This document shows, one piece after another, positions 1 through 64,000 of a stretch of 64,000 bases of DNA; position 1 is the stretch's first letter, and the number at the start of each line of letters is the position of its first letter. Under the pieces are notes generated by a model. It worked only from the letters and a program-made list of their open reading frames with translations. It had not been told where the DNA came from and searched no databases. This stretch comes from a bacterium. GTDB lineage: Bacteria > Patescibacteriota > Patescibacteriia > 2-12-FULL-60-25. The position numbers were made by a program, and so were the translations under genes. The stretch lies in the NCBI GenBank assembly GCA_021796435.1, contig JAJYXM010000016.1, positions 1,122,625 through 1,186,624 on the forward strand. Direction: 5' to 3'.

Positions 1-671
1 ATGGGCAGGTTCTTCCTCGGTTCCAAGGTGCCCAGGTAGAGGATGAAAGGTCGTGTCACGCCGCGCTCAGCCAAACGGTATCTTGCTTTTTGTTTAGCCT
101 GGGCCAAGGCCTCGTCGTGCAGTGAGGCAAGCTCCGGATCCCCGCCCTCCAACGTAACGCGTACCGTGGAAGGATCGAGTTGGAATTTTTTGACCAATTC
201 GTCTTTGGTGAACTGGGAAACGCATAGCACATGGCCAGCCTTACGGATGCCTTTGCGGAACAAGTTGGTGGTGATAGCCCGGCGGAAAAGCGATTCCGGA
301 AACCATTCCGGATGGTCGAATATTGCGACATCATGCACCCAAGGGACGACCGGGATCTTGATCCCAGGAGCGACAGCTCCCGAAGGAACGAACAATACGT
401 CGCAACCATAGGCCTCAAGGGATTGGCGCAATGATCCCCCGGTGGCGCTATTCAGTTTGATTATGCGGCATTTGCCGCTGGACATGTTCCTGAAGATCTC
501 CTTGCCGTGCTCTTGCGCGGCTTCGCGCGGGATATAAAGGGATAACGTGAGATTAGGGTGTCCGGAAGACAATGCGAATAGGGCTTTCGTGATTTCACGC
601 GACGCGTGAGCGATACCCGTACCGGGCGTCCCTCCGGGCGGTAAACACCGCAAGTCTATCCCGAGGATCAT
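1..671 (-). CDS. Glycosyltransferase family 4, N-terminal part, cut by the left edge
   Basis: From the ATG at 671 the minus strand stays open for 223 codons to base 1, so only the N-terminal half is present. It begins MILGIDLRCLPPGG and continues GTGIAHASRE, the glycine-rich loop usual in GT-B glycosyltransferases. VPWVHDVAIFDHPEWFP follows in the middle, and the last visible residues, YLGTLEPRKNLP, are the usual start of the family 4 nucleotide-sugar domain. Such enzymes move a sugar from a nucleotide-sugar onto glycans or lipid carriers at the cytoplasmic face of the membrane. The gene starts 20 bases after the carboxypeptidase stop and is probably co-transcribed with it. Sugar and acceptor are unknown. 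Confidence 0.85.
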   Translation of the reverse strand, partial: MILGIDLRCLPPGGTPGTGIAHASREITKALFALSSGHPNLTLSLYIPREAAQEHGKEIFRNMSSGKCRIIKLNSATGGSLRQSLEAYGCDVLFVPSGAVAPGIKIPVVPWVHDVAIFDHPEWFPESLFRRAITTNLFRKGIRKAGHVLCVSQFTKDELVKKFQLDPSTVRVTLEGGDPELASLHDEALAQAKQKARYRLAERGVTRPFILYLGTLEPRKNLP

Positions 672-691
672 AGTTTCATGGGCACATAGCT

Positions 692-1615
692 TCAATCCCA
701 TTCATAAGTGTCGAAAGCCCAGTTGGTCAAAGCTTTGATGTCCTGGAAACGTGCGAAATGGTTGTCATCACCTAGCTCCACGGCCACTACACTGGACCCA
801 TCACCGCGCTGCGTGATTTGGGCCATGCAATAGCCCGCTTCAGGCAAAGAACCGGTCTTAGCTGCAACGACGGAATACGGCTTTTTGTTCAGGAAAGTGG
901 AAAGCAACAAGTTGGTCGTCTTGACGTCATAGACCTGTCCGGTCTTGTGCCCGCGAATGATGACTTCTGGCTTCTGCATCGCGGCCGTGATCTGCGGATA
1001 GCCGGAAGCGTGTGTGATGATTGCGGCTATATCCGCGGCATTGGCGCTGTTGCGTGGATCGAGACCGGAAGGATCGGCGTAATGCGGCGATTCAAGGTTC
1101 ATTTCCCTAGCCTTGGCGTTCATGGCGGCGACGAAATTCTCGCGTCCTAGGGTCGATCGCGCCAAAGCGCTGGCCGAAGCGTTGACCGAACCGACCAACA
1201 TGCTTTCCAGGAGTTCGCCATACGTCAGCTGCTCTCCGACCTTGAAGATCGGCTTGCTTTCGTTATCAAAATCCTCCGCCTTCATCTCGACCAAAGCCGT
1301 CATGTCCACCTTCTGGTCAAGGAAGACCATGGCGGTCATGAGTTTGGTCAAGCTCGCGATGGGCATGACTTCATGCTCATTCTGCGCGAAGAGCACTTTT
1401 CCGGAAGCCACGTCAGCCACGAATACGGCTGCCGCGTTGGTCTTGATGCCCAGGCTCTCTTTCCTCTTCTTGATCGGGGCGGATATCTGCTGCGGGACCG
1501 TCACCTCGGCTTGAGGCATCTGCTCTATATATTGGTCGAACAAAGTCTGTGCCTGGACAGGCGAAGCGAGGGTTATGGCAGCCAAAGCGCCGATGAGGGT
1601 CTCGAACATAATCAT
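692..1615 (-). CDS. D-alanyl-D-alanine carboxypeptidase, peptidase S11 family
   Basis: This is a secreted penicillin-binding-protein-like peptidase that trims the terminal D-Ala from peptidoglycan side chains outside the cytoplasmic membrane. A hydrophobic signal segment fills residues 3-22 and ends at VQAQ. The three active-site motifs are intact: SLTK at 88-91 (nucleophile Ser88), SVN at 143-145 and KTG at 253-255. At 307 residues it covers the catalytic domain but has little room for the C-terminal anchoring domain of PBP5, so it may be released or held by an uncleaved signal. Its ATG overlaps the scpB stop (ATGA), which suggests translational coupling. The motif order makes the family secure. 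Confidence 0.9.
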   Translation of the reverse strand: MIMFETLIGALAAITLASPVQAQTLFDQYIEQMPQAEVTVPQQISAPIKKRKESLGIKTNAAAVFVADVASGKVLFAQNEHEVMPIASLTKLMTAMVFLDQKVDMTALVEMKAEDFDNESKPIFKVGEQLTYGELLESMLVGSVNASASALARSTLGRENFVAAMNAKAREMNLESPHYADPSGLDPRNSANAADIAAIITHASGYPQITAAMQKPEVIIRGHKTGQVYDVKTTNLLLSTFLNKKPYSVVAAKTGSLPEAGYCMAQITQRGDGSSVVAVELGDDNHFARFQDIKALTNWAFDTYEWD

Positions 1616-2235
1616 GTATCTATTGTTTTATTTTGATTTTCGGTTTCATTTTTTTGGTCTAAAGACGCGATATCTTCAGTCTGTTGCGGAACGGATTCCT
1701 GAAGACCCTGCAGCATGTCGGAAATCACGGCATGACCGCGCAATTCGGCGTAATCCGGCAGCCCCTCGGCGCTGGCCAATCCCAAGTGGTTCAAGAACTC
1801 GAAGGTGACGGAATATAAAGGCTGGCCCAGGCGTTGGTCGCTTTTCTCTTCGACCAAGCCACGTAACATGAGGTTCCTGATGATGACGGAGGAATGCACG
1901 CCGCGGATCTGCTCTAGTTCGGGACGCGTCATGGGACCGCGATACGCCAAGATGGTCAATGCCTCCAGTGCGGCTCGCGTCAGTTCGCCCTGCGTCTCTT
2001 CGTTCACGACTTGCGAGACGGCGGAAGCGAATTCAGACCGCGTCACCAACTCATACTCATGGCCGTTATTCTGCAGCATGATCGCACTTCCCGACTCCTC
2101 CAGACGTTTACCCAAATCCGCCAAAGCCTGCTTGGCCTGTTCCGGCTCTGCTTCTGCGATTTCGCACAGACGCTTGACCGTGAACGGTTTGGCGCCGGCG
2201 AACATCACAGCTTCTAAAGTTTGCTCAAGATTCAT
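1612..2235 (-). CDS. scpB: Segregation and condensation protein B
   Basis: ScpB is a dimeric winged-helix kite protein that joins ScpA and SMC in the bacterial condensin complex on the nucleoid. The first 160 residues hold the two winged helices; the family signature is visible as ALEALTILAYRGPMTRPELE and LMLRGLVEE. The C-terminal 40 residues are acidic and polar, a tail often seen in this family. The gene follows scpA after 20 bases and overlaps the start of the carboxypeptidase gene by ATGA. The length of 207 residues is usual. The start at 2235 (MNLEQTLEAVMFAG) places the conserved first helix at the N-terminus. Confidence 0.94.
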   Translation of the reverse strand: MNLEQTLEAVMFAGAKPFTVKRLCEIAEAEPEQAKQALADLGKRLEESGSAIMLQNNGHEYELVTRSEFASAVSQVVNEETQGELTRAALEALTILAYRGPMTRPELEQIRGVHSSVIIRNLMLRGLVEEKSDQRLGQPLYSVTFEFLNHLGLASAEGLPDYAELRGHAVISDMLQGLQESVPQQTEDIASLDQKNETENQNKTIDT

Positions 2236-2255
2236 AAACTTTGGTTATTCATGCA

Positions 2256-2999
2256 TCAAGCGAAAGATTCCACGAAGGGGTCGACATCGGGACGCTCGGG
2301 ATGAGCTTCAATCTCGATATCCTGGAACAGAGTGGCTTGGTTCACTTTTACGTAACGTTGTTTCACCAGCTCCAGCAATGCGAGGAAACCTGCGACGGCT
2401 TCGGTCTTGCTGGCCTTATGGCTGACGAAATCGGAGAAGACCATCTTGGCCTTGGTGCGGATATGCTGGAAGAGTTGACGGATCTTCTCCTGGACCGTGA
2501 CGACACGTTGGAGCGCGGCTTTAGGCAGGCGGAAAATCGGCTCAAGACGTCGGATTATGCGCTGCATGGTATCGGACATTATCTCTACCGTGACTTCCGG
2601 AGGTGGTGAGAACCTGCATTCAGTGATGCGGATGAGACGTCGTTCACGCGTGAACGAGCGTACTTCGGAATTCCACATGGCTTCGATCTTGTGTGAAGCT
2701 TGGACGAATGCGCGATAGGCACGGAGTTGCGATTCCAGATCCGGGCCTTCATCCAACTCGGCGTCGACGAGATCAGGCATGAGCAGGCGCGACTTGATGT
2801 AGACCAACTTGGCGGCGACGAGCAAAAAGTCAGCCATCTCCTCCAGCTGGATGGAGGCGTTCCCCTGGATATGGTGCATGAATTGCTCCGCTACCGTAGC
2901 CAGTGAGACCTGGGAAATATCAAGCTCCTCCCGCTCCACCAGTTGGAGTAGGAGGTCTAAGGGCCCCTCAAAATGCTCTATCTTGAACGTTAGCGCCAC
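2256..2999 (-). CDS. scpA: Segregation and condensation protein A
   Basis: ScpA is the kleisin that bridges the SMC heads and binds ScpB. The N-terminal family signature FEGPLDLLLQLVE is at residues 10-22, and the C-terminal winged-helix part (FLALLELVKQRYVKVNQ) that contacts the other SMC head is present. The start codon is GTG at 2999, chosen because no ATG lies upstream in frame and the conserved TFKIEHFEGPLDLL stretch begins four codons later. No Shine-Dalgarno site is visible in front. The gene lies downstream of the hairpin at 3055-3085 and heads the scpA-scpB-carboxypeptidase-glycosyltransferase string. The neighbouring scpB supports the call. Confidence 0.93.
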   Translation of the reverse strand: MALTFKIEHFEGPLDLLLQLVEREELDISQVSLATVAEQFMHHIQGNASIQLEEMADFLLVAAKLVYIKSRLLMPDLVDAELDEGPDLESQLRAYRAFVQASHKIEAMWNSEVRSFTRERRLIRITECRFSPPPEVTVEIMSDTMQRIIRRLEPIFRLPKAALQRVVTVQEKIRQLFQHIRTKAKMVFSDFVSHKASKTEAVAGFLALLELVKQRYVKVNQATLFQDIEIEAHPERPDVDPFVESFA

Positions 3000-3054
3000 G
3001 ACTGAATATTAGCGCAAATGGAGCCAAAAAACCAGTATTGTCAACGTATAAGCG

Positions 3055-3085
3055 CCAAAAAGACAGCCTAGGGCTGCCTTTTTGG
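3055..3085 (-). terminator. Rho-independent terminator of the surface protein gene
   Basis: A 14-bp inverted repeat with one mismatch (arms 3055-3068 and 3072-3085, loop TAG) has A-rich and T-rich outer arms, so it can work in both directions. It lies 12 bases after the stop of the surface protein gene and separates it from scpA. Confidence 0.85.
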
Positions 3086-3097
3086 TTCGTGTGAAGA

Positions 3098-5968
3098 TTA
3101 TGGCGTCACGAGCTTCGCGATATGGATCTTGATGAACATCTGATTAGCTTCATCATAGACCGCATACCAGCTGCCGACCGTGAGCGGAACACCGAAACGA
3201 TTGTACTGACCGCTGCTTACGAGAGGCGGCGTCGCGTCTCCGTTCGCCAAAAGGGCTAAGCCCCCTTGGCCTATGTTATTGGCGAAGATCTGGTATCGGT
3301 TATCGTAATATCCGGAGTAGAATGCGCCGCCGGAATATCCAGCAAGGCTCTTGGTCACGAAGTTATAACCGCATTTGCTTACGTCACAGCTGGCCGTCGA
3401 TGGGCTAATGACGATCTGGCCTTGTTGCGAAGTCCCGACGACCTGATAGTCGAGATAGGCATACGGCTGCGTTAAGGTCGGTGAGTGGTATATCCCGGTC
3501 TTGGTCACGCTCCCCTTCCCATCCCAGTCCTCTGCAGTCACCGAGTATTGGTAGTCGATATTCGAGACGAGATTGTTCATCAGCATCACGTAGCCGTCTT
3601 CATACGGCGTAACGGTGCTGCGCGTGATGTTGGAGTAACCGTTCATCATCTTCAAGCCTGTGCTCGGGTTAGTGAAAGTCAAGGATACCTTGTAGGGCTG
3701 ATGGTTGAGCTTCAATCCGACTAAAGCGCCCAGGTTGTCGTTGACCGTCGATTCCTTGAAGAGCACATCCGTGATCTGCAGATCCGTCGTGGCGACGGCG
3801 GGTGTTTTGAAGGTGAAATAGATATAGTCGGACCAAGCGCTGTCGACGCCGTTTTCGTTCGTCGCCTTCACTCTGATGCGGAATCGGTTATCTCCGGCCA
3901 GCGCTGGCAGCGCGTAGCTCGTCGCGTAGTTGTCGGCCACATAGTAAGACGGATTGCTGTACATGTTAGTGACCGAAGCACAGTAATCGCAGGCGACTTC
4001 GAGCGTATGTTTTTTCGCATAATCCTTGAACCACTGGACCGTCAGGGTGCGCGGATAATTCGTGTACTGTTGGTTCTGATAGGGCGAAGTGATCCAAGGC
4101 GCGTTCGGGACCGACGAGTTGTTCGTGGTAGACCTGAAATAGACCCAATCTGACCAGGCCCCGACGGTGCCATTGGCAGCGGTCGCCTTTACGCGAACGC
4201 GGAATTGGTTGTCGCCGGAGAGCAGGATGCCTTGATATCCCGTAGCATAGTTACCCGCATAATAAGTCGTGACCGCGGACCACATGGCGCCAGTCCCGCA
4301 ATAATCACATGCCACTTCGATGGTGTGAGACTGCTGGTTGTCGTTCACCCAATTCACGTCGACCAAGCGTGGATAGTTGGTATAGACCTGGTTGGGCGTA
4401 GGTAACGTGATGGTCGGGGCAGAAGCTGCCGCGTATGGCCCCGTCTCATGCTGATAAGTACACAGCGTGGAAGGGCAGGAGTCGTAGGTGGTGTAGGTGA
4501 TGGTAGGCGAATAGATGGTCGTGACATACGTACCGGTCGTGCCGGCGGGGCGATTGTAGACCATGACATAATAGCGTGCGCTCGCGAAACCATTACTCCA
4601 ATCACTGACAGAACCGGTGCATGAACTCTGACCAGAGCAGCTCCAGACAGAGCCCGTCATGTGCTCGTGGTAAAAGACGGCATAGACGTTAGCTGTAGGG
4701 ATGGACGCCGGCGGGGTGAACGTCAGGACGACCGCTTGACCCGAGGCATGGGAAGTCTTGTCCACATTAAGCGTACCCGCCGTCCCAGCTGTCACGCCCG
4801 TAAAGGCGATAAGCGGGCCATATCCCGTCGCTAAGATATTTCCCGATGAGTCTTTGAGATATGCGGCGTATTGGGCAAAGGAACTCGAATCGGATTTCGT
4901 CACGCTCAAGGAGGCGACACAGCTCGTCGTGTTGTTGCACGTCGTGACGTAGGCCTTCCTTACATCGTCCCAGATCTCGATCCGTGTGCCGGAAAGGTCT
5001 GTTGCAGGCGTAGACCATGCCTTAGCCGTCAAAGTGACCATGTCTCCGCTGGTGATCGAGCTCTTATCCTGGGTCAGCGAGGCTCCATAATCGTTAGACG
5101 TTGACGATTGGCTGATGGAAATCGTCGGGAACCATTCGTCGGCGACAAGGTTGCCGGAGGCATCGTAGCCCTTTGCATGAAAGATGATATTCGTGATGCC
5201 GCCGATGATCGCTTCTGTTTGCGCCACGGTGCAGCTTTGCTGGTTATAGCAGGTGTTGATCGCCAAGGCTGTACGAGGGTCAACGATCTCTATCTTTGTG
5301 ATGGCTGGAGAGGTGACACCGGAGTTCAAGGTGGCTGTCAGGATGACCGTATCCCCTACCTTGGGGTTCGTCTGGCTGACGGTGTTACTGAAACGCGAGC
5401 CTGTCTGGGTCGGAGTCGTCGGGTTAGTGACGGCTGGAGTTTCGATGTTGTCGTCGGGAGTCGTGACGGAGTTAGATTGCTGTGTCGGATTGAAATCAGC
5501 CGTGCTGTTTATGTCGGCGCCGATATTGTAATTGACGAAAAACGGATCAGGCAGGTCGTCTACGTGCTGGGCCCAGTTGGCTCCATAAAGCTGGGCGGCC
5601 AGGGATTCATTCGTTATCCAACGCAGGATACCGTAGCGGGAAACGGCGTAGACTTTGGGATTGGTCGTGACCTTGACCAACCTGACGCCAGGCTTGTATG
5701 TGACGTTGCCGCCGATGGTGATCTTGCCGAGATCTTCGAGGCTCAGTTGTTGGATGGCTGGCGAAGTATAGCCGTACCAACTGAAAAAGGTGTTATAAGT
5801 CGGAAAGACGTAACGTTTTCCGTTGGACGACAGCCAATAGACGGTGTCGTAGGGCCCTTTGATGAGGCCTGTCGTGGCGGCATGGGCAGCCGTCGGAACG
5901 AACAAAGAAGCACTGAAAGGCATGATTATCATGGCCAAAGTGCTTAAAAAAGTGATTATTTTACGCAT
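3098..5968 (-). CDS. Large secreted repeat protein with a Patescibacteria surface domain
   Basis: This is a secreted 956-residue protein, probably part of the cell surface or exported. A signal peptide fills residues 1-31 (basic MRK, hydrophobic core, AAHAA). Residues 34-155 form a domain I recognise from Patescibacteria surface proteins: DTVYWLSSNGKRYVFP, then PKVYAVSRYGILRWI. Three Ig-like segments follow (about 190-495), each with a Cys pair spaced by five residues (CYNQQSC, CNNTTSC, CSGQSSC). Two near-identical repeats (about 515-720) each carry VACDYC and a W-x-D-x(2)-YF end. The remaining 230 residues are beta-rich. No sortase motif or C-terminal membrane helix is seen. A TATAAT promoter lies just upstream. 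Ligand and role are unknown. Confidence 0.8.
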   Translation of the reverse strand: MRKIITFLSTLAMIIMPFSASLFVPTAAHAATTGLIKGPYDTVYWLSSNGKRYVFPTYNTFFSWYGYTSPAIQQLSLEDLGKITIGGNVTYKPGVRLVKVTTNPKVYAVSRYGILRWITNESLAAQLYGANWAQHVDDLPDPFFVNYNIGADINSTADFNPTQQSNSVTTPDDNIETPAVTNPTTPTQTGSRFSNTVSQTNPKVGDTVILTATLNSGVTSPAITKIEIVDPRTALAINTCYNQQSCTVAQTEAIIGGITNIIFHAKGYDASGNLVADEWFPTISISQSSTSNDYGASLTQDKSSITSGDMVTLTAKAWSTPATDLSGTRIEIWDDVRKAYVTTCNNTTSCVASLSVTKSDSSSFAQYAAYLKDSSGNILATGYGPLIAFTGVTAGTAGTLNVDKTSHASGQAVVLTFTPPASIPTANVYAVFYHEHMTGSVWSCSGQSSCTGSVSDWSNGFASARYYVMVYNRPAGTTGTYVTTIYSPTITYTTYDSCPSTLCTYQHETGPYAAASAPTITLPTPNQVYTNYPRLVDVNWVNDNQQSHTIEVACDYCGTGAMWSAVTTYYAGNYATGYQGILLSGDNQFRVRVKATAANGTVGAWSDWVYFRSTTNNSSVPNAPWITSPYQNQQYTNYPRTLTVQWFKDYAKKHTLEVACDYCASVTNMYSNPSYYVADNYATSYALPALAGDNRFRIRVKATNENGVDSAWSDYIYFTFKTPAVATTDLQITDVLFKESTVNDNLGALVGLKLNHQPYKVSLTFTNPSTGLKMMNGYSNITRSTVTPYEDGYVMLMNNLVSNIDYQYSVTAEDWDGKGSVTKTGIYHSPTLTQPYAYLDYQVVGTSQQGQIVISPSTASCDVSKCGYNFVTKSLAGYSGGAFYSGYYDNRYQIFANNIGQGGLALLANGDATPPLVSSGQYNRFGVPLTVGSWYAVYDEANQMFIKIHIAKLVTP

Positions 5969-5982
5969 ATTTTTATGGGGTG

Positions 5983-6011
5983 ATTATAACATAAAACGTC
6001 AAATACCCAAG
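5983..6011 (-). promoter_or_regulatory. Sigma-70-type promoter of the surface protein gene
   Basis: A perfect TATAAT -10 box lies on the minus strand at 5988-5983, with a weak TTGGGT -35 16 bases upstream. Transcription would begin within about 10 bases of the ATG at 5968, so the mRNA would be nearly leaderless. Confidence 0.6.
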
Positions 6012-6025
6012 TCTATGACAAAAGA

Positions 6026-6110
6026 CGCATCGGATGAAACCGATGCGCCAGCAGGGCGCGATGAATCGCGTCCATACAATAACTATTGTACAGGCGAATG
6101 ATTATTCGCC
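6026..6110. repeat. Cluster of four small palindromes at the aspS 3' end
   Basis: Four hairpins follow each other: 6026-6047 (CGCATCGG arms), 6057-6070 (CGCGAT/ATCGCG), 6076-6089 (ACAAT/ATTGT) and 6093-6110 (GGCGAAT/ATTCGCC). The last one contains the aspS stop codon and the codons for its final residues SRGE. The arrangement looks like an inserted repetitive palindromic element that also ends aspS transcription. Confidence 0.6.
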
Positions 6111-7502
6111 CCTACTGATCTTTATATGCACCTCATCGAGACTTTTCTGTGGAACTTCCGATGGTGCACCCATCATAAGATCGCGACCGTCTCCGGTCTT
6201 GGGGAAAGCGATGACTTCGCGGATGTTCGGTTCATTCGCCAGGATCATGACAAGGCGATCCACTCCAGGCGCGATTCCGCCGTGCGGTGGCGCTCCATAA
6301 GTGAATGATTCCAGCATGTGGCCGAACTGCGACTGTATCCCCTCTTCATCGAAGCCCATGATCTCGAAGACCTTCTTCAGCGCTTCTGGTTCGTGGTTAC
6401 GGATGCTCCCGCCTCCGGCTTCGTATCCGTTCAGGACCAAATCATATTGCGTCGTCAGGATCTCGCCGATGTGCGACTTTTCCATGAGCCATTGCATGTG
6501 TTCGGGCTTAGGCCGGGAGAAGGGGTTGTGGCTGAACGTCCAGCCGCCATCTTCCGTCGCTTCGAAGAACGGGAAATCGATGATCCAGGCGAAAGCCAAT
6601 AGGTTGGGATCGTCTTTGTCTTCACGGAAATCAGGCTTATCCGATCCGTACTTGTCCATGACCTCCTGATACGAATACCGCGGGAACGGGATCTGTTGTA
6701 TACGCTTTTCCGGCGTGACCGTCCGTATCATCTTGATCATCATGTCTTCGATGAGCTCGAGGACGTTTTCGCGGTCGACGAACGACATCTCAAGATCAAG
6801 TTGCGTGAATTCCGGCTGACGATCGCCGCGTTGGTCCTCGTCGCGGAAACATCGCGCTACCTGGAAATACCTTTCCATGCCGCCGACCATCAAGAGCTGC
6901 TTGAACTGCTGAGGCGACTGCGGTAGGGCGTAGAACTGGCCAGGTTGGTTGCGCGATGGGATAAGGAATTCGCGTGCGCCTTCCGGCGTACCTTTGGTGA
7001 TGTATGGCGTCTCGACTTCGACGAAATCCTGGCCATGCAGATAATCGCGCATGAATGAGATCACCTTATCGCGTAACCGGATGTTGCGCTGCATGCGCGC
7101 ACTCCGCAGGTCGAGGTAACGATATTTCATGCGCAGTTCCTCGTTGATGCCGGACGTATCCTCGAGTTCGAAAGGCGGCGTCTTGGATGGATTCAAGATC
7201 TCGACGTGCTTAGCCAAAAGCTCTACCGTGCCAGTCGGCAGATTCGGATTGACTTGCTTGGCACCGCGGGCTTGGACGAGGCCGGTCACGGCTAAGCAGT
7301 ATTCCGGACGGATACCGGTGACGAGGTCGCGCGATGCATCATCGAGTTCGGCGGGCACGAGGACGACCTGCAATAAGCCGCTTCTGTCACGCATATCGAA
7401 AAACGTGATCTTGCCCATGTCACGGCGCGTATTGACCCAACCGTAGATGGTGACTTCTTGGCCGACAGCCTCAGCTGTCGCGAGATTGAGGAATCGTGGC
7501 AT
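6102..7502 (-). CDS. aspS: Aspartyl-tRNA synthetase lacking the GAD insertion
   Basis: AspRS charges tRNA-Asp with aspartate in the cytoplasm. The OB-fold anticodon domain (residues 1-110, TIYGWVNTRRDMGKITFFDM) is followed by the class II core with motif 2 (CFRDED at 218-223) and motif 3 (GGIAPGVDRLVMI near 408-420). Bacterial AspRS is usually about 590 residues and carries a GAD domain of roughly 130 residues after YGSDKPD. Here YGSDKPD (285-291) is followed only 12 residues later by AFAWIIDFP, so the GAD domain is missing and the protein has 466 residues. The frame is intact, so this is not a broken gene. Its last codons lie inside a palindromic repeat. Whether it also charges tRNA-Asn cannot be judged, but asnS is nearby. 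Confidence 0.95.
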   Translation of the reverse strand: MPRFLNLATAEAVGQEVTIYGWVNTRRDMGKITFFDMRDRSGLLQVVLVPAELDDASRDLVTGIRPEYCLAVTGLVQARGAKQVNPNLPTGTVELLAKHVEILNPSKTPPFELEDTSGINEELRMKYRYLDLRSARMQRNIRLRDKVISFMRDYLHGQDFVEVETPYITKGTPEGAREFLIPSRNQPGQFYALPQSPQQFKQLLMVGGMERYFQVARCFRDEDQRGDRQPEFTQLDLEMSFVDRENVLELIEDMMIKMIRTVTPEKRIQQIPFPRYSYQEVMDKYGSDKPDFREDKDDPNLLAFAWIIDFPFFEATEDGGWTFSHNPFSRPKPEHMQWLMEKSHIGEILTTQYDLVLNGYEAGGGSIRNHEPEALKKVFEIMGFDEEGIQSQFGHMLESFTYGAPPHGGIAPGVDRLVMILANEPNIREVIAFPKTGDGRDLMMGAPSEVPQKSLDEVHIKISRGE

Positions 7503-7590
7503 ATTTGCTTGGATTTAAAGGACCGACTGCGTCGGCCCCATCGATTGGATACGTTACATGGTTAAATGGATGCAAGCAAATCAACTCGGA

Positions 7591-7893
7591 CTATGGCTTG
7601 GGCGTCTCCTGGCATTCGCCATAGCTTATCCCGTCGCTGACTGAACAGCGCAAACCAGGACGGCAAGGTAAACCGCCCGGACCCCCACAGGTGCTACCCA
7701 GCTCGCCTAAACCGCCCTTGATCAACGTATGTTGTTCCTGCGGCGCCACTTCGGAGTTTTTAGGCGGCTCGCTATACATGAAGCGCAAGATGATGAAGAC
7801 AATCAGCACGACGGGAATGACGACGAGCGCGATACCGCCGAAAATCGCCAACAGCTTGAAGCTTGATTCATTGACTTCCTTCTTTTGTCCCAT
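7591..7893 (-). CDS. Small membrane-anchored protein with a cysteine-rich tail
   Basis: This is a 100-residue protein of unknown role. Residues 13-38 form one hydrophobic helix (LLAIFGGIALVVIPVVLIVF), so the C-terminus probably lies outside the membrane. The tail holds four cysteines in the pattern CGGPGGLPCRPGLRC followed by GEC, which resembles short disulfide-knotted modules found in exported proteins. The gene follows the propeller-like protein after 24 bases and is likely in one transcript with it and aspS. No enzyme motif is visible. The clean start and the membrane helix support a real gene. Confidence 0.65.
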   Translation of the reverse strand: MGQKKEVNESSFKLLAIFGGIALVVIPVVLIVFIILRFMYSEPPKNSEVAPQEQHTLIKGGLGELGSTCGGPGGLPCRPGLRCSVSDGISYGECQETPKP

Positions 7894-7917
7894 AAATAAA
7901 TTCTATATCTTGCGCAC

Positions 7918-8979
7918 CTACAAGTCGAGGGTTTTCGGAACCGCGAAAACCTCAACCTCGCCTTCAGGCAACGCCATAAGCTTAGTAGCCTCTTTGGCGG
8001 ACAGGTCAAAGAGGACGAGATCGTAATTATCACGCATGATTATCTTACCGTCTCCGACTATCGCCAAGGGAGTGCGCTTACCGAGTTCCTGCGCAGGTGC
8101 TCCGCCGGCGAAAGACAGATAGTATGACTGGCCGTCATCCATGCGATAAGCGACACCTTGCGGGCCGCAGACAAGTGAGCTGAAAAGCCGCGTATCGTCA
8201 TGCGCGATCTTCTTGATATCGGTTGCTGCGGGGCCGGTGACAGAGATCAGATCAGATGGGCCTGTCGGTACGCTCTCCAGGCCTTGGCCCAAAACACCGG
8301 TCGCAAACCAGAGACGACCGCATTGGATGCTCTGATAGACGAGATTGTCCGGCAATGGAGCAAGCGGAGCGGAGCTACCGTCACGGCTGACGGCATAGGC
8401 ATAGCGCGTGCTGGTGGCGACAACGGAGACGATGACGGTACGAGGATCGGACCATCCCAGGATCATGGCGTCCTTAAGCGCCCGACCGACAGAGTCCCGC
8501 AACACGACGGATTGCGTCACCGTATTGTTTTCGGAAATATCTATGGTGCTGGCGCCGTCATCCTTTGCTGTACCCAGATGTGCGATATAGCTACCGCTAG
8601 GATCGGAATTGCCGGAGCTGGGCTGGGCCGTCGCTGACGGAAAAGTCACCGGTGAACCGTTTGCCGCAGAAGCTCCCTGCAACGGCAGCCTGGCCGGGTA
8701 GCGCTTAGCGAAGTCTTCCGCGGTCAGCCGATCATGCGTACCGTCAAGCCGCAATAATGTCACCGAACTTTCGTTCCGCAACAACAGATCGTAGGTAGTC
8801 AGTTCCTGGTCCGCGGGAACTACGAGGGCTGGCGTGCTGGATGCGACGCTCGGCGTGTCCGTCGATGGTTTATGCGATGAGAACCAAGCCGAAGCGACGA
8901 TACCGGCTACAACCAGGACTGTAGCGAAAATAAGCAACGGGACGTTGGTTTTGGATGAAAAACTCGGTTTTTTGGGCAT
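7918..8979 (-). CDS. Membrane-anchored protein with an extracytoplasmic, possibly propeller-like domain
   Basis: The protein has 353 residues when started at the ATG at 8979 (MPKKPSFSS), which puts a positively charged N-terminus directly before one transmembrane helix (LLIFATVLVVAGIVASAWF). The upstream in-frame extension is GC-rich and lacks conserved character, so I do not use it. After a Ser/Thr/Pro linker the chain is beta-rich with repeated short segments (GSYIAHLG, DPRTVIVSV, GVAYRMDDG, DGKIIMRDNYDLVLFDL), as in seven-bladed propeller folds of the TolB/YncE type. No catalytic residues can be pointed out. The fold is inferred from texture alone. Confidence 0.5.
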   Translation of the reverse strand: MPKKPSFSSKTNVPLLIFATVLVVAGIVASAWFSSHKPSTDTPSVASSTPALVVPADQELTTYDLLLRNESSVTLLRLDGTHDRLTAEDFAKRYPARLPLQGASAANGSPVTFPSATAQPSSGNSDPSGSYIAHLGTAKDDGASTIDISENNTVTQSVVLRDSVGRALKDAMILGWSDPRTVIVSVVATSTRYAYAVSRDGSSAPLAPLPDNLVYQSIQCGRLWFATGVLGQGLESVPTGPSDLISVTGPAATDIKKIAHDDTRLFSSLVCGPQGVAYRMDDGQSYYLSFAGGAPAQELGKRTPLAIVGDGKIIMRDNYDLVLFDLSAKEATKLMALPEGEVEVFAVPKTLDL

Positions 8980-9034
8980 GGGGACAGGATAGCACAGCGC
9001 AAGGCGAGGCTGTAGGGGGCGATATGAACGACGA

Positions 9035-9062
9035 GACCCCACCCTTCGCGAAGGGTGGGGTC
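9035..9062 (-). terminator. Strong 28-nt palindrome after the 9068-9904 gene
   Basis: The sequence is a perfect inverted repeat (GACCCCACCC ... GGGTGGGGTC with a TTCGCGAA centre). It lies six bases after the stop of the upstream gene. No T-run follows, so termination by this hairpin is likely but not certain. Confidence 0.6.
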
Positions 9063-9067
9063 GAGGA

Positions 9068-9904
9068 TCACATCTTGTGATGGGTGTGTGGCAGGAGTTC
9101 GGGCACCGAGGAGTTCGTGAAACAGTTGAACCTGTTTCCGAATTTGATGATCATGGATTTGAGGTCCCGCTTATAGCTCAGCATCGGCACGCCATCTTCT
9201 CCCAGCTGCTTACAGCTGGTCTTGTAGCCGGCTGCGAACAGGTCAGGGCTCTCGTCTCCGTCGATCGAACGGATCAGGTCCGGAAAGAGCCAAGCCATGA
9301 CGAACAGCTCGTCGGCGAGCGACCTGCGGCCGCGTACATCGCTTACGCTATTGCGCCGGCGGTGCTTGCTCGTATCGATCAGCACCCACTCGACGCAAGC
9401 CCGATGCGTATGGTCACCCTTCAGGAGGTTCGGCGGGGAAACTTCGAAGCCGCCATGCTTGAGGAACAAGTACTCATCATTGACATCCCTGAAGACCCGG
9501 TGGATACGCAGGAGATGCGCCATGAAGGTCTGCTGCACGCCGCTCGTGCCCCTTCCGAATCGGATGCGGAGACTGCGGAACGAAGATCCACCTCTGGGCC
9601 ACGGTGGCGCAGTGCGAGCCAGCCGCTCGAAGCACTTTCCCGATGTCGCTACCCAGTGGTTGTTGCCGGCCACGAGCTCTTGTTCATCGGCCCGACTGAG
9701 CGCTGCGAGTTGCGATTCGACAGTCATCTCATGCGGGTTCTTGCGATTCAGAATCACCTGCTCTCTGATGAAATCCATGAGGAGTGCTGGGTTCTTGCCC
9801 GAGCGCATCCACTGGGCGTGGTCCGTGGTGCCTCCCGCCTTGGCCAAGGCTTTGAGCGTAGGGTTGAGTTCGTGCTGCCCGATCTGGTCGATAGGCGTTG
9901 CCAT
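9068..9904 (-). CDS. Uncharacterised protein with a KAGxTxxH-type N-terminus
   Basis: I do not recognise a function. The start at 9904 is chosen because AAGGAGG lies 10 bases upstream; the frame extends 21 codons further but without such a site. The N-terminus (TLKALAKAGGTTDHAQWMRSG, then LLMDFIREQV) resembles, from memory, a short helical domain recurring at the N-terminus of many Patescibacteria orphan proteins. The body holds HRACVEWVLIDT and a WLFPDLIRSIDGDESPDLF stretch and is basic overall. No membrane segment or signal is visible. A strong Shine-Dalgarno site and a private hairpin terminator make it look like a single-gene unit. Confidence 0.6.
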   Translation of the reverse strand: MATPIDQIGQHELNPTLKALAKAGGTTDHAQWMRSGKNPALLMDFIREQVILNRKNPHEMTVESQLAALSRADEQELVAGNNHWVATSGKCFERLARTAPPWPRGGSSFRSLRIRFGRGTSGVQQTFMAHLLRIHRVFRDVNDEYLFLKHGGFEVSPPNLLKGDHTHRACVEWVLIDTSKHRRRNSVSDVRGRRSLADELFVMAWLFPDLIRSIDGDESPDLFAAGYKTSCKQLGEDGVPMLSYKRDLKSMIIKFGNRFNCFTNSSVPELLPHTHHKM

Positions 9905-9976
9905 GATGGCGTTGCCTCCTTGTGCATGCCGCCGACGTTTCCCATTACCGAGCATATCCCGGATCAAGGAGTTGTC

Positions 9977-10062
9977 GTTGAAAACGGCGTATTGGACGCA
10001 AGCCAGGAGATCCCGGGTCTACGCCCGGGATGACCGGTTCCGCACAATATGCCGTTTTCAAC
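9977..10062. repeat. Nested palindromic element (86 bp)
   Basis: The outer arms 9977-9994 and 10045-10062 are inverted repeats matching at 17 of 18 bases. They enclose a second palindrome at 10011-10030 (TCCCGGG ... CCCGGGA) that continues into GATGAC at 10029-10034. The core belongs to the GTCATCCC-type repeat also seen at 43934, 51695, 54824 and 55171. Confidence 0.7.
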
Positions 10063-10089
10063 AAAAAAGCGTCAAAGGACGCCTTTTTA
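10063..10089 (-). terminator. Rho-independent terminator of the histidine phosphatase gene
   Basis: The hairpin GCGTC-AAAG-GACGC (10069-10082) is flanked by an A-run and a T-run, so it can stop transcription in both directions. It lies between the phosphatase gene and the nested palindrome. Confidence 0.75.
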
Positions 10090-10111
10090 TTACCTTTTAC
10101 TGGCTATACCG

Positions 10112-10666
10112 TCAAGGCTGACTCTCCAGAACGTACTCCCATCCCGGCCGCCAGGCCTTGCGTTTGCGCCAATCGTCAGCGAACGCCTGCTCCCAAGTCT
10201 GCCCTTTCAGCAAAACATCAAGTGCGAGCTGCGGAGCTTTGTGCGCTACGATCGCTATACTCTTGCCGTCATGATTAGCTTTGAGGAAATCCAAGAAATC
10301 TTTTATGCGAGACTTCACATCTTCATAACTCTCCCCTTCCGGAAATCTATCAACGATATTCTTCTCCTGCATCGGCTCGACGATGTCAGACGGTTTGGCA
10401 TTGTATGTGCCGTAATTGCATTCGCGCAGTCTTGCGTCTTCGCTTATCGGAGCTACGCCTTCGAAAGCAAGATGGGCCGAATCGACAGCACGCTTGAGAT
10501 CGGAACAGAAAACGACGTCGAAGTGCTTGTCCTTTACCAACTCTTTAAGTTCGGCGGCCTGGCGGCGACCGAGCTCGGACAATTCCGCATCATGCCAGCC
10601 GGATGAGATGTGATTTTCGTTGTCGACAGTAGTGCCATGGACGAAATATGTGATTTTGATGGACAT
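10112..10666 (-). CDS. Histidine phosphatase superfamily protein with an altered RHG motif
   Basis: This branch of the phosphoglycerate mutase/acid phosphatase superfamily transfers a phosphate to a histidine. The usual RHG reads VHG here: His10 is present but the preceding Arg is Val9. Other core residues are kept: Arg59 in SDLKRA, Glu82 in LRECNYG, and the second His142 in IVAHKAPQ. Length (184 residues) is normal for the branch that includes RNase H-linked and alpha-ribazole phosphatases. The lost Arg normally binds phosphate, so activity may be weak or on another substrate. It lies just downstream of asnS and may be co-transcribed. The substrate is not deducible. Confidence 0.8.
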   Translation of the reverse strand: MSIKITYFVHGTTVDNENHISSGWHDAELSELGRRQAAELKELVKDKHFDVVFCSDLKRAVDSAHLAFEGVAPISEDARLRECNYGTYNAKPSDIVEPMQEKNIVDRFPEGESYEDVKSRIKDFLDFLKANHDGKSIAIVAHKAPQLALDVLLKGQTWEQAFADDWRKRKAWRPGWEYVLESQP

Positions 10667-10674
10667 AACAAGAA

Positions 10675-11967
10675 TTATGGCTCCAGCCTGTTCAGCAGGC
10701 GCGGGAATGGGATAGTCTCACGTACATGGTGCAGACCGCAGATCCAGGCGACCAAGCGCTCCAGACCGTAACCGAAGCCGGAATGCGGGACCGAACCGTA
10801 TTTACGCAGATCGAGATACCACTGGAATTCCTTTTCCGGCAAGTTGTGTTCACGGACGCGTTTGATCAGCTCCTCGTAATCATCCTCACGCTGGCTGCCG
10901 CCGATGATCTCGCCATAGCCTTCCGGCGCAAGCAAATCGGCGTTCAGGACGCGACTCGGGTCCGACGGATCACGTTTCATGTAGAAAGCCTTGACCGCTG
11001 CCGGATACTTCTCGATGAAGATCGGCTTGTCATACATCTGCGTCAGCGTCGTCTCGTCATCGGCACCAAGATCGTCCATGTCGCCGATGTCACTCCCCTT
11101 CTCGCGCAAGAGACGGATGGCTTCGGCGTGCGTGATGCGATAGAACGGTGCGACGACTTTCTTGAGCGGTTCGACATCGCGCTCGAGCAGCTTGAGTTCC
11201 GCAGAACAATTCTCGAGCACGCGTTTGACGATGAAAGAGACCAACTCCTCCTGGATCTTCAGATTGCCCTCATGATCCACGAAAGCGGCTTCCGCATCCA
11301 TCATCCAGAACTCTATCAGGTGGCGACGCGTCTTGGATTTTTCGGCACGGAAGACCGGACCGAAATCGAAACAACGGCCGACCGAGGCTATGGCGGCTTC
11401 GATATACAGCTGACCTGATTGCGAGAGATACGCTTTGCGCTCGCCGAAGTAATCGATCTCGAAAAGTTCGGTCGTGCCTTCGCAGGCATTCGGCGTGAGG
11501 ATGGGAGAATCGATCTTGATGAAATCATTCTGACGGAACCAGTCGAACGTGGCATAGATGATCTCGTTCCTGACGCGCATCACGGCCCATTGGGACGGAG
11601 CGCGCAACCACAGATGGCGGTTATCCAAGAGGAAATCCGGGCCGTGCTCCTTCTTGCCGATCGGGTATTCTTCAGCCTTCTGGATCAACTCGACTTTTGT
11701 CGCTTGCAATTCGTAAACTCCTTCCTGCTTAGGATGTTTCGAGACGGTACCGGTGACGACAACGGACGACTCGAGCGTCGTATCTACCGCAGCTTGCCAC
11801 GAGGCTTCGTCCACACCGTTCTTAACCACGACCGCCTGCGTAAAGCCTGATCCGTCGCGGATCTGGAGGAAGGCAATACTACCTGACGAGCGGACGTTGT
11901 AGGCCCAGCCTTTGATGGTCACTTCTTGCCCGACGAGATCGGGAAATTTGGAGATAAGGTTTTGCAT
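10675..11967 (-). CDS. asnS: Asparaginyl-tRNA synthetase
   Basis: AsnRS is the class IIb enzyme that charges tRNA-Asn directly. The OB-fold domain starts at MQNLISKFPDLVGQEVTIKG. Motif 2 is visible as FRAEKSKTRRHLIEFWMMD and motif 3 as GFGYGLERLVAWICG. The 430-residue length is standard. I start at the ATG at 11967; the longer frame would add 25 residues encoded by a 14-bp tandem repeat. No Shine-Dalgarno site precedes it. With a discrete AsnRS the cell does not need tRNA-dependent amidation to make Asn-tRNA. The AspRS-like length and motif 3 could suggest an archaeal-type AspRS, but the N-terminal GWAYNVRSSGSIAFLQIRDG favours AsnRS. Confidence 0.88.
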   Translation of the reverse strand: MQNLISKFPDLVGQEVTIKGWAYNVRSSGSIAFLQIRDGSGFTQAVVVKNGVDEASWQAAVDTTLESSVVVTGTVSKHPKQEGVYELQATKVELIQKAEEYPIGKKEHGPDFLLDNRHLWLRAPSQWAVMRVRNEIIYATFDWFRQNDFIKIDSPILTPNACEGTTELFEIDYFGERKAYLSQSGQLYIEAAIASVGRCFDFGPVFRAEKSKTRRHLIEFWMMDAEAAFVDHEGNLKIQEELVSFIVKRVLENCSAELKLLERDVEPLKKVVAPFYRITHAEAIRLLREKGSDIGDMDDLGADDETTLTQMYDKPIFIEKYPAAVKAFYMKRDPSDPSRVLNADLLAPEGYGEIIGGSQREDDYEELIKRVREHNLPEKEFQWYLDLRKYGSVPHSGFGYGLERLVAWICGLHHVRETIPFPRLLNRLEP

Positions 11968-11980
11968 AAGTTTGTGCGAA

Positions 11981-12006
11981 CGTACCGCGTACATCGTACC
12001 GCGTAC
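11981..12006. repeat. 14-bp tandem dimer upstream of asnS
   Basis: The word CGTACCGCGTACAT occurs twice in a row (second copy lacks the last two bases). The unit is nearly self-complementary (GTACGCGGTACG). It sits within 40 bases of the asnS start. Confidence 0.8.
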
Positions 12007-12031
12007 TTGGCACAAGAACTTTAATTGAAAT

Positions 12032-12063
12032 CCCCCGACCAAGCAAGCGGGCTTGGGCGGGGG
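12032..12063 (-). terminator. Terminator of the 12069-12890 gene
   Basis: The inverted repeat CCCCCGACCAAG / CTTGGGCGGGGG pairs at 11 of 12 positions. It overlaps nothing, lies directly after the stop of the minus-strand gene and is followed by an A/T-rich stretch. Confidence 0.7.
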
Positions 12064-12068
12064 CTGGG

Positions 12069-12890
12069 TCAGTTAGCTTCTTGGGCGCGGCGGCTGCCGT
12101 AGTTGCGGAAGCCCTGCTTGTCACGAATCCGCGTCTTGAGCCAGTAGCGCCACTCGGCATCGGTCTGAATGGCGAAGATGCGGCGCGGGCAGGGTACGCG
12201 GCGGCCGTTCACCTTTTTAGTCGAACGGCCGAGCGTGATGAACAGGTCTTCGGAGCTGCCGGGCAGTCGGGCACGGACCGTGATGCGGTCGATGCGCCGG
12301 GCGTCCTTGCGGCGCTTGGCCGCGGCTTCGGTGTAGGCCGGCTCGCCGCGCTCGCGGACATCCTTGGGCGAACCCGGGCGGCAGATCAGTTCGCCTTCAT
12401 CCGCTATCTTCACGATCATAGCTTCGCGCTCGTCCAGGAAGCGTCTGATCTCGTACTTCACTTGGGACAAGCGTAGACTCCACATCTGCTGGCGCGCCCG
12501 CTGGACGACCTCCTTAAGATGCAAGTAGATGTCCACAGCAATGGCATCCCGGCCGTTGTAGCGGCGAAGCTTGGGAGCGATGATCCGGTAGAACTTCTGG
12601 AAATTGCCTATTCGATAAGTCGACGTCTCTTCCGGCACGACCTTCCCCTGCTCGCCCAATTTCGCGATCGCCTCCATCTTGAGCTGACGGCGTTCACGAA
12701 AATTGTTTTGTCGCGCAGCCTCGCGTGCCAACGCCCACAACTGACCGTCAGGCGGCACGCTGACGCGCACCGGCTTAATGACCTTCAGTGTCCTGACGCG
12801 AGTCTTGCTCGGCGGCTCGCAGGCGAATGATCGCGGAACGAAAACCTGGTCGGCTCGCTGATACGAACGGAACATCGTGCGTCTTGGCAT
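12069..12890 (-). CDS. Uncharacterised basic protein
   Basis: I do not recognise this 273-residue protein. It is rich in Arg and Lys throughout and has no membrane segment or signal. The middle is helical and charged (YLHLKEVVQRARQQMW, KYEIRRFLDEREAMIVKIADEG). A beta-type segment follows (IDRITVRARLPGSSEDLFITLGRST), and the C-terminus reads FAIQTDAEWRYWLKTRIRDKQGF. The charge suggests nucleic-acid binding, which is inference only. The start at 12890 has AAAGGATGGAAG just upstream. It is a single-gene unit: its own terminator at 12032-12063 separates it from asnS. Confidence 0.55.
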   Translation of the reverse strand: MPRRTMFRSYQRADQVFVPRSFACEPPSKTRVRTLKVIKPVRVSVPPDGQLWALAREAARQNNFRERRQLKMEAIAKLGEQGKVVPEETSTYRIGNFQKFYRIIAPKLRRYNGRDAIAVDIYLHLKEVVQRARQQMWSLRLSQVKYEIRRFLDEREAMIVKIADEGELICRPGSPKDVRERGEPAYTEAAAKRRKDARRIDRITVRARLPGSSEDLFITLGRSTKKVNGRRVPCPRRIFAIQTDAEWRYWLKTRIRDKQGFRNYGSRRAQEAN

Positions 12891-12992
12891 CTTCCATCCT
12901 TTCGCCTAGGTTGAGACAAAGAACAACGAATTGAATTTTGTAACAGAAAAGCCTTACAGAGTCAAGGCTTCAAGGCGTGACGAAAGTAGTCC

Positions 12993-13682
12993 CTAATCCG
13001 GCCAACGGAAATGGCCGACTATCGGAGATACTTTTTCGTTCCAATAAACCAGAGCGTCCTGTTCTTCAGGATATGGAGCGCTGTTATGGATGATGAGCGG
13101 CACGCCGTCGTTGCGACGCTTATCGGAGACTATGGCGATGTGCTCGTGGGGTTTGTCGAAGATGACGATGTCACCACCCTGCCATTCTTTTAGGTTCTCC
13201 GCATCCCATGGTTTGATTTCGGTCGTCAAAGATGTGCCGTAGCGGCGCAGATATTTGAGGATATTCGGAACTCGGCGGAAGTCGATATTCGGATCAGGCT
13301 TGCCCTGTACGCGAGGATAGTCAGCGGTATGGACGCGGATATCGTCGTCAATCAATGCCTTCAGGTCGTATCCGGCTTGGCGGAAAGCTCTCCACACGAC
13401 ATCCGTGCACACGCCTTCATCTTCCGGTGGATAACCCCCGCCATAATAAGCGCTGCGGTAAATAGGATGTCGGTCGACCTCAGCGCGGGCGCCATCGAGC
13501 ACGTCCTGCGTGTCATTGATGCCGTCAGCGTCTTCATCATGGGGACTATAGCGTTGCTCTATCGCAAGATGACGAAAAGGCGTCGACGCTATAGGGTGCA
13601 AAAAAAGAAACTCCACCGTGGAAGCTGCGCATATCCCCAAGGCGGCAAGGGATAGGCTGACGATTATCCAGGAAGGTTTCAT
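12993..13682 (-). CDS. DUF1287 family secreted protein (YijF-like, NlpC/P60-related)
   Basis: An N-terminal hydrophobic segment (residues 5-24) directs export or anchors the protein. The conserved DUF1287 core is clear: YYGGGYPPEDEGVCTDVVWRAF at about 80-101 with the cysteine of an NlpC/P60-like papain fold, DDDIRVHTADYP, then WQGGDIVIF and HIAIVSDKR, which supply the histidine. Members are thought to be cell-wall or surface amidases or peptidases, but no substrate is established. A DEDADGINDTQD acidic loop near residue 50 resembles a calcium-binding loop. It follows recO after 8 bases and is probably co-transcribed with it. Confidence 0.8.
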   Translation of the reverse strand: MKPSWIIVSLSLAALGICAASTVEFLFLHPIASTPFRHLAIEQRYSPHDEDADGINDTQDVLDGARAEVDRHPIYRSAYYGGGYPPEDEGVCTDVVWRAFRQAGYDLKALIDDDIRVHTADYPRVQGKPDPNIDFRRVPNILKYLRRYGTSLTTEIKPWDAENLKEWQGGDIVIFDKPHEHIAIVSDKRRNDGVPLIIHNSAPYPEEQDALVYWNEKVSPIVGHFRWPD

Positions 13683-13690
13683 ATATTCGA

Positions 13691-14368
13691 TCAGCCGCTT
13701 AGTGCTGCGATGACCCTTGGCCCTTGCGGCACTTCCGAGAGATGTGTCGCCTTCAAGGCTTCTTCGATGAAACCAGAAGTGGCCCGGAAGACATCGACCG
13801 AGCCCGTGATGCGAAGTATCTCTGATAAGGGAGCGCGGCGCAGGAACGAAGCGAGCGCCAAGCTCTGCACAGGCGTCGTGGCTTCCCCGGATTGATTGAT
13901 GACAGGGGCAAAACCTAACGCATCCAAAAGCTTAAGCGTCGCTGCAGAGAAGATGAGCCTGGCTCGGTCAGGAGAAGGTTCTGAAGGGAAGCGGGCGGTA
14001 ATGTCCAATACCTCGGAAAGCAGGTCATATATGCGCTCATCAGCGACTCCCTGACGCACCAATCTTAAGATCAAATCCGAGAAAGAACCTCGGATGGCAT
14101 AACCGATGAGCGACTTGTCGATGATGATGCCTGGACCGATCGCTTGTTTGGCTACAGCCAATTTATCGAACGCTGCACCTTTGGCGATCATGACCTCGGC
14201 TGAGCTGAACGGCTCAAGGTGACCGGCTTGCTTGGATTTCGGCGAGCTTGAACCTCGCGCCACGGCGATCAACAGACCATGCTCCCGGCCATACAGATAA
14301 TACCGCCGATCCTGCTCGCGGAACGGTTCTTTCTTGAGGACGATAGCGGTGTCGCGGAGGTAGGGCAT
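13691..14368 (-). CDS. recO: DNA repair protein RecO
   Basis: RecO helps load RecA on SSB-covered single-stranded DNA in the RecFOR pathway. The N-terminal OB-fold is recognisable from MPYLRDTAIVLKKEPFREQDR and YLYGREHGLLIAVARGSS. The helical C-terminal half lacks the zinc-binding cysteines found in some RecO proteins, which is common. Length (225 residues) is normal. The start is 14 bases downstream of a pair of 14-bp tandem repeats. The family is divergent, so the assignment rests mainly on the N-terminus and length. Confidence 0.85.
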   Translation of the reverse strand: MPYLRDTAIVLKKEPFREQDRRYYLYGREHGLLIAVARGSSSPKSKQAGHLEPFSSAEVMIAKGAAFDKLAVAKQAIGPGIIIDKSLIGYAIRGSFSDLILRLVRQGVADERIYDLLSEVLDITARFPSEPSPDRARLIFSAATLKLLDALGFAPVINQSGEATTPVQSLALASFLRRAPLSEILRITGSVDVFRATSGFIEEALKATHLSEVPQGPRVIAALSG

Positions 14369-14373
14369 GGGCT

Positions 14374-14457
14374 AGACGATAGACAATAGACGATAGACGG
14401 TAGCCTAAATAATTACATTCCAAAAAGCTATTGTCTACCGACTATCGTCTACCGTCT
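14374..14457. repeat. Inverted pair of 14-bp tandem dimers between ruvX and recO
   Basis: AGACGATAGACAAT and AGACGATAGACGGT lie head to tail at 14374-14401. An inverted dimer (ATTGTCTACCGACT, ATCGTCTACCGTCT) follows at 14430-14457. The two dimers can fold into a long hairpin, and the ruvX stop codon lies at the edge of the right copy. Confidence 0.8.
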
Positions 14458-14854
14458 AATTATTCCTGTCCAGCCAAGTCTGCAGTATCGCAGCAGCCGC
14501 TAGGTCATCGCGCTTTCCCCTGCCTCCTGCCGCCGTGACTTGTCGCGCAGCAAGCTTGGACGACATCGCTTCATCTATTTCGTGGATCGGCAGGTTAAGG
14601 CCTTTGAGCCCGAGGATGAATTTATTGATCTCGCGGACTTGCTCGTTCTCAAGACTCGAATCCTTCAACGGATGAGGTATGCCGACGACGATCTCCTCGA
14701 CCTGATCATGTTCTGCGATCTCGTGGATCTTGGCCAACAACGGCAATGCCCCTTCGTTCGGCAAAACTGACCACGGAGTGGCTATCTTTGATCCGGTATC
14801 GCCGAGTGCAATACCGACGCGTTTGGATCCGTAATCGATGCCGAGGATGCGCAT
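14456..14854 (-). CDS. ruvX: Holliday junction resolvase-like RNase (YqgF/RuvX)
   Basis: This RNase-H-fold protein is thought to process the 5' end of pre-16S rRNA and possibly resolve junctions. The signature MRILGIDYGSKRVGIALGD opens the chain with the catalytic Asp6. EEIVVGIPHPLKD in the middle and DEAMSSKLAARQVTAAG near the C-terminus supply the other acidic residues. The length of 132 residues is typical. Six bases separate it from map upstream, so it belongs to the adk-map transcript. Its TAG stop lies inside the 14-bp repeat. Confidence 0.93.
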   Translation of the reverse strand: MRILGIDYGSKRVGIALGDTGSKIATPWSVLPNEGALPLLAKIHEIAEHDQVEEIVVGIPHPLKDSSLENEQVREINKFILGLKGLNLPIHEIDEAMSSKLAARQVTAAGGRGKRDDLAAAAILQTWLDRNN

Positions 14855-14860
14855 ATCGGT

Positions 14861-15649
14861 TCAGGGGTTAGATGCATCCGGCCAGGGCGTTATCAGATCA
14901 TAACCGTCATCCGTGACCGCGACAGTGACTTCCCAATGCGCAGCCGTGGAACCGTCGCGCATAGCCAGCGTCCAACCGTCGTTTTTTTGGTAGATTTTCC
15001 AGCTTCCCAGCGCGACCATGGGTTCGATAGCCAAGACCATACCGGTCTGCATGATCACTTTGGGCGCTCGTGGATCGCGGAAATTTGGGATTTGAGGCTC
15101 TTCATGCACCGCGTGCCCGACTCCATGACCTACAAGATCACGGACAATGCCGAAACCGAACGGTTCAAGATAGTCCCCGATGGCCGCACCTATCTCGGCG
15201 ATGTAGGCGCCATTACGGACGACGGTCAGCGCCTTTTCCAAGGCGCGGCGTGTCTCAAGCACAAGCTCTTTCTCTTCCGGTTTGACTTCCCCCACCATCA
15301 CGGTAGCTGCCATATCTGTCGTCAGGCCTTCGAACCATGCCCCGATATCCAGACCGACCACATCGCCCTCTTTTATGATGCGCGCCGGAGTCGCCGGAGC
15401 GTGGACGACCTCGTCATTGATGGATATGCAGAGGGTAGAAGGATATGCCGGGTCGCTCGGGTCGATGCGGTAGCCCAAGAAGGACGGTTTGGCGCCGGCG
15501 CGCTCCATGCTTTCCCGCGCTATGCGGTCGATATCTTCCGTACTGGCGCCTACGACGCAAGCGCGCATGGCATCAGACAAGGCGGTGGACAGGATGACCC
15601 CTCCGCGCTTAAGGCTTTCAATCTCTTTAGGTGTTTTGATGAGTGACAT
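14861..15649 (-). CDS. map: Methionine aminopeptidase, type I
   Basis: The enzyme removes the N-terminal Met from nascent proteins. The five metal ligands of the pita-bread fold can be placed: Asp in GLDIGAWFEG, Asp in TTDMAATV, His in GHGVGHAVHEEP, Glu in LAIEPMV and Glu in AAHWEVTVAV. Length (262 residues) fits the short type I form without an SH3 extension. It follows adk after 3 bases, the order usual in the spc region of many bacteria, and leads into ruvX. The start at 15649 (MSLIKTPKEIESLKRGG) matches the conserved N-terminus. Confidence 0.96.
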   Translation of the reverse strand: MSLIKTPKEIESLKRGGVILSTALSDAMRACVVGASTEDIDRIARESMERAGAKPSFLGYRIDPSDPAYPSTLCISINDEVVHAPATPARIIKEGDVVGLDIGAWFEGLTTDMAATVMVGEVKPEEKELVLETRRALEKALTVVRNGAYIAEIGAAIGDYLEPFGFGIVRDLVGHGVGHAVHEEPQIPNFRDPRAPKVIMQTGMVLAIEPMVALGSWKIYQKNDGWTLAMRDGSTAAHWEVTVAVTDDGYDLITPWPDASNP

Positions 15650-15652
15650 AGT

Positions 15653-16312
15653 TCAAGCGAAGAATCCGAGTTTGATTATCTTTTTCATGATGTCCTGGAA
15701 AACATACGGGATCGACTGCTCGGCATTCACCTGAAGCAGGACACCGCGCTGACGATAGTAGGTGGCCATCGGTTCGGTCATGAAATGGAACGCCGCCAAA
15801 CGGCGCCGTATGACGTCCTCCGTATCGTCATCACGTCTGTACAGCTTACCGCCGCAGATGGAGCAGATGCCTGGTTTGGCGGGCGGAGATTCGGTCTCAT
15901 GAAAAACGAATTTGCAGGCGCTGCATTGCAGACGCCCCGAAAGACGCCGCACCGCTTCCTGATCGGAGATCTTGAGATAGATGGCGAGGTTGACTTTGGT
16001 CAGCCGGTCCAGATAGTTGGCCTGCTCGATGTTGCGCGGATAACCGTCCAAGACATAACCGCGAGTCAGGTCTAGGCGTTTGAGCTGGTTCGCGACGACG
16101 GCGTTGACGAGTTCATCCGGCGCCAAAGTACCGCTTGATACGTAATCCTGTACGAGCTTACCCAGCTGTGAGCCGGCCGTTATCTCGGAACGAAACAACT
16201 CCCCAGCGCCGATCAGCGGTACGCCCAACCTATCGGATAACAAATTCCCCTGCGTGCCTTTGCCGCAGCCTTGGGGACCGAACAGTACTGCTTTGACTTT
16301 TTTCCTTACCAT
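15653..16312 (-). CDS. adk: Adenylate kinase, zinc-LID type
   Basis: Adk interconverts ATP, AMP and ADP. The P-loop is GPQGCGKGTQ at 12-21, slightly unlike the common GPPGAGKGTQ. LDGYPRN at 88-94 is the conserved AMP-side motif. The LID domain carries four cysteines (130, 133, 150, 153), which should bind zinc. Length is 219 residues. The start overlaps the end of the presenilin-like gene by 7 bases and map follows after 3 bases. adk usually follows secY directly; here two unrelated genes separate them. Confidence 0.96.
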   Translation of the reverse strand: MVRKKVKAVLFGPQGCGKGTQGNLLSDRLGVPLIGAGELFRSEITAGSQLGKLVQDYVSSGTLAPDELVNAVVANQLKRLDLTRGYVLDGYPRNIEQANYLDRLTKVNLAIYLKISDQEAVRRLSGRLQCSACKFVFHETESPPAKPGICSICGGKLYRRDDDTEDVIRRRLAAFHFMTEPMATYYRQRGVLLQVNAEQSIPYVFQDIMKKIIKLGFFA

Positions 16313-17172
16313 AACCGGGAAAATATATAGAAGATGACGAACGGAATACCGGCACCGATGGCCAATGGAGGTAACGCGGCTCGAGGAGCAGCTGCCGGAC
16401 GGCGCGTCAGGTACCAGGCTCCAGAGACCATCCCAAGGAAGACGACACCAGCCGCCGAAAGATCACTCAAAGCCGTTTGTCCTACGAGGATAAGCGGCAA
16501 GATCAGATCTCCGGCGCCAAGCAAAGCCGCTTCGCTTTTACCCACGACCGATAACGGACTGGAGAGAAAAGCAAGGTCCGAAGGGATGATGAGGCCTGGC
16601 ACAAACCCTCGGCTCACCAAGTGCCCGGCCAGCTCCGCGACGATGCCGCCTGGACGCGCGGCCACAATATCATAAAGAGCCGTTACGGCCAAAATCACGA
16701 TGATCAGTTCAGGCGGAAACTGCAGCGCGAAATTCAGTGCTACTCCGATCGAACCAAGGATGAAGAACAGGTCATGCGCCCAGATGCGCGGCACGAAGAA
16801 GGGCAGAAGTACCACGATCGAGGCCAATAATAGTCCGGTAGACAACGATAACGTGGCGATGCCCAGATACCAAACACCTAGGAACAGAGCCAAAGTGAAA
16901 ATCGCTTCCCAAAAAAGCCGAAAACGGATGCGCCAAAAAGCGAATATCGCCAAACCGAGACCCAGGATGAGCCAAGGAACCGCATCCCACGGCGTACCCG
17001 ACGAAAGGCCTGCCAAATGAGATGACGAGAGGTGCGCCGCCGCAATCACCGATAAACCGGAAAAACCAAAGAGGACTAGGATGAATAGACGTCTGAAGGT
17101 CGCAGCACGCACAGCTTTTTCTGCGGAAACCATATGCGTACCGAGTATATCCCATGCGGCTTGATGGGTCAT
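16306..17172 (-). CDS. Presenilin-like (A22) intramembrane aspartyl protease
   Basis: This is a polytopic membrane protein of 288 residues with about nine hydrophobic segments. Three motifs of the presenilin/signal-peptide-peptidase family are in the right order: ALYD with Asp168 in one helix, GAGD (GxGD) at 219-222 with the second Asp at the start of the next, and ALPPLAIG near 267, corresponding to the PAL motif. Such enzymes cut transmembrane helices within the bilayer; the family is frequent in eukaryotes and archaea and rarer in bacteria. The gene overlaps adk by 7 bases. The substrate is unknown. The two acidic motifs make the call fairly firm. Confidence 0.75.
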   Translation of the reverse strand: MTHQAAWDILGTHMVSAEKAVRAATFRRLFILVLFGFSGLSVIAAAHLSSSHLAGLSSGTPWDAVPWLILGLGLAIFAFWRIRFRLFWEAIFTLALFLGVWYLGIATLSLSTGLLLASIVVLLPFFVPRIWAHDLFFILGSIGVALNFALQFPPELIIVILAVTALYDIVAARPGGIVAELAGHLVSRGFVPGLIIPSDLAFLSSPLSVVGKSEAALLGAGDLILPLILVGQTALSDLSAAGVVFLGMVSGAWYLTRRPAAAPRAALPPLAIGAGIPFVIFYIFSRLW

Positions 17173-17184
17173 ATAAAAAGAACA

Positions 17185-17209
17185 ACAGAGCCGGGTGTGC
17201 CGACTCTGT
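17185..17209 (-). terminator. Hairpin after the 17224-18105 gene
   Basis: A 10-position stem with one mismatch (ACAGAG.CGG / CCG.CTCTGT) lies 14 bases after the stop codon of the upstream minus-strand gene and before the presenilin-like gene. The tail is only moderately T-rich. Confidence 0.55.
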
Positions 17210-17223
17210 CCGTATTAGGTTCT

Positions 17224-18105
17224 TCAGATGCGTCCCTCGAGCTCCAGTAGGGCTCCTCCAAGGCCCTGAACCGAGGTTTCGGCCAAGATGACTCGAGGAA
17301 CACGCGAGAGCTCACAGGCCATCTCCAGACGATTCAGGGCGAGAGGGTGGATCCGACCGTCCAAAATCACACAGCTGGCCTTCTTCTCCGCTATGGCGCG
17401 TACCATGAGTCCGATCTGCGCCGCAGCAGGTTCCTGCAACGCAGGCCAACGTACGCAGTTAGCCAGCGCTGACCGCAGATACGTCCTCAAATGAGGTGCC
17501 TGATCAAAACCGCAGACGTAAACCCGCCGATCCATTTTCGCAGCTTGGCGGATCTTAGGAGCGATCAGTATGGAACCCAGTCCTTCCTCTTGGCCAGTCG
17601 AACTCTCCGCGACTGCAGGAACGGGATGACGATAGCCCACATAAAGCAGACGCGACATCGTCGAGATAGCCAGCAATGCAGGAAGCTCGTGTCTACTAAG
17701 CTCCTGCAGAAGATCAAGACTAAGCGCGAACGACCAACCTTTGATCCGCCTTAGAGCGCGGGAGATGGCTTTGCGATCAGCGGGACGATCGTAAGGACAG
17801 TAGGCTAAACCATAGATCGCTTCGGCCGTCCAAGCCTGCAAGAGCCAATGGCGCCGACTCGCGTCCTGCAGTAACGATGAGACGAAATCTACATCCTTCA
17901 GTTCTTCGAGCAGGCTGACGAGCATCTGCTCGGTCGCAGCATAATTCGGCGTAACGCTCTTGACCTGCATCTGTTGTGCCCTCTTCGATGAACCTAGCGG
18001 CAGCGTCTTGGCACTCGATCCTGAGCTTACGCATACAGCCCAGACCGCGCTGCTCCTAGCCGCGCTTTTCGGCCCCAGACAATCCGAATGTATTCGGTCT
18101 GTCAT
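17224..18105 (-). CDS. Uncharacterised protein with an alpha/beta C-terminal domain
   Basis: I do not recognise this 293-residue protein. The start at 18105 is chosen because CCAGGAG lies about 7 bases upstream. Residues 45-170 are helical (MLVSLLEELKDVDFVSSLL, LLQELSRHELPALLAIS). The C-terminal 100 residues alternate strand and helix (RRVYVCGFDQAPHLRTYL, SCVILDGRIHPLALNRLEMA, PRVILAETSV) like a receiver or small Rossmann fold, but the phospho-acceptor pattern of response regulators is not clear. It lies between secY and adk, a place where the spc order is normally unbroken, with terminators on both sides. It looks like an insertion. Confidence 0.55.
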   Translation of the reverse strand: MTDRIHSDCLGPKSAARSSAVWAVCVSSGSSAKTLPLGSSKRAQQMQVKSVTPNYAATEQMLVSLLEELKDVDFVSSLLQDASRRHWLLQAWTAEAIYGLAYCPYDRPADRKAISRALRRIKGWSFALSLDLLQELSRHELPALLAISTMSRLLYVGYRHPVPAVAESSTGQEEGLGSILIAPKIRQAAKMDRRVYVCGFDQAPHLRTYLRSALANCVRWPALQEPAAAQIGLMVRAIAEKKASCVILDGRIHPLALNRLEMACELSRVPRVILAETSVQGLGGALLELEGRI

Positions 18106-18192
18106 ATCGACTCCTGGAAAGAACACTAAAAATAACCGTACATAAATAAGCCTTTTTCGGCAAGATGTAACATCATTTTACTCATTGACCTT

Positions 18193-18216
18193 AAGCAAAA
18201 ACGGCCCGGAGGCCGC
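18193..18216 (-). terminator. Terminator of the S10/spc cluster after secY
   Basis: The hairpin CGGCC-TCC-GGGCCG is followed on the minus strand by a T-run. It ends the ribosomal protein transcript 28 bases after secY. The 23-base core is identical to the ndk terminator at 60661-60683. Confidence 0.85.
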
Positions 18217-18243
18217 TTTTGGATTTTTCGAAAAATGTATCGT

Positions 18244-19518
18244 CTAGTAGATGTCGTACTTACGCATGGTCAATTGAGCCTCGACTTGTTTGACCGACTC
18301 GATGACGACCGAAACCACGATCAGTAACGAGGTGCCGCCGATGGCCAACAATCGATTCCCGCCCGCGCCTTGCGCCAAGAGCGGCAACACGGCGATCGAA
18401 CCGAGGAAAACGGCACCGACCAGATTGATGCGGTTGATGACTGACTGGAGATATTCGGCAGTCGGACGGCCAGGGCGGATACCCGGGACGAAGCCACCTT
18501 GCTTCTGGAGGTTCTCGGCGATGGTCTCGGGGTTGAACACGACCGAAGTGTAGAAGAAGGTGAACAGCGCGACGAGGAGGAAATACGACCCGCCATAGAC
18601 ATACTGGTTCTGCAGAGCAGTGATGAACCACTGTGCTGCTTGGGCGATCCAAGGCGTACGCGCATGCACGAAGAATTGTGCGATGACCGACGGGAACAAC
18701 AAGATGGAGATGGCGAAGATGATCGGGATCACGCCAGCCATGTTGACGCGCAACGGGAGGCTGGTGGCGACGCCGCCGGAACCGCCCTGTCCCCTGACCT
18801 GACGGGCATATTGGATGGGGATATTGCGCTGACCTTCGGTGATGAACACGACGCCCACGATGGTCACGATGGCGATTATGCCGTACACGATGTAGCTGAT
18901 GAGCTGCGACTGGTCATATGACACCAAGAGCTGACCCAGGGACTGCGGCAGGCCAGCCAAGATGCCGGCGAAGATGAGCAAAGAGATGCCGTTGCCGACT
19001 TTCTTTTCGGACATCAATTCGCCTAACCACATGAGGAATATCGTACCGGCCGTCACGGTCACGATGAGCGTGACCATGTGCAGCATATCGGTCTTGGTCA
19101 ATATGTTGTATTGCGACTGGCGCAACAGCTGGATCAGGGCGAAAGACTGGAGGATGGCCAAAGGTACGGTCAAAAGACGCGTCCACTGGTTGATGCGTTG
19201 CTGTCCCTGTTCTCCATCCTTCTGGATCTCTTCTATGCTCGGCACGATCATCGCCAAGAGCTGGAAGATGATCGAGGCCGTGATATAAGGCGCGACGCCC
19301 AAAGCGACGATGGCGAAGTTCCGAACCGTACCTCCGGAGAAGAGGTTGAGCATGCCCAGGATCTGGTTGGATTGGAAATAACGACGCAATGCCTCGACAT
19401 CGATACCCGGCAAAGGGATGTGAGCCGCCAACCTGAAGATGACCATCATGGCCAGCACGAACAACAGTCCATTCCTAACTTCTTTGACGCGCCAGATAGA
19501 TTGAATTTTTTCCCACAT
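18244..19518 (-). CDS. secY: Preprotein translocase channel subunit SecY
   Basis: SecY is the pore of the Sec translocase in the cytoplasmic membrane. Ten hydrophobic helices can be traced. The plug-side signature HIPLPGIDVEAL opens the chain, GVAPYITASIIFQLL marks helix 2, and PFFYT-type residues (LFTFFYTSVVFNPE) and GFVPGIRPGRPTAEYL mark helices 7-8. The length of 424 residues is typical. It is the last gene of the ribosomal cluster, 114 bases after rplO, with a strong hairpin in that gap. The start follows an ATATCTAT sequence without a clear Shine-Dalgarno site. Confidence 0.97.
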   Translation of the reverse strand: MWEKIQSIWRVKEVRNGLLFVLAMMVIFRLAAHIPLPGIDVEALRRYFQSNQILGMLNLFSGGTVRNFAIVALGVAPYITASIIFQLLAMIVPSIEEIQKDGEQGQQRINQWTRLLTVPLAILQSFALIQLLRQSQYNILTKTDMLHMVTLIVTVTAGTIFLMWLGELMSEKKVGNGISLLIFAGILAGLPQSLGQLLVSYDQSQLISYIVYGIIAIVTIVGVVFITEGQRNIPIQYARQVRGQGGSGGVATSLPLRVNMAGVIPIIFAISILLFPSVIAQFFVHARTPWIAQAAQWFITALQNQYVYGGSYFLLVALFTFFYTSVVFNPETIAENLQKQGGFVPGIRPGRPTAEYLQSVINRINLVGAVFLGSIAVLPLLAQGAGGNRLLAIGGTSLLIVVSVVIESVKQVEAQLTMRKYDIY

Positions 19519-19595
19519 AATATAGATATTGGAGTCGATCCCGACAAACCTGTTATCTCATGGCCATCGGGATACCGACTGTTGCGTCGACATAA

Positions 19596-19625
19596 TCGGC
19601 AGTTCGAGTATACCCGAACCGCCGA
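19596..19625 (-). promoter_or_regulatory. 13-bp hairpin in the rplO-secY spacer
   Basis: The 30 bases fold into a 13-bp stem (11 Watson-Crick pairs and two G-U) with a TATA loop. No T-run follows on the minus strand, so it is not a plain terminator. It could be an mRNA stability element, an r-protein binding site or an attenuator that sets secY expression. Confidence 0.5.
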
Positions 19626-19632
19626 CTACGAG

Positions 19633-20106
19633 CTACACGCGTTTTTTGTTTTTCTTGACCTTCGGGACGATGAACGAACCACCGGCTTTCTCAATCGCTT
19701 CTTTAGCCGTGGCGGACGCTTTGATGTTCTCGAAATGCAGCGCTTTTTCCAGTTTGCAGGAGCCTATGACCTTGGCGCCGACAGCACTCTTCGGCACGAG
19801 GCCGGAGGCTTTAAGCGTCTTCAGGTTGATGAGGGTCGCATCGCCGATCTTTGCCGCTAGTCTCTCGAGGGAGACGCTATGATCCTTCTTGTAGCGGCTC
19901 TTGAAACCGCGCAACTTCGGGAAAGCCAAAACCATGCTGCGGATACCCTTCAGCTTAAGCTTATTGCGTCCGCCGGAACGCGCGCGCTGACCCTTGGTGC
20001 CGCGGCCCGATGTCTTTCCGCTACCCGAACCTTCTCCACGACCGACGCGGAATTTTTTGGTGCGAGCACCTTTGGCCGAAGCCAGTGTATTAAGTGAAAT
20101 TGCCAT
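19633..20106 (-). CDS. rplO: Ribosomal protein uL15
   Basis: L15 is a late-assembly protein of the large subunit. The N-terminus has the Gly/Arg-rich tail that threads into the rRNA (RGEGSGSGKTSGRGTKGQRAR), and the globular part ends with IEKAGGSFIVPK. Length is 157 residues. The gene follows rpsE after 6 bases. In most bacteria rpmD (L30) lies between rpsE and rplO; here the gap cannot hold it, a known mark of Patescibacteria. Confidence 0.97.
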   Translation of the reverse strand: MAISLNTLASAKGARTKKFRVGRGEGSGSGKTSGRGTKGQRARSGGRNKLKLKGIRSMVLAFPKLRGFKSRYKKDHSVSLERLAAKIGDATLINLKTLKASGLVPKSAVGAKVIGSCKLEKALHFENIKASATAKEAIEKAGGSFIVPKVKKNKKRV

Positions 20107-20112
20107 AAGATT

Positions 20113-20805
20113 TTATTTCGTTTCCTCTGACTTGGATTTTTCCTCGTCTTTGGACTTATCTTCCGTCGCTTTTTGCGGAGCTTTGAGTTTCTTGAGGGCA
20201 GCGAACGTAGCTTTTACGTTATTGATCTTGCTGGCTGAACCCAAGATTTTCGACACGACGTTAGGGACGCCCGCCAATTCCAGCACTACGCGCACGGCAC
20301 CTCCAGCCTTGATACCGGTACCTTTAGGAGCCGGTTTGAGCAGGATGCGGGCGGCGGCGAATTTCGCCTCTACCGCATGCGGGATAGTCTCATTGACGAG
20401 CGGTACGGTGATCAAAGCTTTGCGGGCTTGGGTCGCGGCTTTGGTGACGGAGAGTGAGAAATCCAGACCCTTGGCCACACCATAACCCACACGGCCCTTA
20501 CGGTTACCGATTACGGTCAAAGCACGGAAGCGCATGCGCTTTCCGCCCTTGGTCACACGCGTGACGCGCGCGATGTCCAGGTTCTTCTCTTCGTAATCGG
20601 ATTCCAACGGGACATCCGAACCTGGTCTAGGACGACCTGGCGGACGACGATTGCCACCGCCGCGATTAGGGCCACCGCCGCGATTCTGACCGGCTCCCCT
20701 GCCGCGTTGCTGCGGACGGTTGTCGCGTGCCGCGGGTGCCGCCGGTTTTGCTGCGGGCTGCGCTTCTGGGGCCACAGGCTGTTTGTTGACTTGCTCTTCG
20801 CTCAT
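20113..20805 (-). CDS. rpsE: Ribosomal protein uS5 with long N- and C-terminal extensions
   Basis: S5 is a small-subunit protein important for decoding accuracy. The conserved part starts at ARVTRVTKGGKRMRFRA and includes GYGVAKG and GVPNVVSKILGS. Before it lie about 75 residues rich in Pro, Gly, Arg and Asn, and after it about 30 residues of Lys/Glu/Ser, so the protein has 230 residues against about 165 in E. coli. Such low-complexity tails are common on ribosomal proteins of this group and probably contact rRNA. It follows rplR after 10 bases. Confidence 0.97.
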   Translation of the reverse strand: MSEEQVNKQPVAPEAQPAAKPAAPAARDNRPQQRGRGAGQNRGGGPNRGGGNRRPPGRPRPGSDVPLESDYEEKNLDIARVTRVTKGGKRMRFRALTVIGNRKGRVGYGVAKGLDFSLSVTKAATQARKALITVPLVNETIPHAVEAKFAAARILLKPAPKGTGIKAGGAVRVVLELAGVPNVVSKILGSASKINNVKATFAALKKLKAPQKATEDKSKDEEKSKSEETK

Positions 20806-20815
20806 AATGCTGGGT

Positions 20816-21172
20816 TTAAAATTTTAAGCCGGCCGCACGAGCCGCTTCGGCCAAGGCCTTAAGGCGACCATGGTACTGCTTGTCACGACGGTCAAAGACA
20901 ACGCTTTCTATCTTCTTAGCCAGCGCTTTCTCTGCGACAAGTTTGCCCACTGCTTCTGCCGCCTGGGTCTTATTCATCTTTGCGCCTTTCAATTCGGTAT
21001 CGGCAGCTGCGACCAAAGTCTTGCCGGATGTATCGTCGATGACCTGTGCGTAGATATGGGACAGCGTACGCTTGACGGATAACCGTGGGCGCTCGCTTGT
21101 GCCTGATACCTTAGCGCGGACGCGGATGATGCGGCGCTTCTGCAATTGTATCTTTCGCTTAGAGTCGTTCAT
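20816..21172 (-). CDS. rplR: Ribosomal protein uL18
   Basis: L18 binds 5S rRNA together with L5 and carries it to the large subunit. Family features are [19 protein letters not shown] in the first half and [22 protein letters not shown] at the end. Length is 118 residues, as expected. It follows rplF after 1 base and precedes rpsE by 10 bases. Confidence 0.97.
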
Positions 21173-21173
21173 A

Positions 21174-21725
21174 TTATGCTGACTTAGCCGCGGCCTTTCC
21201 GGCTTTACGGCGGATTACTTCGTCCACGTACTTGATGCCTTTGCCCTTGTAAGGTTCCGGTGGCCTGATACGACGGATTTGGGCAGCGATTTCACCGACC
21301 AGCTGCTTATCGATGCCGGAAAGCGTCAAAATCTGCTTATCGACTTTGCCTTCGATCCCTGGCGGCAAGACGAACTCCACGGGGTGGGAAAATCCGACTT
21401 CGATGTTCAGTTTGTTGCCCGAGATGGATACCCTGAAACCGACGCCTACGAATTCCAGCGACTTCTCGAAAGGCTTCTGCACGCCGTCGACCGCATTAGC
21501 GATCAGCTGACGCATCAAGCCCCAGAGCGCGCCGGCCTTCTTGACAGTCTCGTCGGCGATCTGCACCTCCAAAGACTTCGGGTCCTCGATCTGGACGACC
21601 TTGATAGCAGGATGCAATGCGACAGTCAGGGTACCTTTAGGACCCTTGATGACGACTTCCCCGTCCTTCAGCGTAGCTTCTACGCCGGAAGGCAGGATGA
21701 TGGGTTTTTTTCCGATTCGAGACAT
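21174..21725 (-). CDS. rplF: Ribosomal protein uL6
   Basis: L6 consists of two related domains near the sarcin-ricin loop and factor site. The chain starts [17 protein letters not shown] and ends with the conserved [20 protein letters not shown] start at the ATG at 21725, one base after the rpsH stop; an in-frame GTG 15 bases upstream would overlap rpsH and is less likely. Length is then 183 residues. Confidence 0.96.
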
Positions 21726-21726
21726 A

Positions 21727-22119
21727 CTAGTAGATTTCACAGATTACTTCGCCTCCCAATTTGCGTCGACGCGCTTCCTTATTCGTCATGACGCCGGCGG
21801 AAGTCGAGACTATGGCGATCCCGATGTCCGACAAAACACGGGGCAGTTCCGAAGCTCCACGATAGACACGCAGACCTGGCTTCGAGACACGCTTGATCGA
21901 TCGAATAGCGGGTTCCCTATCCTCGAACTTCAAGGCTACGCTCAAGATTTTCTTGGCGCCTTCATGGCGTTCCGTGACCTTGCCTACATAGCCTTCGCGC
22001 TCGAGTATCTTGGCGATATCGAACTTGAGGCGTGAAGATGGCACCTCGCAGACCTCATGATGCGCAGACATGGCGTTGCGCAAGCGGGTCAAGAAATCAC
22101 TGATGGTATCGGTATTCAT
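21727..22119 (-). CDS. rpsH: Ribosomal protein uS8
   Basis: S8 binds the central domain of 16S rRNA early in assembly and represses the spc operon in E. coli. The conserved ends are MNTDTISDFLTRLRNAM and STSAGVMTNKEARRRKLGGE. Length is 130 residues. rpsZ lies 4 bases upstream and rplF follows after 1 base. Confidence 0.97.
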   Translation of the reverse strand: MNTDTISDFLTRLRNAMSAHHEVCEVPSSRLKFDIAKILEREGYVGKVTERHEGAKKILSVALKFEDREPAIRSIKRVSKPGLRVYRGASELPRVLSDIGIAIVSTSAGVMTNKEARRRKLGGEVICEIY

Positions 22120-22123
22120 AGTA

Positions 22124-22309
22124 TTACCAGCTAGATTTGGTTACACCCGGAAGTTCGCCGCGATTAGCCAGTTCGCGGAAACAGATGCGGCAGATGCCGA
22201 AGGCCCGCATGTAGCCATGACGACGCCCGCAGCGCCAACAACGATTCACTTTGCGGGTGCTCCACTTGGGGTTGCCGTTTGATTTAGCGATTTGTGCTTT
22301 GGTTGCCAT
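22124..22309 (-). CDS. rpsZ: Ribosomal protein uS14, zinc-binding type
   Basis: This short S14 has two CxxC pairs ([20 protein letters not shown]) that bind zinc, unlike the longer zinc-free form of E. coli. It sits in the head of the small subunit. Length is 61 residues. It follows rplE after 3 bases. Confidence 0.97.
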
Positions 22310-22312
22310 AGA

Positions 22313-22849
22313 TTAGTCCTTAAAGGGAAAGCCAAGGTGTTTGAAGAGTGCCAAACCGACGTCACGCTTTCCGGCTGTCGTCGAAATGTTGACTTGCAGG
22401 CCATGAGTCCTCTCCACGTCGTCCGGTTCGATCTCGGGGAAAGCCAGGAATTCCTTGAAGCCGATGGAAAGGTTCCCGTTGGCATCGATATGTTTGCTCG
22501 AGATGCCGCGGAAGTCGCGGATACGGGGGAAGGTCACGTTAACCAGCTTATCCAAGAAGTCCCACATGCGGTCGCCACGCAGCGTGACGCGCATCCCGAC
22601 CTCCATGCCTTTGCGGATCTTGAAGTTCGAGATGGACAAGCGCGCTTTCGTCTTGACGGGCTTCTGACCGGTGATGCGCTGCAGGACTTTTTCCGCGTTC
22701 TCGTTGAACTTCGGATCCTTGATGCCTTGCGACAAACCCACGGCTACCGTGATGGCGGTGACCTTGGGTAAAGCCATGACGCTCTTGATCTTGAGGTCAG
22801 ACTGCAGCTGCTTGGCTATCTCTGTGTTGTAACGCTCTCGCAAATTCAT
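22313..22849 (-). CDS. rplE: Ribosomal protein uL5
   Basis: L5 binds 5S rRNA in the central protuberance. The family pattern MALPKVTAITVAVGLSQG near residue 24, then RITGQKPVKTKA and GNLSIGFKEFLAFPEI, is clear. Length is 178 residues. Its start overlaps the rplX stop by 4 bases. Confidence 0.97.
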   Translation of the reverse strand: MNLRERYNTEIAKQLQSDLKIKSVMALPKVTAITVAVGLSQGIKDPKFNENAEKVLQRITGQKPVKTKARLSISNFKIRKGMEVGMRVTLRGDRMWDFLDKLVNVTFPRIRDFRGISSKHIDANGNLSIGFKEFLAFPEIEPDDVERTHGLQVNISTTAGKRDVGLALFKHLGFPFKD

Positions 22850-23124
22850 ACTCGTTTGGATTTAGGTTTGTCATCGTGCCGCATGGTGGTTCCGCTTTCG
22901 TCCATCGGCAGGACGTTCGAGGCATGTATCGGCATGGCGAATTCGACTATCTGACCTTTTTGCTCCGTGTGGCGTGAGCGCAGATGTCGCTTAGTCATGT
23001 TGACCCCCTCGACCACGACACGATTGACATCAGAAAAGACCTGCAGGACCTTGCCCGACTTCCCTTTGTTCTTGCCTGCGATGATCTTGACCATGTCGCC
23101 GGTTTTGATGCGTAATTTAGACAT
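22846..23124 (-). CDS. rplX: Ribosomal protein uL24
   Basis: L24 starts large-subunit assembly near the 5' end of 23S rRNA. The KOW motif is [18 protein letters not shown], followed by [13 protein letters not shown]. Length is 92 residues, slightly short at the C-terminus compared with E. coli. The stop overlaps the rplE start by 4 bases, and rplN lies 4 bases upstream. Confidence 0.97.
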
Positions 23125-23128
23125 ATAT

Positions 23129-23500
23129 TTACAGTACCTCCGGGGCTAATGAAACAATCTTCATGAAACCTTTGGCGCGCAACTCGCGAGCGACAGGGCC
23201 AAAGATGCGGGTACCTTTCGGCTCCTTGCTCTTCTGGTCGATGATGACCGCGGCATTATCGTCGAAACGGATATAGGTACCGTCGGGGCGACGCGTCTCC
23301 TTATGGATGCGTACCAAGACGGCATGCACCACATCGGATTTCTTGACTGCGCCACGCGGATCAGCCGATTTGACGACGCAGGTAACGATATCCCCCAAGC
23401 CCGAAGTACGGCGTTGGTAACCTCCGTGCAAGCGGATACACTGGAGTTTTTTGGCTCCGCTGTTGTCCGCGACTTTAAGCATTGTTCTGTGCTGTACCAT
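23129..23500 (-). CDS. rplN: Ribosomal protein uL14
   Basis: L14 sits at the subunit interface. The signature [21 protein letters not shown] follows a six-residue lead, and the end reads [19 protein letters not shown]. Length is 123 residues. rpsQ lies 5 bases upstream and rplX 4 bases downstream. Confidence 0.97.
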
Positions 23501-23505
23501 ATCTT

Positions 23506-23775
23506 TTATTTAGCTTGGCTGGTTACGCTGATGAGTCTCCAACACTTGTCCTTCGACAAGGGGCGGGTTTCCTGAATCACCACGACATCGCCGATTTTCG
23601 CCAAACCTTTCGCATCATGCGCTTTGACCTTGGTGGACTTCGTGTAGAACTTTCCGTACTTGGGATGCGTCACACGACGGTCAAGCCTAACCACGATGGT
23701 CTTGTCCATCTTGTCCGAGGTCACGATGCCGCTCAAACGACGGCTCTGCGGTTTTTTGTCAGTCTGCTTGTCCAT
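23506..23775 (-). CDS. rpsQ: Ribosomal protein uS17
   Basis: S17 is an OB-fold primary binder of 16S rRNA. The core reads [20 protein letters not shown], then [20 protein letters not shown]. Length is 89 residues. It follows rpmC after 2 bases. Confidence 0.97.
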
Positions 23776-23777
23776 AA

Positions 23778-23978
23778 TTATTGTTTGCTAGGTTCGGCGG
23801 TCTGGCGCAACACGGTCTGGACGCGCGCCAACTCACGTTTTTTATTGCGGAGTTCGCGTACGTTCTTGTGCTGACGCGTGACCACGAGGGATCTCAAGTC
23901 GCGGATCTGCCCGCTCAGCTCAGCTGCGAGCGTCAACAGTTCGGGGCGCGTTTTCAGTCTTATGTCTTTGACTCCCAT
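23778..23978 (-). CDS. rpmC: Ribosomal protein uL29
   Basis: L29 is a helical hairpin next to the polypeptide exit, near the SRP and trigger factor site. The end reads LRNKKRELARVQTVLRQTA, the usual second helix. Length is 66 residues. The gene lies 1 base after rplP and 2 bases before rpsQ. Confidence 0.94.
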   Translation of the reverse strand: MGVKDIRLKTRPELLTLAAELSGQIRDLRSLVVTRQHKNVRELRNKKRELARVQTVLRQTAEPSKQ

Positions 23979-23979
23979 A

Positions 23980-24390
23980 TTATTTAGCGATGTATTTACT
24001 CTTGCACGGTAGCTTGTAGCCAGCCGATTCCAAGGCTTCTTTAGCTTTGTCGGCCGGGATGCCGTCCATCTCGAAGACCACGGTGCCAGGACGGACAGGG
24101 GCTACGTAATGGTCGACAGCACCTTTTCCGGCGCCCATAGGGACTTCGTTGCCCTTCTTGGTGATCGGTTTGTCAGGGAAAATGCGGATCCAGATCTTTC
24201 CGCCGCGACGCGTATAGCGCGTCAAGACACGACGGCAAGCTTCGATCTGACGGGAGCTGACCCAGGCGGCAGTCGTAGCCTTCAGGCCATAGGAACCGAA
24301 AGAAAGCTCTATCTTATCCGAAGCCGTGCGGATCATGCGGCCGCGCCCTTTATGCCATTTGCGATGTTTTACTTTTTTGGGTATCAACAT
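23980..24390 (-). CDS. rplP: Ribosomal protein uL16
   Basis: L16 helps place tRNAs at the A site of the large subunit. The start [16 protein letters not shown] and the stretches [20 protein letters not shown] and [19 protein letters not shown] are conserved. Length is 136 residues. It follows rpsC after 15 bases. Confidence 0.97.
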
Positions 24391-24405
24391 ATTCTTGCCA
24401 GTATT

Positions 24406-25197
24406 TTAGGCGCCAGCGGCTGCACTCTGTGAGTCATTCATGGCGGCTGGTTGCATCGGGCGAGGTCCGCGACCCGCGCCTGGAGCTCCACGCCTATCAC
24501 CGCGTCCGCGCATGTCGCGTGTCGGGGTGGTCGGCTGGTATTGGGACAGACGGTCCTGTTCAAACACGTCTCCGCGATAAATCCAGACCTTCACGCCGAC
24601 GGCGCCAGCGATGGTGCGCGCCACGTCATAGGTATAATCGATGTCCGCGCGCAGATTGGTGAGCGGGATCTTGCCCCAACCCAACCATTCACGGCGGGCG
24701 ATTTCGGCACCGTTAAGACGTCCTGAAACCGAGATCTTCACTCCGAGGGCACCAGCTTTCTTGACCCTCTCTATCGACTGTTTCAAGACACGACGGAAAG
24801 GCATGCGGCGTTCCAGGTCCTGGATTACCTGCTGGCACACGAGCGATGATTCCAACGATGGCTTAGCCACCTCGACGACATTCAGCATGAATTGGACCTT
24901 CTTCATCGGGAAGAAATGCTTGAGGAACTTCTTCTTGAGATCCTCGATACCGACACCGGAACGGCCGATGACCAAGCCCGGTTTGGCGGTGGCCAATGTT
25001 ATGTTCAAAGCGCCGCGCGAACGCTCGATACGTACTTCGCTCAATGCGGCGTCCTTCAGCTCGCGCTTGAAAAAGTCGCGGATAGCCAGATCTTCCTTGA
25101 ACTGGTTGCGGTAGGCTTGGTTACGGGCAAACCAACGCGACGGCCAAGTGGTGGTCGTGCCTAAACGAAATGATTTTGGATGGACTTTGTGACCCAT
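24406..25197 (-). CDS. rpsC: Ribosomal protein uS3
   Basis: S3 lines the mRNA entry with its KH domain (GLVIGRSGVGIEDLKKKF). The start MGHKVHPKSFRLG is typical, with Pro in place of Asn in the usual HKVNP. The C-terminal domain (GRLNGAEIARREWLGWGKIP) is complete, and about 35 further residues rich in Arg, Gly, Pro and Ala form a tail. Length is 263 residues against 233 in E. coli. Confidence 0.97.
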   Translation of the reverse strand: MGHKVHPKSFRLGTTTTWPSRWFARNQAYRNQFKEDLAIRDFFKRELKDAALSEVRIERSRGALNITLATAKPGLVIGRSGVGIEDLKKKFLKHFFPMKKVQFMLNVVEVAKPSLESSLVCQQVIQDLERRMPFRRVLKQSIERVKKAGALGVKISVSGRLNGAEIARREWLGWGKIPLTNLRADIDYTYDVARTIAGAVGVKVWIYRGDVFEQDRLSQYQPTTPTRDMRGRGDRRGAPGAGRGPRPMQPAAMNDSQSAAAGA

Positions 25198-25201
25198 AAT
25201 G

Positions 25202-25654
25202 TTATGCGTTAGCGCCCTGCTCCGTTGTCTGCGATTTAGCTGCTTTCACGGTTTTCGTCTTTGCCGTCTTCTTAACGGCTGTCTTGGGGGCGATTTTTTT
25301 CTTGCTGGCTTTGGCTACCGGAGCTTCGTCAGACAAGACTAGGTTGATATGCGTGGTGCGCTTACGGATGATGACACCGCGTCCCATGGCGCGTGGGCGG
25401 CTACGTTTGAGGACCGGACCACCGTCAGCCGTAGCTGTCTTGACGAATAGTTTGCCGGCATCGAGCTTGAAATTATGCTCGGCGTTGGCCATGGCGGATT
25501 TGAGCAATTTGAGTACCGGCAATGCGGCGTCCTTCTGGACGAAACGCAGGCGCTCTTCGGCTTGAGTGGCCGGTAAACCACGGATCAAACCCAACACGAG
25601 CCGCACCTTGCGGGGCGCCATGCGCAGATATCGAAGTGATGCTTTGACGTCCAT
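25202..25654 (-). CDS. rplV: Ribosomal protein uL22 with a Lys/Ala-rich tail
   Basis: L22 lines the peptide exit tunnel; the long beta hairpin is encoded around GGPVLKRSRPRAMGRGVII, where macrolide-resistance changes occur in other bacteria. The N-terminus (LRYLRMAPRKVRLVLGLI) is standard. After residue 110 comes a 40-residue Lys/Ala/Thr tail not found in E. coli. Total length is 150 residues. It follows rpsS after 2 bases. Confidence 0.97.
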   Translation of the reverse strand: MDVKASLRYLRMAPRKVRLVLGLIRGLPATQAEERLRFVQKDAALPVLKLLKSAMANAEHNFKLDAGKLFVKTATADGGPVLKRSRPRAMGRGVIIRKRTTHINLVLSDEAPVAKASKKKIAPKTAVKKTAKTKTVKAAKSQTTEQGANA

Positions 25655-25656
25655 AT

Positions 25657-25980
25657 TTATTTCTTGTTAGCGGCCGGGGCTGCTGCTGCTGGAGCCGTCG
25701 CGGTCTGTTCGAGCGCCTTCTGGGTCTTGCCGCCGTGGCGCGTGAATTTGCGGGTCGGAGAGAATTCGCCCAGTTTGTGACCGACCATGTTCTCCACCAC
25801 TATGACGGGAATGTGAGTCTTGCCATTATGTACGGCGAAAACGAAACCCACCATCGCTGGAGTGATGGTAGAAGCCCGCGACCAGGTCTTGATCGGGGTC
25901 TTGTCGCCGGCCTTGAGTTTGGCGACTTTGGCCAGGAGTTTGGCGTCAGTGAAAGCGCCTTTTTTTAGACTTCGTGACAT
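25657..25980 (-). CDS. rpsS: Ribosomal protein uS19
   Basis: S19 lies in the head of the small subunit near the A and P tRNAs. [10 protein letters not shown] at the start and [20 protein letters not shown] in the second half are conserved. About 15 Ala-rich residues are added at the C-terminus. Length is 107 residues. rplB lies 6 bases upstream. Confidence 0.97.
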
Positions 25981-25986
25981 AGTGGT

Positions 25987-26829
25987 TTATTTCTTCTTCT
26001 TGTTCTTGCGGCGCGTAATAATAAATCTATCCGAAGGGCGGTTCTTCCGGCGCGTCTTGACGCCCAAGGCGTGCTTGCCCCATTTGGTCTTGGCGAACTT
26101 CATACCGATCGGGTGCTTGCCTTCGCCTCCGCCGTGCGGATGGTCGACCGGGTTCATGACTTTACCGCGGACCGTAGGTTTGATGCCGCGATGGCGCATG
26201 CGACCGGCTTTGCCATAACGTACCAGATGGTAATCAGGATTAGAGACGCTGCCGATGGTGGCGGCACAACTCTTCGGGACATTGCGTATTTCACCTGAAG
26301 GCAGGCGCAAGGTAGCGACATTGCCCTCGAGAGCCATGTACTGGATGATAGCGCCGGCGCCACGACCGAGCTGCGCACCCTTGCCTGGTTCGAGCTCGAC
26401 GGCGTGGACCGTAACACCGACCGGAATCTTCTCCAGAGGAAGTCGGTTGCCCGGTTTGATTTCGGCCGTCTCCTTGGACGACACGACCTCGTCACCGACT
26501 TTGAGTTCGTTCGGTGCGATCATGTAACGCTTCTCACCGTCCTTATAGACCAAGAGCGAGATGCGTGCGCCGCGGCTCGGATCATATTCGATGGACTCGA
26601 CGCGAGCCGGGATATCGAATTTGTTGCGGATATAGTCCACGATGCGCACGTAGCGCTTAGCCCCACCGCCCTTATGACGTACGGTTATCTTGCCGTTGGT
26701 GCGGCCAGCGAAGTTCTTGCGTATCTTGACGAGCTTCTTCACCGGTTTCTTGCTGGTGATGTCGGAAAAATCCTGCACGGAGGAGATCCGGCGGCCTTTG
26801 GTGACTGGTTTATACTGCTTGATAGGCAT
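25987..26829 (-). CDS. rplB: Ribosomal protein uL2
   Basis: L2 is needed for subunit joining and peptidyl transfer. The start MPIKQYKPVTKGRRISS, the RNA-binding stretch GRTNGKITVRHKGGGAKR, and the C-terminal PVDHPHGGGEGKHPIGM that reaches the catalytic centre are all present. Length is 280 residues. rplW lies 6 bases upstream. Confidence 0.98.
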   Translation of the reverse strand: MPIKQYKPVTKGRRISSVQDFSDITSKKPVKKLVKIRKNFAGRTNGKITVRHKGGGAKRYVRIVDYIRNKFDIPARVESIEYDPSRGARISLLVYKDGEKRYMIAPNELKVGDEVVSSKETAEIKPGNRLPLEKIPVGVTVHAVELEPGKGAQLGRGAGAIIQYMALEGNVATLRLPSGEIRNVPKSCAATIGSVSNPDYHLVRYGKAGRMRHRGIKPTVRGKVMNPVDHPHGGGEGKHPIGMKFAKTKWGKHALGVKTRRKNRPSDRFIITRRKNKKKK

Positions 26830-26835
26830 AAAATT

Positions 26836-27252
26836 TTATACTCCTACGAAAAGGTCAAGTTTATCGCCTGCCTTCAGAGTGACGACGGCCTTCTTCCAAC
26901 GGTTGCGACGGCCTTCGACACGACCACGGCGCACCACCTTGCCGATACCGCGCAGGATGTTGACGCTCGTGACTTTGACGCCATAAAGGGATTCGATGGA
27001 TTTCTTGACTTCCGCCTTATTGGCATCTACCGGAACATTGAAGACGTACTTACCAGCCGATGACTGGACGGCTGCCTTTTCGCTGATGCGCGGCATGACA
27101 GCAACGACATCCATGCGTTTGTGAGCCGTCTTCTGCGGTTGCAACACCAAACCGTCGGCTTCACTCACCTTTTCCTCGGCGGCCTCATTATGTGGCTTGT
27201 CCGCTTCTTTGACCTTCTCTTTGTTGCCTTTTAGTCTGCTGAAAATTCCCAT
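26836..27252 (-). CDS. rplW: Ribosomal protein uL23 with an N-terminal extension
   Basis: L23 forms the docking site for SRP and trigger factor at the tunnel exit. The conserved part starts near residue 48 (VVAVMPRISEKAAVQSSAGK) and runs to the end, with KVVRRGRVEGRRNRWKKAVV. The first 45 residues are charged and rich in Lys, Glu and Ala, an addition absent from E. coli L23. Length is 138 residues. It follows rplD after 1 base. Confidence 0.95.
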   Translation of the reverse strand: MGIFSRLKGNKEKVKEADKPHNEAAEEKVSEADGLVLQPQKTAHKRMDVVAVMPRISEKAAVQSSAGKYVFNVPVDANKAEVKKSIESLYGVKVTSVNILRGIGKVVRRGRVEGRRNRWKKAVVTLKAGDKLDLFVGV

Positions 27253-27253
27253 A

Positions 27254-27886
27254 TTATGCCTGGTTATAGATCTTTTCGAATGCCGGTACAGCCTCTTTCA
27301 TGAAAAGAGTGGTCTGATATCCCAACACGTCCTCTAAGTTGATGGTGTTAGCGGTGACGAGCTTAATGTTCTGCAAGTTGCGGACCATGCGCATGAGCGA
27401 GGGGTCCGATTTCGGGACGACCATGAGTACCTTGCGGTAGACCGGCAGCTTCTTCATCAATTCTACCGCCAGTTTCGTCTTGGGCTCGGCTGGCGTGAAG
27501 GATTCGAGAACCAACAGACGCTGATCGTTCACGCGATCGGTGAGCGCCATGAACAATGCTTTCTGTTTGGCTTTGCGGTTGACTTTGACGGAGAAGTTGC
27601 GCTCTTTGCGCGGACCGAAAGTGATGCCACCACCGACCCATTGCGGTGAACGGATGGAACCTTGGCGGGCGCGACCTGTGCCTTTCTGCTTCCACGGCTT
27701 CTTGCCGCCACCAGCCACTTCTCCGCGCGTCTTGGCATTCGCGATCGGGTTACGACGGTTGGCTGCTTGGGCGACGACGATCTCGTGGATGAACGCCGTG
27801 TCGGGTTTCACACCAAAAAACTTGGAGTTGAGTTCCAGTTCGCCTGTCTGTTTGCCTTCTTGGTTATAGACTTTGACGCTTGCCAT
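27254..27886 (-). CDS. rplD: Ribosomal protein uL4
   Basis: L4 reaches into the exit tunnel with its extended loop and represses the S10 operon in E. coli. The start MASVKVYNQEGKQTGELEL, the loop GEVAGGGKKPWKQKGTGRAR and the end LVTANTINLEDVLGY are conserved. I start at 27886, one base after the rplC stop; the longer frame would overlap rplC. Length is 210 residues. Confidence 0.96.
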   Translation of the reverse strand: MASVKVYNQEGKQTGELELNSKFFGVKPDTAFIHEIVVAQAANRRNPIANAKTRGEVAGGGKKPWKQKGTGRARQGSIRSPQWVGGGITFGPRKERNFSVKVNRKAKQKALFMALTDRVNDQRLLVLESFTPAEPKTKLAVELMKKLPVYRKVLMVVPKSDPSLMRMVRNLQNIKLVTANTINLEDVLGYQTTLFMKEAVPAFEKIYNQA

Positions 27887-27887
27887 A

Positions 27888-28493
27888 TTATTGTGCCCTG
27901 ATTTCAAGGATTGAATTACGTGCACCCGGAACCGCGCCCTTGATGGCCAAGATGCCTCCGTCGCGTATTTCGATGATCTTCAGATTCTTGACCGTGACGG
28001 TATCACCACCCATGCGCCCGCCCATACGTCGTCCTTTAAGGACATGCTGGACACCTCCAGGTCCGATGGAACCCGGCATGCGTTGCTGATCTTTATGGCC
28101 ATGCGAGGAAGGATGACCATGGAAATGATGGCGCTTGACTACACCTTGGAAGCCTTTGCCTTTGGATGTACCGCTGACCTCGACGACATCGCCGATGGCG
28201 AATTGTCCGGCTTCTACGGTGGCGCCGCGCTCCATGGCTGCAGCGTCTTCATCCAAACGCATTTCGCGCAGGACTGAAAGCTGAGGTAAATCCTTAAGAT
28301 GACCAGCTTCTGGCTGATTCAATTTTTTCGTGGGCAAGAAACCCAACTGGACGGCAGAATAGCCGTCTTTCTCTTTTGTCTTGACCTGCGTGACGAAGCA
28401 GGGACCGGCCTGGACCAGCGTCACTGGGACGACCGCTCCGTTCGGCTCGAAGACCTGCGACATCTCGAGTTTTTTGGCGAGAATGAATTTCAT
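27888..28493 (-). CDS. rplC: Ribosomal protein uL3
   Basis: L3 organises the 3' end of 23S rRNA and touches the peptidyl transferase centre. The start at 28493 gives MKFILAKKLEMSQVFEPNG, the usual N-terminus, and a length of 201 residues. GKGFQGVVKRHHFHGHPSSHG and MAGRMGG-type (GRRMGGRMGG) segments are conserved. About 320 noncoding bases separate it from rpsJ, unusual inside this cluster. Confidence 0.95.
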   Translation of the reverse strand: MKFILAKKLEMSQVFEPNGAVVPVTLVQAGPCFVTQVKTKEKDGYSAVQLGFLPTKKLNQPEAGHLKDLPQLSVLREMRLDEDAAAMERGATVEAGQFAIGDVVEVSGTSKGKGFQGVVKRHHFHGHPSSHGHKDQQRMPGSIGPGGVQHVLKGRRMGGRMGGDTVTVKNLKIIEIRDGGILAIKGAVPGARNSILEIRAQ

Positions 28494-28812
28494 AAACTCG
28501 TTTAACTGACCTTTATCCCTGACGGGACCGTGATGCATCTTTGCACCCGCGCCTTAATTATTAATTAGGTGGCGCCGTTCGTGCCTCTTGGCAGTGGAAC
28601 GCAAAAGCCAGCACCAACCTTTTTCCTCCGGAAAACCGGTAGAACAAAGCTTGTGCTGGCCCTTCCGCGAATGAAAGGCTATGTGCCTTATGAATTTTTC
28701 CGCAAGATTCCGATCACACTTCAGGGAGGTTATGCCAGTCTCACTTCGCGAGCGAGGGTTGTCCTATAAGGACAGCAACTTACTCCTTGGGGATCGTATC
28801 CTACGGGTACGA
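28494..28812 (-). promoter_or_regulatory. Structured 319-nt rpsJ-rplC spacer with an attenuator-like hairpin
   Basis: This spacer has no convincing gene. On the minus strand it holds a hairpin with GCCAGCAC/GTGCTGGC arms (28653-28660 with 28607-28614) followed directly by TTTT, the look of an intrinsic terminator. Smaller stems precede it (TGTCC-TTATA-GGACA; ATCGTA/TACGAT near 28790). It could be an r-protein binding leader or attenuator controlling rplC onward. Confidence 0.5.
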
Positions 28813-29157
28813 TTACATTTTTATTTCCACGTCCACGCCGGCCGGCAAGTTCAACGAAGTCAGAGCTTCGATGGTCTTGGCGTTCGGATCCAGGATGTCC
28901 ACGATGCGCTTATGTACGCGCATCTCGAATTGCTCACGGGCGTTCTTGTGGACGAACGTCGAGCGGTTAACGGTGTACTTCTTCTTTTCCGTCGGTAAAG
29001 GGACAGGACCAACCACGCGTGCGCCCGTACGTTCCGCCGTATCGATGATGGTGCGCGTCGACTGGTCGATGACCTTATGGTCAAACGCGCGAACCTTGAT
29101 GCGGACGCGGGAAACGGCTTCTTTCGCTGGGGCTTTTTTGGATGTCGTGTCTGTCAT
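28813..29157 (-). CDS. rpsJ: Ribosomal protein uS10
   Basis: S10 lies in the small-subunit head and, as NusE, partners NusB in antitermination. [20 protein letters not shown] near residue 18 and [22 protein letters not shown] in the middle are the conserved parts. A dozen Lys/Ala/Thr residues precede the core. Length is 114 residues. tuf lies 64 bases upstream with a GAGGAG/CTCCTC hairpin in that gap. nusB is also in this window. Confidence 0.97.
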
Positions 29158-29170
29158 GGTCGTTCCTGTC

Positions 29171-29206
29171 CCCTCCTCTCCCGGGCATCGGCCCAGGAGA
29201 GGAGAC
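29171..29206 (-). promoter_or_regulatory. Hairpin in the tuf-rpsJ spacer
   Basis: CTCCTCTC and GAGAGGAG form an 8-bp stem with a GC-rich loop between tuf and rpsJ. No T-run follows, so it is more likely an mRNA processing or partial termination site than a full terminator. Confidence 0.4.
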
Positions 29207-29221
29207 GGACTTTGAGTTAAT

Positions 29222-30412
<1,191 letters not shown>

Positions 30413-30485
30413 AACGGTTTTAAGAGATTAAGCTGCCCGATAGTTCGGGCTATAGTCTTAAAAATTAGTTATTTTTAGCAGGAAG

Positions 30486-30514
30486 ACTATATCAGGTCTT
30501 AAAAAAACACGCAA
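30486..30514 (-). promoter_or_regulatory. Sigma-70 promoter of tuf
   Basis: TTGCGT (-35, 30514-30509) and TATAGT (-10, 30491-30486) are separated by exactly 17 bases on the minus strand. The predicted leader of about 65 nt contains a small GCCCGA/TCGGGC hairpin at 30433-30448. Confidence 0.75.
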
Positions 30515-30607
30515 GACCCAGACCCAGTGCTTTATGCCAATGAATTAAAGGCATTTTTCGCTGGTCTCGATGCGCAGTATCGAATATTCAAAATTTTGCT
30601 AAAAATA

Positions 30608-30633
30608 GCAAAAAATCCCAATTAAGGGATTTT
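30608..30633 (-). terminator. Terminator of the Phd-like gene
   Basis: AAAATCCC and GGGATTTT form an 8-bp stem (30612-30619, 30626-30633) with a T-run on the minus strand. It separates the Phd-like gene from the tuf promoter. Confidence 0.8.
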
Positions 30634-30649
30634 CTTTTTGCGCTTTATC

Positions 30650-30982
30650 TTAGCTATTCTGGTCCTCCAGGGGCTCTAGGTAGAAACGCTCTTCGTCAGT
30701 CAGGACTTTTTGCGCCTCTGCTGGCGGTACGTCCTCCAGGTAGATATCTTGCTGCAAAACATCCTGTTCGGAAGGTATTTCAGAAACTTGAGGCGAGAAA
30801 CCAGGTTCAGGCGAATAAGCTGCCAATTTTGCATGATCGGAGGGCGTTTCCTGCGGGCTGCCTGCCATAGCTTCGAACTGCTCCAAAGATACGATAACTA
30901 GTGGTTCGCGACCAGCTGGATCGGTCATGATGACAGGAACTCCCAATTTTCTGGCTGATTCTATGATTCGCTGCAATGACAT
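30650..30982 (-). CDS. Phd/YefM-like small protein, possibly an antitoxin
   Basis: With the ATG at 30982 the protein has 110 residues. The first 40 (MSLQRIIESARKLGVPVIMT, then PLVIVSLEQFEAMAG) look like the N-terminal fold of prevent-host-death antitoxins, in which a helix and a short sheet dimerise on DNA and LEQFEAM is a common end. The rest is acidic and probably unfolded, as in antitoxin C-termini that wrap a toxin. No toxin gene is adjacent, so it may be an orphan or a domesticated repressor. It has its own terminator. Confidence 0.5.
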   Translation of the reverse strand: MSLQRIIESARKLGVPVIMTDPAGREPLVIVSLEQFEAMAGSPQETPSDHAKLAAYSPEPGFSPQVSEIPSEQDVLQQDIYLEDVPPAEAQKVLTDEERFYLEPLEDQNS

Positions 30983-31098
30983 AATGATCATATCTAACAG
31001 TAAGAACATAAGCTGCGCAAGTCGTAAACTCCTTATCAGTGAGCTGCACAAACAAAAACAATGCTCTGGACTTGAAATCCATGATCCTCCAGCATGGC

Positions 31099-31127
31099 TT
31101 GACTCAATGGGCAGTTATTGCTAGCCT
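31099..31127 (+). promoter_or_regulatory. Candidate promoter of the 31130-31650 RNA
   Basis: TTGACT (31099-31104) and TAGCCT (31122-31127) are separated by 17 bases on the plus strand. The -10 box is weak (three of six bases), but the -35 and spacing are good and it points into the structured region. Confidence 0.4.
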
Positions 31128-31129
31128 GC

Positions 31130-31650
31130 CATCCAGGAGAGAAAAAGCTGTTAGGCGTGCAAGTTACCGATCGGGTAGCCCAAAGTCGATCAGCTGAACC
31201 GGTTTGGGTAGAGGTGCACTATGACGACCTTCGGGAGACGGGGGTGACTGAACACCACGGCCGAAGATGTGTTGTCGCGCTGAACCGACGTCGATTACGG
31301 TCGACGCCAGGTGGAGGAACCACGCAACCCGGATGCTCTTTACGGTGGACCGTAAATCAACCGGATTAAACCGGTCGAGAGGCTGCGCCGGCCGATCGAC
31401 TCTCCGCAATCTTGGGGACCGGCGGGGCATCCCTCGACACCCCCTCCCGAGACACCTGCCAGTCCCCGACTAACTTCGGAGAAAAAGCTACGCACCCGCC
31501 CCCTCCCGTAGCCAGCACCTCCGACCCCTCGGAGCTGTCCAGTATCGTAACGGAATGCAGCGATCCCCCGGTCGCCGTACGAACCGTTTCCTGGATGTCT
31601 CCGACCCTCTTCCGAGACCCCGCGTCGCTTGACCCGGGGTCTCTCTTTTT
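31130..31650 (+). ncRNA. Candidate large structured RNA of unknown class
   Basis: No convincing protein gene fills this stretch, but nested long-range helices can be drawn. They are 31130-31138 with 31589-31597 (9 bp perfect), 31163-31171 with 31544-31551 (8 bp, one bulge), 31211-31217 with 31515-31521 (7 bp perfect), 31232-31236 plus 31240-31246 with 31438-31449 (12 bp, one bulge), and 31331-31336 with 31427-31432. Local hairpins lie at 31289-31306, 31311-31323, 31339-31356 and 31487-31512. A terminator at 31614-31650 ends it, and a promoter-like pair precedes it. I tested it by eye for RNase P RNA, tmRNA, SRP RNA and group I intron signatures and found none. Function is unknown. Confidence 0.6.
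31614..31650 (+). terminator. Terminator of the candidate structured RNA
   Basis: GAGACCCC (31614-31621) pairs perfectly with GGGGTCTC (31636-31643) and is followed by TCTTTTT on the plus strand. No plus-strand protein gene ends here, so the terminator itself argues for a plus-strand noncoding transcript. Confidence 0.75.
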
Positions 31651-31654
31651 CTGC

Positions 31655-31683
31655 TTGACGGCCATGATGGATACTGGTTAGTT
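31655..31683 (+). promoter_or_regulatory. Promoter of the ADP-ribosylglycohydrolase gene
   Basis: TTGACG (31655-31660) and TTAGTT (31678-31683) are 17 bases apart. The box lies just after the RNA terminator and about 25 bases before the ATG at 31708, so this gene is its own transcription unit. Confidence 0.5.
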
Positions 31684-31707
31684 GTATCAGCACATTGGAG
31701 GGAAAGA

Positions 31708-32643
31708 ATGAGGAACAGGAATACGGAGATGCTCCTCATGATCGCCATCGCCGATGCCTATGCCATGGCGACGGAATTCGTGGACACATCGCGTGATTTC
31801 TCGGTCATCCGCGACGCGCTTGAGTTCGAGCGTTACGTCAGACATCCCAAGCACCAGCAGTTCGCCGGTCAGTACACGGACGACACCGAGATGTCGTGCG
31901 CCAACGCACGCGTACTCATCGCCCATCCTCCGCCTTACGAACCGATAGAGTTTGCCCAAGCTTGGCTGGATGAATTCAACCGAGGTGGCAGGCGTAAAGG
32001 ATACGCGAAGGGCTTCCAGGCGATATTGGAGAGCGTAGCCGACGGCCGTGAGCTCCTCGCGCGTCTGAATCCGGTCTCCGAGAGCAACGGCGCATGTATG
32101 CGCGCCGTTCCCATCGGCGTTTTGCCGCGGATCGAAGACGTGCTCGAGGTAGCCACGCTCCAGGCCAAGATCACGCATGATACGCCGCCGGCGCTTTTCT
32201 CGGCGCGGGCCGTCGCACTCATGGCGCATTACGCGCTGCACGTCTCTAACACGTTCGACGGGCTGCAGCGATTCTTGCGCGACAACCTTCCGTCGGAGGA
32301 CAAGGCCTACTTTGATGAGCTGCGCCGGCCTTGGACGGGTCGCGTACACAAAGAGAACGGACGTCCATTATCGGTCTCGACCGTGCACGCCGCATATTTC
32401 GTCATCAGGACGAACAACAAGCTGATCCACATGTTGGATGACATCATCCAGTTCGGTGGCGATACGGATTCGGTCGCAGCCATCACCTGGGGCATCGCAT
32501 CCACCCTGCATCGTGAGGAGATACTCCCGGACTTCCTCTTCCGCGAGCTGGAAGGCGGCGATGCGCGGACCGGCTCGTTCTACTTGAGGGACTTAAGCTC
32601 CCAGCTCATTCGCGCCTATGCAGACCCCCTTGAGGAACCATAG
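31708..32643 (+). CDS. ADP-ribosylglycohydrolase (DraG/ARH-like)
   Basis: Enzymes of this all-helical family remove ADP-ribose from proteins, nucleic acids or small molecules using two metal ions. The first metal motif YTDDTEM is at 56-62, the substrate loop SNGACMRAVPIG at 126-137, and the second metal motif GGDTDS at 250-255, followed by AAITWGI. Length is 311 residues, normal for the family. GGAGGGAAAG precedes the ATG, and the unit has its own promoter and terminator. No ADP-ribosyltransferase gene is visible in the window, so the target is unknown. It may reverse a cellular modification or one made by another organism. Confidence 0.88.
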   Translation: MRNRNTEMLLMIAIADAYAMATEFVDTSRDFSVIRDALEFERYVRHPKHQQFAGQYTDDTEMSCANARVLIAHPPPYEPIEFAQAWLDEFNRGGRRKGYAKGFQAILESVADGRELLARLNPVSESNGACMRAVPIGVLPRIEDVLEVATLQAKITHDTPPALFSARAVALMAHYALHVSNTFDGLQRFLRDNLPSEDKAYFDELRRPWTGRVHKENGRPLSVSTVHAAYFVIRTNNKLIHMLDDIIQFGGDTDSVAAITWGIASTLHREEILPDFLFRELEGGDARTGSFYLRDLSSQLIRAYADPLEEP

Positions 32644-32657
32644 ACGGCGTCTGCGAA

Positions 32658-32694
32658 CCCCGCACCGAAACTAGGTGCGGGGTGCTGTTTTTTT
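32658..32694. terminator. Shared terminator between converging genes
   Basis: CCCCGCACC and GGTGCGGGG form a perfect 9-bp stem (32658-32666, 32674-32682) followed by eight T on the plus strand. The minus-strand gene ending at 32693 runs into it from the other side. Confidence 0.85.
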
Positions 32695-33592
32695 ATTCTT
32701 CGAACGAAACGGCATTGCCTTTCTGCAGGCTGACGAAAGCTTTGCCGCCTCCGGGAAGGCCGACGGAGATGTCACCTCCTAGATATTCTACGCGACCGAC
32801 AGAGGGAACGGCTTTATTTTCACCGCCATAGACATCTTCGCATGCGATGTCGCGAGGTTTCGATAATCTAGTCGTCTTGCCGTTGACTGAAATACCTATG
32901 AGCCGGGCTGTCAGATCCTTTCCTGCCCCATCCGTTGATTCTCCGCCATCATATGAACTGCACTGTTCGCTACCGTAGACCAAAGAAATCGTCAGATCTT
33001 CGCCAGCGGCTTTCTCGAAAGTCACGTCAGAAGCAGCGAAGCCATAACCATAATTCAGCGTGCCGATCAGATTGCCGTCATTGTCGTAGTACTTGGTCGT
33101 GAACGTAGCGCCAGCTTCGCAAGGTGACGATACATATTCGATATAAAAACCGTCAGTGCTGGTGCCATATGAATAGCCGGAACAGACATCGCTCACCCCG
33201 GATTCGATGAGTCGAATAGTTTCGTTTTCTTTGGCGAACCAGGCCATAAAAAATGAGGGGTAGCCATATTCGTCATTCCATTGTTGGAAAAATACAGTTC
33301 GATTGCTCACGTCTCGTCCTTCAAGAGCCAAACCTGTTGTCGAGGCTGCACCGGTAAGGTCAGGCACCTGAGCGAAAGCCGCCTGTGTGGCAGCGTCCCA
33401 AGAAACATCAATCTCTGATTCACGAGCGGTTTTCATTTCCTCCCTCGGCGCGTTCTGAAGGTCCAGTGTGACAACCAGTGGTTTGACGGCCGTCCTCTCC
33501 TCCATCGAGGTGACGAATATCATGACCGACAAGATGCCGATGAGGATGAGGAAGACACCCGCCAACAAAGCAGAACGATTTATCGTATTCAT
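32693..33592 (-). CDS. Membrane-anchored extracytoplasmic protein of unknown function
   Basis: I do not recognise this 299-residue protein. Residues 8-29 form a hydrophobic helix (ALLAGVFLILIGILSVMIFV), so most of the chain should lie outside the membrane. The body is acidic, rich in Gly, Ser, Thr and Tyr, and has six cysteines that could form disulfides (for example DVCSGYSYG, SSPCEAG, EQCSSYDGG, DIACEDVYGG). The C-terminus reads YLGGDISVGLPGGGKAFVSL. There is no lipobox. It stands alone between two terminators. The sequence texture fits a surface or periplasm-like binding protein, but this is inference. Confidence 0.6.
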   Translation of the reverse strand: MNTINRSALLAGVFLILIGILSVMIFVTSMEERTAVKPLVVTLDLQNAPREEMKTARESEIDVSWDAATQAAFAQVPDLTGAASTTGLALEGRDVSNRTVFFQQWNDEYGYPSFFMAWFAKENETIRLIESGVSDVCSGYSYGTSTDGFYIEYVSSPCEAGATFTTKYYDNDGNLIGTLNYGYGFAASDVTFEKAAGEDLTISLVYGSEQCSSYDGGESTDGAGKDLTARLIGISVNGKTTRLSKPRDIACEDVYGGENKAVPSVGRVEYLGGDISVGLPGGGKAFVSLQKGNAVSFEE

Positions 33593-33664
33593 AGCTTATG
33601 AAATTATATATATTCCGTTAAGGATTGTAACGGACCAGGACGTGACGCATGACGACATAAGCGA

Positions 33665-33688
33665 AAGGACCATCGAGCGATGGTCCTT
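33665..33688 (-). terminator. Hairpin after the lipoprotein gene at 33718
   Basis: AAGGACCATCG and CGATGGTCCTT form a perfect 11-bp stem with an AG loop. It lies 30 bases after the lipoprotein stop on the minus strand. Confidence 0.75.
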
Positions 33689-33717
33689 GGCGGAGGTGAG
33701 CGACAAAAGCGTTTGTG

Positions 33718-34374
33718 CTAGTTCGTCGCGATGAGCGAGGCGATCTCTTTCGGGATGGCGTAGGTACTGGCTACGTAGGGGGCCGTGCTCCGGAGGTCAT
33801 GCCGACACAGATCACGCGAAAGATCGTAGAGCTTACGGCAACCACGCTCGTACGAGACGTCTCTGCATTCCGTGCCGCGTTTGTTCACGACCAGGGCGTA
33901 CTCGCCATATGTGAAGAAGGCCAGCGTACCCGGCGGAGAACCAGCGTCGACCCTGCAGTGGGTCAGAGGTTCGTCGCGGTTCCATCTGATCATGTAGCCG
34001 CCCGCGACTTCGATCACGCGGTCTTCCTCTCCGCTCACCGACTGCATCACATGCTTGGCGTCCAGGACGCGGAACCTGACCAGATGGCCGAGGCCGTCAG
34101 TGCAGCTGATGCTCGCGTCGACGGGCTGCGCTTCGAGCGGCATACGCAGCGAGGCAGTGAACTTGAGGTCGCCGGAGCGGATCGGACCGGGGAAGATCGT
34201 CACCATGTCGAGCTTGTCCTGCGAAACGTACGGTTGTGCCGTGTAGGACGAAGAACAGCCGCCCAAGATGACGAAGAGTGCGATCCAGAGGGCAAAAACA
34301 GAGACGCTCGTCAGCTCGGAGAGACACGGGCGCTGCGACATCGGGACTTCCGGGCGTGAGTCGGTGTTTCTCAT
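33718..34374 (-). CDS. Predicted lipoprotein of unknown function
   Basis: A signal peptide with lipobox (VFALWIALFVILGGC, lipidated Cys near residue 40) is clear, so the mature protein should be anchored to the outer face of the membrane. The first Met or Met12 could be the start. The mature part has six cysteines and beta-rich stretches (TASLRMPLEAQPVDAS, LVRFRVLDAKHVMQSV). No known domain is visible. Its start overlaps the stop of the 34371-34790 gene by ATGA, so the two are translated together. It belongs to the island between fusA and tuf. Confidence 0.6.
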   Translation of the reverse strand: MRNTDSRPEVPMSQRPCLSELTSVSVFALWIALFVILGGCSSSYTAQPYVSQDKLDMVTIFPGPIRSGDLKFTASLRMPLEAQPVDASISCTDGLGHLVRFRVLDAKHVMQSVSGEEDRVIEVAGGYMIRWNRDEPLTHCRVDAGSPPGTLAFFTYGEYALVVNKRGTECRDVSYERGCRKLYDLSRDLCRHDLRSTAPYVASTYAIPKEIASLIATN

Positions 34375-34790
34375 CGCTCCTCCTGACGAGACTTGTGCTG
34401 GCCTTGTCCGGGCGCAGCGGCAGCGATCTCGTCGAGTCCGGCGCGGAGCCGCACTACAAGCGGATCCGTTCCCAGATTGCTGTGGCGATTGTACGCATCA
34501 ACGACTTCTCTTGGCCCGACGGCGTGATCGAATTCCATCTCACCGTCGTTGAATTTCGCATGATGGAAACCACGACCATCGAGATGCCACCTCTCGAAGA
34601 TTTGGGGATGCCGCTTGTCTATGACGGTGCAGAGTTCGACCATGCGACCGCTCGCACGGAGAAGCAGCATCGCCTCATGACCTTGGTCACTGTCCATCAG
34701 CTCCTCCAAGGCAGCTGCTGGGGAGAGTTCCGTGGTATTTTTTGCCATGGATTGTCGATACTTCTCTGCTGCTTCACGCCAATTTGACAT
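34371..34790 (-). CDS. Uncharacterised small cytoplasmic protein
   Basis: I do not recognise this 139-residue protein. GGAGGGAAG precedes the ATG at 34790, a stronger ribosome site than most core genes here have. The N-terminus is helical and charged (WREAAEKYRQSMAKN). The middle reads LLLRASGRMVELCTVIDKRH and FHHAKFNDGEMEFDHAVGP, and the C-terminus is Gln/Lys-rich. There is no signal or membrane segment. The stop overlaps the start of the lipoprotein gene (ATGA), so the pair forms a two-gene operon. Confidence 0.55.
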   Translation of the reverse strand: MSNWREAAEKYRQSMAKNTTELSPAAALEELMDSDQGHEAMLLLRASGRMVELCTVIDKRHPQIFERWHLDGRGFHHAKFNDGEMEFDHAVGPREVVDAYNRHSNLGTDPLVVRLRAGLDEIAAAAPGQGQHKSRQEER

Positions 34791-34868
34791 CTCGCTTCCC
34801 TCCGATAATCGGTAATGAGCTGACCTAGATTTAGCATGGGTCTAGAGGTGTGGCAAGTGCCTTTAAAT

Positions 34869-34896
34869 AAAAAGGACGGCCGCAGCCGTCCTTTTT
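34869..34896 (-). terminator. Terminator of the str operon after fusA
   Basis: AAAAAGGACGGC and GCCGTCCTTTTT form a perfect 12-bp stem with a CGCA loop, with A/T arms on both sides. It ends the rpsL-rpsG-lipoprotein-fusA transcript 17 bases after fusA. Confidence 0.9.
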
Positions 34897-34913
34897 ATTC
34901 TAAACTGATGCGC

Positions 34914-37007
34914 TTATGCCTTGGCTGGCTTCTTGGCGCGACCTTCGACGATCGCAGCCTGCACGTTCTGCGGAGTCTCGGCGTAGTGATCGAATTCCAT
35001 CGAGTAGGAAGAGCGACCCTGGGTCATGGAGCGCAACGCCGTGGCATAGCCGAACATCTCGGCGAGCGGCACGAAGGCTTCGATGACTTTCGCTCCGGCG
35101 CGATCGGTCATTTCGTTGATCTGTCCGCGCTTGGAATTCAGGTCTCCGATGACGTCACCCATGTATTGTTCCGGCGTGACGACTTCGACATTCATGATCG
35201 GCTCGAGGATCGCGACGCCGCCTTTCTTACACGCCTCCTGGAAAGCCATGGAGGCGGCGATCTTGAAAGCGGCTTCGGATGAGTCGACTTCGTGGTAGGA
35301 ACCGTCGTAGACGGCGACTTTGACGTCGATCAGAGGATAACCGGCGATGACGCCGCGAGTCATGGATTCTTGGATGCCTTTATTGATCGGCTGGATGTAT
35401 TCGCGCGGGATTACGCCGCCCTTGACCTCATCCACGAATTCATAGCCCTTACCACGCTCCTGCGGTTCGACACGCAACCAGCAATGGCCATACTGACCAC
35501 GACCACCTGACTGACGGACGAATTTGCCTTCGGCTTCGGCCGTCTTCTTGAGCGATTCCTTGTACGAGACCTGCGGCTTGCCGACGTTAGCCTCGACTTT
35601 GAATTCGCGTTTCATGCGGTCGACGATGATGTCGAGGTGCAGCTCGCCCATACCGGCGATCAAAGTCTGCAGCGTCTCCTCATCGGTACGCACGCGGAAT
35701 GAAGGATCCTCTTCGGCCAATTTCTGCAGAGCGACGCCCATCTTCTCCTGGTCCGCTTTGGTCTTAGGTTCGATGGCGATTTCGATGACCGGTTCAGGCA
35801 CGGTTATTGATTCAAGCACGATCGGATGATCTTCGTCACACAGCGTGTGGCCGGTGAAAGTGGACTTCAGACCTACGGCTGCGGCGATCTCACCGGAATA
35901 GACATGATCCACATCTTCGCGCGAGTTGGCGTGCATACGCACGATACGGCTGATACGTTCGCGTTCGCCTGTCTTGGTGTTCAGGACATAAGAACCGGCG
36001 GCCAGGTTACCGGAATAGACACGGAAGTAGACGAGGCGGCCGACGAAGGGATCGGATACGACCTTGAAAGCCAAGGCCGCGAACGGCTTGTTGTCGTCGG
36101 CCGGGCGCTCTTCGATCAATTCTTCATTACCTGGGACGTAGCCTTTGATGGCGGGAATCTCGAGCGGCGACGGCAGGTAATGGACGACCGCGTCGAGCAT
36201 GAACTGCACACCCTTGTTCTTGAGGGCTGAACCGCAGAGGATCGGGAAAAGGTCGCGGGCGATGACAGCCTTACGTAAAGCCAGACGTATCTCATCGATC
36301 GTCAGTTCTTCGCCGGCCAAATATTTGTTCATCAAAGCCTCATCGGTCTCGGAGAGAGCCTCGAGGAATTCAGCACGGAGCTTCTTGGCTTTATCGAGAT
36401 ATTCCGCCGGTACCTCCGACTCTTCGATCTGCTGACCCATGTCGTCCTTGTAGACCTCGGCCTTCATGGTGATGAGGTCGATGATGCCGGTGAAATTCGC
36501 TTCTGTACCGATAGGCAGCTGGATCGGATAAGAGCGCTTGTTCAAGCGAGTGCGGATGGATTCGACGTCCTTGTCGAAATCAGCGCCCATGCGGTCGAGT
36601 TTGTTGACGAAGCAGATGCGCGGCACATTGTACTTGTCGGCCTGGCGCCACACAGTCTCTGACTGCGGTTCCACGCCGGCTACGCCGTCGAACACGACCA
36701 CAGCGCCGTCGAGCACGCGCAAGGAGCGCTGCACCTCGATGGTGAAGTCGATGTGTCCTGGAGTGTCGATGAGGTTCATGCGCGTCCCCTTCCAGAAACA
36801 CGTCGTTGCGGCGGAGGTGATGGTGATGCCGCGTTCCTGCTCCTGCGCCATCCAGTCCATGGTAGCTTCGCCTTCATGCACCTCGCCGATCTTATGTTTG
36901 CGGCCGGTGTAAAAAAGCACGCGCTCGGAGACGGTCGTCTTACCGGCGTCGATGTGGGCGATGATCCCGAAGTTTCGGGTGTTCTCTAGCGTATATTCTC
37001 TGGGCAT
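34914..37007 (-). CDS. fusA: Elongation factor G
   Basis: EF-G is the GTPase that moves tRNAs and mRNA through the ribosome. The G-domain motifs [24 protein letters not shown] and [10 protein letters not shown] are complete, and domain IV with [14 protein letters not shown] and the C-terminal [18 protein letters not shown] are present. Length is 697 residues. It follows the lipoprotein gene by 24 bases. The tuf gene expected next is 4.5 kb further on. Confidence 0.98.
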
Positions 37008-37031
37008 ATGATTAGTGTTGTAGGTGAGATG

Positions 37032-37739
37032 TTATTTGCAGGTTACGATCGTCTTATTGGTTGTAGAATCCGTCGCTGAAGTACATGATTTGATCTTTTT
37101 AAAATCCCCTGTTCCTGGATCGATCGAATAATAGTCCGTCCATGATTCAAGGCCATCCGCCATACCAGAATTAAGAATAACCTTGAAGCCGTATTTTGCC
37201 TTGTCGTTTTCTTCAAAAGTCAGGTCAAAACCATTACCCCAAAGCATGTAATTCCCAGCAGGCGCCGTGGTGAATGCAGGAGAAAAGTCACGGGAATCGT
37301 TCCATGTCATCATTGCCCTCTGTTTGTCTTTGCTCCACCAAAAGGCGAACATCGTCTTGTCCATGTCTCGCTCAAAACAGGCCTCTTCAATCTTCCACCC
37401 TTCGTTCTCCTTGTTGGAAATAACGTCAGCCAAACTATCTCCATTCTTGGTAATCGACAAAAGACTCGGGTCCACGAGCTTTTCGAAATCAGCTTTATCG
37501 AAGCAACCACCGCGAACTCCATCGGGATTAACGCTGACCATGGGTGTGTCAGTCGCGATTTGTGACTGATTTTCCACCGGTGCGACCTGAGCCTCAGACC
37601 TGGCTTCGCTGGACGCTGTTTTTTCACATCCCGCGCCGAGCAATATCAAAAGGCTGGCCAGTATGACCAGTGTCTTTGATTTGCCCTGTTTCCCCTCTTT
37701 CGTGAGGATGACAGAGGCGCGATCCGAGCCGTCGTCCAT
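37032..37739 (-). CDS. Predicted lipoprotein inserted between rpsG and fusA
   Basis: The frame is longer, but the ATG at 37739 lies 16 bases after the rpsG stop and leads into a signal peptide with lipobox (LVILASLLILLGAGC), so I use it. The mature protein of about 195 residues has four cysteines and a Trp/Tyr-rich body (CFERDMDKTMFAFWW, NYMLWGNGFDLTFEE, WTDYYSIDPGTG). No known domain is visible. A lipoprotein inside the str operon is odd: rpsG and fusA are normally adjacent. The codons near its start overlap a GATGACAG sequence like the window's palindromic repeats, which may have come with the insertion. Confidence 0.6.
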   Translation of the reverse strand: MDDGSDRASVILTKEGKQGKSKTLVILASLLILLGAGCEKTASSEARSEAQVAPVENQSQIATDTPMVSVNPDGVRGGCFDKADFEKLVDPSLLSITKNGDSLADVISNKENEGWKIEEACFERDMDKTMFAFWWSKDKQRAMMTWNDSRDFSPAFTTAPAGNYMLWGNGFDLTFEENDKAKYGFKVILNSGMADGLESWTDYYSIDPGTGDFKKIKSCTSATDSTTNKTIVTCK

Positions 37740-37755
37740 ACGATCAGAACGAGGC

Positions 37756-38223
37756 TTAGCGGGCGAAATGCGCGAAGGCGCGGTTGGCTTCGGCCATGCG
37801 CTGCACATCCTGTTTCTTCTTCACGGCGTCGCCCTGGTTCTCGGCGGCGGCCAAAATCTCTGCAGACAATTTCTCGGCCATCGGTTTGCCTTTCTTGGAA
37901 CGAGCCGCGGTCAATAACCAGCGGTAAGCCAACTGCAGGCGACGTTCGGCACGGACCTGGATCGGGATCTGGTAGTTGGCGCCACCGACGCGGCGGGAAC
38001 GGACCTCGAGCAACGGCGAGATATTCTTCAAAGCTTCATTGAAGACATCCATCGCGGGTTTCTGCGACTTCTTCTCGACGATCTCCAAAGCATCGTACAC
38101 GACCCTTTGGGCGGTGGACTTCTTACCGTCGTACATGATGTAGTTGATCAACTTACCGATCAGAGGCGAGGTATATTTCGAGTCCGACTGGATCTTTCGT
38201 TTGGGTGCTTGCTTTCCACGCAT
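37756..38223 (-). CDS. rpsG: Ribosomal protein uS7
   Basis: S7 starts assembly of the small-subunit head and contacts the E-site tRNA. KLINYIMYDGKKSTAQRVVY, then ISPLLEVRSRRVGGANYQIP and the C-terminal EANRAFAHFAR are conserved. Length is 155 residues. It follows rpsL after 44 bases that hold a 14-bp tandem dimer. Confidence 0.97.
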   Translation of the reverse strand: MRGKQAPKRKIQSDSKYTSPLIGKLINYIMYDGKKSTAQRVVYDALEIVEKKSQKPAMDVFNEALKNISPLLEVRSRRVGGANYQIPIQVRAERRLQLAYRWLLTAARSKKGKPMAEKLSAEILAAAENQGDAVKKKQDVQRMAEANRAFAHFAR

Positions 38224-38227
38224 AGTT

Positions 38228-38255
38228 TAGTAGCTAGTATCTAGTAGCTGGTATT
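38228..38255. repeat. 14-bp tandem dimer in the rpsL-rpsG spacer
   Basis: TAGTAGCTAGTATC is followed directly by TAGTAGCTGGTATT (12 of 14 identical). The unit contains TAGCTA-type dyads. It is the same architecture, with different sequence, as the dimers at 11981 and 14374. Confidence 0.75.
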
Positions 38256-38267
38256 AGGGTCAATCGG

Positions 38268-38696
38268 TTATTTCTTCGTCTCTTTGGGTTTCTTGGCGCC
38301 GTAAACGGAGCGGCTGCGACGACGGTTCTGGACACCCTGCGTATCGTAGACGCCGCGGACCACATGGTAACGGACGCCAGGCAAGTCTTTGACACGACCA
38401 CCGCGCAACAGGACGATCGAGTGCTCCTGGAGGTTATGGCCCTCGCCCGGGATATAAGCTGATACTTCGATGCCGTTCGACAAGCGGACACGACAAATCT
38501 TGCGCAAAGCTGAGTTCGGCTTCTTAGGCGTCATGGTCGTGACCTTGGTGCAGACGCCGCGTTTGTATGGCGCGCCACGGCTCAGGTCAGTCCTCTTACG
38601 GTGAAGCGAATCGAAAGTGAACTGCATGGCAGGACTTTTCGACTTGGTCTTTTGGATGCGCCGCGGACGGCGTACGAGTTGGTTGATGCTAGGCAT
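38268..38696 (-). CDS. rpsL: Ribosomal protein uS12
   Basis: S12 sits in the decoding centre. I start at the ATG at 38696 ([15 protein letters not shown]), the conserved N-terminus. The streptomycin-site regions [20 protein letters not shown] and [13 protein letters not shown] are present with the usual Lys residues. Length is 142 residues with a basic C-terminal tail. It is the first gene of the str operon, with a promoter 20 bases upstream. Confidence 0.97.
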
Positions 38697-38716
38697 GTGT
38701 TTAAAAACGTGGGCAA

Positions 38717-38746
38717 AATATAGCAATATTCTGCCCTCTGCGTCAA
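38717..38746 (-). promoter_or_regulatory. Promoter of the rpsL operon
   Basis: TTGACG (38746-38741) and TATATT (38722-38717) are separated by 18 bases on the minus strand. The predicted leader is only about 13 nt. Confidence 0.7.
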
Positions 38747-38762
38747 GAGCAAAACCAAAAGC

Positions 38763-40331
38763 TTAGGTTGCGGCCAAAGCTCCGCGCCATATGAGCAATG
38801 CCAAAGAAACCAGCAACGGAGTCGCTATTATGGGTAAAATGCCGTATTTTTGGGCCCAAGATGGGCTTTTCAGGCAAGCCAGTTCGGCGAAACAAGCGAT
38901 GAAGCCAACACCCCACCAAACCGCCTGGCCGGCCAGCAATGTACCACCCAAAATCAAGCCAGCCGTCAGGATGACGGATTTCAGATGGCTCAATCGACTC
39001 AACAGACCGAAATTGATGGCTAAGACCGCGAAATAAGCCAAGGCCAAGACGTGCAGCTTGAGCGGTAAGGCATAAGGTACGGTGCGGAGGCCGAAAAGCA
39101 TGAAGGCGGAACCGGCGAAAATCATGAAAATCAGATCACCGGCTGGTTTCAGATAGGACCGTTTACCTAAAGCGTAACCATTGGCGGAAAAGAACCATCT
39201 GGCAGCAAAGGCAGAGGCCAACAACAATACGATGGGCCAGCCCAGGATCAGAGCGCCCAGGGCAGTAAACCAAGCAAGGTATGACTTCAGCGCCTGCGCT
39301 TCCTGCAGGCTGATCAGACCCGAGGGCAAAGGGAGATCAGGCCTGTCCTTCTCATCCTCCTGGAGATTCTCGAGATCCAGATCGAGGCGCCACAGACCCA
39401 GCATCCCGTAACCGACACTTACGACGACAAGCACGGAGAGCCAGGTCGTGAAGGATGAGTCGGCTATCCTCGCGTGTATGCCGGCAGCTGTCGCTCCGAG
39501 CAGCACGACGGCACCCAAAAGATATTCGAGCGTGAACGCTCGGCGCAACAACAATCTCGAACGTCGTTCGGCCAAAGCGAGAATGAACATGACCGTACAG
39601 GATGAGACGTAATACACAGCTGCGCGAGCTGCAGCGAGCGCCGTCTCGGCCTGCATCCCGAGTGCGGCGAAGAACCTCTCACCTTGGCTGTTCATCCAGT
39701 ATCCCCCGCTTTGCTTAGACACCAGAAGGCGGTACAGATCCTCAAGACTACTGGTCGATGAGCCTTTAGCCAAGCTGACCGATAAACCTATCCAGGTGAT
39801 CGCATGGAGCACCAGGGCGGAAACGACGTAAGCGACCAAGCCGGCTATGAGCGTCCTGCGCCAACCGATCTTTTCCAGCCGAAAAGACCAGACCAGACCG
39901 AGCAAGAGGGCCAAGGGCAAAAAGCGGATGAAAGCTTCGGGACCTACATGCAATGGAAAAAAACCGAAGGAAAGCAACGAAAACCAGGCATCTTGGGTCA
40001 GCAGGAAAAAATGCGATGAACCATCGTTCCAATATCCGACGACATAAGCCAAGAGCGCGAGTCCGCCGGAAAACCATGCGAGGCGCATGACCAAACCAGA
40101 GGTCTTTTCCCAAGACAGCCTACCGACGAGCAGGAATATGGACGCAGCCAACACCAATATGAAAAAAAGGAAGGGTGCGAAACCGAAAAAAATCTCGGGC
40201 AGTGCCGGCATCTTCTGATCTTTGATGAGCGAGGCCGCGACAGGGACAGCCAAGGATATCGCGAGCCACGCACCCATGATGTCACGCGGGTCGGCAGTAC
40301 GCCGCGAACGGCCAGAGGCGGAAAGGATCAT
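38763..40331 (-). CDS. Polytopic membrane protein of unknown function
   Basis: This 522-residue protein has at least 13 hydrophobic segments spread over its length, with a short soluble loop rich in acidic residues near 320 (LDLDLENLQEDEKDRPDLP). I see no clear catalytic or transporter motif. The second half, with helices separated by short basic loops, is vaguely like UbiA-type prenyltransferases but lacks their NDxxD motif. The ATG overlaps the stop of the site-2 protease gene (ATGA), so the two are translated together and may act together in the membrane. Confidence 0.6.
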   Translation of the reverse strand: MILSASGRSRRTADPRDIMGAWLAISLAVPVAASLIKDQKMPALPEIFFGFAPFLFFILVLAASIFLLVGRLSWEKTSGLVMRLAWFSGGLALLAYVVGYWNDGSSHFFLLTQDAWFSLLSFGFFPLHVGPEAFIRFLPLALLLGLVWSFRLEKIGWRRTLIAGLVAYVVSALVLHAITWIGLSVSLAKGSSTSSLEDLYRLLVSKQSGGYWMNSQGERFFAALGMQAETALAAARAAVYYVSSCTVMFILALAERRSRLLLRRAFTLEYLLGAVVLLGATAAGIHARIADSSFTTWLSVLVVVSVGYGMLGLWRLDLDLENLQEDEKDRPDLPLPSGLISLQEAQALKSYLAWFTALGALILGWPIVLLLASAFAARWFFSANGYALGKRSYLKPAGDLIFMIFAGSAFMLFGLRTVPYALPLKLHVLALAYFAVLAINFGLLSRLSHLKSVILTAGLILGGTLLAGQAVWWGVGFIACFAELACLKSPSWAQKYGILPIIATPLLVSLALLIWRGALAAT

Positions 40332-40978
40332 AAGAGGAAACCCGGCAAAGGAATCAACGTAGTCAATAGGTTCCAGAAAAATCCGATGATTCCGGTAAAG
40401 ATATGCAGGCCCATGAAGGCGTCGATGAAGATAAGCAACAGAAGCAGCATCGGCCCGCGCATCTCGATGAAATCACGCGTCTTGGAATATTGCGGACCAT
40501 CGAGTATCGCCAGGAGGAATTTTGATCCGTCCAAGGGCGGCAGAGGTATGAGGTTGAAAGCCATAAGCGCGACATTCAACTGCGCCGAGACGAGGAGGAA
40601 GATGACCAAAAGGTTCTCGGTGCCGAGACGCGGCAGGAACAACGCCAACAAGAGCATCGAGAGCACGGCCATGATCAGGTTACTTATCGGTCCAGCGCAC
40701 GCGATGAGCACAGGTCCCCACTTCGGCATCTTCAGATTGTATGGGTTGTACGGGACCGGCTTGCCCCAACCGAAACCGACTATGAGCACAGCCAAGAAGC
40801 CGACCATATCGACATGAGCTGCAGGATTGAGCGTCAAACGGCCCAGGCGCTTGGCCGTAGAATCGCCCAGCCAGTTGCTGACCAGGGCATGAGAGAACTC
40901 GTGAACCGAGAGAGCCATCAAGAAGGCAAAAACCCAAGTGACTAGGATAAACGGTTGTTGGAAGAGATAAATCAGCAT
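40328..40978 (-). CDS. Site-2 protease family (M50) intramembrane metalloprotease
   Basis: The enzyme cuts membrane proteins within the bilayer using zinc. With the ATG at 40978 (MLIYLFQQPF) it has 216 residues and about six helices. The zinc motif HEFSH is at 26-30 and the second metal-ligand segment NLIPLPPLDGSK at 142-153 gives the Asp. There is no PDZ domain, so it belongs to the short group often found near housekeeping genes. It is divergent from rpmB. The substrate is unknown. Confidence 0.9.
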   Translation of the reverse strand: MLIYLFQQPFILVTWVFAFLMALSVHEFSHALVSNWLGDSTAKRLGRLTLNPAAHVDMVGFLAVLIVGFGWGKPVPYNPYNLKMPKWGPVLIACAGPISNLIMAVLSMLLLALFLPRLGTENLLVIFLLVSAQLNVALMAFNLIPLPPLDGSKFLLAILDGPQYSKTRDFIEMRGPMLLLLLIFIDAFMGLHIFTGIIGFFWNLLTTLIPLPGFLL

Positions 40979-41006
40979 TGGGCTATCGTACCAACTGCCC
41001 ACTCCC

Positions 41007-41035
41007 TTGCCAAATCTCAAGGGTTTGTGTAGTAT
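41007..41035 (+). promoter_or_regulatory. Promoter of rpmB
   Basis: TTGCCA (41007-41012) and TAGTAT (41030-41035) are 17 bases apart, about 25 bases before the ATG at 41060. Confidence 0.65.
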
Positions 41036-41059
41036 TACGCCACACCTAACCACATACGT

Positions 41060-41323
41060 ATGTCCAGAATCGACCAATTAACCGGCCGTGGCGCCAATTT
41101 CGGGCAGTCCCGCAGCCATTCCAACATCGCCTCGAAGCACCGCCAGAACGTGAATCTGCAGACCGTCCGCATCGACGGCATGCGTATCCGTGTCAGCGCA
41201 AGGACGCTCAAGACGCTCAAGAAGATGGCTAAAGAGATGACTGGTCAGTTGCCGACTTTGAAGCAGAAGAAGGCGGCCAGGCGCACCGAACGGGCAGCCA
41301 AAGCAGCCAAGAAAGCGAAATAA
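41060..41323 (+). CDS. rpmB: Ribosomal protein bL28
   Basis: L28 is a small basic protein of the large subunit near the E site. MSRIDQLTGRGANFGQSRSH corresponds to the usual MSRxCxxTGK start, and NLQTVRIDGMRIRVSARTLK to the central conserved part. A Lys/Ala-rich tail ends the 87 residues. It is a single-gene unit with its own promoter and a strong terminator. Confidence 0.88.
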   Translation: MSRIDQLTGRGANFGQSRSHSNIASKHRQNVNLQTVRIDGMRIRVSARTLKTLKKMAKEMTGQLPTLKQKKAARRTERAAKAAKKAK

Positions 41324-41337
41324 AAAAAATTGACGAA

Positions 41338-41365
41338 CCCCTCGCAAAGAATGCGAGGGGTTTTT
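41338..41365 (+). terminator. Terminator of rpmB
   Basis: CCCTCGCA and TGCGAGGG form an 8-bp stem followed by GTTTTT on the plus strand, 15 bases after the stop. Confidence 0.9.
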
Positions 41366-41455
41366 AGACTGTTGCTAAAATTTGACACTGTTTTTCTCTC
41401 TGATCTGAGTGGGTATAAGAAAACTAACCATACAGGTTGTAGCAATGAAAAAACC

Positions 41456-41557
41456 GTTTCGTTAAGGCTAAGATTGTCCATAAAGAGGCTTGACGAACAA
41501 CAGAAAAAATGGCTAGCTGCTGGCGTACTTCGATATTACAAGGAGAAGACAGGATGA
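41456..41557 (+). pseudogene. Possible transposase N-terminal remnant
   Basis: This open stretch encodes LRLSIKRLDEQQKKWLAAGV followed by a short end. The pattern L-x-RLDEQQ-x(2)-W-x-AA recalls, from memory, the N-terminal helix-turn-helix region of ISAzo13-type transposases. It has no start codon in a sensible place and is cut after 30 residues, where its stop overlaps the ATG of the next gene. The resemblance is weak and could be chance. Confidence 0.2.
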
Positions 41558-42030
41558 CCGACAGATCCATCAAGGCGTATGTTCTCGGCGGTATCGTTGC
41601 GGTTTTGCTTTTCATCGGCGGATGCAGCTTCCGCATTTGGTGCGTCAAGTTCGTGGACAACTACGAACTCGGCTATCGCTACGATATGCGGAATGGCCAA
41701 ATCTCCCGCGTCGGTCGGACGGGCTACATCTTGCACGCGCCGTTTTTGGTCGAAATCCACACCGTGGATCTGAGGCCCATGCAAGTGTGCATCAACGCCA
41801 ACTCGCGGGTGCTCAACTGCAAACTAGTCCAGTTCAACCCGGACGGTCTCGAGACCTTCATCGCATGGCACGGCCGGGACGATTACGACGGGACCGGTGG
41901 CAGCAGCAACTTCAACAGCATCCTGATGAGCTACGCCATGGACGGAAGCGGCAAGAGCTATCCGTTCCTGACCGTGATCCGCGAGCTCAAGCCCGAGGAA
42001 ACACCTCTCACCGCGAGCTCAAGCCGATGA
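41554..42030 (+). CDS. Small membrane protein with an SPFH-like domain, copy 1
   Basis: AAGGAG lies about 8 bases before the ATG at 41554, which fixes the start. The 158-residue protein has one N-terminal membrane helix (AYVLGGIVAVLLFIGGC, lipobox-like end) and a beta-rich outer domain: VDNYELGYRYDMRNGQI, GYILHAPFLVEIHTVDLRP, CINANSRVLNCKLVQFNPDG. The order of strands resembles the first half of stomatin/prohibitin (SPFH) domains. The next gene is a diverged duplicate. The ATGA overlap couples their translation, so they probably form a hetero-oligomer at the membrane. Function is not known. Confidence 0.6.
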   Translation: MTDRSIKAYVLGGIVAVLLFIGGCSFRIWCVKFVDNYELGYRYDMRNGQISRVGRTGYILHAPFLVEIHTVDLRPMQVCINANSRVLNCKLVQFNPDGLETFIAWHGRDDYDGTGGSSNFNSILMSYAMDGSGKSYPFLTVIRELKPEETPLTASSSR

Positions 42031-42479
42031 AAGCGCTGAAGCGCTACATCGTCATCGCGGCGACGCCTGCGTGCACCGTGTTCCTACTCTATCTCGCCTG
42101 TTTCAACTACGTGGAGCAATACGAGATCGGCATAGCCTGGAACCGAGTTACGGGCGAGCTCTGGCAACAGCATGCAGGCTACTACTACACGTCCCCTTGG
42201 GTCGCCGTCTCCCGGATCGACACGCGACCGGTCCGCGTCTGCATCACGACTTCGGGTCGCGGATACAACTGCAAGCTGGTCCAGTTCAAACCCGAAGCCT
42301 ATCGCGAGTTCGCGGCGGTCGATGGGTTCCGCTACTACTGGCTGTCCAACCGCGTCTCCTTCAACTGGGGATACGACGAGGAGTACCGCGGGATGAAGGA
42401 CCTGCTGCGTGGCTACGCCTATAGCGCGAAGCAATACCCGTTCGTGGCCACGCTTCGGGAGTACGACCAACCGGAGTGA
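42027..42479 (+). CDS. Small membrane protein with an SPFH-like domain, copy 2
   Basis: The ATG at 42027 overlaps the stop of copy 1. The 150-residue protein repeats its plan: one membrane helix (YIVIAATPACTVFLLYLACF), then NYVEQYEIGIAWNRVTGEL, YYYTSPWVAVSRIDTRPVRV and CITTSGRGYNCKLVQFKPEA. The shared NCKLVQF and the paired cysteines show that the two arose by duplication. It lacks the long coiled-coil of true prohibitins, so it is a minimal membrane-proximal SPFH-like module. A zinc-ribbon gene follows after 21 bases with a strong ribosome site. Confidence 0.6.
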   Translation: MKALKRYIVIAATPACTVFLLYLACFNYVEQYEIGIAWNRVTGELWQQHAGYYYTSPWVAVSRIDTRPVRVCITTSGRGYNCKLVQFKPEAYREFAAVDGFRYYWLSNRVSFNWGYDEEYRGMKDLLRGYAYSAKQYPFVATLREYDQPE

Positions 42480-42500
42480 TCGAGAGGACAGGAGGTCCGA

Positions 42501-42674
42501 ATGGCCTACATACACGACTCCGATCCAGATTTCCGGGTTACGAAGTACTGCCCTTTCTGCCAACGGTTTACAGGCCAGGAACTTCGTGGTCCGAAGCAAG
42601 ACCCGTACTGTCTGCAATGCGAAAAACACATCCCCAAACCGTCACATGATGAAATGGATGTTGAAATCGACTGA
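42501..42674 (+). CDS. 57-residue zinc-ribbon protein
   Basis: CAGGAGGTCCGA lies directly before the ATG, the strongest Shine-Dalgarno site in this area. The peptide contains YCPFCQRF near residue 16 and YCLQCEKH near 40, two CxxC knuckles expected to bind one zinc. The rest is polar and acidic (SDPDFRVTK at the start, HDEMDVEID at the end). Small proteins of this kind can bind nucleic acid or act as adaptors. It is the last gene of the SPFH-like operon, followed by a terminator. Confidence 0.7.
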   Translation: MAYIHDSDPDFRVTKYCPFCQRFTGQELRGPKQDPYCLQCEKHIPKPSHDEMDVEID

Positions 42675-42704
42675 CTCATCTGCGGCTCCGACCGCTCCAT
42701 CAGA

Positions 42705-42752
42705 AACGCCCCGCTGTTCTCCAGCCGGGCGTTCTTCAATTTCTGAATTTTT
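42705..42752 (+). terminator. Terminator of the SPFH-like operon
   Basis: AACGCCC and GGGCGTT form the stem (42705-42711, 42727-42733), followed by a T-rich tail ending in TTTTTT. It lies 30 bases after the zinc-ribbon stop. Confidence 0.7.
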
Positions 42753-42769
42753 TACCTGATAGCGAAAAC

Positions 42770-43915
42770 TTATTTCACGCTCCGCGCAATCGCCTGATGC
42801 AGACCTTTATCGAAGATGGACGGGATGATCTTTTCGGCCGTGGGTTTTTTGACGAAACCGGATAAGGCCAAGGCAGCGCGGAGTTTTATGCGGTCATCGA
42901 CCTGTTTGACTCCTTTATCCAGCATGCCGCGGAACAATCCGGGATAGACCAAGGCATTGTTGAGTTGATTCGGCATGTCGCTGCGGCCCGAGGCGACGAT
43001 TGCTGCTCCGGCCGCTTTTGCGAGATCAGGCATGATTTCTGGAATCGGATTAGCGAGTCCGAAGACGATGGATTTAGGCGCCATGCTCTTGACCATCTCA
43101 GGCGACAAAAGGCCGGGTCCGGAAACACCGACGAATACGTCTGCGCCCTGGATGACCTCGGAAAGTTGGCCCGACTTCTTTCCCGGGTTGGTGAACGAGG
43201 CCAAGGCGACTTTCGACGGGTTCATGCCGGGACGACCGGCGAAGATCGCGCCCTGACGATCGCATACGATGACATGCTTGAATCCTGCGGCGGTCAGCAA
43301 TTTTGCGATAGCGACTCCAGCAGCTCCGGCGCCGTTCACGATGATGCTGACGGAGGCTTTGGTCGTGCGTCTAGTGACTTTCAACGCATTCAGGATGCCG
43401 GCGAGCACGACGATGGCCGTGCCATGCTGGTCGTCGTGCATGACAGGGACATTGAGCGTCTTGGACAAGCGCTCCTCTATCTCGAAACAACGTGGTGCCG
43501 AAATATCTTCGAGCTGGATGGCGCCGAACGACGGCTCGAGCGCCTGGACGATACGGACGATCTCGTCCGGATCCTGCGTCGCCAAGACGAGCGGAACGGC
43601 GTCGATATCCGTGAAGCGTTTGAAGATCGCGCTCTTGCCTTCCATCACAGGCAACGCGGCCGACGCTCCGATGTTGCCCAGACCTAAGACGGCGGATCCG
43701 TCGGATACGATGGCGACGGCGTTCTTGCGCCAGGTCATGACGTCCGCCAGTTCCTCATCCTTGGCGATGGCGGACGAGACCGCACCGACGCCAGGCGTAT
43801 AGACCAACGAAAGGTCTTCGCGGTTGTTGATCTTTGTCTTGGCGGCGATGGATATCTTGCCGCGGAGTTTTTTGTGCAAAGTTAAAGAAAGTTTAGCGTA
43901 ATTTTTTGTGGGCAT
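42770..43915 (-). CDS. NAD(P)-dependent malic enzyme
   Basis: Malic enzyme turns malate into pyruvate and CO2 with reduction of NAD(P). The ATG at 43915 (MPTKNYAKLSLTLHKKL) gives 381 residues, the short bacterial form without a phosphotransacetylase domain. The signature YTPGVGAVS with its catalytic Tyr, metal-site residues in LEDISAPRCFEIE and MHDDQHGTAIV, and the nucleotide loop NGAGAAGVAIAKLL are all present. The longer frame upstream is only the palindromic repeat read as protein (VIPVKTGIQ, LDPRLRGDDD). In a reduced metabolism this could be a main route to NAD(P)H and pyruvate. Confidence 0.93.
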   Translation of the reverse strand: MPTKNYAKLSLTLHKKLRGKISIAAKTKINNREDLSLVYTPGVGAVSSAIAKDEELADVMTWRKNAVAIVSDGSAVLGLGNIGASAALPVMEGKSAIFKRFTDIDAVPLVLATQDPDEIVRIVQALEPSFGAIQLEDISAPRCFEIEERLSKTLNVPVMHDDQHGTAIVVLAGILNALKVTRRTTKASVSIIVNGAGAAGVAIAKLLTAAGFKHVIVCDRQGAIFAGRPGMNPSKVALASFTNPGKKSGQLSEVIQGADVFVGVSGPGLLSPEMVKSMAPKSIVFGLANPIPEIMPDLAKAAGAAIVASGRSDMPNQLNNALVYPGLFRGMLDKGVKQVDDRIKLRAALALSGFVKKPTAEKIIPSIFDKGLHQAIARSVK

Positions 43916-43933
43916 ATTTTTTTTGCAATGGTC

Positions 43934-43999
43934 GTCATCCCCGCGTAGGCGGGGATCCAGTAGTTCTAGGGCCTGGATTCCCGTCTTCACGGGAATGAC
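43934..43999. repeat. Paired palindromic repeat of the GTCATCCC type
   Basis: Two 27-bp elements lie in inverted order around a 12-bp spacer: GTCATCCCCGC ... GGATCCAG (43934-43960) and CTGGATTCCCGTC ... GGGAATGAC (43973-43999). Each is itself a hairpin. This is the repeat that, when translated, gives peptides such as LDPRLRGDDD in many genomes. Confidence 0.85.
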
Positions 44000-44022
44000 A
44001 GCATGTGTCAGTTGATTATGAG

Positions 44023-44805
44023 CTATCCGAACGGACGTTCGTGCGTCTTGGAGATTATCCTGAATGCCTCTTCGGCCGTGTCTACGAGGCGCAGGATGGC
44101 GACTTCTTCCTTGTCGATGAAACGTTGCTCCTCGCACATCACTTCATTGACCCATTTGAGGAAGGGAGCCCAATATTTCTTTCCGACCAGGATGACCGGC
44201 ACGTTGCGCGGGATCTTGCCCGTCTGGATCAGCGTGACCATCTCGGTCATCTCATCCATGGTGCCGAAACCGCCAGGAAAAAAGACATAGGCCTGCGCGG
44301 ATGCCGAGAGCATCACCTTGCGGGTGAAGAAGTAGTGGAAACCGATCGACTTGGTGACGAACTGGTTGCGGCGCTGTTCCGTGGGCAGCTCGATATCCAG
44401 CCCGATGGATTCTCCACCGGCATCATATGCTCCCCAGTTGGCCGCTTCCATCATGCCCGGACCGCCGCCGGTGATGACCGTGTAGTTCTTCTTGCCCAAG
44501 AGATAGCCTAGTTCTTTCGCGATCTTATAATACGGATTGTTGGGCATGGAGCGCGCACTCCCGAAGAACGTGACTTCCTTCTTGAGTTTGGAGAGGAACT
44601 CGAAACCTTCGATGAACTCCGCCATGATGCGGAAGATCTTCCAGTTGATCTCTTCGGTGAACACCGGCCCGTCTGACGGCACGCATTTGTTGCCTGGAGA
44701 GCACAACCAGTGCATGTAGTGCTTGCCTCCGGTGTCGCTCATCGAGACTGTCGTGCGGCGCTTAAGGGCACCTTTTTTGACGGAACTTTTTTTGTTTTTC
44801 GGCAT
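44023..44805 (-). CDS. LOG family protein (lysine decarboxylase-like Rossmann fold)
   Basis: LOG proteins are phosphoribohydrolases that split nucleoside monophosphates such as cytokinin nucleotides or AMP. The two family motifs are intact: GGGPGMMEAAN at 113-123 and PGGFGTMDE at 177-185. Length (260 residues) includes about 50 extra N-terminal residues that are basic and low in complexity. It follows the 44812 gene after 6 bases. In bacteria without cytokinin signalling these enzymes are usually thought to act on purine nucleotides; the substrate here is unknown. Confidence 0.9.
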   Translation of the reverse strand: MPKNKKSSVKKGALKRRTTVSMSDTGGKHYMHWLCSPGNKCVPSDGPVFTEEINWKIFRIMAEFIEGFEFLSKLKKEVTFFGSARSMPNNPYYKIAKELGYLLGKKNYTVITGGGPGMMEAANWGAYDAGGESIGLDIELPTEQRRNQFVTKSIGFHYFFTRKVMLSASAQAYVFFPGGFGTMDEMTEMVTLIQTGKIPRNVPVILVGKKYWAPFLKWVNEVMCEEQRFIDKEEVAILRLVDTAEEAFRIISKTHERPFG

Positions 44806-44811
44806 AATATT

Positions 44812-45327
44812 TTATCTGACTTCTTCTATAAGATGCGGATCCTGCATGGCTATCTCGATGCTATGGAGCAGGCTTTCGAGCTTGTTGCGCTGCCAGCAGG
44901 GACCGAGCGAAACCCTTTCGGACTTCCTGCCGCGCGTACGGAATTCGATGGTCTCGAAACCATGTTCGAGATTGAACCCCTGATGGACCATCAATACGGC
45001 TTCAAGATCCTCAAGGTCGTAGCTGCGACGCCTGCCCAACAACGATTTGAATTCTATCGCACCATCGACCAAACAAAGCTGCTCAGTGATGCTGTCGAAG
45101 AAATAAGCCCACGACATGGCGCAGAGAAGCAGCATGATGGCGGTCTGCGCTGTCGTCAGGCCGTGAAGCATGACCGACATCACGACTACCAGGCTCAAGG
45201 TGATGCATAGGCCGAGCATGACGGCGCCACCGAGAGACACCAATTCGGCGCGCGCTTCACGCAAGCAGATTTCTCCTTTTTTTTGTCGCGGAGGGCGAGG
45301 TGGAGCGAAGGCTCCCATGATTTCCAT
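44812..45327 (-). CDS. Two-helix membrane protein with a PH-like C-terminal domain
   Basis: I do not recognise this 171-residue protein. Two membrane helices lie close together (AVMLGLCITLSLVVVMSVML, AIMLLLCAMSWAYFF). The C-terminal 80 residues look like a small PH-type or bPH domain (LCLVDGAIEFKSLLGRRRSY, LEDLEAVLMVHQGF, ETIEFRTRGRKSERVSLG), which in other proteins follows paired helices. The N-terminus has PPRPPRQKKGE. It lies 6 bases upstream of the LOG gene and is probably in its transcript. Confidence 0.55.
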   Translation of the reverse strand: MEIMGAFAPPRPPRQKKGEICLREARAELVSLGGAVMLGLCITLSLVVVMSVMLHGLTTAQTAIMLLLCAMSWAYFFDSITEQLCLVDGAIEFKSLLGRRRSYDLEDLEAVLMVHQGFNLEHGFETIEFRTRGRKSERVSLGPCWQRNKLESLLHSIEIAMQDPHLIEEVR

Positions 45328-45391
45328 ACCAAAGAATAGTAATGAATGCGCAGCAATAAGTCACGCGACGCGACCGAAACCGGGGACATAA

Positions 45392-45421
45392 AAAAGAGAC
45401 TGGCCGAAACCAGTCTCTTTT
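45392..45421 (-). terminator. Terminator of the HU gene
   Basis: AAAAGAGACTGG and CCAGTCTCTTTT form a perfect 12-bp stem with A/T outer arms, working in both directions. It lies 14 bases after the HU stop. Confidence 0.9.
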
Positions 45422-45435
45422 GGAACTCAACTAAA

Positions 45436-45717
45436 TTACATCGCGGCTTCCTTGGCGGCCTTGGCCAAGCGGAACTTGACCACGGTCTTGGCCGGGATCT
45501 GGATCGTAGCACCAGTCAACGGGTTGCGGCCGGAACGAGCCGGGCGATTCTTCTTGACCATCTTGCCGAAACCAGGAACCAAAAATTCACCAGCCGTCTT
45601 GACCTGCTTGTAAGCCATGTTGGCCAAGGTGTCGAGCACGGTTTCGACATCCTTCTTCGCCAAACCGCTCTTGTCGGCCAGGTCACGAATTATTTGGGCT
45701 TTGGTCATTTTTGCCAT
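45436..45717 (-). CDS. HU-family DNA-binding protein
   Basis: HU dimers bend and compact DNA. MTKAQIIRDLADKSGLAKKD, then VPGFGKMVKKNRPARSGRNP with the DNA-entering arm GATIQIPAKTVVKFR are typical. Length is 93 residues. It is a single-gene unit with a strong terminator, and its leader contains an inverted repeat (45738-45779). HU and IHF cannot be told apart here, but a single HU-like gene is usual for such small genomes. Confidence 0.95.
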   Translation of the reverse strand: MAKMTKAQIIRDLADKSGLAKKDVETVLDTLANMAYKQVKTAGEFLVPGFGKMVKKNRPARSGRNPLTGATIQIPAKTVVKFRLAKAAKEAAM

Positions 45718-45737
45718 AAGTTTGCTTAAATTAAGCG

Positions 45738-45779
45738 TTCGGACTGGGCATCCAGGGCAGCTAACGCCGCTCGTCCGAA
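45738..45779 (-). promoter_or_regulatory. Inverted repeat in the HU leader
   Basis: TTCGGAC and GTCCGAA are separated by 28 bases directly upstream of the HU gene. They could form a leader hairpin or a binding site for a dimeric regulator. Confidence 0.35.
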
Positions 45780-45937
45780 TGCCTAAATCCTTTGAGTTAT
45801 TAAAGACATTGCAAAGAATAGCCCATTTTCAAAGGGTAAACAAGGATTTCCATCCACATGTCAAGAGATGACGCAAGGGTTAAGCCCGCGCTTTTACTAT
45901 ATAATGCGTAAAATATCCGCTGATTTAACCACCCATT

Positions 45938-46123
45938 ATGCAGAAAAAACTTAATCCAATGGCACTTTTTCTGACGATTGCGACGATCTGTGCGATTTTT
46001 TATGCAGTCATCATCTTCGTTTTCGTCGCATATCCGAAAAACGAGATGGTGTGCAAATTCCGAGGAGGAACATGGGAGACGCCTATGGAACACGATATCG
46101 CTAAAAGCCGCTGCGTCTTATAA
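45938..46123 (+). CDS. Small single-helix membrane protein
   Basis: This 61-residue protein has one clear membrane helix (ALFLTIATICAIFYAVIIFVF) and a short outer tail with two cysteines (MVCKFRGG and SRCVL). A TATATAAT sequence 35 bases upstream gives a plausible -10 box, though no good -35 is seen. Nothing in the tail points to a function. The stop lies just before a 15-bp tandem dimer. The clean helix and promoter support a real gene; its size leaves doubt. Confidence 0.45.
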   Translation: MQKKLNPMALFLTIATICAIFYAVIIFVFVAYPKNEMVCKFRGGTWETPMEHDIAKSRCVL

Positions 46124-46150
46124 GTCGCTTACCGCTAAGTCGCTTACTGC
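46121..46150. repeat. 15-bp tandem dimer
   Basis: TAAGTCGCTTACCGC is followed directly by TAAGTCGCTTACTGC (14 of 15 identical). It starts at the stop codon of the small membrane protein gene and is of the same kind as the dimers at 11981, 14374 and 38228. Confidence 0.75.
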
Positions 46151-46155
46151 AGATC

Positions 46156-46239
46156 CCCCTTCCCGTCCAAGTCCCACTTAGCCCTATTCAAAAATCCCGC
46201 TTCCGCAGGATTTTTGTCTGGTCGGGCTAGTGGGACTTG
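46156..46239. repeat. 84-bp direct repeat, left copy
   Basis: This stretch recurs at 46727-46810 with one difference (offset exactly 571). It contains an A/T-flanked hairpin (AAAAATCC ... GGATTTTT) and the 3' end of tRNA-Pro. The two copies bracket the GIY-YIG gene. Confidence 0.9.
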
Positions 46240-46269
46240 TCCTCCACAGGCGGATCAGCCCGTGACTGA
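46240..46269. repeat. 30-bp double palindrome, copy B1 (worn)
   Basis: The unit is two 15-bp hairpins in tandem, TCCGCC-NNN-GGCGGA and TCAGCC-NNN-GGCTGA. This copy has a few changes (TCCTCC, GACTGA) but keeps the length of exactly 30 and lies inside a tRNA-Pro copy. Confidence 0.8.
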
Positions 46270-46308
46270 AACCCACGACCTCTTGCACCCCATGCAAGCG
46301 CGCTAGCC

Positions 46309-46338
46309 CCCGCCACAGGCGGGTCAGCCTGTGGCTGA
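46309..46338. repeat. 30-bp double palindrome, copy B2
   Basis: CCCGCC-ACA-GGCGGG is followed by TCAGCC-TGT-GGCTGA. It interrupts the broken tRNA-Pro between the D-arm and the anticodon arm. The stop of the GIY-YIG gene lies inside it. Confidence 0.85.
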
Positions 46339-46584
46339 AACTGCACCTAAGATTAGGTCTCTAATCTTTCGACCGAATCCAGATTTGTAAAAGTTTTCGC
46401 GATGCAAAGCATCCGTCTTGCAGTAATATGATTCAAAATATGCCAACTCAAATGGACCATTGTTTCTCGACCAATCGTTTGCTCCAGCATCATGTTCCAG
46501 CAAACGTTCTTTAGGATCTTTCTCGGAATAACCAGAATAAATCTTAGCGTTTTTTAAACTTCTGAGAAAATAAACGTAGTACAT
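46324..46584 (-). CDS. Single-domain GIY-YIG nuclease, copy 1
   Basis: GIY-YIG proteins cut or nick DNA through a conserved Tyr, Arg and Glu. Here the motif reads YYVYFLRS ... IYSGYSE, with the Arg in PKERLLEHDAG and a later Glu in HRENFYKSG. The domain fills the 86 residues, as in the YhbQ/URI-like group. The last codons run into double palindrome B2 and the broken tRNA-Pro, so the original C-terminus was probably replaced. The gene lies between two direct copies of tRNA-Pro sequence. It may have helped create the duplication, but this is inference. Confidence 0.8.
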   Translation of the reverse strand: MYYVYFLRSLKNAKIYSGYSEKDPKERLLEHDAGANDWSRNNGPFELAYFESYYCKTDALHRENFYKSGFGRKIRDLILGAVSATG

Positions 46585-46629
46585 ACATTATCAATGATAT
46601 CAAAAAGACCCAGTAATGAGTCTTTTTGC

Positions 46630-46648
46630 CTGGTCGGGCTAGTGGACT
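46630..46648 (-). pseudogene. Short tRNA-Pro 3'-end fragment
   Basis: CTGGTCGGGCTAGTGG on the plus strand matches the CCA end and acceptor/T-arm of tRNA-Pro and then diverges after losing one G. It is the smallest of the tRNA-Pro relics in this patch. Confidence 0.6.
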
Positions 46649-46726
46649 TTCACGTCGTCGTTCCACTCCTCCTGGGAACCCATCTGTTCCCAACCTCCGC
46701 CATGGGGAAACTCCCGTTTCCCCGAC

Positions 46727-46810
46727 CCCCTTCCCGTTCAAGTCCCACTTAGCCCTATTCAAAAATCCCGCTTCCGCAGGATTTTTGTCTGGTCGGGCTA
46801 GTGGGACTTG
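46727..46810. repeat. 84-bp direct repeat, right copy
   Basis: This is the second copy of 46156-46239, here joined to the intact tRNA-Pro. The stretch 46739-46758 is also an inverted partner of the tRNA T-arm and acceptor (46793-46811), so the whole can fold into a long hairpin with a terminator-like stem in its loop. Confidence 0.9.
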
Positions 46811-46866
46811 AACCCACGACCTCTTGCACCCCATGCAAGCGCGCTAGCCAACTGCGCTATAGCCCG
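46790..46866 (-). tRNA. tRNA-Pro (anticodon GGG)
   Basis: The minus strand folds into a full cloverleaf: acceptor CGGGCTA/TAGCCCG, D-stem GCGC/GCGC, anticodon arm CTTGC-ATGGGGT-GCAAG with anticodon GGG, T-arm GTGGG-TTCAAGT-CCCAC, discriminator A and an encoded CCA. It reads CCC and CCT codons. It is the only intact one of several tRNA-Pro copies in this patch. Confidence 0.95.
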
Positions 46867-46923
46867 AATATTTACTTGATACTTTCGTCTTCCCTCAGCA
46901 ATCCACGGCGTTGAACGCCAGCC

Positions 46924-46970
46924 TCCGCCATGGGCGGATCAGCCTGTGGCCGAAACTGCGCTATAGCCCG
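46924..46970. repeat. 30-bp double palindrome B3 joined to a tRNA-Pro 5' fragment
   Basis: TCCGCC-ATG-GGCGGA plus TCAGCC-TGT-GGCCGA (46924-46953) is followed directly by the 17 bases that begin tRNA-Pro (46954-46970). B2 is followed by the same first bases. B2 and B3 with their flanks are thus direct repeats of about 36 bp around the GIY-YIG gene and the intact tRNA. Confidence 0.85.
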
Positions 46971-47076
46971 TCGAATTGTTGCCGAATCTTAACAGGTTAA
47001 AATCGAGAGGACAAGGCCAGCATCGGACTTTGGAAAACTAGAGATTACCGCTATTTTAAGGTATCCTGTATGCATT

Positions 47077-47769
47077 ATGCTGAACCTCGCGTTCGACGCG
47101 TCCAGGACGGAGCAACCAAATAGGCTCAAAGCCAAGGTTCTTGCGCGGCCGCGGATCGAAACAAAAAAACCTACGAGGCTGCGTGATAAAGTCAACGCGA
47201 TTTTGGAGGATCCGAGCGTAAATTGCTTCGGGAACTTTTTGGATCGGTTCTATCCTGCCATGGCAAAGACCGGAATGCCCAAACCGCAGGAGTTGGGAAT
47301 ATTGCTCAAATTCTTGCGCCATAGCGGTAAGCTTTCCCCGGAGATAGATGGTTTCATGGTGGACCAGCTTAAGGATGTCGTTTTCCATCGGCTGCAAGAA
47401 GACATCGCCGATGACTATCCGCTACCTGTGCAGATCGAAAAACTGGCCAAAGCGGAATTCGCGGATCAGGAAAAGACAAGACATCTACTGAAGACTTATG
47501 CCGATCTGGCGCGAGCGGTCAGACGTACACAGGCGAAATTGACCTTGGGACTTGAAGTCTCGGATAGCGAAAACAAGCAGCTGGATAATTTCACGGCGTT
47601 CCAATTCAATCTCATCGACGAGATTCCGCCGGCAACCCTATTCAGGCATTTCATGGAGAACGGAGACTTGCGCTGGCTGTGGGACTTGGATGCGGGCAAG
47701 ACCGTCCTGGAACTGAAGGACGAAAACGAAAAAACCGCTCTCGGCGGGACAGAGGCCGCGGAGTGGTGA
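47077..47769 (+). CDS. Uncharacterised helical protein
   Basis: I do not recognise this 230-residue protein. It is mostly helical and charged (VDQLKDVVFHRLQEDIADD, KTYADLARAVRRTQAKLTLG) with no membrane segment, signal or cysteine cluster beyond a single Cys. The C-terminus has aromatic residues (FRHFMENGDLRWLWDLDAG). It runs toward the HD-domain gene on the other strand, with only 27 bases between their stops. GTATCCTGTATGCATT upstream could hold a -10 box. The smooth frame and even codon use favour a real gene. Confidence 0.55.
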   Translation: MLNLAFDASRTEQPNRLKAKVLARPRIETKKPTRLRDKVNAILEDPSVNCFGNFLDRFYPAMAKTGMPKPQELGILLKFLRHSGKLSPEIDGFMVDQLKDVVFHRLQEDIADDYPLPVQIEKLAKAEFADQEKTRHLLKTYADLARAVRRTQAKLTLGLEVSDSENKQLDNFTAFQFNLIDEIPPATLFRHFMENGDLRWLWDLDAGKTVLELKDENEKTALGGTEAAEW

Positions 47770-47796
47770 TGGAGCGGATGCGGTTGATCGTCCGCC

Positions 47797-49104
47797 CTAA
47801 ACCTTAAACGGATTGGAGTTCGCTACGAGTTCGCGATACACCTCTTTGGCGTTATCCGTCTTCACCGCAAGCTTATCGATCACATCTTCCGTCAGACCGA
47901 AGGCAGACAGTGCTGCGCGATCCAGGTCAGCATCATGACGGATCGCGGCATAGATGACCTCGATGATCTTCTGCATGCCGAGTTTCGGATTGATGCCCAA
48001 AGCGATCAGGTCGTTACCGCGTAGACCGGTCTGGGCCGCGACATCGCGCAGACGCAAGAGTATGGCCTGCTCCGCCGCCTTATGCGCCTGCTCTTTCTCG
48101 TATTCCGGGTAATCCCGCTCAGCCTGCCAAAAATCCTTGATGGCTTTCGTCGCGATCATGAAACCCGTGCCCGCATCGTTCCACTTGCGCACGCCGAAGA
48201 TACCGTCGATCAACATGCCGGCCTGGATGCTCAAGATGGCTCTGCGGACATCGACGCCGGCTTCGCGCGAGAGCCTGACCAAAGCGGCGTAATCCGCCGG
48301 ACCTTTCTCGAAAGAGAGATACGCGCTCACATGCTGCTGGATGGAGAAGATGAGCAGATCCTCATCTTCCTGGCTCAAACCCTGTTCGGCGCACATCCGG
48401 TCGATGATCGCCCTATTCTCCGGAGTGATGTTCTCATGTCCGACATATGTGGTAGATAGGCCGTATTCCTCAAAGAAGGCTTTCTGCATCTTGGCGTCAT
48501 CTTTTATATCCGGATGCTGCATCGCGAAGTCTTCGTAGAGTTCCAGATATTTATTGCGCCAATCATCCCTTTCTTTCGGTGACATGTCGCGGTTCTTCTT
48601 ATGGAAGTCACGTTTGCCGGGAAAACCTAGTTTCAGGCCTTTCTCGTCCTTGGCATAGATGCCCAAGCAGTCCGGTTTGGCCAGATCATGGCAGATGGCG
48701 AAGGTCAGCATGAACTCCCTGTTCTCGTTGATGAACTCCAAGGTCGCATCCCATTGTTCGTGAAAACCCTCCAGATCCATGCCGCGTGACGCACGGTCGA
48801 AATCCATGAAACCGTTCTCCAGAAGCTCCAAGCTCACCAGGATGCTCTGATAGTGCTCGGCGATACGCGAGCCCTCGGCATGCTTGTCCGATGACTGGGG
48901 CGTGTCGAGGACCTTCTGCAGCTTCGGTTCCTTCTGCAGATATTCCTTCAGCGTCTTCTTGGCTTTGATGACGGCCTCCGCCATGACGCGCGCATCCTCG
49001 AAGAACATCTCGACCGGGGTGTCGGCCTTCAGCTCGAGCTCCTCTGGCTCGATGTCGGGCTGTCCGGCATCGAATTCTTTCGGCGGTCGTTCCATGTAAA
49101 CCAT
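47797..49104 (-). CDS. HD-domain protein linked to the CCA-adding enzyme
   Basis: This 435-residue soluble protein contains an HD motif (FAICHDLAKPD, His139-Asp140) with an upstream His in DKHAEGSRIAEHY and a later GHENITPEN, as expected for metal-dependent phosphohydrolases. A DxAAL-type helical stretch follows (DYAALVRLSREAGVDVRRAI). It lies 5 bases after the CCA-adding enzyme gene. Many CCA enzymes carry an HD domain at their own C-terminus; here the partner gene may supply it separately, although the sequence is longer than that domain. A 2',3'-cyclic phosphatase or nucleotidase role is possible but not shown. Confidence 0.6.
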   Translation of the reverse strand: MVYMERPPKEFDAGQPDIEPEELELKADTPVEMFFEDARVMAEAVIKAKKTLKEYLQKEPKLQKVLDTPQSSDKHAEGSRIAEHYQSILVSLELLENGFMDFDRASRGMDLEGFHEQWDATLEFINENREFMLTFAICHDLAKPDCLGIYAKDEKGLKLGFPGKRDFHKKNRDMSPKERDDWRNKYLELYEDFAMQHPDIKDDAKMQKAFFEEYGLSTTYVGHENITPENRAIIDRMCAEQGLSQEDEDLLIFSIQQHVSAYLSFEKGPADYAALVRLSREAGVDVRRAILSIQAGMLIDGIFGVRKWNDAGTGFMIATKAIKDFWQAERDYPEYEKEQAHKAAEQAILLRLRDVAAQTGLRGNDLIALGINPKLGMQKIIEVIYAAIRHDADLDRAALSAFGLTEDVIDKLAVKTDNAKEVYRELVANSNPFKV

Positions 49105-49109
49105 AATTC

Positions 49110-50729
49110 TTATTTTATCTTCTCAAGATAGGCTAAGGCTTGTTCGCGCGTCTCGATCTCTCCGTTGTCGCGCGCTTCTTCTATGGCTTTCTGCAGCGCC
49201 CCGATGCGCGGGCCTTTGATGCCCATGCCTTGCAGGTCCTTCCCGGTCACGAGGTACATCTGGTTCAAGGGCAAAAGCCACTCGGGATGACGCGCTGCGC
49301 AATCCAATATCATCTCCCCGGCAGGGAATTCCGCTTGGGCAGACGCATCCGCACCCGGCGTGGTGGCGCGTGCGACGGCCGCCATCACTTCCGGCTTCAA
49401 CGGGTAGGTACGCTTGAAGAGCTTACGGATCTCGTTGTCACGCAGACGCTCATCCAGTTCGCCGGACATGAATCCGTCCAAGATGCGTTGCGGTTCGGCG
49501 TGCTCGCGCGCCGCATGAGCAGCCGGCTTGGAGACCTTATCCAGGTTGAAGTCATGGCGCAGGTAGAATCCCTCGGCGAGCTTCTGCCGTTCGCCTGGAG
49601 CAGCATCCGAGGCGCCGAAATTCGAGAATAACGTGCCAAGCATGATCTGCAGCCTGCATTCGTCTTTTTCTTTCGAAGGCAAAGCCTTGAGCCAACCGGA
49701 TCCACGCACCAGGCTGGCTGCCCGATCGATCGACTGCGTAAGGCCTGACCAAGATCGTTCGTCCTGGAGGTCGATTTCGGGATAGAATTTTTCGATGATA
49801 CCGAGCCGCTTCGCCAGCTCCAGACCGATGGACGGCTTATTGGGTTTGTTCAGCATCTTCTTCCACTCCTCGGTTATGCGAGGGCTGGTCAGGCCTTTCT
49901 GCACTTGGCCTTTATCGATGCCCTTGATGTCGTTTTCATCGACCAAGCGACGTAACACATCGGACTTGCGCAGTTCGGCGAGCTTCTTAGGTTCGACGAG
50001 CATAGTCAGCTCTCCCCTTCCGACCATCTCCTGCATCAGACGGAAGGTCTCGGGATCCGGCGTAAGCTCCATGCGCGCAGCGAACTGCAGACCACGATAG
50101 ATGCGTAACGCATCATCCTGGAAACGTTCCGGGTCGGTGACGCGCAAGGTGCGCGACTTGAGGTCATCCACTCCGCCGAACGAGTCATAGACCTCACCAG
50201 AGAGGACATCAGCCGCCAGGCCATTGAAGGTGAAATCACGGCGGCGCGCAGCTTCGGTCACGCTCATCGTCGGATCGCCATCGACCACGAAACCCTTATG
50301 CCCTTCGCCGACTTTGGATTCGCGGCGCGGCAATGAGATATCCATCTCGATGCCGTCAGCCAAAGAGACGCTGAAGATACCGAAAGTCTTGCCGACTTTG
50401 TTGACCTTGCCGGGGAACATCTCATCCAGGAATTTCTCCAACCTTTCCGCCGACATGCCATATACCTCGACATCGGCATCGTTCGGGCGTTTGTTCAACA
50501 AAGCATCACGCACGAAACCCCCGACGACCAATGCTTGCGGTTTGCGCTCCGGGAATTCCGGATCCACGCGGCAGGCCAAGATGCGCGTCGCCAGATCGCG
50601 GACCGCAGCGAGGATCTTCGGGTCCTGCGCGAAAAGGCGTTCGCGCTGTACGCGTTCATCGGAGATATCGTCGCCGACCGACCTGTCAGGAGCGAACGGA
50701 TGGTTCATAGCTTCCATATTACTGAACAT
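49110..50729 (-). CDS. cca: CCA tRNA nucleotidyltransferase / poly(A) polymerase family
   Basis: The enzyme adds or repairs the 3' CCA of tRNAs. The catalytic head is complete: VVGGFVRDALL (GG at 70-71), the two Asp of NDADVEVY (84, 86), RRRDFTFNGLA (RRDF at 163-166) and DPERFQDDALRIYRGLQFAA. About 280 further residues form the neck, body and tail and contain no clear HD motif. The first ATG is at 50729, but Met8 at 50708 has GGAAG in front and fits the promoter at 50740-50769 better. Both tRNAs in this window encode CCA, so the enzyme may mainly repair ends. The family also holds poly(A) polymerases, which I cannot exclude. Confidence 0.88.
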   Translation of the reverse strand: MFSNMEAMNHPFAPDRSVGDDISDERVQRERLFAQDPKILAAVRDLATRILACRVDPEFPERKPQALVVGGFVRDALLNKRPNDADVEVYGMSAERLEKFLDEMFPGKVNKVGKTFGIFSVSLADGIEMDISLPRRESKVGEGHKGFVVDGDPTMSVTEAARRRDFTFNGLAADVLSGEVYDSFGGVDDLKSRTLRVTDPERFQDDALRIYRGLQFAARMELTPDPETFRLMQEMVGRGELTMLVEPKKLAELRKSDVLRRLVDENDIKGIDKGQVQKGLTSPRITEEWKKMLNKPNKPSIGLELAKRLGIIEKFYPEIDLQDERSWSGLTQSIDRAASLVRGSGWLKALPSKEKDECRLQIMLGTLFSNFGASDAAPGERQKLAEGFYLRHDFNLDKVSKPAAHAAREHAEPQRILDGFMSGELDERLRDNEIRKLFKRTYPLKPEVMAAVARATTPGADASAQAEFPAGEMILDCAARHPEWLLPLNQMYLVTGKDLQGMGIKGPRIGALQKAIEEARDNGEIETREQALAYLEKIK

Positions 50730-50739
50730 ATCGACTGAT

Positions 50740-50769
50740 AGTATAGAAAAAAACAGCCAAAATAGCCAA
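50740..50769 (-). promoter_or_regulatory. Promoter of the CCA enzyme gene
   Basis: TTGGCT (50769-50764) and TATACT (50745-50740) are 18 bases apart on the minus strand. It is back to back with the plus-strand promoter at 50778, leaving only 8 bases between the -35 boxes. Confidence 0.6.
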
Positions 50770-50777
50770 TTTTATCC

Positions 50778-50806
50778 TTGACAAAAAGGCTGTTTTGTGT
50801 TATATT
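50778..50806 (+). promoter_or_regulatory. Near-consensus promoter of the 50868 gene
   Basis: TTGACA (50778-50783) and TATATT (50801-50806) are separated by exactly 17 bases. This is among the strongest promoters in the window. The leader holds two small hairpins (GGTC/GACC and GTCCG/CGGAC) before the AAGGAG site. Confidence 0.85.
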
Positions 50807-50867
50807 ATCTGGTCAAAATCGACCATGTCCGTGATTGCGGACGTGCCTTTCCAAGGAGCATGGAATA

Positions 50868-51227
50868 ATGATGATCTGGAGAAAGTTCGACGCGACCGGC
50901 ATCAACGGAACCTTCGCACGAGGCGACAAGACCGTTCCGCCGACCACCATGTTGAACTACCTCTTCCTCATGTTATTCGTGTGGAAGAAGGCTACTGTCT
51001 TCATGGTGCCGGACGGGATCGCCAGCTACCGTGTGGGCAGCAAAAGCTGCGACGGATCGTCGGCGAGGCTCAGGCCGGAACCCATGACCGTCAAGAAGTT
51101 CGCGGTCAAGAACGGCTATGAGGATCAGGTCTACTTCGCCCTCGACCACGAAGGCAGGGAGGTCATCCTGCTGCCGATCGAGCAGATCTCGACCGATTCA
51201 CTCCCCGCCTCCATCCCCCTCATCTGA
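50868..51227 (+). CDS. Uncharacterised small protein with a strong promoter
   Basis: I do not recognise this 119-residue protein. The start at 50868 (MMIWRKFDATG) follows AAGGAGCATGGAATA. Residues 25-50 are hydrophobic (MLNYLFLMLFVWKKATVFMV) but interrupted by basic residues, so membrane insertion is uncertain. The second half is beta-like (YRVGSKSCDGSSARLRP, VYFALDHEGREVILLPIEQI). A near-consensus promoter and a private terminator suggest high, independent expression. Nothing points to a function. Confidence 0.6.
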   Translation: MMIWRKFDATGINGTFARGDKTVPPTTMLNYLFLMLFVWKKATVFMVPDGIASYRVGSKSCDGSSARLRPEPMTVKKFAVKNGYEDQVYFALDHEGREVILLPIEQISTDSLPASIPLI

Positions 51228-51250
51228 ATCCTCCGCCCTTTCGCTTCAGC

Positions 51251-51288
51251 GCCCTGCTCGATCTCGAGTCAGGGCGTTCGTGTTTTTA
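51251..51288 (+). terminator. Terminator of the 50868 gene
   Basis: GCCCTG and CAGGGC form the stem (51251-51256, 51270-51275) followed by GTTCGTGTTTTTATT on the plus strand. Confidence 0.75.
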
Positions 51289-51445
51289 TTCATAGGCGTC
51301 TTATCCATTTTTTGCTACCATCAAGCCAAGATATGTCCCGTCAGAAGTTCCAAGAGGCGTGCTGCAAGGCAACCAAGCCAGTCGAAGACGGCTTATGTTT
51401 CGCCCTGTCGCTTGGCGGGATCTATCATTAAACTTCTTACGGGAT

Positions 51446-51721
51446 ATGCCACGCGCAACAAAACTTTGGCCGCAATGGAAGAATATCTGGCGTTTTTTCC
51501 GCGATCCGCATTCCGACTGGAAACCGAAAGTCCTGGCTGGTTTGGCTTTACTCTATCTGTTGTGGCCGATCGATCTGATCCCCGACTTCATCCCGTTCTT
51601 CGGTTGGCTGGAGGACATAGGATTCGACCTTTTAGCCACATGGTACCTGATCCATGCGACGAATAAATACTTGGAAAACGAAAAAGACGATGCCGGGTCC
51701 CCCGGTCAAGCCGTGGGATGA
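51446..51721 (+). CDS. DUF1232 membrane protein
   Basis: The DUF1232 signature is clear: KVLAGLALLYLLWPIDLIPD followed by FIPFFGWLEDIGF, one hydrophobic hairpin with the conserved P-x-D-x-IPD pattern. I use the ATG at 51446 (91 residues); ATG codons 51 and 87 bases upstream are possible but add an unlike sequence. The last ten residues (GSPGQAVG) are encoded by a palindromic repeat of the GTCATCCC family, so the gene has taken its end from an inserted repeat. The family has no established function. Confidence 0.75.
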   Translation: MPRATKLWPQWKNIWRFFRDPHSDWKPKVLAGLALLYLLWPIDLIPDFIPFFGWLEDIGFDLLATWYLIHATNKYLENEKDDAGSPGQAVG

Positions 51722-51722
51722 C
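51695..51722. repeat. GTCATCCC-type palindromic repeat, copy A3
   Basis: Read on the minus strand it begins GTCATCCCACGGCTTG and matches the copies at 54824 and 55171 in most of 28 positions. It overlaps the end and stop codon of the DUF1232 gene. Confidence 0.8.
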
Positions 51723-51729
51723 ATGATAT

Positions 51730-52653
51730 ATGAAACTCATACATAACTTACGTCAGCTGCTCGAATCATACGTCTTCGTGCTGTTGCTTTCGCTGGCGCT
51801 CGGACTGCTTCTCCCGCGTTACGCGATCCATCTGGCCGATTGGACCTCGATATTCCTGGGCATCATCTTCTTCCTTTCGGCATTGAAGATAGACCTGAAG
51901 GAAGTCCTCAGCTACCTGCAGGACAAGAAGATGGTCGTGATGGCGAATCTCGTGATGCTCATCCTGCTGCCGATCGTCATATACTTCGCGACGCGTCTCG
52001 TCTTCCCTGATCTGGCCATCGCATTCATGCTGCTGGCCGCTATGCCGGCCGGCATGACATCTCCCCTTTTAGCCGAAATTTGCGGCGGCAAACAAAGCCT
52101 GGCGCTCGTCATCACCATCTCGACTTCATTGCTCGCGCCGTTCACCATCCCGCTCATGGTCAGGCTCTTGGCCGGGACGAGCGTGCAGGTCGATACGCTG
52201 GGCATGTTCCTCTCGCTCATCAAGGTCATATTCATCCCGTTCCTTTTGGCCAACATCGTGAAATATTTCTGGCACCACAAGATCAAAGCCACCTACTATA
52301 CATTCAAACCGATCTCCACGTTGCTGCTCTGCCTGCTCATCATGGGCATCGTGGCCAAACAGGCTGACACGATCCTGAGCGGGTTGAACCTGACGTTCCT
52401 GTTGGAGGTCGCGGCGCTGTTCCTCCTGTATGCGGTCTTCCACTTCGCAGGATATTATGCGGCCTGGTGGCGTAATCATGACGATCGCGTGACGATCACG
52501 ATCTGTCTGGCCTACAACAACTTCACTTTGGCGATATATCTGGCCGGCAAGTTCTTCAACGAACCGAATATCGTGGTTCCGGTCGTGCTTTCCGTGCTTC
52601 CGTGGAGTTTATTGATAATCCCGTTCAAATATTATACAAAGAAGCTCAAGTGA
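51730..52653 (+). CDS. BASS-family transporter (bile acid:sodium symporter-like)
   Basis: The 307-residue protein has about ten membrane helices in the two-fold repeat of the BASS fold. The characteristic crossover segments are visible: MPAGMTSPLLAEICGGKQSL in the first half and CLAYNNFTLAIYLAGKFF in the second, where helices break to bind substrate and sodium. Members carry bile acids, pyruvate, pantothenate or other organic anions. It starts 8 bases after the DUF1232 gene, and the HD-hydrolase gene follows after 1 base, so the three form an operon. The substrate cannot be assigned. Confidence 0.85.
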   Translation: MKLIHNLRQLLESYVFVLLLSLALGLLLPRYAIHLADWTSIFLGIIFFLSALKIDLKEVLSYLQDKKMVVMANLVMLILLPIVIYFATRLVFPDLAIAFMLLAAMPAGMTSPLLAEICGGKQSLALVITISTSLLAPFTIPLMVRLLAGTSVQVDTLGMFLSLIKVIFIPFLLANIVKYFWHHKIKATYYTFKPISTLLLCLLIMGIVAKQADTILSGLNLTFLLEVAALFLLYAVFHFAGYYAAWWRNHDDRVTITICLAYNNFTLAIYLAGKFFNEPNIVVPVVLSVLPWSLLIIPFKYYTKKLK

Positions 52654-52654
52654 T

Positions 52655-53254
52655 ATGCCTGATACATCCCGCGACCTTGAGTTCCTCTACGAGATCGGCA
52701 GCCTGCGCAACATGCAACGCGGTTGGCGCCAGCACCTTGGCGTGGACTGCGCGAACGACCTGGAGCACACCGTGCGCGTCGTCTTTTTGGCCTTGATCCT
52801 GGCGCGCAAGATCGGGGGCTGCGACGAGAACAAAGTCATCAAGATGGCGCTGACGCACGACCTGTGCGAGACGCGCACGTCGGATCTTTCTTACGTGCAG
52901 AAAGTCTATGCTAAGCTGGATGAGGAACGCGCGACGCAAGACCTTTTCGCGGGTACGATCATCCAGGACTACGCGGAGCTGGTGGCGGAGTGGGAAAAAC
53001 GCGATTCGCTTGAGGCCAAGATAGTCAAAGACGCGGATAACCTGGACGTGGATATCGAGCTGATGGAGCTGGACGAGCAGGGACACAAATTGCCGACCAA
53101 GTGGGTCACGGCGAGCAACCGCATGAAGGTACGCAACGAAAAACTCTATACCGAAGAAGCGAAGAAGATGTGGGACGAGATCCATTCCTCCGATCCTGCC
53201 AGTTGGCACATGGGTACGAACAAATGGAAAACCGACCCGACCGCAGGTAAATAA
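52655..53254 (+). CDS. HD-domain hydrolase (YfbR/HDDC2-like nucleotidase)
   Basis: The 199-residue protein fills one HD domain. The metal residues follow the family pattern: His38 in LEHTVRVV, His68-Asp69 in ALTHDLCETRTSDLS, and Asp in KDADNLDVDIELMEL. The E-x-R-x-SDLS segment after HD is typical of the YfbR/HDDC2 branch, which removes phosphate from (deoxy)nucleoside monophosphates. It could thus help set nucleotide pools. It follows the transporter by 1 base. A terminator at 53273-53299 ends the operon. Confidence 0.85.
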   Translation: MPDTSRDLEFLYEIGSLRNMQRGWRQHLGVDCANDLEHTVRVVFLALILARKIGGCDENKVIKMALTHDLCETRTSDLSYVQKVYAKLDEERATQDLFAGTIIQDYAELVAEWEKRDSLEAKIVKDADNLDVDIELMELDEQGHKLPTKWVTASNRMKVRNEKLYTEEAKKMWDEIHSSDPASWHMGTNKWKTDPTAGK

Positions 53255-53272
53255 CCGGATCGATGGACAGGC

Positions 53273-53299
53273 AAAGGCTTGACTGACGAGCCTTTTTTT
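53273..53299 (+). terminator. Terminator of the transporter operon
   Basis: AAAGGCT and AGCCTTT form a 7-bp stem followed by a T-run, 18 bases after the HD-hydrolase stop. Confidence 0.8.
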
Positions 53300-53341
53300 G
53301 TTGGAATCAGGCTGCACGTTCAGCGAAAAGAGGCATTCGAC

Positions 53342-53689
53342 ATGGGTATCGAGTCAATCTTCAATTTCGTCCTCGCGCTGCGTAACAGCGAAGAGGCAAG
53401 GACTGGCGCACGGGAAAGCGATGAGTGCATCCCCGAACGTCTCGTGAGCGGCGAAAGCTACCGCTTCCTCAAGAAAGGCCAACGGCTTTTCCTGATGACC
53501 GAAGAGATTCCCCTCGTCGAATCGCTCGGCGCAAGGAGAGTCTCATCCCCACTGGCCAGCATCAGGATGCTCGAAGTGACGCACTTCGTCGAAAAGGGCG
53601 AGGTCTGGACCCGCGGGCGCTACATGGTCATCGAGACTTCGGCCAGCGGCCAAGTGCGCTTCGACGGCGTCATTTGCATCAAGTGCTGA
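53342..53689 (+). CDS. Uncharacterised small protein
   Basis: I do not recognise this 115-residue protein. The start at 53342 (MGIESIFNFVLALRN) has AGAGG about 11 bases upstream. The chain is mixed helix and strand (SGESYRFLKKGQRLFLMTEE, MLEVTHFVEKGEVWTRGRYM) and ends with ICIKC. No membrane segment is visible. It has its own terminator and lies between other single-gene units. Codon use is GC-rich at third positions like its neighbour at 53817. Confidence 0.55.
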   Translation: MGIESIFNFVLALRNSEEARTGARESDECIPERLVSGESYRFLKKGQRLFLMTEEIPLVESLGARRVSSPLASIRMLEVTHFVEKGEVWTRGRYMVIETSASGQVRFDGVICIKC

Positions 53690-53707
53690 CGAGCTACGAC
53701 TCCAACG

Positions 53708-53741
53708 GCGCTCCGCAACTCAAGCGGGGCGTCTTCTTGTT
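53708..53741 (+). terminator. Terminator of the 53342 gene
   Basis: A 9-bp stem with two G-U pairs (GCGCTCCGC / GCGGGGCGT) is followed by CTTCTTGTTTT. Its plan and much of its sequence recur at 54761-54795. Confidence 0.7.
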
Positions 53742-53754
53742 TTATGCGCTTAGC

Positions 53755-53784
53755 TTGACCTTTACGATTTTTTGGCATTAGATT
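53755..53784 (+). promoter_or_regulatory. Promoter of the 53817 gene
   Basis: TTGACC (53755-53760) and TAGATT (53779-53784) are 18 bases apart, about 25 bases before the GTG start. Confidence 0.6.
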
Positions 53785-53816
53785 GCCACGCACATTCATC
53801 TTTTCGGGAGGACATC

Positions 53817-54731
53817 GTGACACAGACAACCGACTACGGACGCATGACACCTGACGCCATCGGCTTCATCATGAAGGAGATGGTGCGACGCGCCATCGAG
53901 GTCATCCGCGCGCAGCGCTTCGCCTTCGAGGTTCACGCCAAAGAGGGCCATAGCGGTCTCTTGGACGACATCTTCACGAGCGCGGACGAGGCTGCGCAAG
54001 CGGTCTACGTGAAGATGATCCGTGAGGCTTTCCCGGGCTACGGCATCGTGGCCGAGGAGGACCATCTGCGCGTGGAGGCTGACCCGAAGATCGGGATGTT
54101 CATCACGGTGGACCCGCTCGACGGGACCAAGGCCTTCAAGCGGCGACAGTCGCACGGCATCGGTACCATGATCGCGCTCGTGCGAGGCACGGAGGTGATC
54201 GCCGCCTACGTCGGCGACGTGATGACGCGCGAGATCTACGGCTACCGGCCGGAATCACGCAAGGTACACCGCATCAGCGAGTACGGCTATGGCGAGACGC
54301 TCAAGGCGGACGAGACGACACCGCTCGCGAAGCAGAACATCCTGATCCGAGAACGCCCAGAAAACCACGCCCCGCTCGCAAAACGAATGATCGCGGCGCG
54401 CGATGCAGGCGGACTGTTCAAGGACTTCGAGACTGCCTCCGGAAGCATCGGCGTGAGTACGGCGCGACTCTGGAAGGGCGAAGTCGGCGCCGTCCTGCTC
54501 AAGGCTGCGTTCGAGACACCCTGGGACTGCGCACCGGTCTACGGCATCTGTGAGCGCCTCGGGTTCGAGATGCTCGTGCAAAACTCTCCAGGCGACCGCT
54601 GGCTGGATCTGCGTTGGGACATCCCAGACAGGACACGGCCCTTAGGCTATGACCAGCTGATCATCCACCGCTCCCGTATTCCGGAACTTATGGAATACAT
54701 GCGGGCCAACGACCCACGAGGTCGACCCTAG
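53817..54731 (+). CDS. Inositol monophosphatase superfamily protein
   Basis: These magnesium-dependent phosphatases act on inositol phosphate, 3'-phosphoadenosine nucleotides or sugar bisphosphates. The metal motifs are present: EED at 80-82, DPLDGT at 99-104 and WD at 236-237 in TPWDCAPVY. I start at GTG 53817 because GGGAGGACATC lies directly before it; the frame extends 15 codons upstream only from a TTG. Length is 304 residues. It is a single-gene unit with its own promoter and terminator. The branch, and so the substrate, is unclear. Confidence 0.85.
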   Translation: MTQTTDYGRMTPDAIGFIMKEMVRRAIEVIRAQRFAFEVHAKEGHSGLLDDIFTSADEAAQAVYVKMIREAFPGYGIVAEEDHLRVEADPKIGMFITVDPLDGTKAFKRRQSHGIGTMIALVRGTEVIAAYVGDVMTREIYGYRPESRKVHRISEYGYGETLKADETTPLAKQNILIRERPENHAPLAKRMIAARDAGGLFKDFETASGSIGVSTARLWKGEVGAVLLKAAFETPWDCAPVYGICERLGFEMLVQNSPGDRWLDLRWDIPDRTRPLGYDQLIIHRSRIPELMEYMRANDPRGRP

Positions 54732-54760
54732 CAGCACAAGCGACATAAGTCCTACTTACG

Positions 54761-54795
54761 GCGCTCCGCAAACCTCGCGGAGCGTCTTCTTTTCC
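54761..54795 (+). terminator. Terminator of the 53817 gene
   Basis: GCGCTCCGC and GCGGAGCGT form a 9-bp stem followed by CTTCTTTTCC. It is closely similar to the terminator at 53708. Confidence 0.75.
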
Positions 54796-54823
54796 GTTAT
54801 GTTAGAGTCCATCATCACCCTCT

Positions 54824-54851
54824 GTCATCCCACGGTTTAACCGGGGGATCT
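54824..54851. repeat. GTCATCCC-type palindromic repeat A4, left of GIY-YIG copy 2
   Basis: GTCATCCCACGG ... GGGGATCT (28 bp) ends at the base directly before the GIY-YIG stop codon (54852). It is the inverted partner of A5 at 55171-55198. Confidence 0.85.
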
Positions 54852-55130
54852 CTATAGAACTAAATCCTTCCACTCTGGATTTCGTGAGTTAATCAACGCC
54901 TCTTTCCACTTCCTGTTCCATTTCTTCAGACGTTTCTCTCGTTGTATAGCCGCGATTACAGATATCGTTTCTTCAAAGTACACCAACTTATCAATAAAAT
55001 ATTTTTTCGTGAAACCTTTGGTTATCTTTGACTTATGTTCCCAGACTCTTCTAAGAAGATTATTGGTTACACCGACATAAAGCACAGAGTTATTCCTGTT
55101 AGACATAATGTAAACAAAATAACTAGCCAT
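54852..55130 (-). CDS. Single-domain GIY-YIG nuclease, copy 2
   Basis: The start at 55130 gives MASYFVYIMSNRNNSVLYVG, with the GIY-YIG pair as YFVYI and LYVGV. The conserved Arg is in NNLLRRVWEHKSK and the Glu in VIAAIQREKRLKKW. This URI/YhbQ-like branch is small and cytoplasmic; family members can nick DNA. The 92-residue gene fits exactly between two inverted 28-bp repeats, with its stop touching the left one and its start 40 bases from the right one. This is the layout of a mobile cassette. Activity on the repeats is a hypothesis. Confidence 0.85.
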   Translation of the reverse strand: MASYFVYIMSNRNNSVLYVGVTNNLLRRVWEHKSKITKGFTKKYFIDKLVYFEETISVIAAIQREKRLKKWNRKWKEALINSRNPEWKDLVL

Positions 55131-55170
55131 ACATATACCGCTGCCATCAATCTTGAATAATTGCAAGATT

Positions 55171-55198
55171 AGATTCCCCGGTCGAGCCGTGGAATGAC
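55171..55198. repeat. GTCATTCC-type palindromic repeat A5, right of GIY-YIG copy 2
   Basis: Read on the minus strand it begins GTCATTCCACGGCTCG and ends GGGGAATCT. It matches A4 in inverted orientation at most of 28 positions. Confidence 0.85.
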
Positions 55199-55205
55199 AA
55201 AAAGA

Positions 55206-55234
55206 TTGAATACTCGGTTTAAATTAGCTACTAT
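55206..55234 (+). promoter_or_regulatory. Promoter of the CYTH gene
   Basis: TTGAAT (55206-55211) and TACTAT (55229-55234) are 17 bases apart. Transcription would start within about five bases of the ATG at 55245, giving a leaderless mRNA. Confidence 0.55.
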
Positions 55235-55244
55235 CAGGCAAGAT

Positions 55245-55847
55245 ATGTCCATCAACATCGAATACGAGGCGACGTTCCCGAACGTCGTGAAAGACGAAGT
55301 CAGGCAGCATCTAAAGGCGGCGGGCGCCGAGCTCGTGAAGCCGGAATTCATGCAACGAAGGCACGTATTCAGGTTGCCTAGCGGGCATGAGATAAAGGGC
55401 GGCTGGCTGCGCGTAAGGGATGAAGCCGATAAGATCACGATGAGCCTGAAGATCGTGGAGGGGAATAAGATCGAGGACCAAAAAGAGATTTGTCTGAAGG
55501 TAGATGATTATAAGAATGCGGTCGAGTTATTGAAGACGATCGGCTGCGAGATAAAAGCTTTCCAAGAGAGCAAGCGCGAACTCTGGAAACTGGATGGCTG
55601 CGAAGTGACGATCGACGAGTGGCCGTTCCTCGAACCTTACGTTGAGGTAGAGGGTCCGGATGAAGCGACAGTGAAAGCAGTGAGCGAAAAACTTGGGTTC
55701 GACTATGCTGCGGCCGTGTTCGGTTCGGTGGATGTGCTGTACAATAAGAAGTACGGTTGGTCGTTGGATCTGATCAATAACTGGCTACCGTCGATCACCT
55801 TTAATGAAGAGAATCCTTTCCTGGAGGAACATCCCACGAAAGAATGA
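55245..55847 (+). CDS. CYTH-domain protein (class IV adenylate cyclase/thiamine triphosphatase fold)
   Basis: CYTH proteins form an eight-stranded tunnel that binds triphosphates and metal ions. The N-terminal ExExK-like motif reads IEYEATF (Glu6, Glu8), with Thr in place of the usual Lys. GGWLRVRDEADKITMSLK and VTIDEWPFLEPYVEVEGP supply the basic and acidic tunnel residues. Length is 200 residues, normal for the CyaB-like branch. Activity could be on ATP, thiamine triphosphate or inorganic triphosphate. The gene has its own promoter and terminator and lies next to a repeat cassette. Confidence 0.85.
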   Translation: MSINIEYEATFPNVVKDEVRQHLKAAGAELVKPEFMQRRHVFRLPSGHEIKGGWLRVRDEADKITMSLKIVEGNKIEDQKEICLKVDDYKNAVELLKTIGCEIKAFQESKRELWKLDGCEVTIDEWPFLEPYVEVEGPDEATVKAVSEKLGFDYAAAVFGSVDVLYNKKYGWSLDLINNWLPSITFNEENPFLEEHPTKE

Positions 55848-55850
55848 ATG

Positions 55851-55878
55851 AAAAAATCCGACCTGCGTCGGGTTTTTT
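55851..55878. terminator. Bidirectional terminator after the CYTH gene
   Basis: AAAAAATCCGAC and GTCGGGTTTTTT form a 12-bp stem with one G-U pair. It ends the CYTH gene from the left and could end a minus-strand RNA (55885-56100) from the right. Confidence 0.9.
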
Positions 55879-55884
55879 CGCGTC

Positions 55885-56100
55885 CGGAGTGCTGGGAGAT
55901 TTTCGGTCCGCTCTGATTATGTGAGCACAACGTCAGAGGGCTTGGACAAGGCAGATCGCTCCGCGTCGCCACGACCCTTTGATTGAACGCTGCAAGGCCG
56001 TCATCGCTCCGCCACGGCGGATACCGAAATCGTAGCCTTAAGACTGAATTCAGCCCGAAATCTCACCAGCGTCTGTCTCCAGACTCTTATAGTCTGGCGC
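55885..56100 (-). ncRNA. Second candidate structured RNA
   Basis: The 330-base gap between the CYTH and methyltransferase genes holds no convincing protein gene. On the minus strand, GCTGGTGAGATTTCGG (56070-56055) pairs with CCGAAAATCTCCCAGC (55906-55891) in a stem of about 15 bp that closes a region of some 180 nt. Inside are hairpins with TCCGCC/GGCGGA, GTCG/CGAC and CTCTGA/TCAGAG stems. A CCAGACT/AGTCTGG hairpin (56079-56097) precedes it and a terminator with a T-run follows. The strand is inferred from that terminator. No known RNA family was recognised. Confidence 0.45.
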
Positions 56101-56175
56101 GGGGGAAAAGAGGCGTCAAGTCGATGTCATATTAAGTTCTGAAGCGACTTGTTTTCCATGTATTATTATTGATGC

Positions 56176-57006
56176 TCAACATTTTTTTGAAATAACCAAT
56201 CCATTATCCAACTCTATAAGATGGCTCAAGAAGCTGGTTGAGCGCTTTAGCTTATCCAACATGCTCACCATGTTTTTTCCGAAGTCGAAGACGTTATCCG
56301 CGACCATGATCCCGTTCTTAGTGAGAATGCGCTCGATCTCGTCCAGGTACTCACCATAGCGTTCTTTATCCGCATCAAGAAAAATAAAATCAACGCTTCC
56401 TGCAGACTGAGATCGAAGATAGGTCAATGCATCCGCCTGGTGCACTACGATTCTCTCGTCCAAACCAGAGGCATGAAAAAAACTTTTCGCTACGTCTACT
56501 TTAGCAGGTAGATTGTCGATAGTATCTATAATCCCAGCATTGCCCGTGCGACATAACGCCGCCGCCATCCAAATCGTCGAATAACCTATAGAAGTACCGA
56601 TTTCTATGATCCTTCCAGGCGCGACGCGGGCGACGAGGAGGTTCAGAAGCATGCCAGTCGAACGAGGCACGGACCAAGCCTCTATCCTTTCCCCGGTGAA
56701 CTTCTGGCCATGTTGCGCGACCTCTGCACGCTCCGGCTCAAAAACCAAAGTGCGTCCCAAACTTTCGATCTTCGTCAGTGCTCGCATGAAGTCAGAATTT
56801 TCAAGAGTATATCGGCCTCCTCCGATATGAGCCAACTGAACGTCTAAAAAAGCAACCAGCTCATTGAATGCCTTCCTATCCGTCCTATCGGCTACCGCGA
56901 GCCTTGCGGCAAAAGACGATTTTAATTCGGCTATTTCATCTTCAGTGAGAGCAAACTTCCGGTAGAGTGCGGAGTCGCCGAAAATCTTACGATATCTCTT
57001 GGCCAT
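56176..57006 (-). CDS. SAM-dependent O-methyltransferase (COMT/family 3-like)
   Basis: The enzyme should transfer a methyl group from S-adenosylmethionine to a hydroxyl of a small molecule. The class I fold is clear: motif I RIIEIGTSIGYSTIWMA near residue 132, the acidic loop IDTIDNLPAKVDVAK, VDFIFLDADKERYGEYL with the metal-binding Asp of this family, and NGIMVADNVF. The 276 residues include about 90 extra N-terminal residues that are helical and may cap the active site. It follows the HTH-isonitrile-synthase gene by 12 bases, so it probably acts in the same pathway. The substrate is unknown. Confidence 0.85.
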   Translation of the reverse strand: MAKRYRKIFGDSALYRKFALTEDEIAELKSSFAARLAVADRTDRKAFNELVAFLDVQLAHIGGGRYTLENSDFMRALTKIESLGRTLVFEPERAEVAQHGQKFTGERIEAWSVPRSTGMLLNLLVARVAPGRIIEIGTSIGYSTIWMAAALCRTGNAGIIDTIDNLPAKVDVAKSFFHASGLDERIVVHQADALTYLRSQSAGSVDFIFLDADKERYGEYLDEIERILTKNGIMVADNVFDFGKNMVSMLDKLKRSTSFLSHLIELDNGLVISKKC

Positions 57007-57018
57007 ATCACAGCGAAG

Positions 57019-58809
57019 TTATTTGACACGTCCGGCGGTAGGCTGCTTCCAGATCTCCTCAAAAAATTTGCGATACTGGGCGACCACTGCGGCAGATTTT
57101 ATCTCGAATACCGACGGCACATCCCCCCATAATAGATTCACCACCCTATCTTTCAGCACAATTACACCCACCGGAATTTCTTTTTCCGTGCTACGAATAC
57201 GTATATTCGGATTACCTCTATATACGCCCAGGATCTTCTCTTTTAGAGCTTCTGTGCAGATCGCACGATCGTCAACGTTCTTGGCAGCTAATTTTTTATG
57301 GACGCCCTTCAAGATGTCGGTCACTTCTGAGTTCTCATATTCCGAGCGGAAGGTGAAAGCCCAATACATATCTTGAGGGGACATGTTGTCGGTCAGGATG
57401 TCGAAGAACTCCTTGAAACGCTCATTGCCCTCGAATAGTGTCTCGGCCTCCTTGTAGTAGAATGGAGAGCTCTGCCCCTTGATGTATACCGGGTAGTATT
57501 TGCCGCTATCGATGACTTCCGATTCGTAACGAACCGAAATATTACCATCGCTTTTCAAAATGCCGACACCCATCCAGGGTAACAGGTGGGTTTTTCGTTT
57601 TACAAGATACAGGCCTATCTGCCCTTCTTTGGGGTGCACGGTAGCGCGTAAAGCCCGGGATTTGATCGTTTCGAAAAAGTTAGTTTTTTCCAGTGCGAGT
57701 TGTGTGACCATATACTCAAAGGCACAAAGCTCTGCACTCCGATTGATTTTCTCTTTAATGGCACGTTCGGCTGGCGACAGATCCCAACTCTCAAGGGTCG
57801 TGATGTCGTACAGGGTATGATATGGGATATCAGATAAATTCACGTTGGCTTTTGCTGACTGGATGATCCTCGCCACGCGTTCGTTGTTCAGCTTCTCCTT
57901 GTCCCATAGGTTCTGCAGTTGATTTTGAGCTTCTGTCCGGGTTTGTTCAAAATCCCTAATTTTCTCCAATTCTTTCGAGGCGTCTAGCAGATTGATATAT
58001 CGTTCTAAATCCAACTTTTTCAAAAAGAGCCTCAGGGTCTTCAAGTACCTATCAGCATCTGATTTTTCATGAAGAAAGGATTTATAGTACAGATGGCCAT
58101 CATGAAAGATATGAAAAACAGCACCTTCTGGGTAAATACGCTGGATCTGCAGACAGATCTCATAGAATTTAAGAAAAGCGCCAACTTCCGCTAGGTCCGC
58201 ATCACCGCGAGTTGATTTTATCGGATTCCTGACCTTGAACGGAAAAGCGGGCAGCACGATCTCGATCGGGCTCCTCTTATCGATACAGGCCTGTATCTTC
58301 CCCAGCATCACTGGACCATATTTTTCTAGCTTGATGGTCTCGAGCATGCCGTTGCGATACCTTCCAGAGGTAATGATGTGTAATATCTTCTCCGCTAGCG
58401 TCTTCTGATTCTTTAATTCCAAATCGCTGAAAAATTGTATCTTGCTCTCGAATTCTTTCTTGAACCGTGTGTAATCGAAATCAGGGATCGTCTCGCGCTG
58501 GATTCGGGATCTTATTTCGGATGGTGAAATCCCGTGTTCCGTTATCTCTTCGTAAACCGTGCCCGTCATGTCTATGCGGGTCAGATCATATTCCGTAGGC
58601 AACAACAAAGAGGTGGTTTGAGGGACGTGCTCCGTCTGTAATAACCTTAGGACCTCATCTTTAGGAAATTTCCTGTCCCTCCTGAAACCCATGCGGACAG
58701 AACGAATCAATCCTTTTCGTTCCCATTGCCTCAACGAGTTAGGGTGACAATGCAAAATCCTGCTCGCCTGTGTAACCGTCAATAAATCAGGTAAAGATTG
58801 TATATCCAT
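57019..58809 (-). CDS. Fusion of a MerR-type HTH, a PvcA/DIT1 isonitrile-synthase domain and a sensor-like C-terminus
   Basis: Residues 8-58 form a MerR/excisionase-type DNA-binding domain (LTVTQASRILHCHPNSLRQW). Residues about 180-435 match the isonitrile synthase family PvcA/DIT1: PAFPFKVRNPIK at 187-198, GDADLAE at 202-208, IYPEGA at 225-230, HDG at 236-238, LRATVHP at 387-393 and PWMG at 411-414, where known members usually have TPWHG. Such enzymes turn the amino group of Tyr or Trp into an isonitrile using ribulose 5-phosphate. Residues about 476-590 (VGVIVLKDRVVNLLWGDVPS, QYRKFFEEIWKQ) resemble the effector domain of TrmB-like regulators. It has its own promoter, which overlaps tandem repeats, and is followed by a methyltransferase gene. 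Confidence 0.7.
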   Translation of the reverse strand: MDIQSLPDLLTVTQASRILHCHPNSLRQWERKGLIRSVRMGFRRDRKFPKDEVLRLLQTEHVPQTTSLLLPTEYDLTRIDMTGTVYEEITEHGISPSEIRSRIQRETIPDFDYTRFKKEFESKIQFFSDLELKNQKTLAEKILHIITSGRYRNGMLETIKLEKYGPVMLGKIQACIDKRSPIEIVLPAFPFKVRNPIKSTRGDADLAEVGAFLKFYEICLQIQRIYPEGAVFHIFHDGHLYYKSFLHEKSDADRYLKTLRLFLKKLDLERYINLLDASKELEKIRDFEQTRTEAQNQLQNLWDKEKLNNERVARIIQSAKANVNLSDIPYHTLYDITTLESWDLSPAERAIKEKINRSAELCAFEYMVTQLALEKTNFFETIKSRALRATVHPKEGQIGLYLVKRKTHLLPWMGVGILKSDGNISVRYESEVIDSGKYYPVYIKGQSSPFYYKEAETLFEGNERFKEFFDILTDNMSPQDMYWAFTFRSEYENSEVTDILKGVHKKLAAKNVDDRAICTEALKEKILGVYRGNPNIRIRSTEKEIPVGVIVLKDRVVNLLWGDVPSVFEIKSAAVVAQYRKFFEEIWKQPTAGRVK

Positions 58810-58831
58810 CTCAATATCTACTCATTAATAC

Positions 58832-58860
58832 ATATTACTTTACATTACTTACATCATTTT
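58832..58860. promoter_or_regulatory. Tandem repeat operator candidate
   Basis: ATTACTTTAC and ATTACTTACA follow each other and overlap the spacer and -10 box of the promoter at 58837-58865. The position fits self-regulation by the helix-turn-helix of the gene behind it; this is inference. Confidence 0.45.
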
Positions 58861-58865
58861 GTCAA
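58837..58865 (-). promoter_or_regulatory. Promoter of the HTH-isonitrile-synthase operon
   Basis: A consensus TTGACA (58865-58860) is separated by 17 bases from TAAAGT (58842-58837) on the minus strand. The start of the gene is about 27 bases further. Confidence 0.75.
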
Positions 58866-58882
58866 CTTTCGTTATCAGAAGA

Positions 58883-58906
58883 CCCCGCGTCGAGTGGGAC
58901 GCGGGG
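58883..58906 (-). terminator. Hairpin after the RelA/SpoT-like gene
   Basis: CCCCGCGTC and GACGCGGGG form a perfect 9-bp stem 9 bases after the stop. It separates that gene from the promoter of the isonitrile-synthase operon. Confidence 0.7.
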
Positions 58907-58915
58907 CCGGGAGAT

Positions 58916-60298
58916 TCAGGACCAGATCCGGGCCTGCTGCAAACGATGCAGGCTCCTGAGGATAGCCGGATTGGTCCAGTCGAGGTAGAGACTGGAGGGA
59001 AAAAGCTTCGGATAGAGGTCGCGGATGTTGCATTCGCTCTTGTAATGGGCATGGTTCTCGCGGCCATGCGAGCAACGTTCGTTCAGCCAGTCGCCGACCA
59101 GCATGAACTGCAGCTCAAAATATCGGTCGGCGAAGCGCGCGAACCACTTCCAGGCGCGGAACTCTTCGTGGGAGTTCTTGTTCGTCGGATCGACCCGCCC
59201 GGCTCGCATGATATTCGAGACTTCGCCGAAGACCGTGCCCGGCATGCTGGCCAGCGTGCAGCGCATGCGCTCGACGCCCTTGAACAGATCCTCGTCGCTG
59301 AAGAACACGAACTTAGCTCCACACAAATCGGCCACGCGCCGCGTGTCCCTCTGGTTCTTGCGGATGAGCTTGAACGGCGCGTCCTTCTTGGGACGCGTCT
59401 CGAACAAGACGGGGATGTCACCGGGCAGGAAACGCACGCCCGGGTACAGCACGACACGCTTGCTTGAGGAGATGCGACGGCGGCCCGAGGCGTGCTGGTT
59501 GAACCCCAGTCTCTTCACGCGGTGGCAATCATCGGGGTCAAGATCAGCGATGATCTCGTAGCATGCGCTGTGGTGCGGCAGGAAGTACCTCTCCTTGAGT
59601 GCGCTGTCGAACTCCGTCATGTCACGGTCCAGATCCTCCGGCGAGTCGCCTTGGCGTCTCATGTCGAAATAGATCTGCGCTATCGTCAGCTGACGACGTG
59701 CTTCAAGACGCGTGCGCCGCGACAGCAGGTCATCACCTCGGATATAGCACAGCTGAGCGAGAGCGGCCGGATCGATTTCCGACTCCACGTCAGCGACCAT
59801 CTCGAGTTCAAGCTTCAGAGGTTCGGGAAAATCAGTGCTAATGAGTCCATCGACAGAAGCCCGCGCATCCTTCACGGCGGAGATGAGTACAGGGTAGACT
59901 TCCTCGAACTCGCCCAGCTTGCGGTACGCCGTCTTACGGCGAAGGAAATCGTATAGCGCGTGCTGGCTGGCTTCGCGATGTGCTGCCGCGCGTGATTCCC
60001 CGTACCCGTTCCTGGCATCAGCCTGTCGCTTGGCGCGTTCTATGTTGAGAAGAAGCTGCCGTGAACGGACGCTCTCGCCTACGAGGATGTCATAGTGTTC
60101 GGTGACACCTTCGGCAAGCAAGGGAAAGGCATTGATGAACTCGCTCGTCTTGGAAGAATCCACTGCCTCATCCGATGCTGCCGCCGTGGCGCCACGATTA
60201 CGCTCATCCTTCCAACATTTGCAGTCGCGACCCTTGCATCCTGGACGATGCTGCTTCTTCGTCGAAGCTGCTTTGGTCTGACCACTGCTTCTTACCAT
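58916..60298 (-). CDS. Putative RelA/SpoT-like nucleotidyltransferase-fold protein
   Basis: This 460-residue protein starts at the ATG at 60298, which shares one base with the upstream stop (TGATG). The first 40 residues are basic with a CKGRDCKCW cluster; a long helical part follows. Residues about 300-430 show the outline of a RelA/SpoT domain: a basic K-x(6)-IRKNQRD stretch, VADLCGAKFVFFSDEDL matching the V-x-DLxGxR segment, and FELQFM followed by HAHYKSE matching ELQ and the later HxxYK. The usual GYxSxH loop is not obvious, so the catalytic state is doubtful. If true it could make or bind an alarmone. The call rests on a distant pattern. Confidence 0.4.
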   Translation of the reverse strand: MVRSSGQTKAASTKKQHRPGCKGRDCKCWKDERNRGATAAASDEAVDSSKTSEFINAFPLLAEGVTEHYDILVGESVRSRQLLLNIERAKRQADARNGYGESRAAAHREASQHALYDFLRRKTAYRKLGEFEEVYPVLISAVKDARASVDGLISTDFPEPLKLELEMVADVESEIDPAALAQLCYIRGDDLLSRRTRLEARRQLTIAQIYFDMRRQGDSPEDLDRDMTEFDSALKERYFLPHHSACYEIIADLDPDDCHRVKRLGFNQHASGRRRISSSKRVVLYPGVRFLPGDIPVLFETRPKKDAPFKLIRKNQRDTRRVADLCGAKFVFFSDEDLFKGVERMRCTLASMPGTVFGEVSNIMRAGRVDPTNKNSHEEFRAWKWFARFADRYFELQFMLVGDWLNERCSHGRENHAHYKSECNIRDLYPKLFPSSLYLDWTNPAILRSLHRLQQARIWS

Positions 60299-60585
60299 CA
60301 ATCATCGCTCCCTTCTCTGTTGATGATGGAATACTTTCCGCCATGTTCGAGCATGAGCCGGCACTCCTCACAGTTTTTCACCTTGAGCCCATGCTCGCAG
60401 ATCCGCTCGGCGAGCGCCAACCTCTTAGCGGTCGGATTTTCTGGAGATGTCGGCGTCTCTTCCTCGTCGTCCGGAGGAAAACTGCTGACGCGTCGGCCGC
60501 CATTCTCGACATCCGCGTCCGGCATGAGACCCGGGACGCACACGGAAAGACCCTCAAAAGGGTAATCAGTTTCTTTTTCTGCCAT
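60298..60585 (-). CDS. Small protein with a Cys/His knuckle
   Basis: The start at 60585 (MAEKETDYPFEG) has AGAGG 6 bases upstream. The 95-residue chain is acidic and Pro-rich in the middle (FPPDDEEETPTSPENPTAK). It ends with RICEHGLKVKNCEECRLML, a Cys-His-Cys-Cys cluster suited to zinc. It shares one base with the RelA/SpoT-like gene downstream, so the two proteins are made together and may interact. No function is recognised. Confidence 0.6.
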   Translation of the reverse strand: MAEKETDYPFEGLSVCVPGLMPDADVENGGRRVSSFPPDDEEETPTSPENPTAKRLALAERICEHGLKVKNCEECRLMLEHGGKYSIINREGSDD

Positions 60586-60627
60586 GATATCCTCTCTTGT
60601 TACTGCAAAGGACGCGTTTTGCAAACT

Positions 60628-60651
60628 ATATAGATTGCGCGCGATTGTCAA
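60628..60651 (-). promoter_or_regulatory. Promoter of the 60585-58916 operon
   Basis: TTGACA (60651-60646) lies upstream of the overlapping -10 candidates TATAGT and TAGTTT, 15 to 17 bases away on the minus strand. Confidence 0.55.
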
Positions 60652-60660
60652 TATATAGAC

Positions 60661-60684
60661 AAGCAAAAACGGCCCGGAGGCCGT
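60661..60684 (-). terminator. Terminator of ndk
   Basis: ACGGCC and GGCCGT form the stem, followed by a T-run on the minus strand. The 23-base core is identical to the secY terminator at 18193-18215. Confidence 0.85.
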
Positions 60685-60709
60685 CAATGCATAGCTGACA
60701 AAAATCTAT

Positions 60710-61294
60710 CTATTTGCGGAACCTGTCGGCCGAGTACAAGACCGCATCGGCGGCGGCGTTCACTTCATGGATCTCCTGCGGGGTGAACCAGATGCTGATT
60801 TCGTTATTCGCCTCTTCGACGCTGCCGGAAGCATGGATCAGGTTCCGTATCGGACGATTCTGGGCGTTAGACAACGAATAGGTGTCGCTGGAAAGGTCTC
60901 CGCGGATCGTTCCAGGGGCGGATGAAGCAGGTTCGGTGGCACCGACGACTTTGCGGGTTTGTGTGACAGCCTGTTCACCTTCCAAGACCGCGGCAACGAT
61001 GGGACCGGCCTGCAGGAATTCCACCAGACCATCTTTTATCATCTTGCCGTAGCTCTTATAGTCAGGGTAAGGGAATTCGGCACCGATCGCCTCTTGCTTG
61101 GCTTTAGCCTTGTCATAGACGCCCTTCATCCACTCTTCGGTCAGGGCATAATGGCGATCGGCCAACTCAGCGTCAGCCTGGACCATCTTGAGTGCGACTA
61201 TCTTGATGCCGACACGCTCTAAGCGCTGCAGGATCGTACCGATAAGGCTGCGCTCGACGCCGTCCGGTTTGATCAAAATCAATGTTTTTTCCAT
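60710..61294 (-). CDS. ndk: Nucleoside diphosphate kinase with an internal insertion
   Basis: Ndk moves the terminal phosphate between nucleoside triphosphates and diphosphates through a phospho-histidine. MEKTLILIKPDGVERSLIG is the conserved start and NLIHASGSVEEANNEI carries the catalytic His. About 45 extra residues (MKGVYDKAKAKQEAIGAEFP and following) lie after the first third, so the protein has 194 residues against about 140 in E. coli. The longer frame would begin at TTG; the ATG at 61294 fits the family. It is a single-gene unit with a strong terminator. Confidence 0.93.
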   Translation of the reverse strand: MEKTLILIKPDGVERSLIGTILQRLERVGIKIVALKMVQADAELADRHYALTEEWMKGVYDKAKAKQEAIGAEFPYPDYKSYGKMIKDGLVEFLQAGPIVAAVLEGEQAVTQTRKVVGATEPASSAPGTIRGDLSSDTYSLSNAQNRPIRNLIHASGSVEEANNEISIWFTPQEIHEVNAAADAVLYSADRFRK

Positions 61295-61388
61295 AGTTAG
61301 CGCCAACTATAACAGGCAAAGCCATGCTTTACAAGACCGCACGGTCCATAAGGTTATTCTCCCCTGCACATGCAAAAATCCTACACTC

Positions 61389-61417
61389 TTGTCAAATCCT
61401 GCATTTAATGCTATATT
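61389..61417 (+). promoter_or_regulatory. Promoter of the rpmF-nusB-rnc operon
   Basis: TTGTCA (61389-61394) and TATATT (61412-61417) are 17 bases apart. The leader is about 80 nt. Confidence 0.7.
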
Positions 61418-61506
61418 TACTGGCATAATAATAGAGTTGGACTACGGCGTTTGATGCAGTTCGCTTGAAGAAATGCCCAAACGAGGAAGTCCTGAAAAAT
61501 GCAACT

Positions 61507-61752
61507 ATGGGTTTACCCGGACATCGTCGTACAAGTTCAGACAAACGCCGCCGCGCGGCTCATTTCGCGTTGACCGCTCCAGACATAACGAAAGATAAAA
61601 CGACAGGCGCTCTTCATCTTTCACATCGCGCCGCACCAGGCGCCAAGGAATACCGTGGCCACGCGATACATGTCAAAGGTCAGGAACACAAACTGGAGAA
61701 ACTGCTCAAGAAATCAAAATCAGCCAAGCCTGAAGAAGAGCATAAGCATTAA
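61507..61752 (+). CDS. rpmF: Ribosomal protein bL32
   Basis: L32 is a small protein near the exit side of the large subunit. MGLPGHRRTSSDKRRRAAHF corresponds to the usual MAVPKRRTSKSRRDKRRAH start, followed by LTAPDITKDKTTGALHLSHR. No zinc cysteines are present. I use the ATG at 61507 (81 residues); the longer frame begins at TTG and has no family match. The C-terminus is rich in Lys and Glu. nusB follows after 30 bases. Confidence 0.85.
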   Translation: MGLPGHRRTSSDKRRRAAHFALTAPDITKDKTTGALHLSHRAAPGAKEYRGHAIHVKGQEHKLEKLLKKSKSAKPEEEHKH

Positions 61753-61782
61753 AGAATAATTCATCCGTTCTTTCGTCCTTTT

Positions 61783-62325
61783 ATGTCCAATCGACACTTA
61801 GCCCGCGCCATCGTCCTGCAGTCGCTCTATGAGTGGGATTTCCACCAGGCCAAGCAGGATGCGCCGCAGATACTTTCGAGGAATATCGAGGAGTTTGCTT
61901 CTGATTTGGACGAAAAGGATTTTGCCGCCAAATTGCTCACCGGAGTACTGGAAAAGCAGCCGGAGATTGATGCGATAATCACCAAATTCGCACCGGATTG
62001 GCCGCTGCAGAAGATCACGACCGTAGACCGCAATGTCTTGCGCATCGGCGCGTATGAACTGGTCTTCGATGCGGACATACCGTCCAAGGTCGCCATCAAT
62101 GAAGCGATCGAGTTGGCCAAGACTTTCGGCGGTGAATCTTCGGGTAAATTCGTGAACGGCGTATTGGGCGCAGTGTACCGCGACCAACAGGCGCAAGGCA
62201 TCATGAAAGAGGCGGACAAACAAAAAGAAAAGAAGAAAGACGAGGAAGGCGAAAAAAAACAAAACGATAAAGATAATTCTAACGAAGAAAAAGACGAAAC
62301 GACTTCGATGAAGGACACGGAATAA
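61783..62325 (+). CDS. nusB: Transcription antitermination factor NusB
   Basis: NusB pairs with S10 on boxA RNA to keep polymerase moving through rRNA genes. The helical core runs from [19 protein letters not shown] to [17 protein letters not shown], with the conserved [13 protein letters not shown] and [17 protein letters not shown]. After residue 145 comes a 35-residue tail made mostly of Lys, Glu, Asp and Asn, an addition not found in E. coli. Length is 180 residues. It lies between rpmF and rnc. Confidence 0.94.
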
Positions 62326-62364
62326 TCCGTTGACTTCGTTGACGTCGTTCCCAAGCGAACGACT

Positions 62365-63078
62365 ATGAGCGAAAATTACATCCCAAATCTCGCGGTGCTG
62401 GAGGAACGTTTAGGTTATACCTTCAAGGACAAGACCTACATCAACGAAGCCTTGACGCACCGTTCCTATCTGAACGAGCATCCCAGCTTCCCCTTCACGC
62501 ATAACGAGCGTCTGGAGTTCTTGGGCGATGCGGTCCTGGAAGTGATCGTGACGGAATATCTCTTCAGGAACTACGCCAATCCGGAGGGAGAGCTGACCAA
62601 CTGGCGCGCCGCTTTGGTGAACGCCAAGACCCTAGCCGGAATCGCGACACAACTCGAATTCGAAGAGTTCCTGCTGCTTTCGAAAGGCGAAGCACGAGAC
62701 AAGAATTCGAAGGCTCGCATGTACATCCTGGCTAACGCCATCGAAGCCATCATCGGCGCCATCTATCTGGACGGCGGCATGGAAGGCGCGACCGGATTCA
62801 TCCATAAACACATACTTTCGCATCTTGATTTCATCCTGAAGAACGAACTGTACGTGGATCCGAAGAGCAAGTTCCAAGAGACTGCCCAGGAGCTTTTGGG
62901 CATTACGCCGGTGTACAAGGTGTTGGAAGAAAAAGGGCCGGATCACGCCAAGGAATTCACGGTCGGCGTGTTTTTGGAGAAAGAGATGGTTGCTGTCGGC
63001 GAAGGCAGCTCAAAACAGGAAGCCCAAGTAGCAGCGGCACAAGCCGGGTTGGAAGCCAAAGGGTGGAACACGAAATAA
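62365..63078 (+). CDS. rnc: Ribonuclease III
   Basis: RNase III cuts double-stranded RNA in rRNA precursors and some mRNAs. The signature HNERLEFLGDAVLEVIVTEY with the catalytic Glu and Asp residues is at about 46-65, and the second acidic site is in ANAIEAIIGAIYLDGG. The C-terminal double-stranded RNA-binding domain (KSKFQETAQELLGITPVYKV, GEGSSKQEAQVAAAQAGLEA) is complete. Length is 237 residues. It ends the rpmF operon before a strong terminator. Confidence 0.97.
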   Translation: MSENYIPNLAVLEERLGYTFKDKTYINEALTHRSYLNEHPSFPFTHNERLEFLGDAVLEVIVTEYLFRNYANPEGELTNWRAALVNAKTLAGIATQLEFEEFLLLSKGEARDKNSKARMYILANAIEAIIGAIYLDGGMEGATGFIHKHILSHLDFILKNELYVDPKSKFQETAQELLGITPVYKVLEEKGPDHAKEFTVGVFLEKEMVAVGEGSSKQEAQVAAAQAGLEAKGWNTK

Positions 63079-63090
63079 GAAGAAATCATC

Positions 63091-63122
63091 AGACAAAACC
63101 CGGCTTCAACCGGGTTTTGTCT
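63091..63122. terminator. Terminator of rnc
   Basis: AGACAAAACCCGG and CCGGGTTTTGTCT form a perfect 13-bp stem with a 6-base loop. It also lies directly after the 3' end of tRNA-Arg on the other strand. Confidence 0.9.
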
Positions 63123-63123
63123 A

Positions 63124-63200
63124 TGGTGCGCCAGGAGGGATTCGAACCCCCGACCTTCAGCTTCGAAGGCTGTTGCTCTATCCAGCTGAGCTACTGGCGC
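63124..63200 (-). tRNA. tRNA-Arg (anticodon TCG)
   Basis: The minus strand gives a full cloverleaf: acceptor GCGCCAG/CTGGCGC, D-arm GCTC/GAGC, anticodon loop CTTCGAA with anticodon TCG, T-arm GGGGG-TTCGAAT-CCCTC, discriminator A and encoded CCA. The top pair of the anticodon stem is an A-A mismatch. It reads CGN codons, mainly CGA and CGG. Confidence 0.95.
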
Positions 63201-63257
63201 ATGACTCTTGTCGCATGCGGAATATACGGTTTTCGACCCGATTCGTCAATTAACGAA

Positions 63258-63279
63258 AGCAGCCCGGGGCAGGGCTGCT
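63258..63279 (-). terminator. Hairpin after the 63308 gene
   Basis: AGCAGCCC and GGGCTGCT form a perfect 8-bp stem 28 bases after the stop. It separates the gene from tRNA-Arg. Confidence 0.7.
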
Positions 63280-63307
63280 AGGTGGAAGAGACGGCGAGAT
63301 GACGCGG

Positions 63308-63943
63308 CTACTCGACGCTCCAGGAGATGAGCCGACGGAAGTTGATGCCTTTGGGGACGAGCGCTTCGTCCAGCTTGCTCAACATGAGCGCCTGGAGTGC
63401 GTCGGTCTGGCGCTGATCGTACGGGTTGTAGAACCTGGCCAGCTCCTTGGAGTTGGCGTTGTTGAACTCGTAGATCTCGAACATCACCACATCGTGGAGC
63501 CGACAGTTACGCGGACCTTGATCTGGACAGCTCGTGTCCGGCCGAAGATCGACGCTGCGGGCGAAGAGGATCGGATCCACGATTTCGACCTCGATCCGAT
63601 ACTTGAGGTGCCGTACCTTGGGGTTCTCGGTGATGGGTCGGACCTCGCCTTCGACTTCCGTCTTCTTGGCCAGCTCGATGCACTCACGGTGCCAGCACAT
63701 CGTGGGTTCGCTGAACTCGGAGAGATGTATGCCGTCGAAGCGTATACCGGACTCGCCCGGCGAAGGGATGTAGCTGTATCGATGCAGGGCGAAGATGCCC
63801 GCGAGGCACGGAAGCGAGGCGAGAATGAAGACGCGTTTGCCTAAGCGTTGGCGGCTCTTCAATGGCTCGGTACACATGCCGATTGCCGCGACGGCGGCGA
63901 TAGAGAATACGACGAAGACGGATGCGATGAGATAGAACGCCAT
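63308..63943 (-). CDS. Membrane-anchored protein with an SPFH-like domain
   Basis: Two hydrophobic segments lie at residues 3-22 and 39-56 with a basic loop between them (LKSRQRLGKR). The outer 140 residues resemble an SPFH/band 7 domain: HLKYRIEVEIVDPILFARSV, then the paired cysteines CPDQGPRNC, and a helical end MLSKLDEALVPKGINFRRLI, where SPFH proteins have a G-I/V-x-V segment. It shares this plan, though little sequence, with the pair at 41554-42479. The frame starts at 63943 with AAAGGCGG upstream. Function is unknown. Confidence 0.5.
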   Translation of the reverse strand: MAFYLIASVFVVFSIAAVAAIGMCTEPLKSRQRLGKRVFILASLPCLAGIFALHRYSYIPSPGESGIRFDGIHLSEFSEPTMCWHRECIELAKKTEVEGEVRPITENPKVRHLKYRIEVEIVDPILFARSVDLRPDTSCPDQGPRNCRLHDVVMFEIYEFNNANSKELARFYNPYDQRQTDALQALMLSKLDEALVPKGINFRRLISWSVE

Positions 63944-64000
63944 GAGCGACCGCCTTTCATGGGAATGAACAGCCAGAATTTGGCACGGATGAGCGGATCA

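Follow-up and report, generated by a model that had tools for sequence, protein, structure and literature searches.

Evidence for a stand-alone structured non-coding RNA gene near tuf in one genus of Patescibacteria

The window analysed here, a 64-kb stretch of DNA (64,000 nt), comes from a patescibacterium whose genome (G000; 1.6 Mb, 28 contigs) is rated 100% complete. Near tuf it contains an intergenic interval that very likely holds a structured RNA gene, which belongs to a single genus of these ultra-small bacteria and ranges from 330 to 520 nt across three species (Table 1). The gene order tuf, orf133, RNA region, ADP-ribosylglycohydrolase gene is common to the window genome and its two nearest relatives, listed as Patescibacteria Ess09-17 (G001) and Candidatus Uhrbacteria NC_groundwater_2005 (G002). 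orf133, present in 41 of 41 genomes of the family, encodes a protein whose N-terminus weakly resembles Phd/YefM antitoxins (E=0.011, below the cut-off). An earlier note on this DNA had described the interval as non-coding, with a plus-strand terminator and a promoter-like pair, and both signals were borne out by their recurrence at the corresponding position of two orthologs. All three copies (window, G002 and G003) finish with a terminator hairpin followed by a U-rich tail, and the motif TTGAC[A/T]-N17-TAGCNT lies directly 5′ of each of them, as TTGACA/TAGCTT in G002 and TTGACA/TAGCGT in G003. Within the 64-kb window the motif occurs once, as the promoter of the RNA. A generic scan for E. coli-type promoters misses it because its -10 element is TAGCNT, which is weak by the E. 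coli rule.

Table 1. Features of the RNA locus and its orthologs (positions are those of the window unless a contig is named)
Feature	Position	Strand	Description
orf133	30650..30982	-	divergent upstream neighbour beside tuf; small protein; synteny anchor
Promoter of the RNA	31099..31127	+	-35 TTGACT (31099-31104), 17-nt spacer, -10 TAGCCT (31122-31127)
RNA gene	31130..31650	+	start at about 31130-31134 inferred from the promoter; end past the terminator U-tract
Helix A, 5′ arm GGAGAG	31136..31141	+	pairs with 31400-31405 (CUCUCC); closes the 5′ domain; formed in 3/3 copies
Hairpin B	31146..31195	+	AGCUG 31146-31150 with CAGCU 31191-31195
Helix C	31198..31375	+	ACCGGUUU 31198-31205 with AAACCGGU 31368-31375
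Hairpin D	31376..31398	+	G002 form CGAUCGGC/GCCGAUCG
Conserved core CUCUCCGCAAUCUUGGGG	31400..31417	+	3′ arm of A, linker, start of E
Hairpin E	31413..31468	+	7 bp, 1x1 mismatch, 6 bp, C-rich apical loop
Hairpin F	31476..31524	+	C-rich loop 31493-31506 CACCCGCCCCCUCC; covariance model
Hairpin G	31529..31604	+	long stem, AUCCCCC loop 31563-31569
Intrinsic terminator	31614..31650	+	9 bp + 3 bp stem (31614-31643), then UCUCUUUUU
Candidate promoter of the downstream gene	31655..31683	+	TTGACG-N17-TTAGTT; inferred from sequence
ADP-ribosylglycohydrolase gene	31708..32643	+	Pfam PF03747, E=7.9e-35; neighbour, outside the RNA unit
G002 ortholog	L006 7595-7956	-	368 nt, syntenic
G003 ortholog	L140 1926-2256	+	331 nt, syntenic, upstream of orf133

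In G002 the region does not code for protein and runs collinear with the window; blocks of 77-81% identity alternate with stems that cannot be aligned. The third copy, in G003, was found by inspecting the sequence upstream of orf133, and its homology was judged by hand from synteny, promoter, core block, loop letters and fold. MAFFT misplaces G003 in three-way alignments, and three-way pair counts were therefore not trusted; a match between the window and G003 (GACUAACUU), first read as a linker, lies on opposite sides of hairpin F in the two copies and is probably due to chance. In G001 the RNA is missing and a 246-aa orphan ORF occupies its slot, with similarity to the other genomes limited to the 3′ linker and the terminator, which was kept although the RNA is absent. 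The terminator at which this ORF (L005 7910-8650, minus strand) stops was inherited from the RNA gene. Since the window genome, G002 and G003 carry the RNA and G001 does not, it is most simply explained as ancestral to the genus and then lost in G001, and it is therefore dispensable within the genus. A long inverted repeat, GTAGGGACATCCC...GGGATGTCCCTAC (L140, about 1858-1893), immediately precedes the RNA promoter in G003 alone and is possibly an operator or the terminator of a divergent transcript.

The distribution was followed further by several searches. Covariance model R2, run on 381 genomes of the class, matched the window genome and G002 only, and a pattern search for the core, CUCUCCGCAR(U/C)U..GGGG, found it absent from the remaining genomes of the family. 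Upstream of the orf133 homolog, G003 alone yielded the RNA, and none was seen in G023 and G025, inspected from other genera. G023 has at this place (L148 2166-2243) a tRNA-Phe called by ARAGORN with an unusual AAA anticodon, and tRNA-like pieces nearby look interrupted. Upstream of distant glycohydrolase relatives (L057-L062) there were no core motifs except one isolated hexamer, and a scan of viral contigs for the core 15-mer gave 36 matches, about as many as expected by chance, the two longest being related sequences without the remaining RNA. Models R1 and R2 both miss the G003 copy, because an extra hairpin separates its F and G; as they overlook even this copy, their silence beyond the genus speaks only against close relatives there.

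The glycohydrolase start codon follows the terminator by 65 nt on the same strand, and RNA and glycohydrolase gene occur together in the window and in G002, as would be expected if the RNA were a cis-acting leader or attenuator whose terminator read-through turns that gene on. We regard this as improbable, because G003 has the RNA while the glycohydrolase gene was not found in its genome, and G001 has the gene without the RNA. The G003 genome is 90% complete, which makes the absence of the gene there likely but not certain. The gene also has a separate promoter-like element after the terminator, with counterparts at the same place in G002 (TTGACC-17-TAGATT) and G001 (TTGACG-18-TTAGTT), and no conserved antiterminator competing with the terminator stem was found.

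Folding each copy domain by domain, without comparative input, gave the same plan in the window, G002 and G003: helix A, the core, hairpins E, F and G, and the terminator. Helix A takes the form GGA..GAGG:CCUC-UCC in G003. The core is 81% identical to that of G002 over 47 nt (blastn) and reads CUCUCCGCAGUUUGGGG in G003. The elements enclosed by A, namely B, C and D, are additions to the common plan in the window and G002; hairpin B is GCUGUCUG/CAGACAGC in G002 and missing from G003, and helix C, which in G002 is CCGG-UCACU-CCGG, encloses in the window an insertion of about 160 nt (31206-31367) found in this copy only. Hairpin G has its counterparts in GCGGCC-AAUCCCCC-GGCCGC of G002 and in CUGU-AUUCCCC-ACGG, set within a long stem, of G003.

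The RNA has preserved its shape through changes of sequence. In the window and G002, hairpin E shares one topology (7+1x1+6), and all 13 of its pairs are standard in both; 6 of the 13 are doubly changed, compared with 0 in controls in which the pairing partners were slid by 1-3 positions. For F and G, 90% of the cells in the model alignment are paired versus 31-42% when slid, and 8 pairs are doubly compensated versus 0-1 in the slid controls. The covariation among homologues that the earlier note had asked about is thus present in E and in F and G, with 14 doubly compensated pairs between the window and G002, in a family of three orthologs from one genus. A covariance model built from G002 alone found the window copy as its sole other match in 170 kb (E=0.027). 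Folding energies point in the same direction, being stronger relative to dinucleotide shuffles on the plus strand than on the minus strand in all three copies: G002 and G003 gave z of -6.0 and -7.1 on the plus strand (minus, -4.4 and -4.8), and the window copy -2.9 and -3.3 (minus, -2.3 and -2.6). The value for the window copy would not convince by itself, as the plus strand folds only slightly better than its reverse complement.

These compensating substitutions also bear on whether the interval could be a protein-gene remnant or code for protein on the minus strand, its structure arising by chance. Such a reading could point to the 99-aa frame that is open on the minus strand of the window (31366-31665), whose conserved translation the earlier note had considered as an argument against an RNA, and to the G001 orphan ORF, which sits in the same slot and ends at the same terminator. 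No frame is continuous between the orthologs, the similarity of the window and G002 being spread in short blocks over all six frames, and no conserved coding was seen. There is no Pfam match, for the G001 ORF either, and that ORF has no relative in 54 genomes. We therefore hold coding to be highly improbable. With its own promoter and terminator, compensatory base changes and no conserved reading frame, the locus is very likely a real, stand-alone gene for a structured non-coding RNA.

The shape that had drawn attention to the locus did not survive comparison. The earlier note had proposed a large new RNA class held by nested long-range helices and closed by a perfect 9-bp stem. Perfect pairing between 31130-31138 and 31589-31597 does exist in the window, but G002 retains only 5-6 bp of it and G003 about 3 bp, and a perfect 9-bp pairing arises somewhere in 48% of 521-nt shuffles (in 3% when at least 400 nt must be spanned). 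Its 3′ arm pairs locally within hairpin G in all three copies instead (CCAG/CUGG in the window and G002, AUAUUCG/CGAAUGU in G003), and its 5′ arm overlaps helix A, likewise kept in all three. The other long-range helices lie mostly inside the window-only insertion and have no counterpart. Since the closing stem is reduced and its arms belong to G and A, the long-range model was dismissed as a description of the conserved shape, though the window copy alone may adopt it as an alternative state. What stands of the claim is a structured RNA gene of unknown kind, with no Rfam match, in three species. Its size, fold and rank as a class do not stand, because what is conserved is a row of local hairpins, 330-370 nt in all, the window copy being larger owing to its insertion, and because an RNA found in a single genus is overstated as a new class. 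A hand-drawn long-range fold can thus flag a genuine RNA gene and yet misjudge its shape.

Known families do not account for the RNA. At the gathering threshold, Rfam 15 matched two tRNAs only in the whole window and left the RNA region unmatched, and the orthologs had no Rfam match at E<=1. A highly diverged universal RNA (RNase P RNA, tmRNA, SRP RNA or 6S) would agree with the size, and RF00169 located no SRP RNA elsewhere in the window genome. We judge it to be highly improbable as well, and the lack of the RNA in G001, which marks it as dispensable there, also speaks against it. The earlier note had seen by eye no likeness to RNase P RNA, tmRNA or SRP RNA, and none of the three matches the region (RF00169 at E<=10). 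RNase P RNA (RF00010, G000:C1:1266348-1266945, 598 nt, E=8.8e-27, 85.8 bits, below the cut-off yet full length) and tmRNA (RF00023, G000:C1:955626-956024, over the cut-off) sit elsewhere in the genome. The window copy has four chance-level matches only, the best of which (E=0.021) is on the minus strand. This is twister type P5 (RF02684, 31342-31406; 22.9 bits versus a cut-off of 37.6 bits), a sub-threshold likeness that was rejected, as it has a 4-nt loop in place of the conserved L4 loop and the orthologs have no match. As a separate observation, a search of this genome, rated complete, with RF00169 found no small-SRP RNA.

Besides the core, the most constant feature of the RNA is the C-rich apical loops of F and G. 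The F loop reads UACGCACCCGCCCCCUCC in the window, UACGCCCCCC in G002 and UACGUACCCCAUCCCCCUCC in G003, and can be aligned across all three; the G loop reads AUCCCCC, AAUCCCCC and AUUCCCC in the same order. Both loops are predicted to be unpaired with a probability of 0.98-1.0 in G002 and G003, and in the window copy they are open when the domains are folded locally, whereas its global fold has the F loop largely paired. Runs of five C are no more numerous than in dinucleotide shuffles. When the pairing energy of the loops with 74 guessed start regions of the window was compared with that of internal coding stretches, there was a slight preference for start regions with E (-9.0 vs -8.0) and F (-9.0 vs -8.3), and no difference with G; this preference is unspecific, as any C-rich sequence would show it.

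In Staphylococcus aureus RNAIII, the C-rich loops 7, 13 and 14 bind G-rich sequences of ribosome-binding sites (PMC2837412), and this precedent makes an antisense regulator the preferred working model. Transcription of the plus strand would start from a sigma-70-like promoter that ends at 31127 and run up to the terminator at 31614-31643, and the transcript would fold into a chain in which the 5′ domain closed by helix A is followed by E, F, G and the terminator. The C-rich loops (CCCCC(U)CC and AUYCCCC) would touch target mRNAs first, at their G-rich Shine-Dalgarno regions, and thereby repress translation, as the C-rich loops of RNAIII do, and the stems would hold the loops apart and exposed. 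If the stems were mere spacers exposing the loops, this would explain the free change of their letters. We assign a rough probability of 0.45 to the whole explanation, in which one Uhrbacteria-group genus has a stand-alone gene for a non-coding RNA that acts in trans as a regulator with C-rich loops; that it acts through pairing of these loops with ribosome-binding sites is a tentative proposal by analogy, somewhat short of even odds.

The C-rich loops may instead be protein sites and not antisense seeds, the RNA serving a protein (such as a C-binding one of the KH type) as scaffold or ligand, or forming a particle, either an RNP or one of RNA only. KH domains recognise C-rich sequences in single-stranded form, and the RNA is structured, exceeds the typical size of sRNAs and carries constant C-rich loops on variable stems. 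No partner gene is consistently linked to it, though, as the glycohydrolase gene is absent in G003 and the other neighbour, orf133, is family-wide whereas the RNA is limited to a genus; a scaffold is accordingly rather unlikely. Still less likely, in our estimate, is that the RNA is the founding member of a lineage-specific, mid-size structured RNA class in Patescibacteria with a role novel among RNAs, for example, a RNP or RNA-only scaffold around poly-C loops.

Under the antisense model the closest likeness is to RNAIII and to sRNAs with UCCC motifs, which likewise string hairpins together over about 500 nt, with C-rich sequence in several apical loops and an intrinsic terminator, and have a narrow, fast-evolving distribution. 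Unlike RNAIII, the RNA has no sequence or Rfam match to it, no agr system nearby and no conserved encoded peptide, and its targets are only hypothesised here. Its C-rich hairpin loops also resemble the anti-Shine-Dalgarno sequence CCUCCUCCC of Cuckoo-type sRNAs in alphaproteobacteria, which are much shorter and have fewer stems; a weak Rfam echo of suhB/mmgR at the terminator (E=2.1) is at chance level and does not support homology. OLE, ROOL and GOLLD are, like this RNA, structured non-coding RNAs that came from comparative genomics and whose role is unknown or partly known, but they are larger, with intricate long-range folds and a wider distribution, whereas the RNA described here has no Rfam match and a conserved part of local hairpins.

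Few RNA regulators have been described in Patescibacteria, and the literature searched describes no regulatory RNA from them. With its defined ends, its orthologs and a structure derived by comparison, the locus provides a concrete family, and it offers a direct test of whether these reduced genomes control translation through RNAs with C-rich loops.
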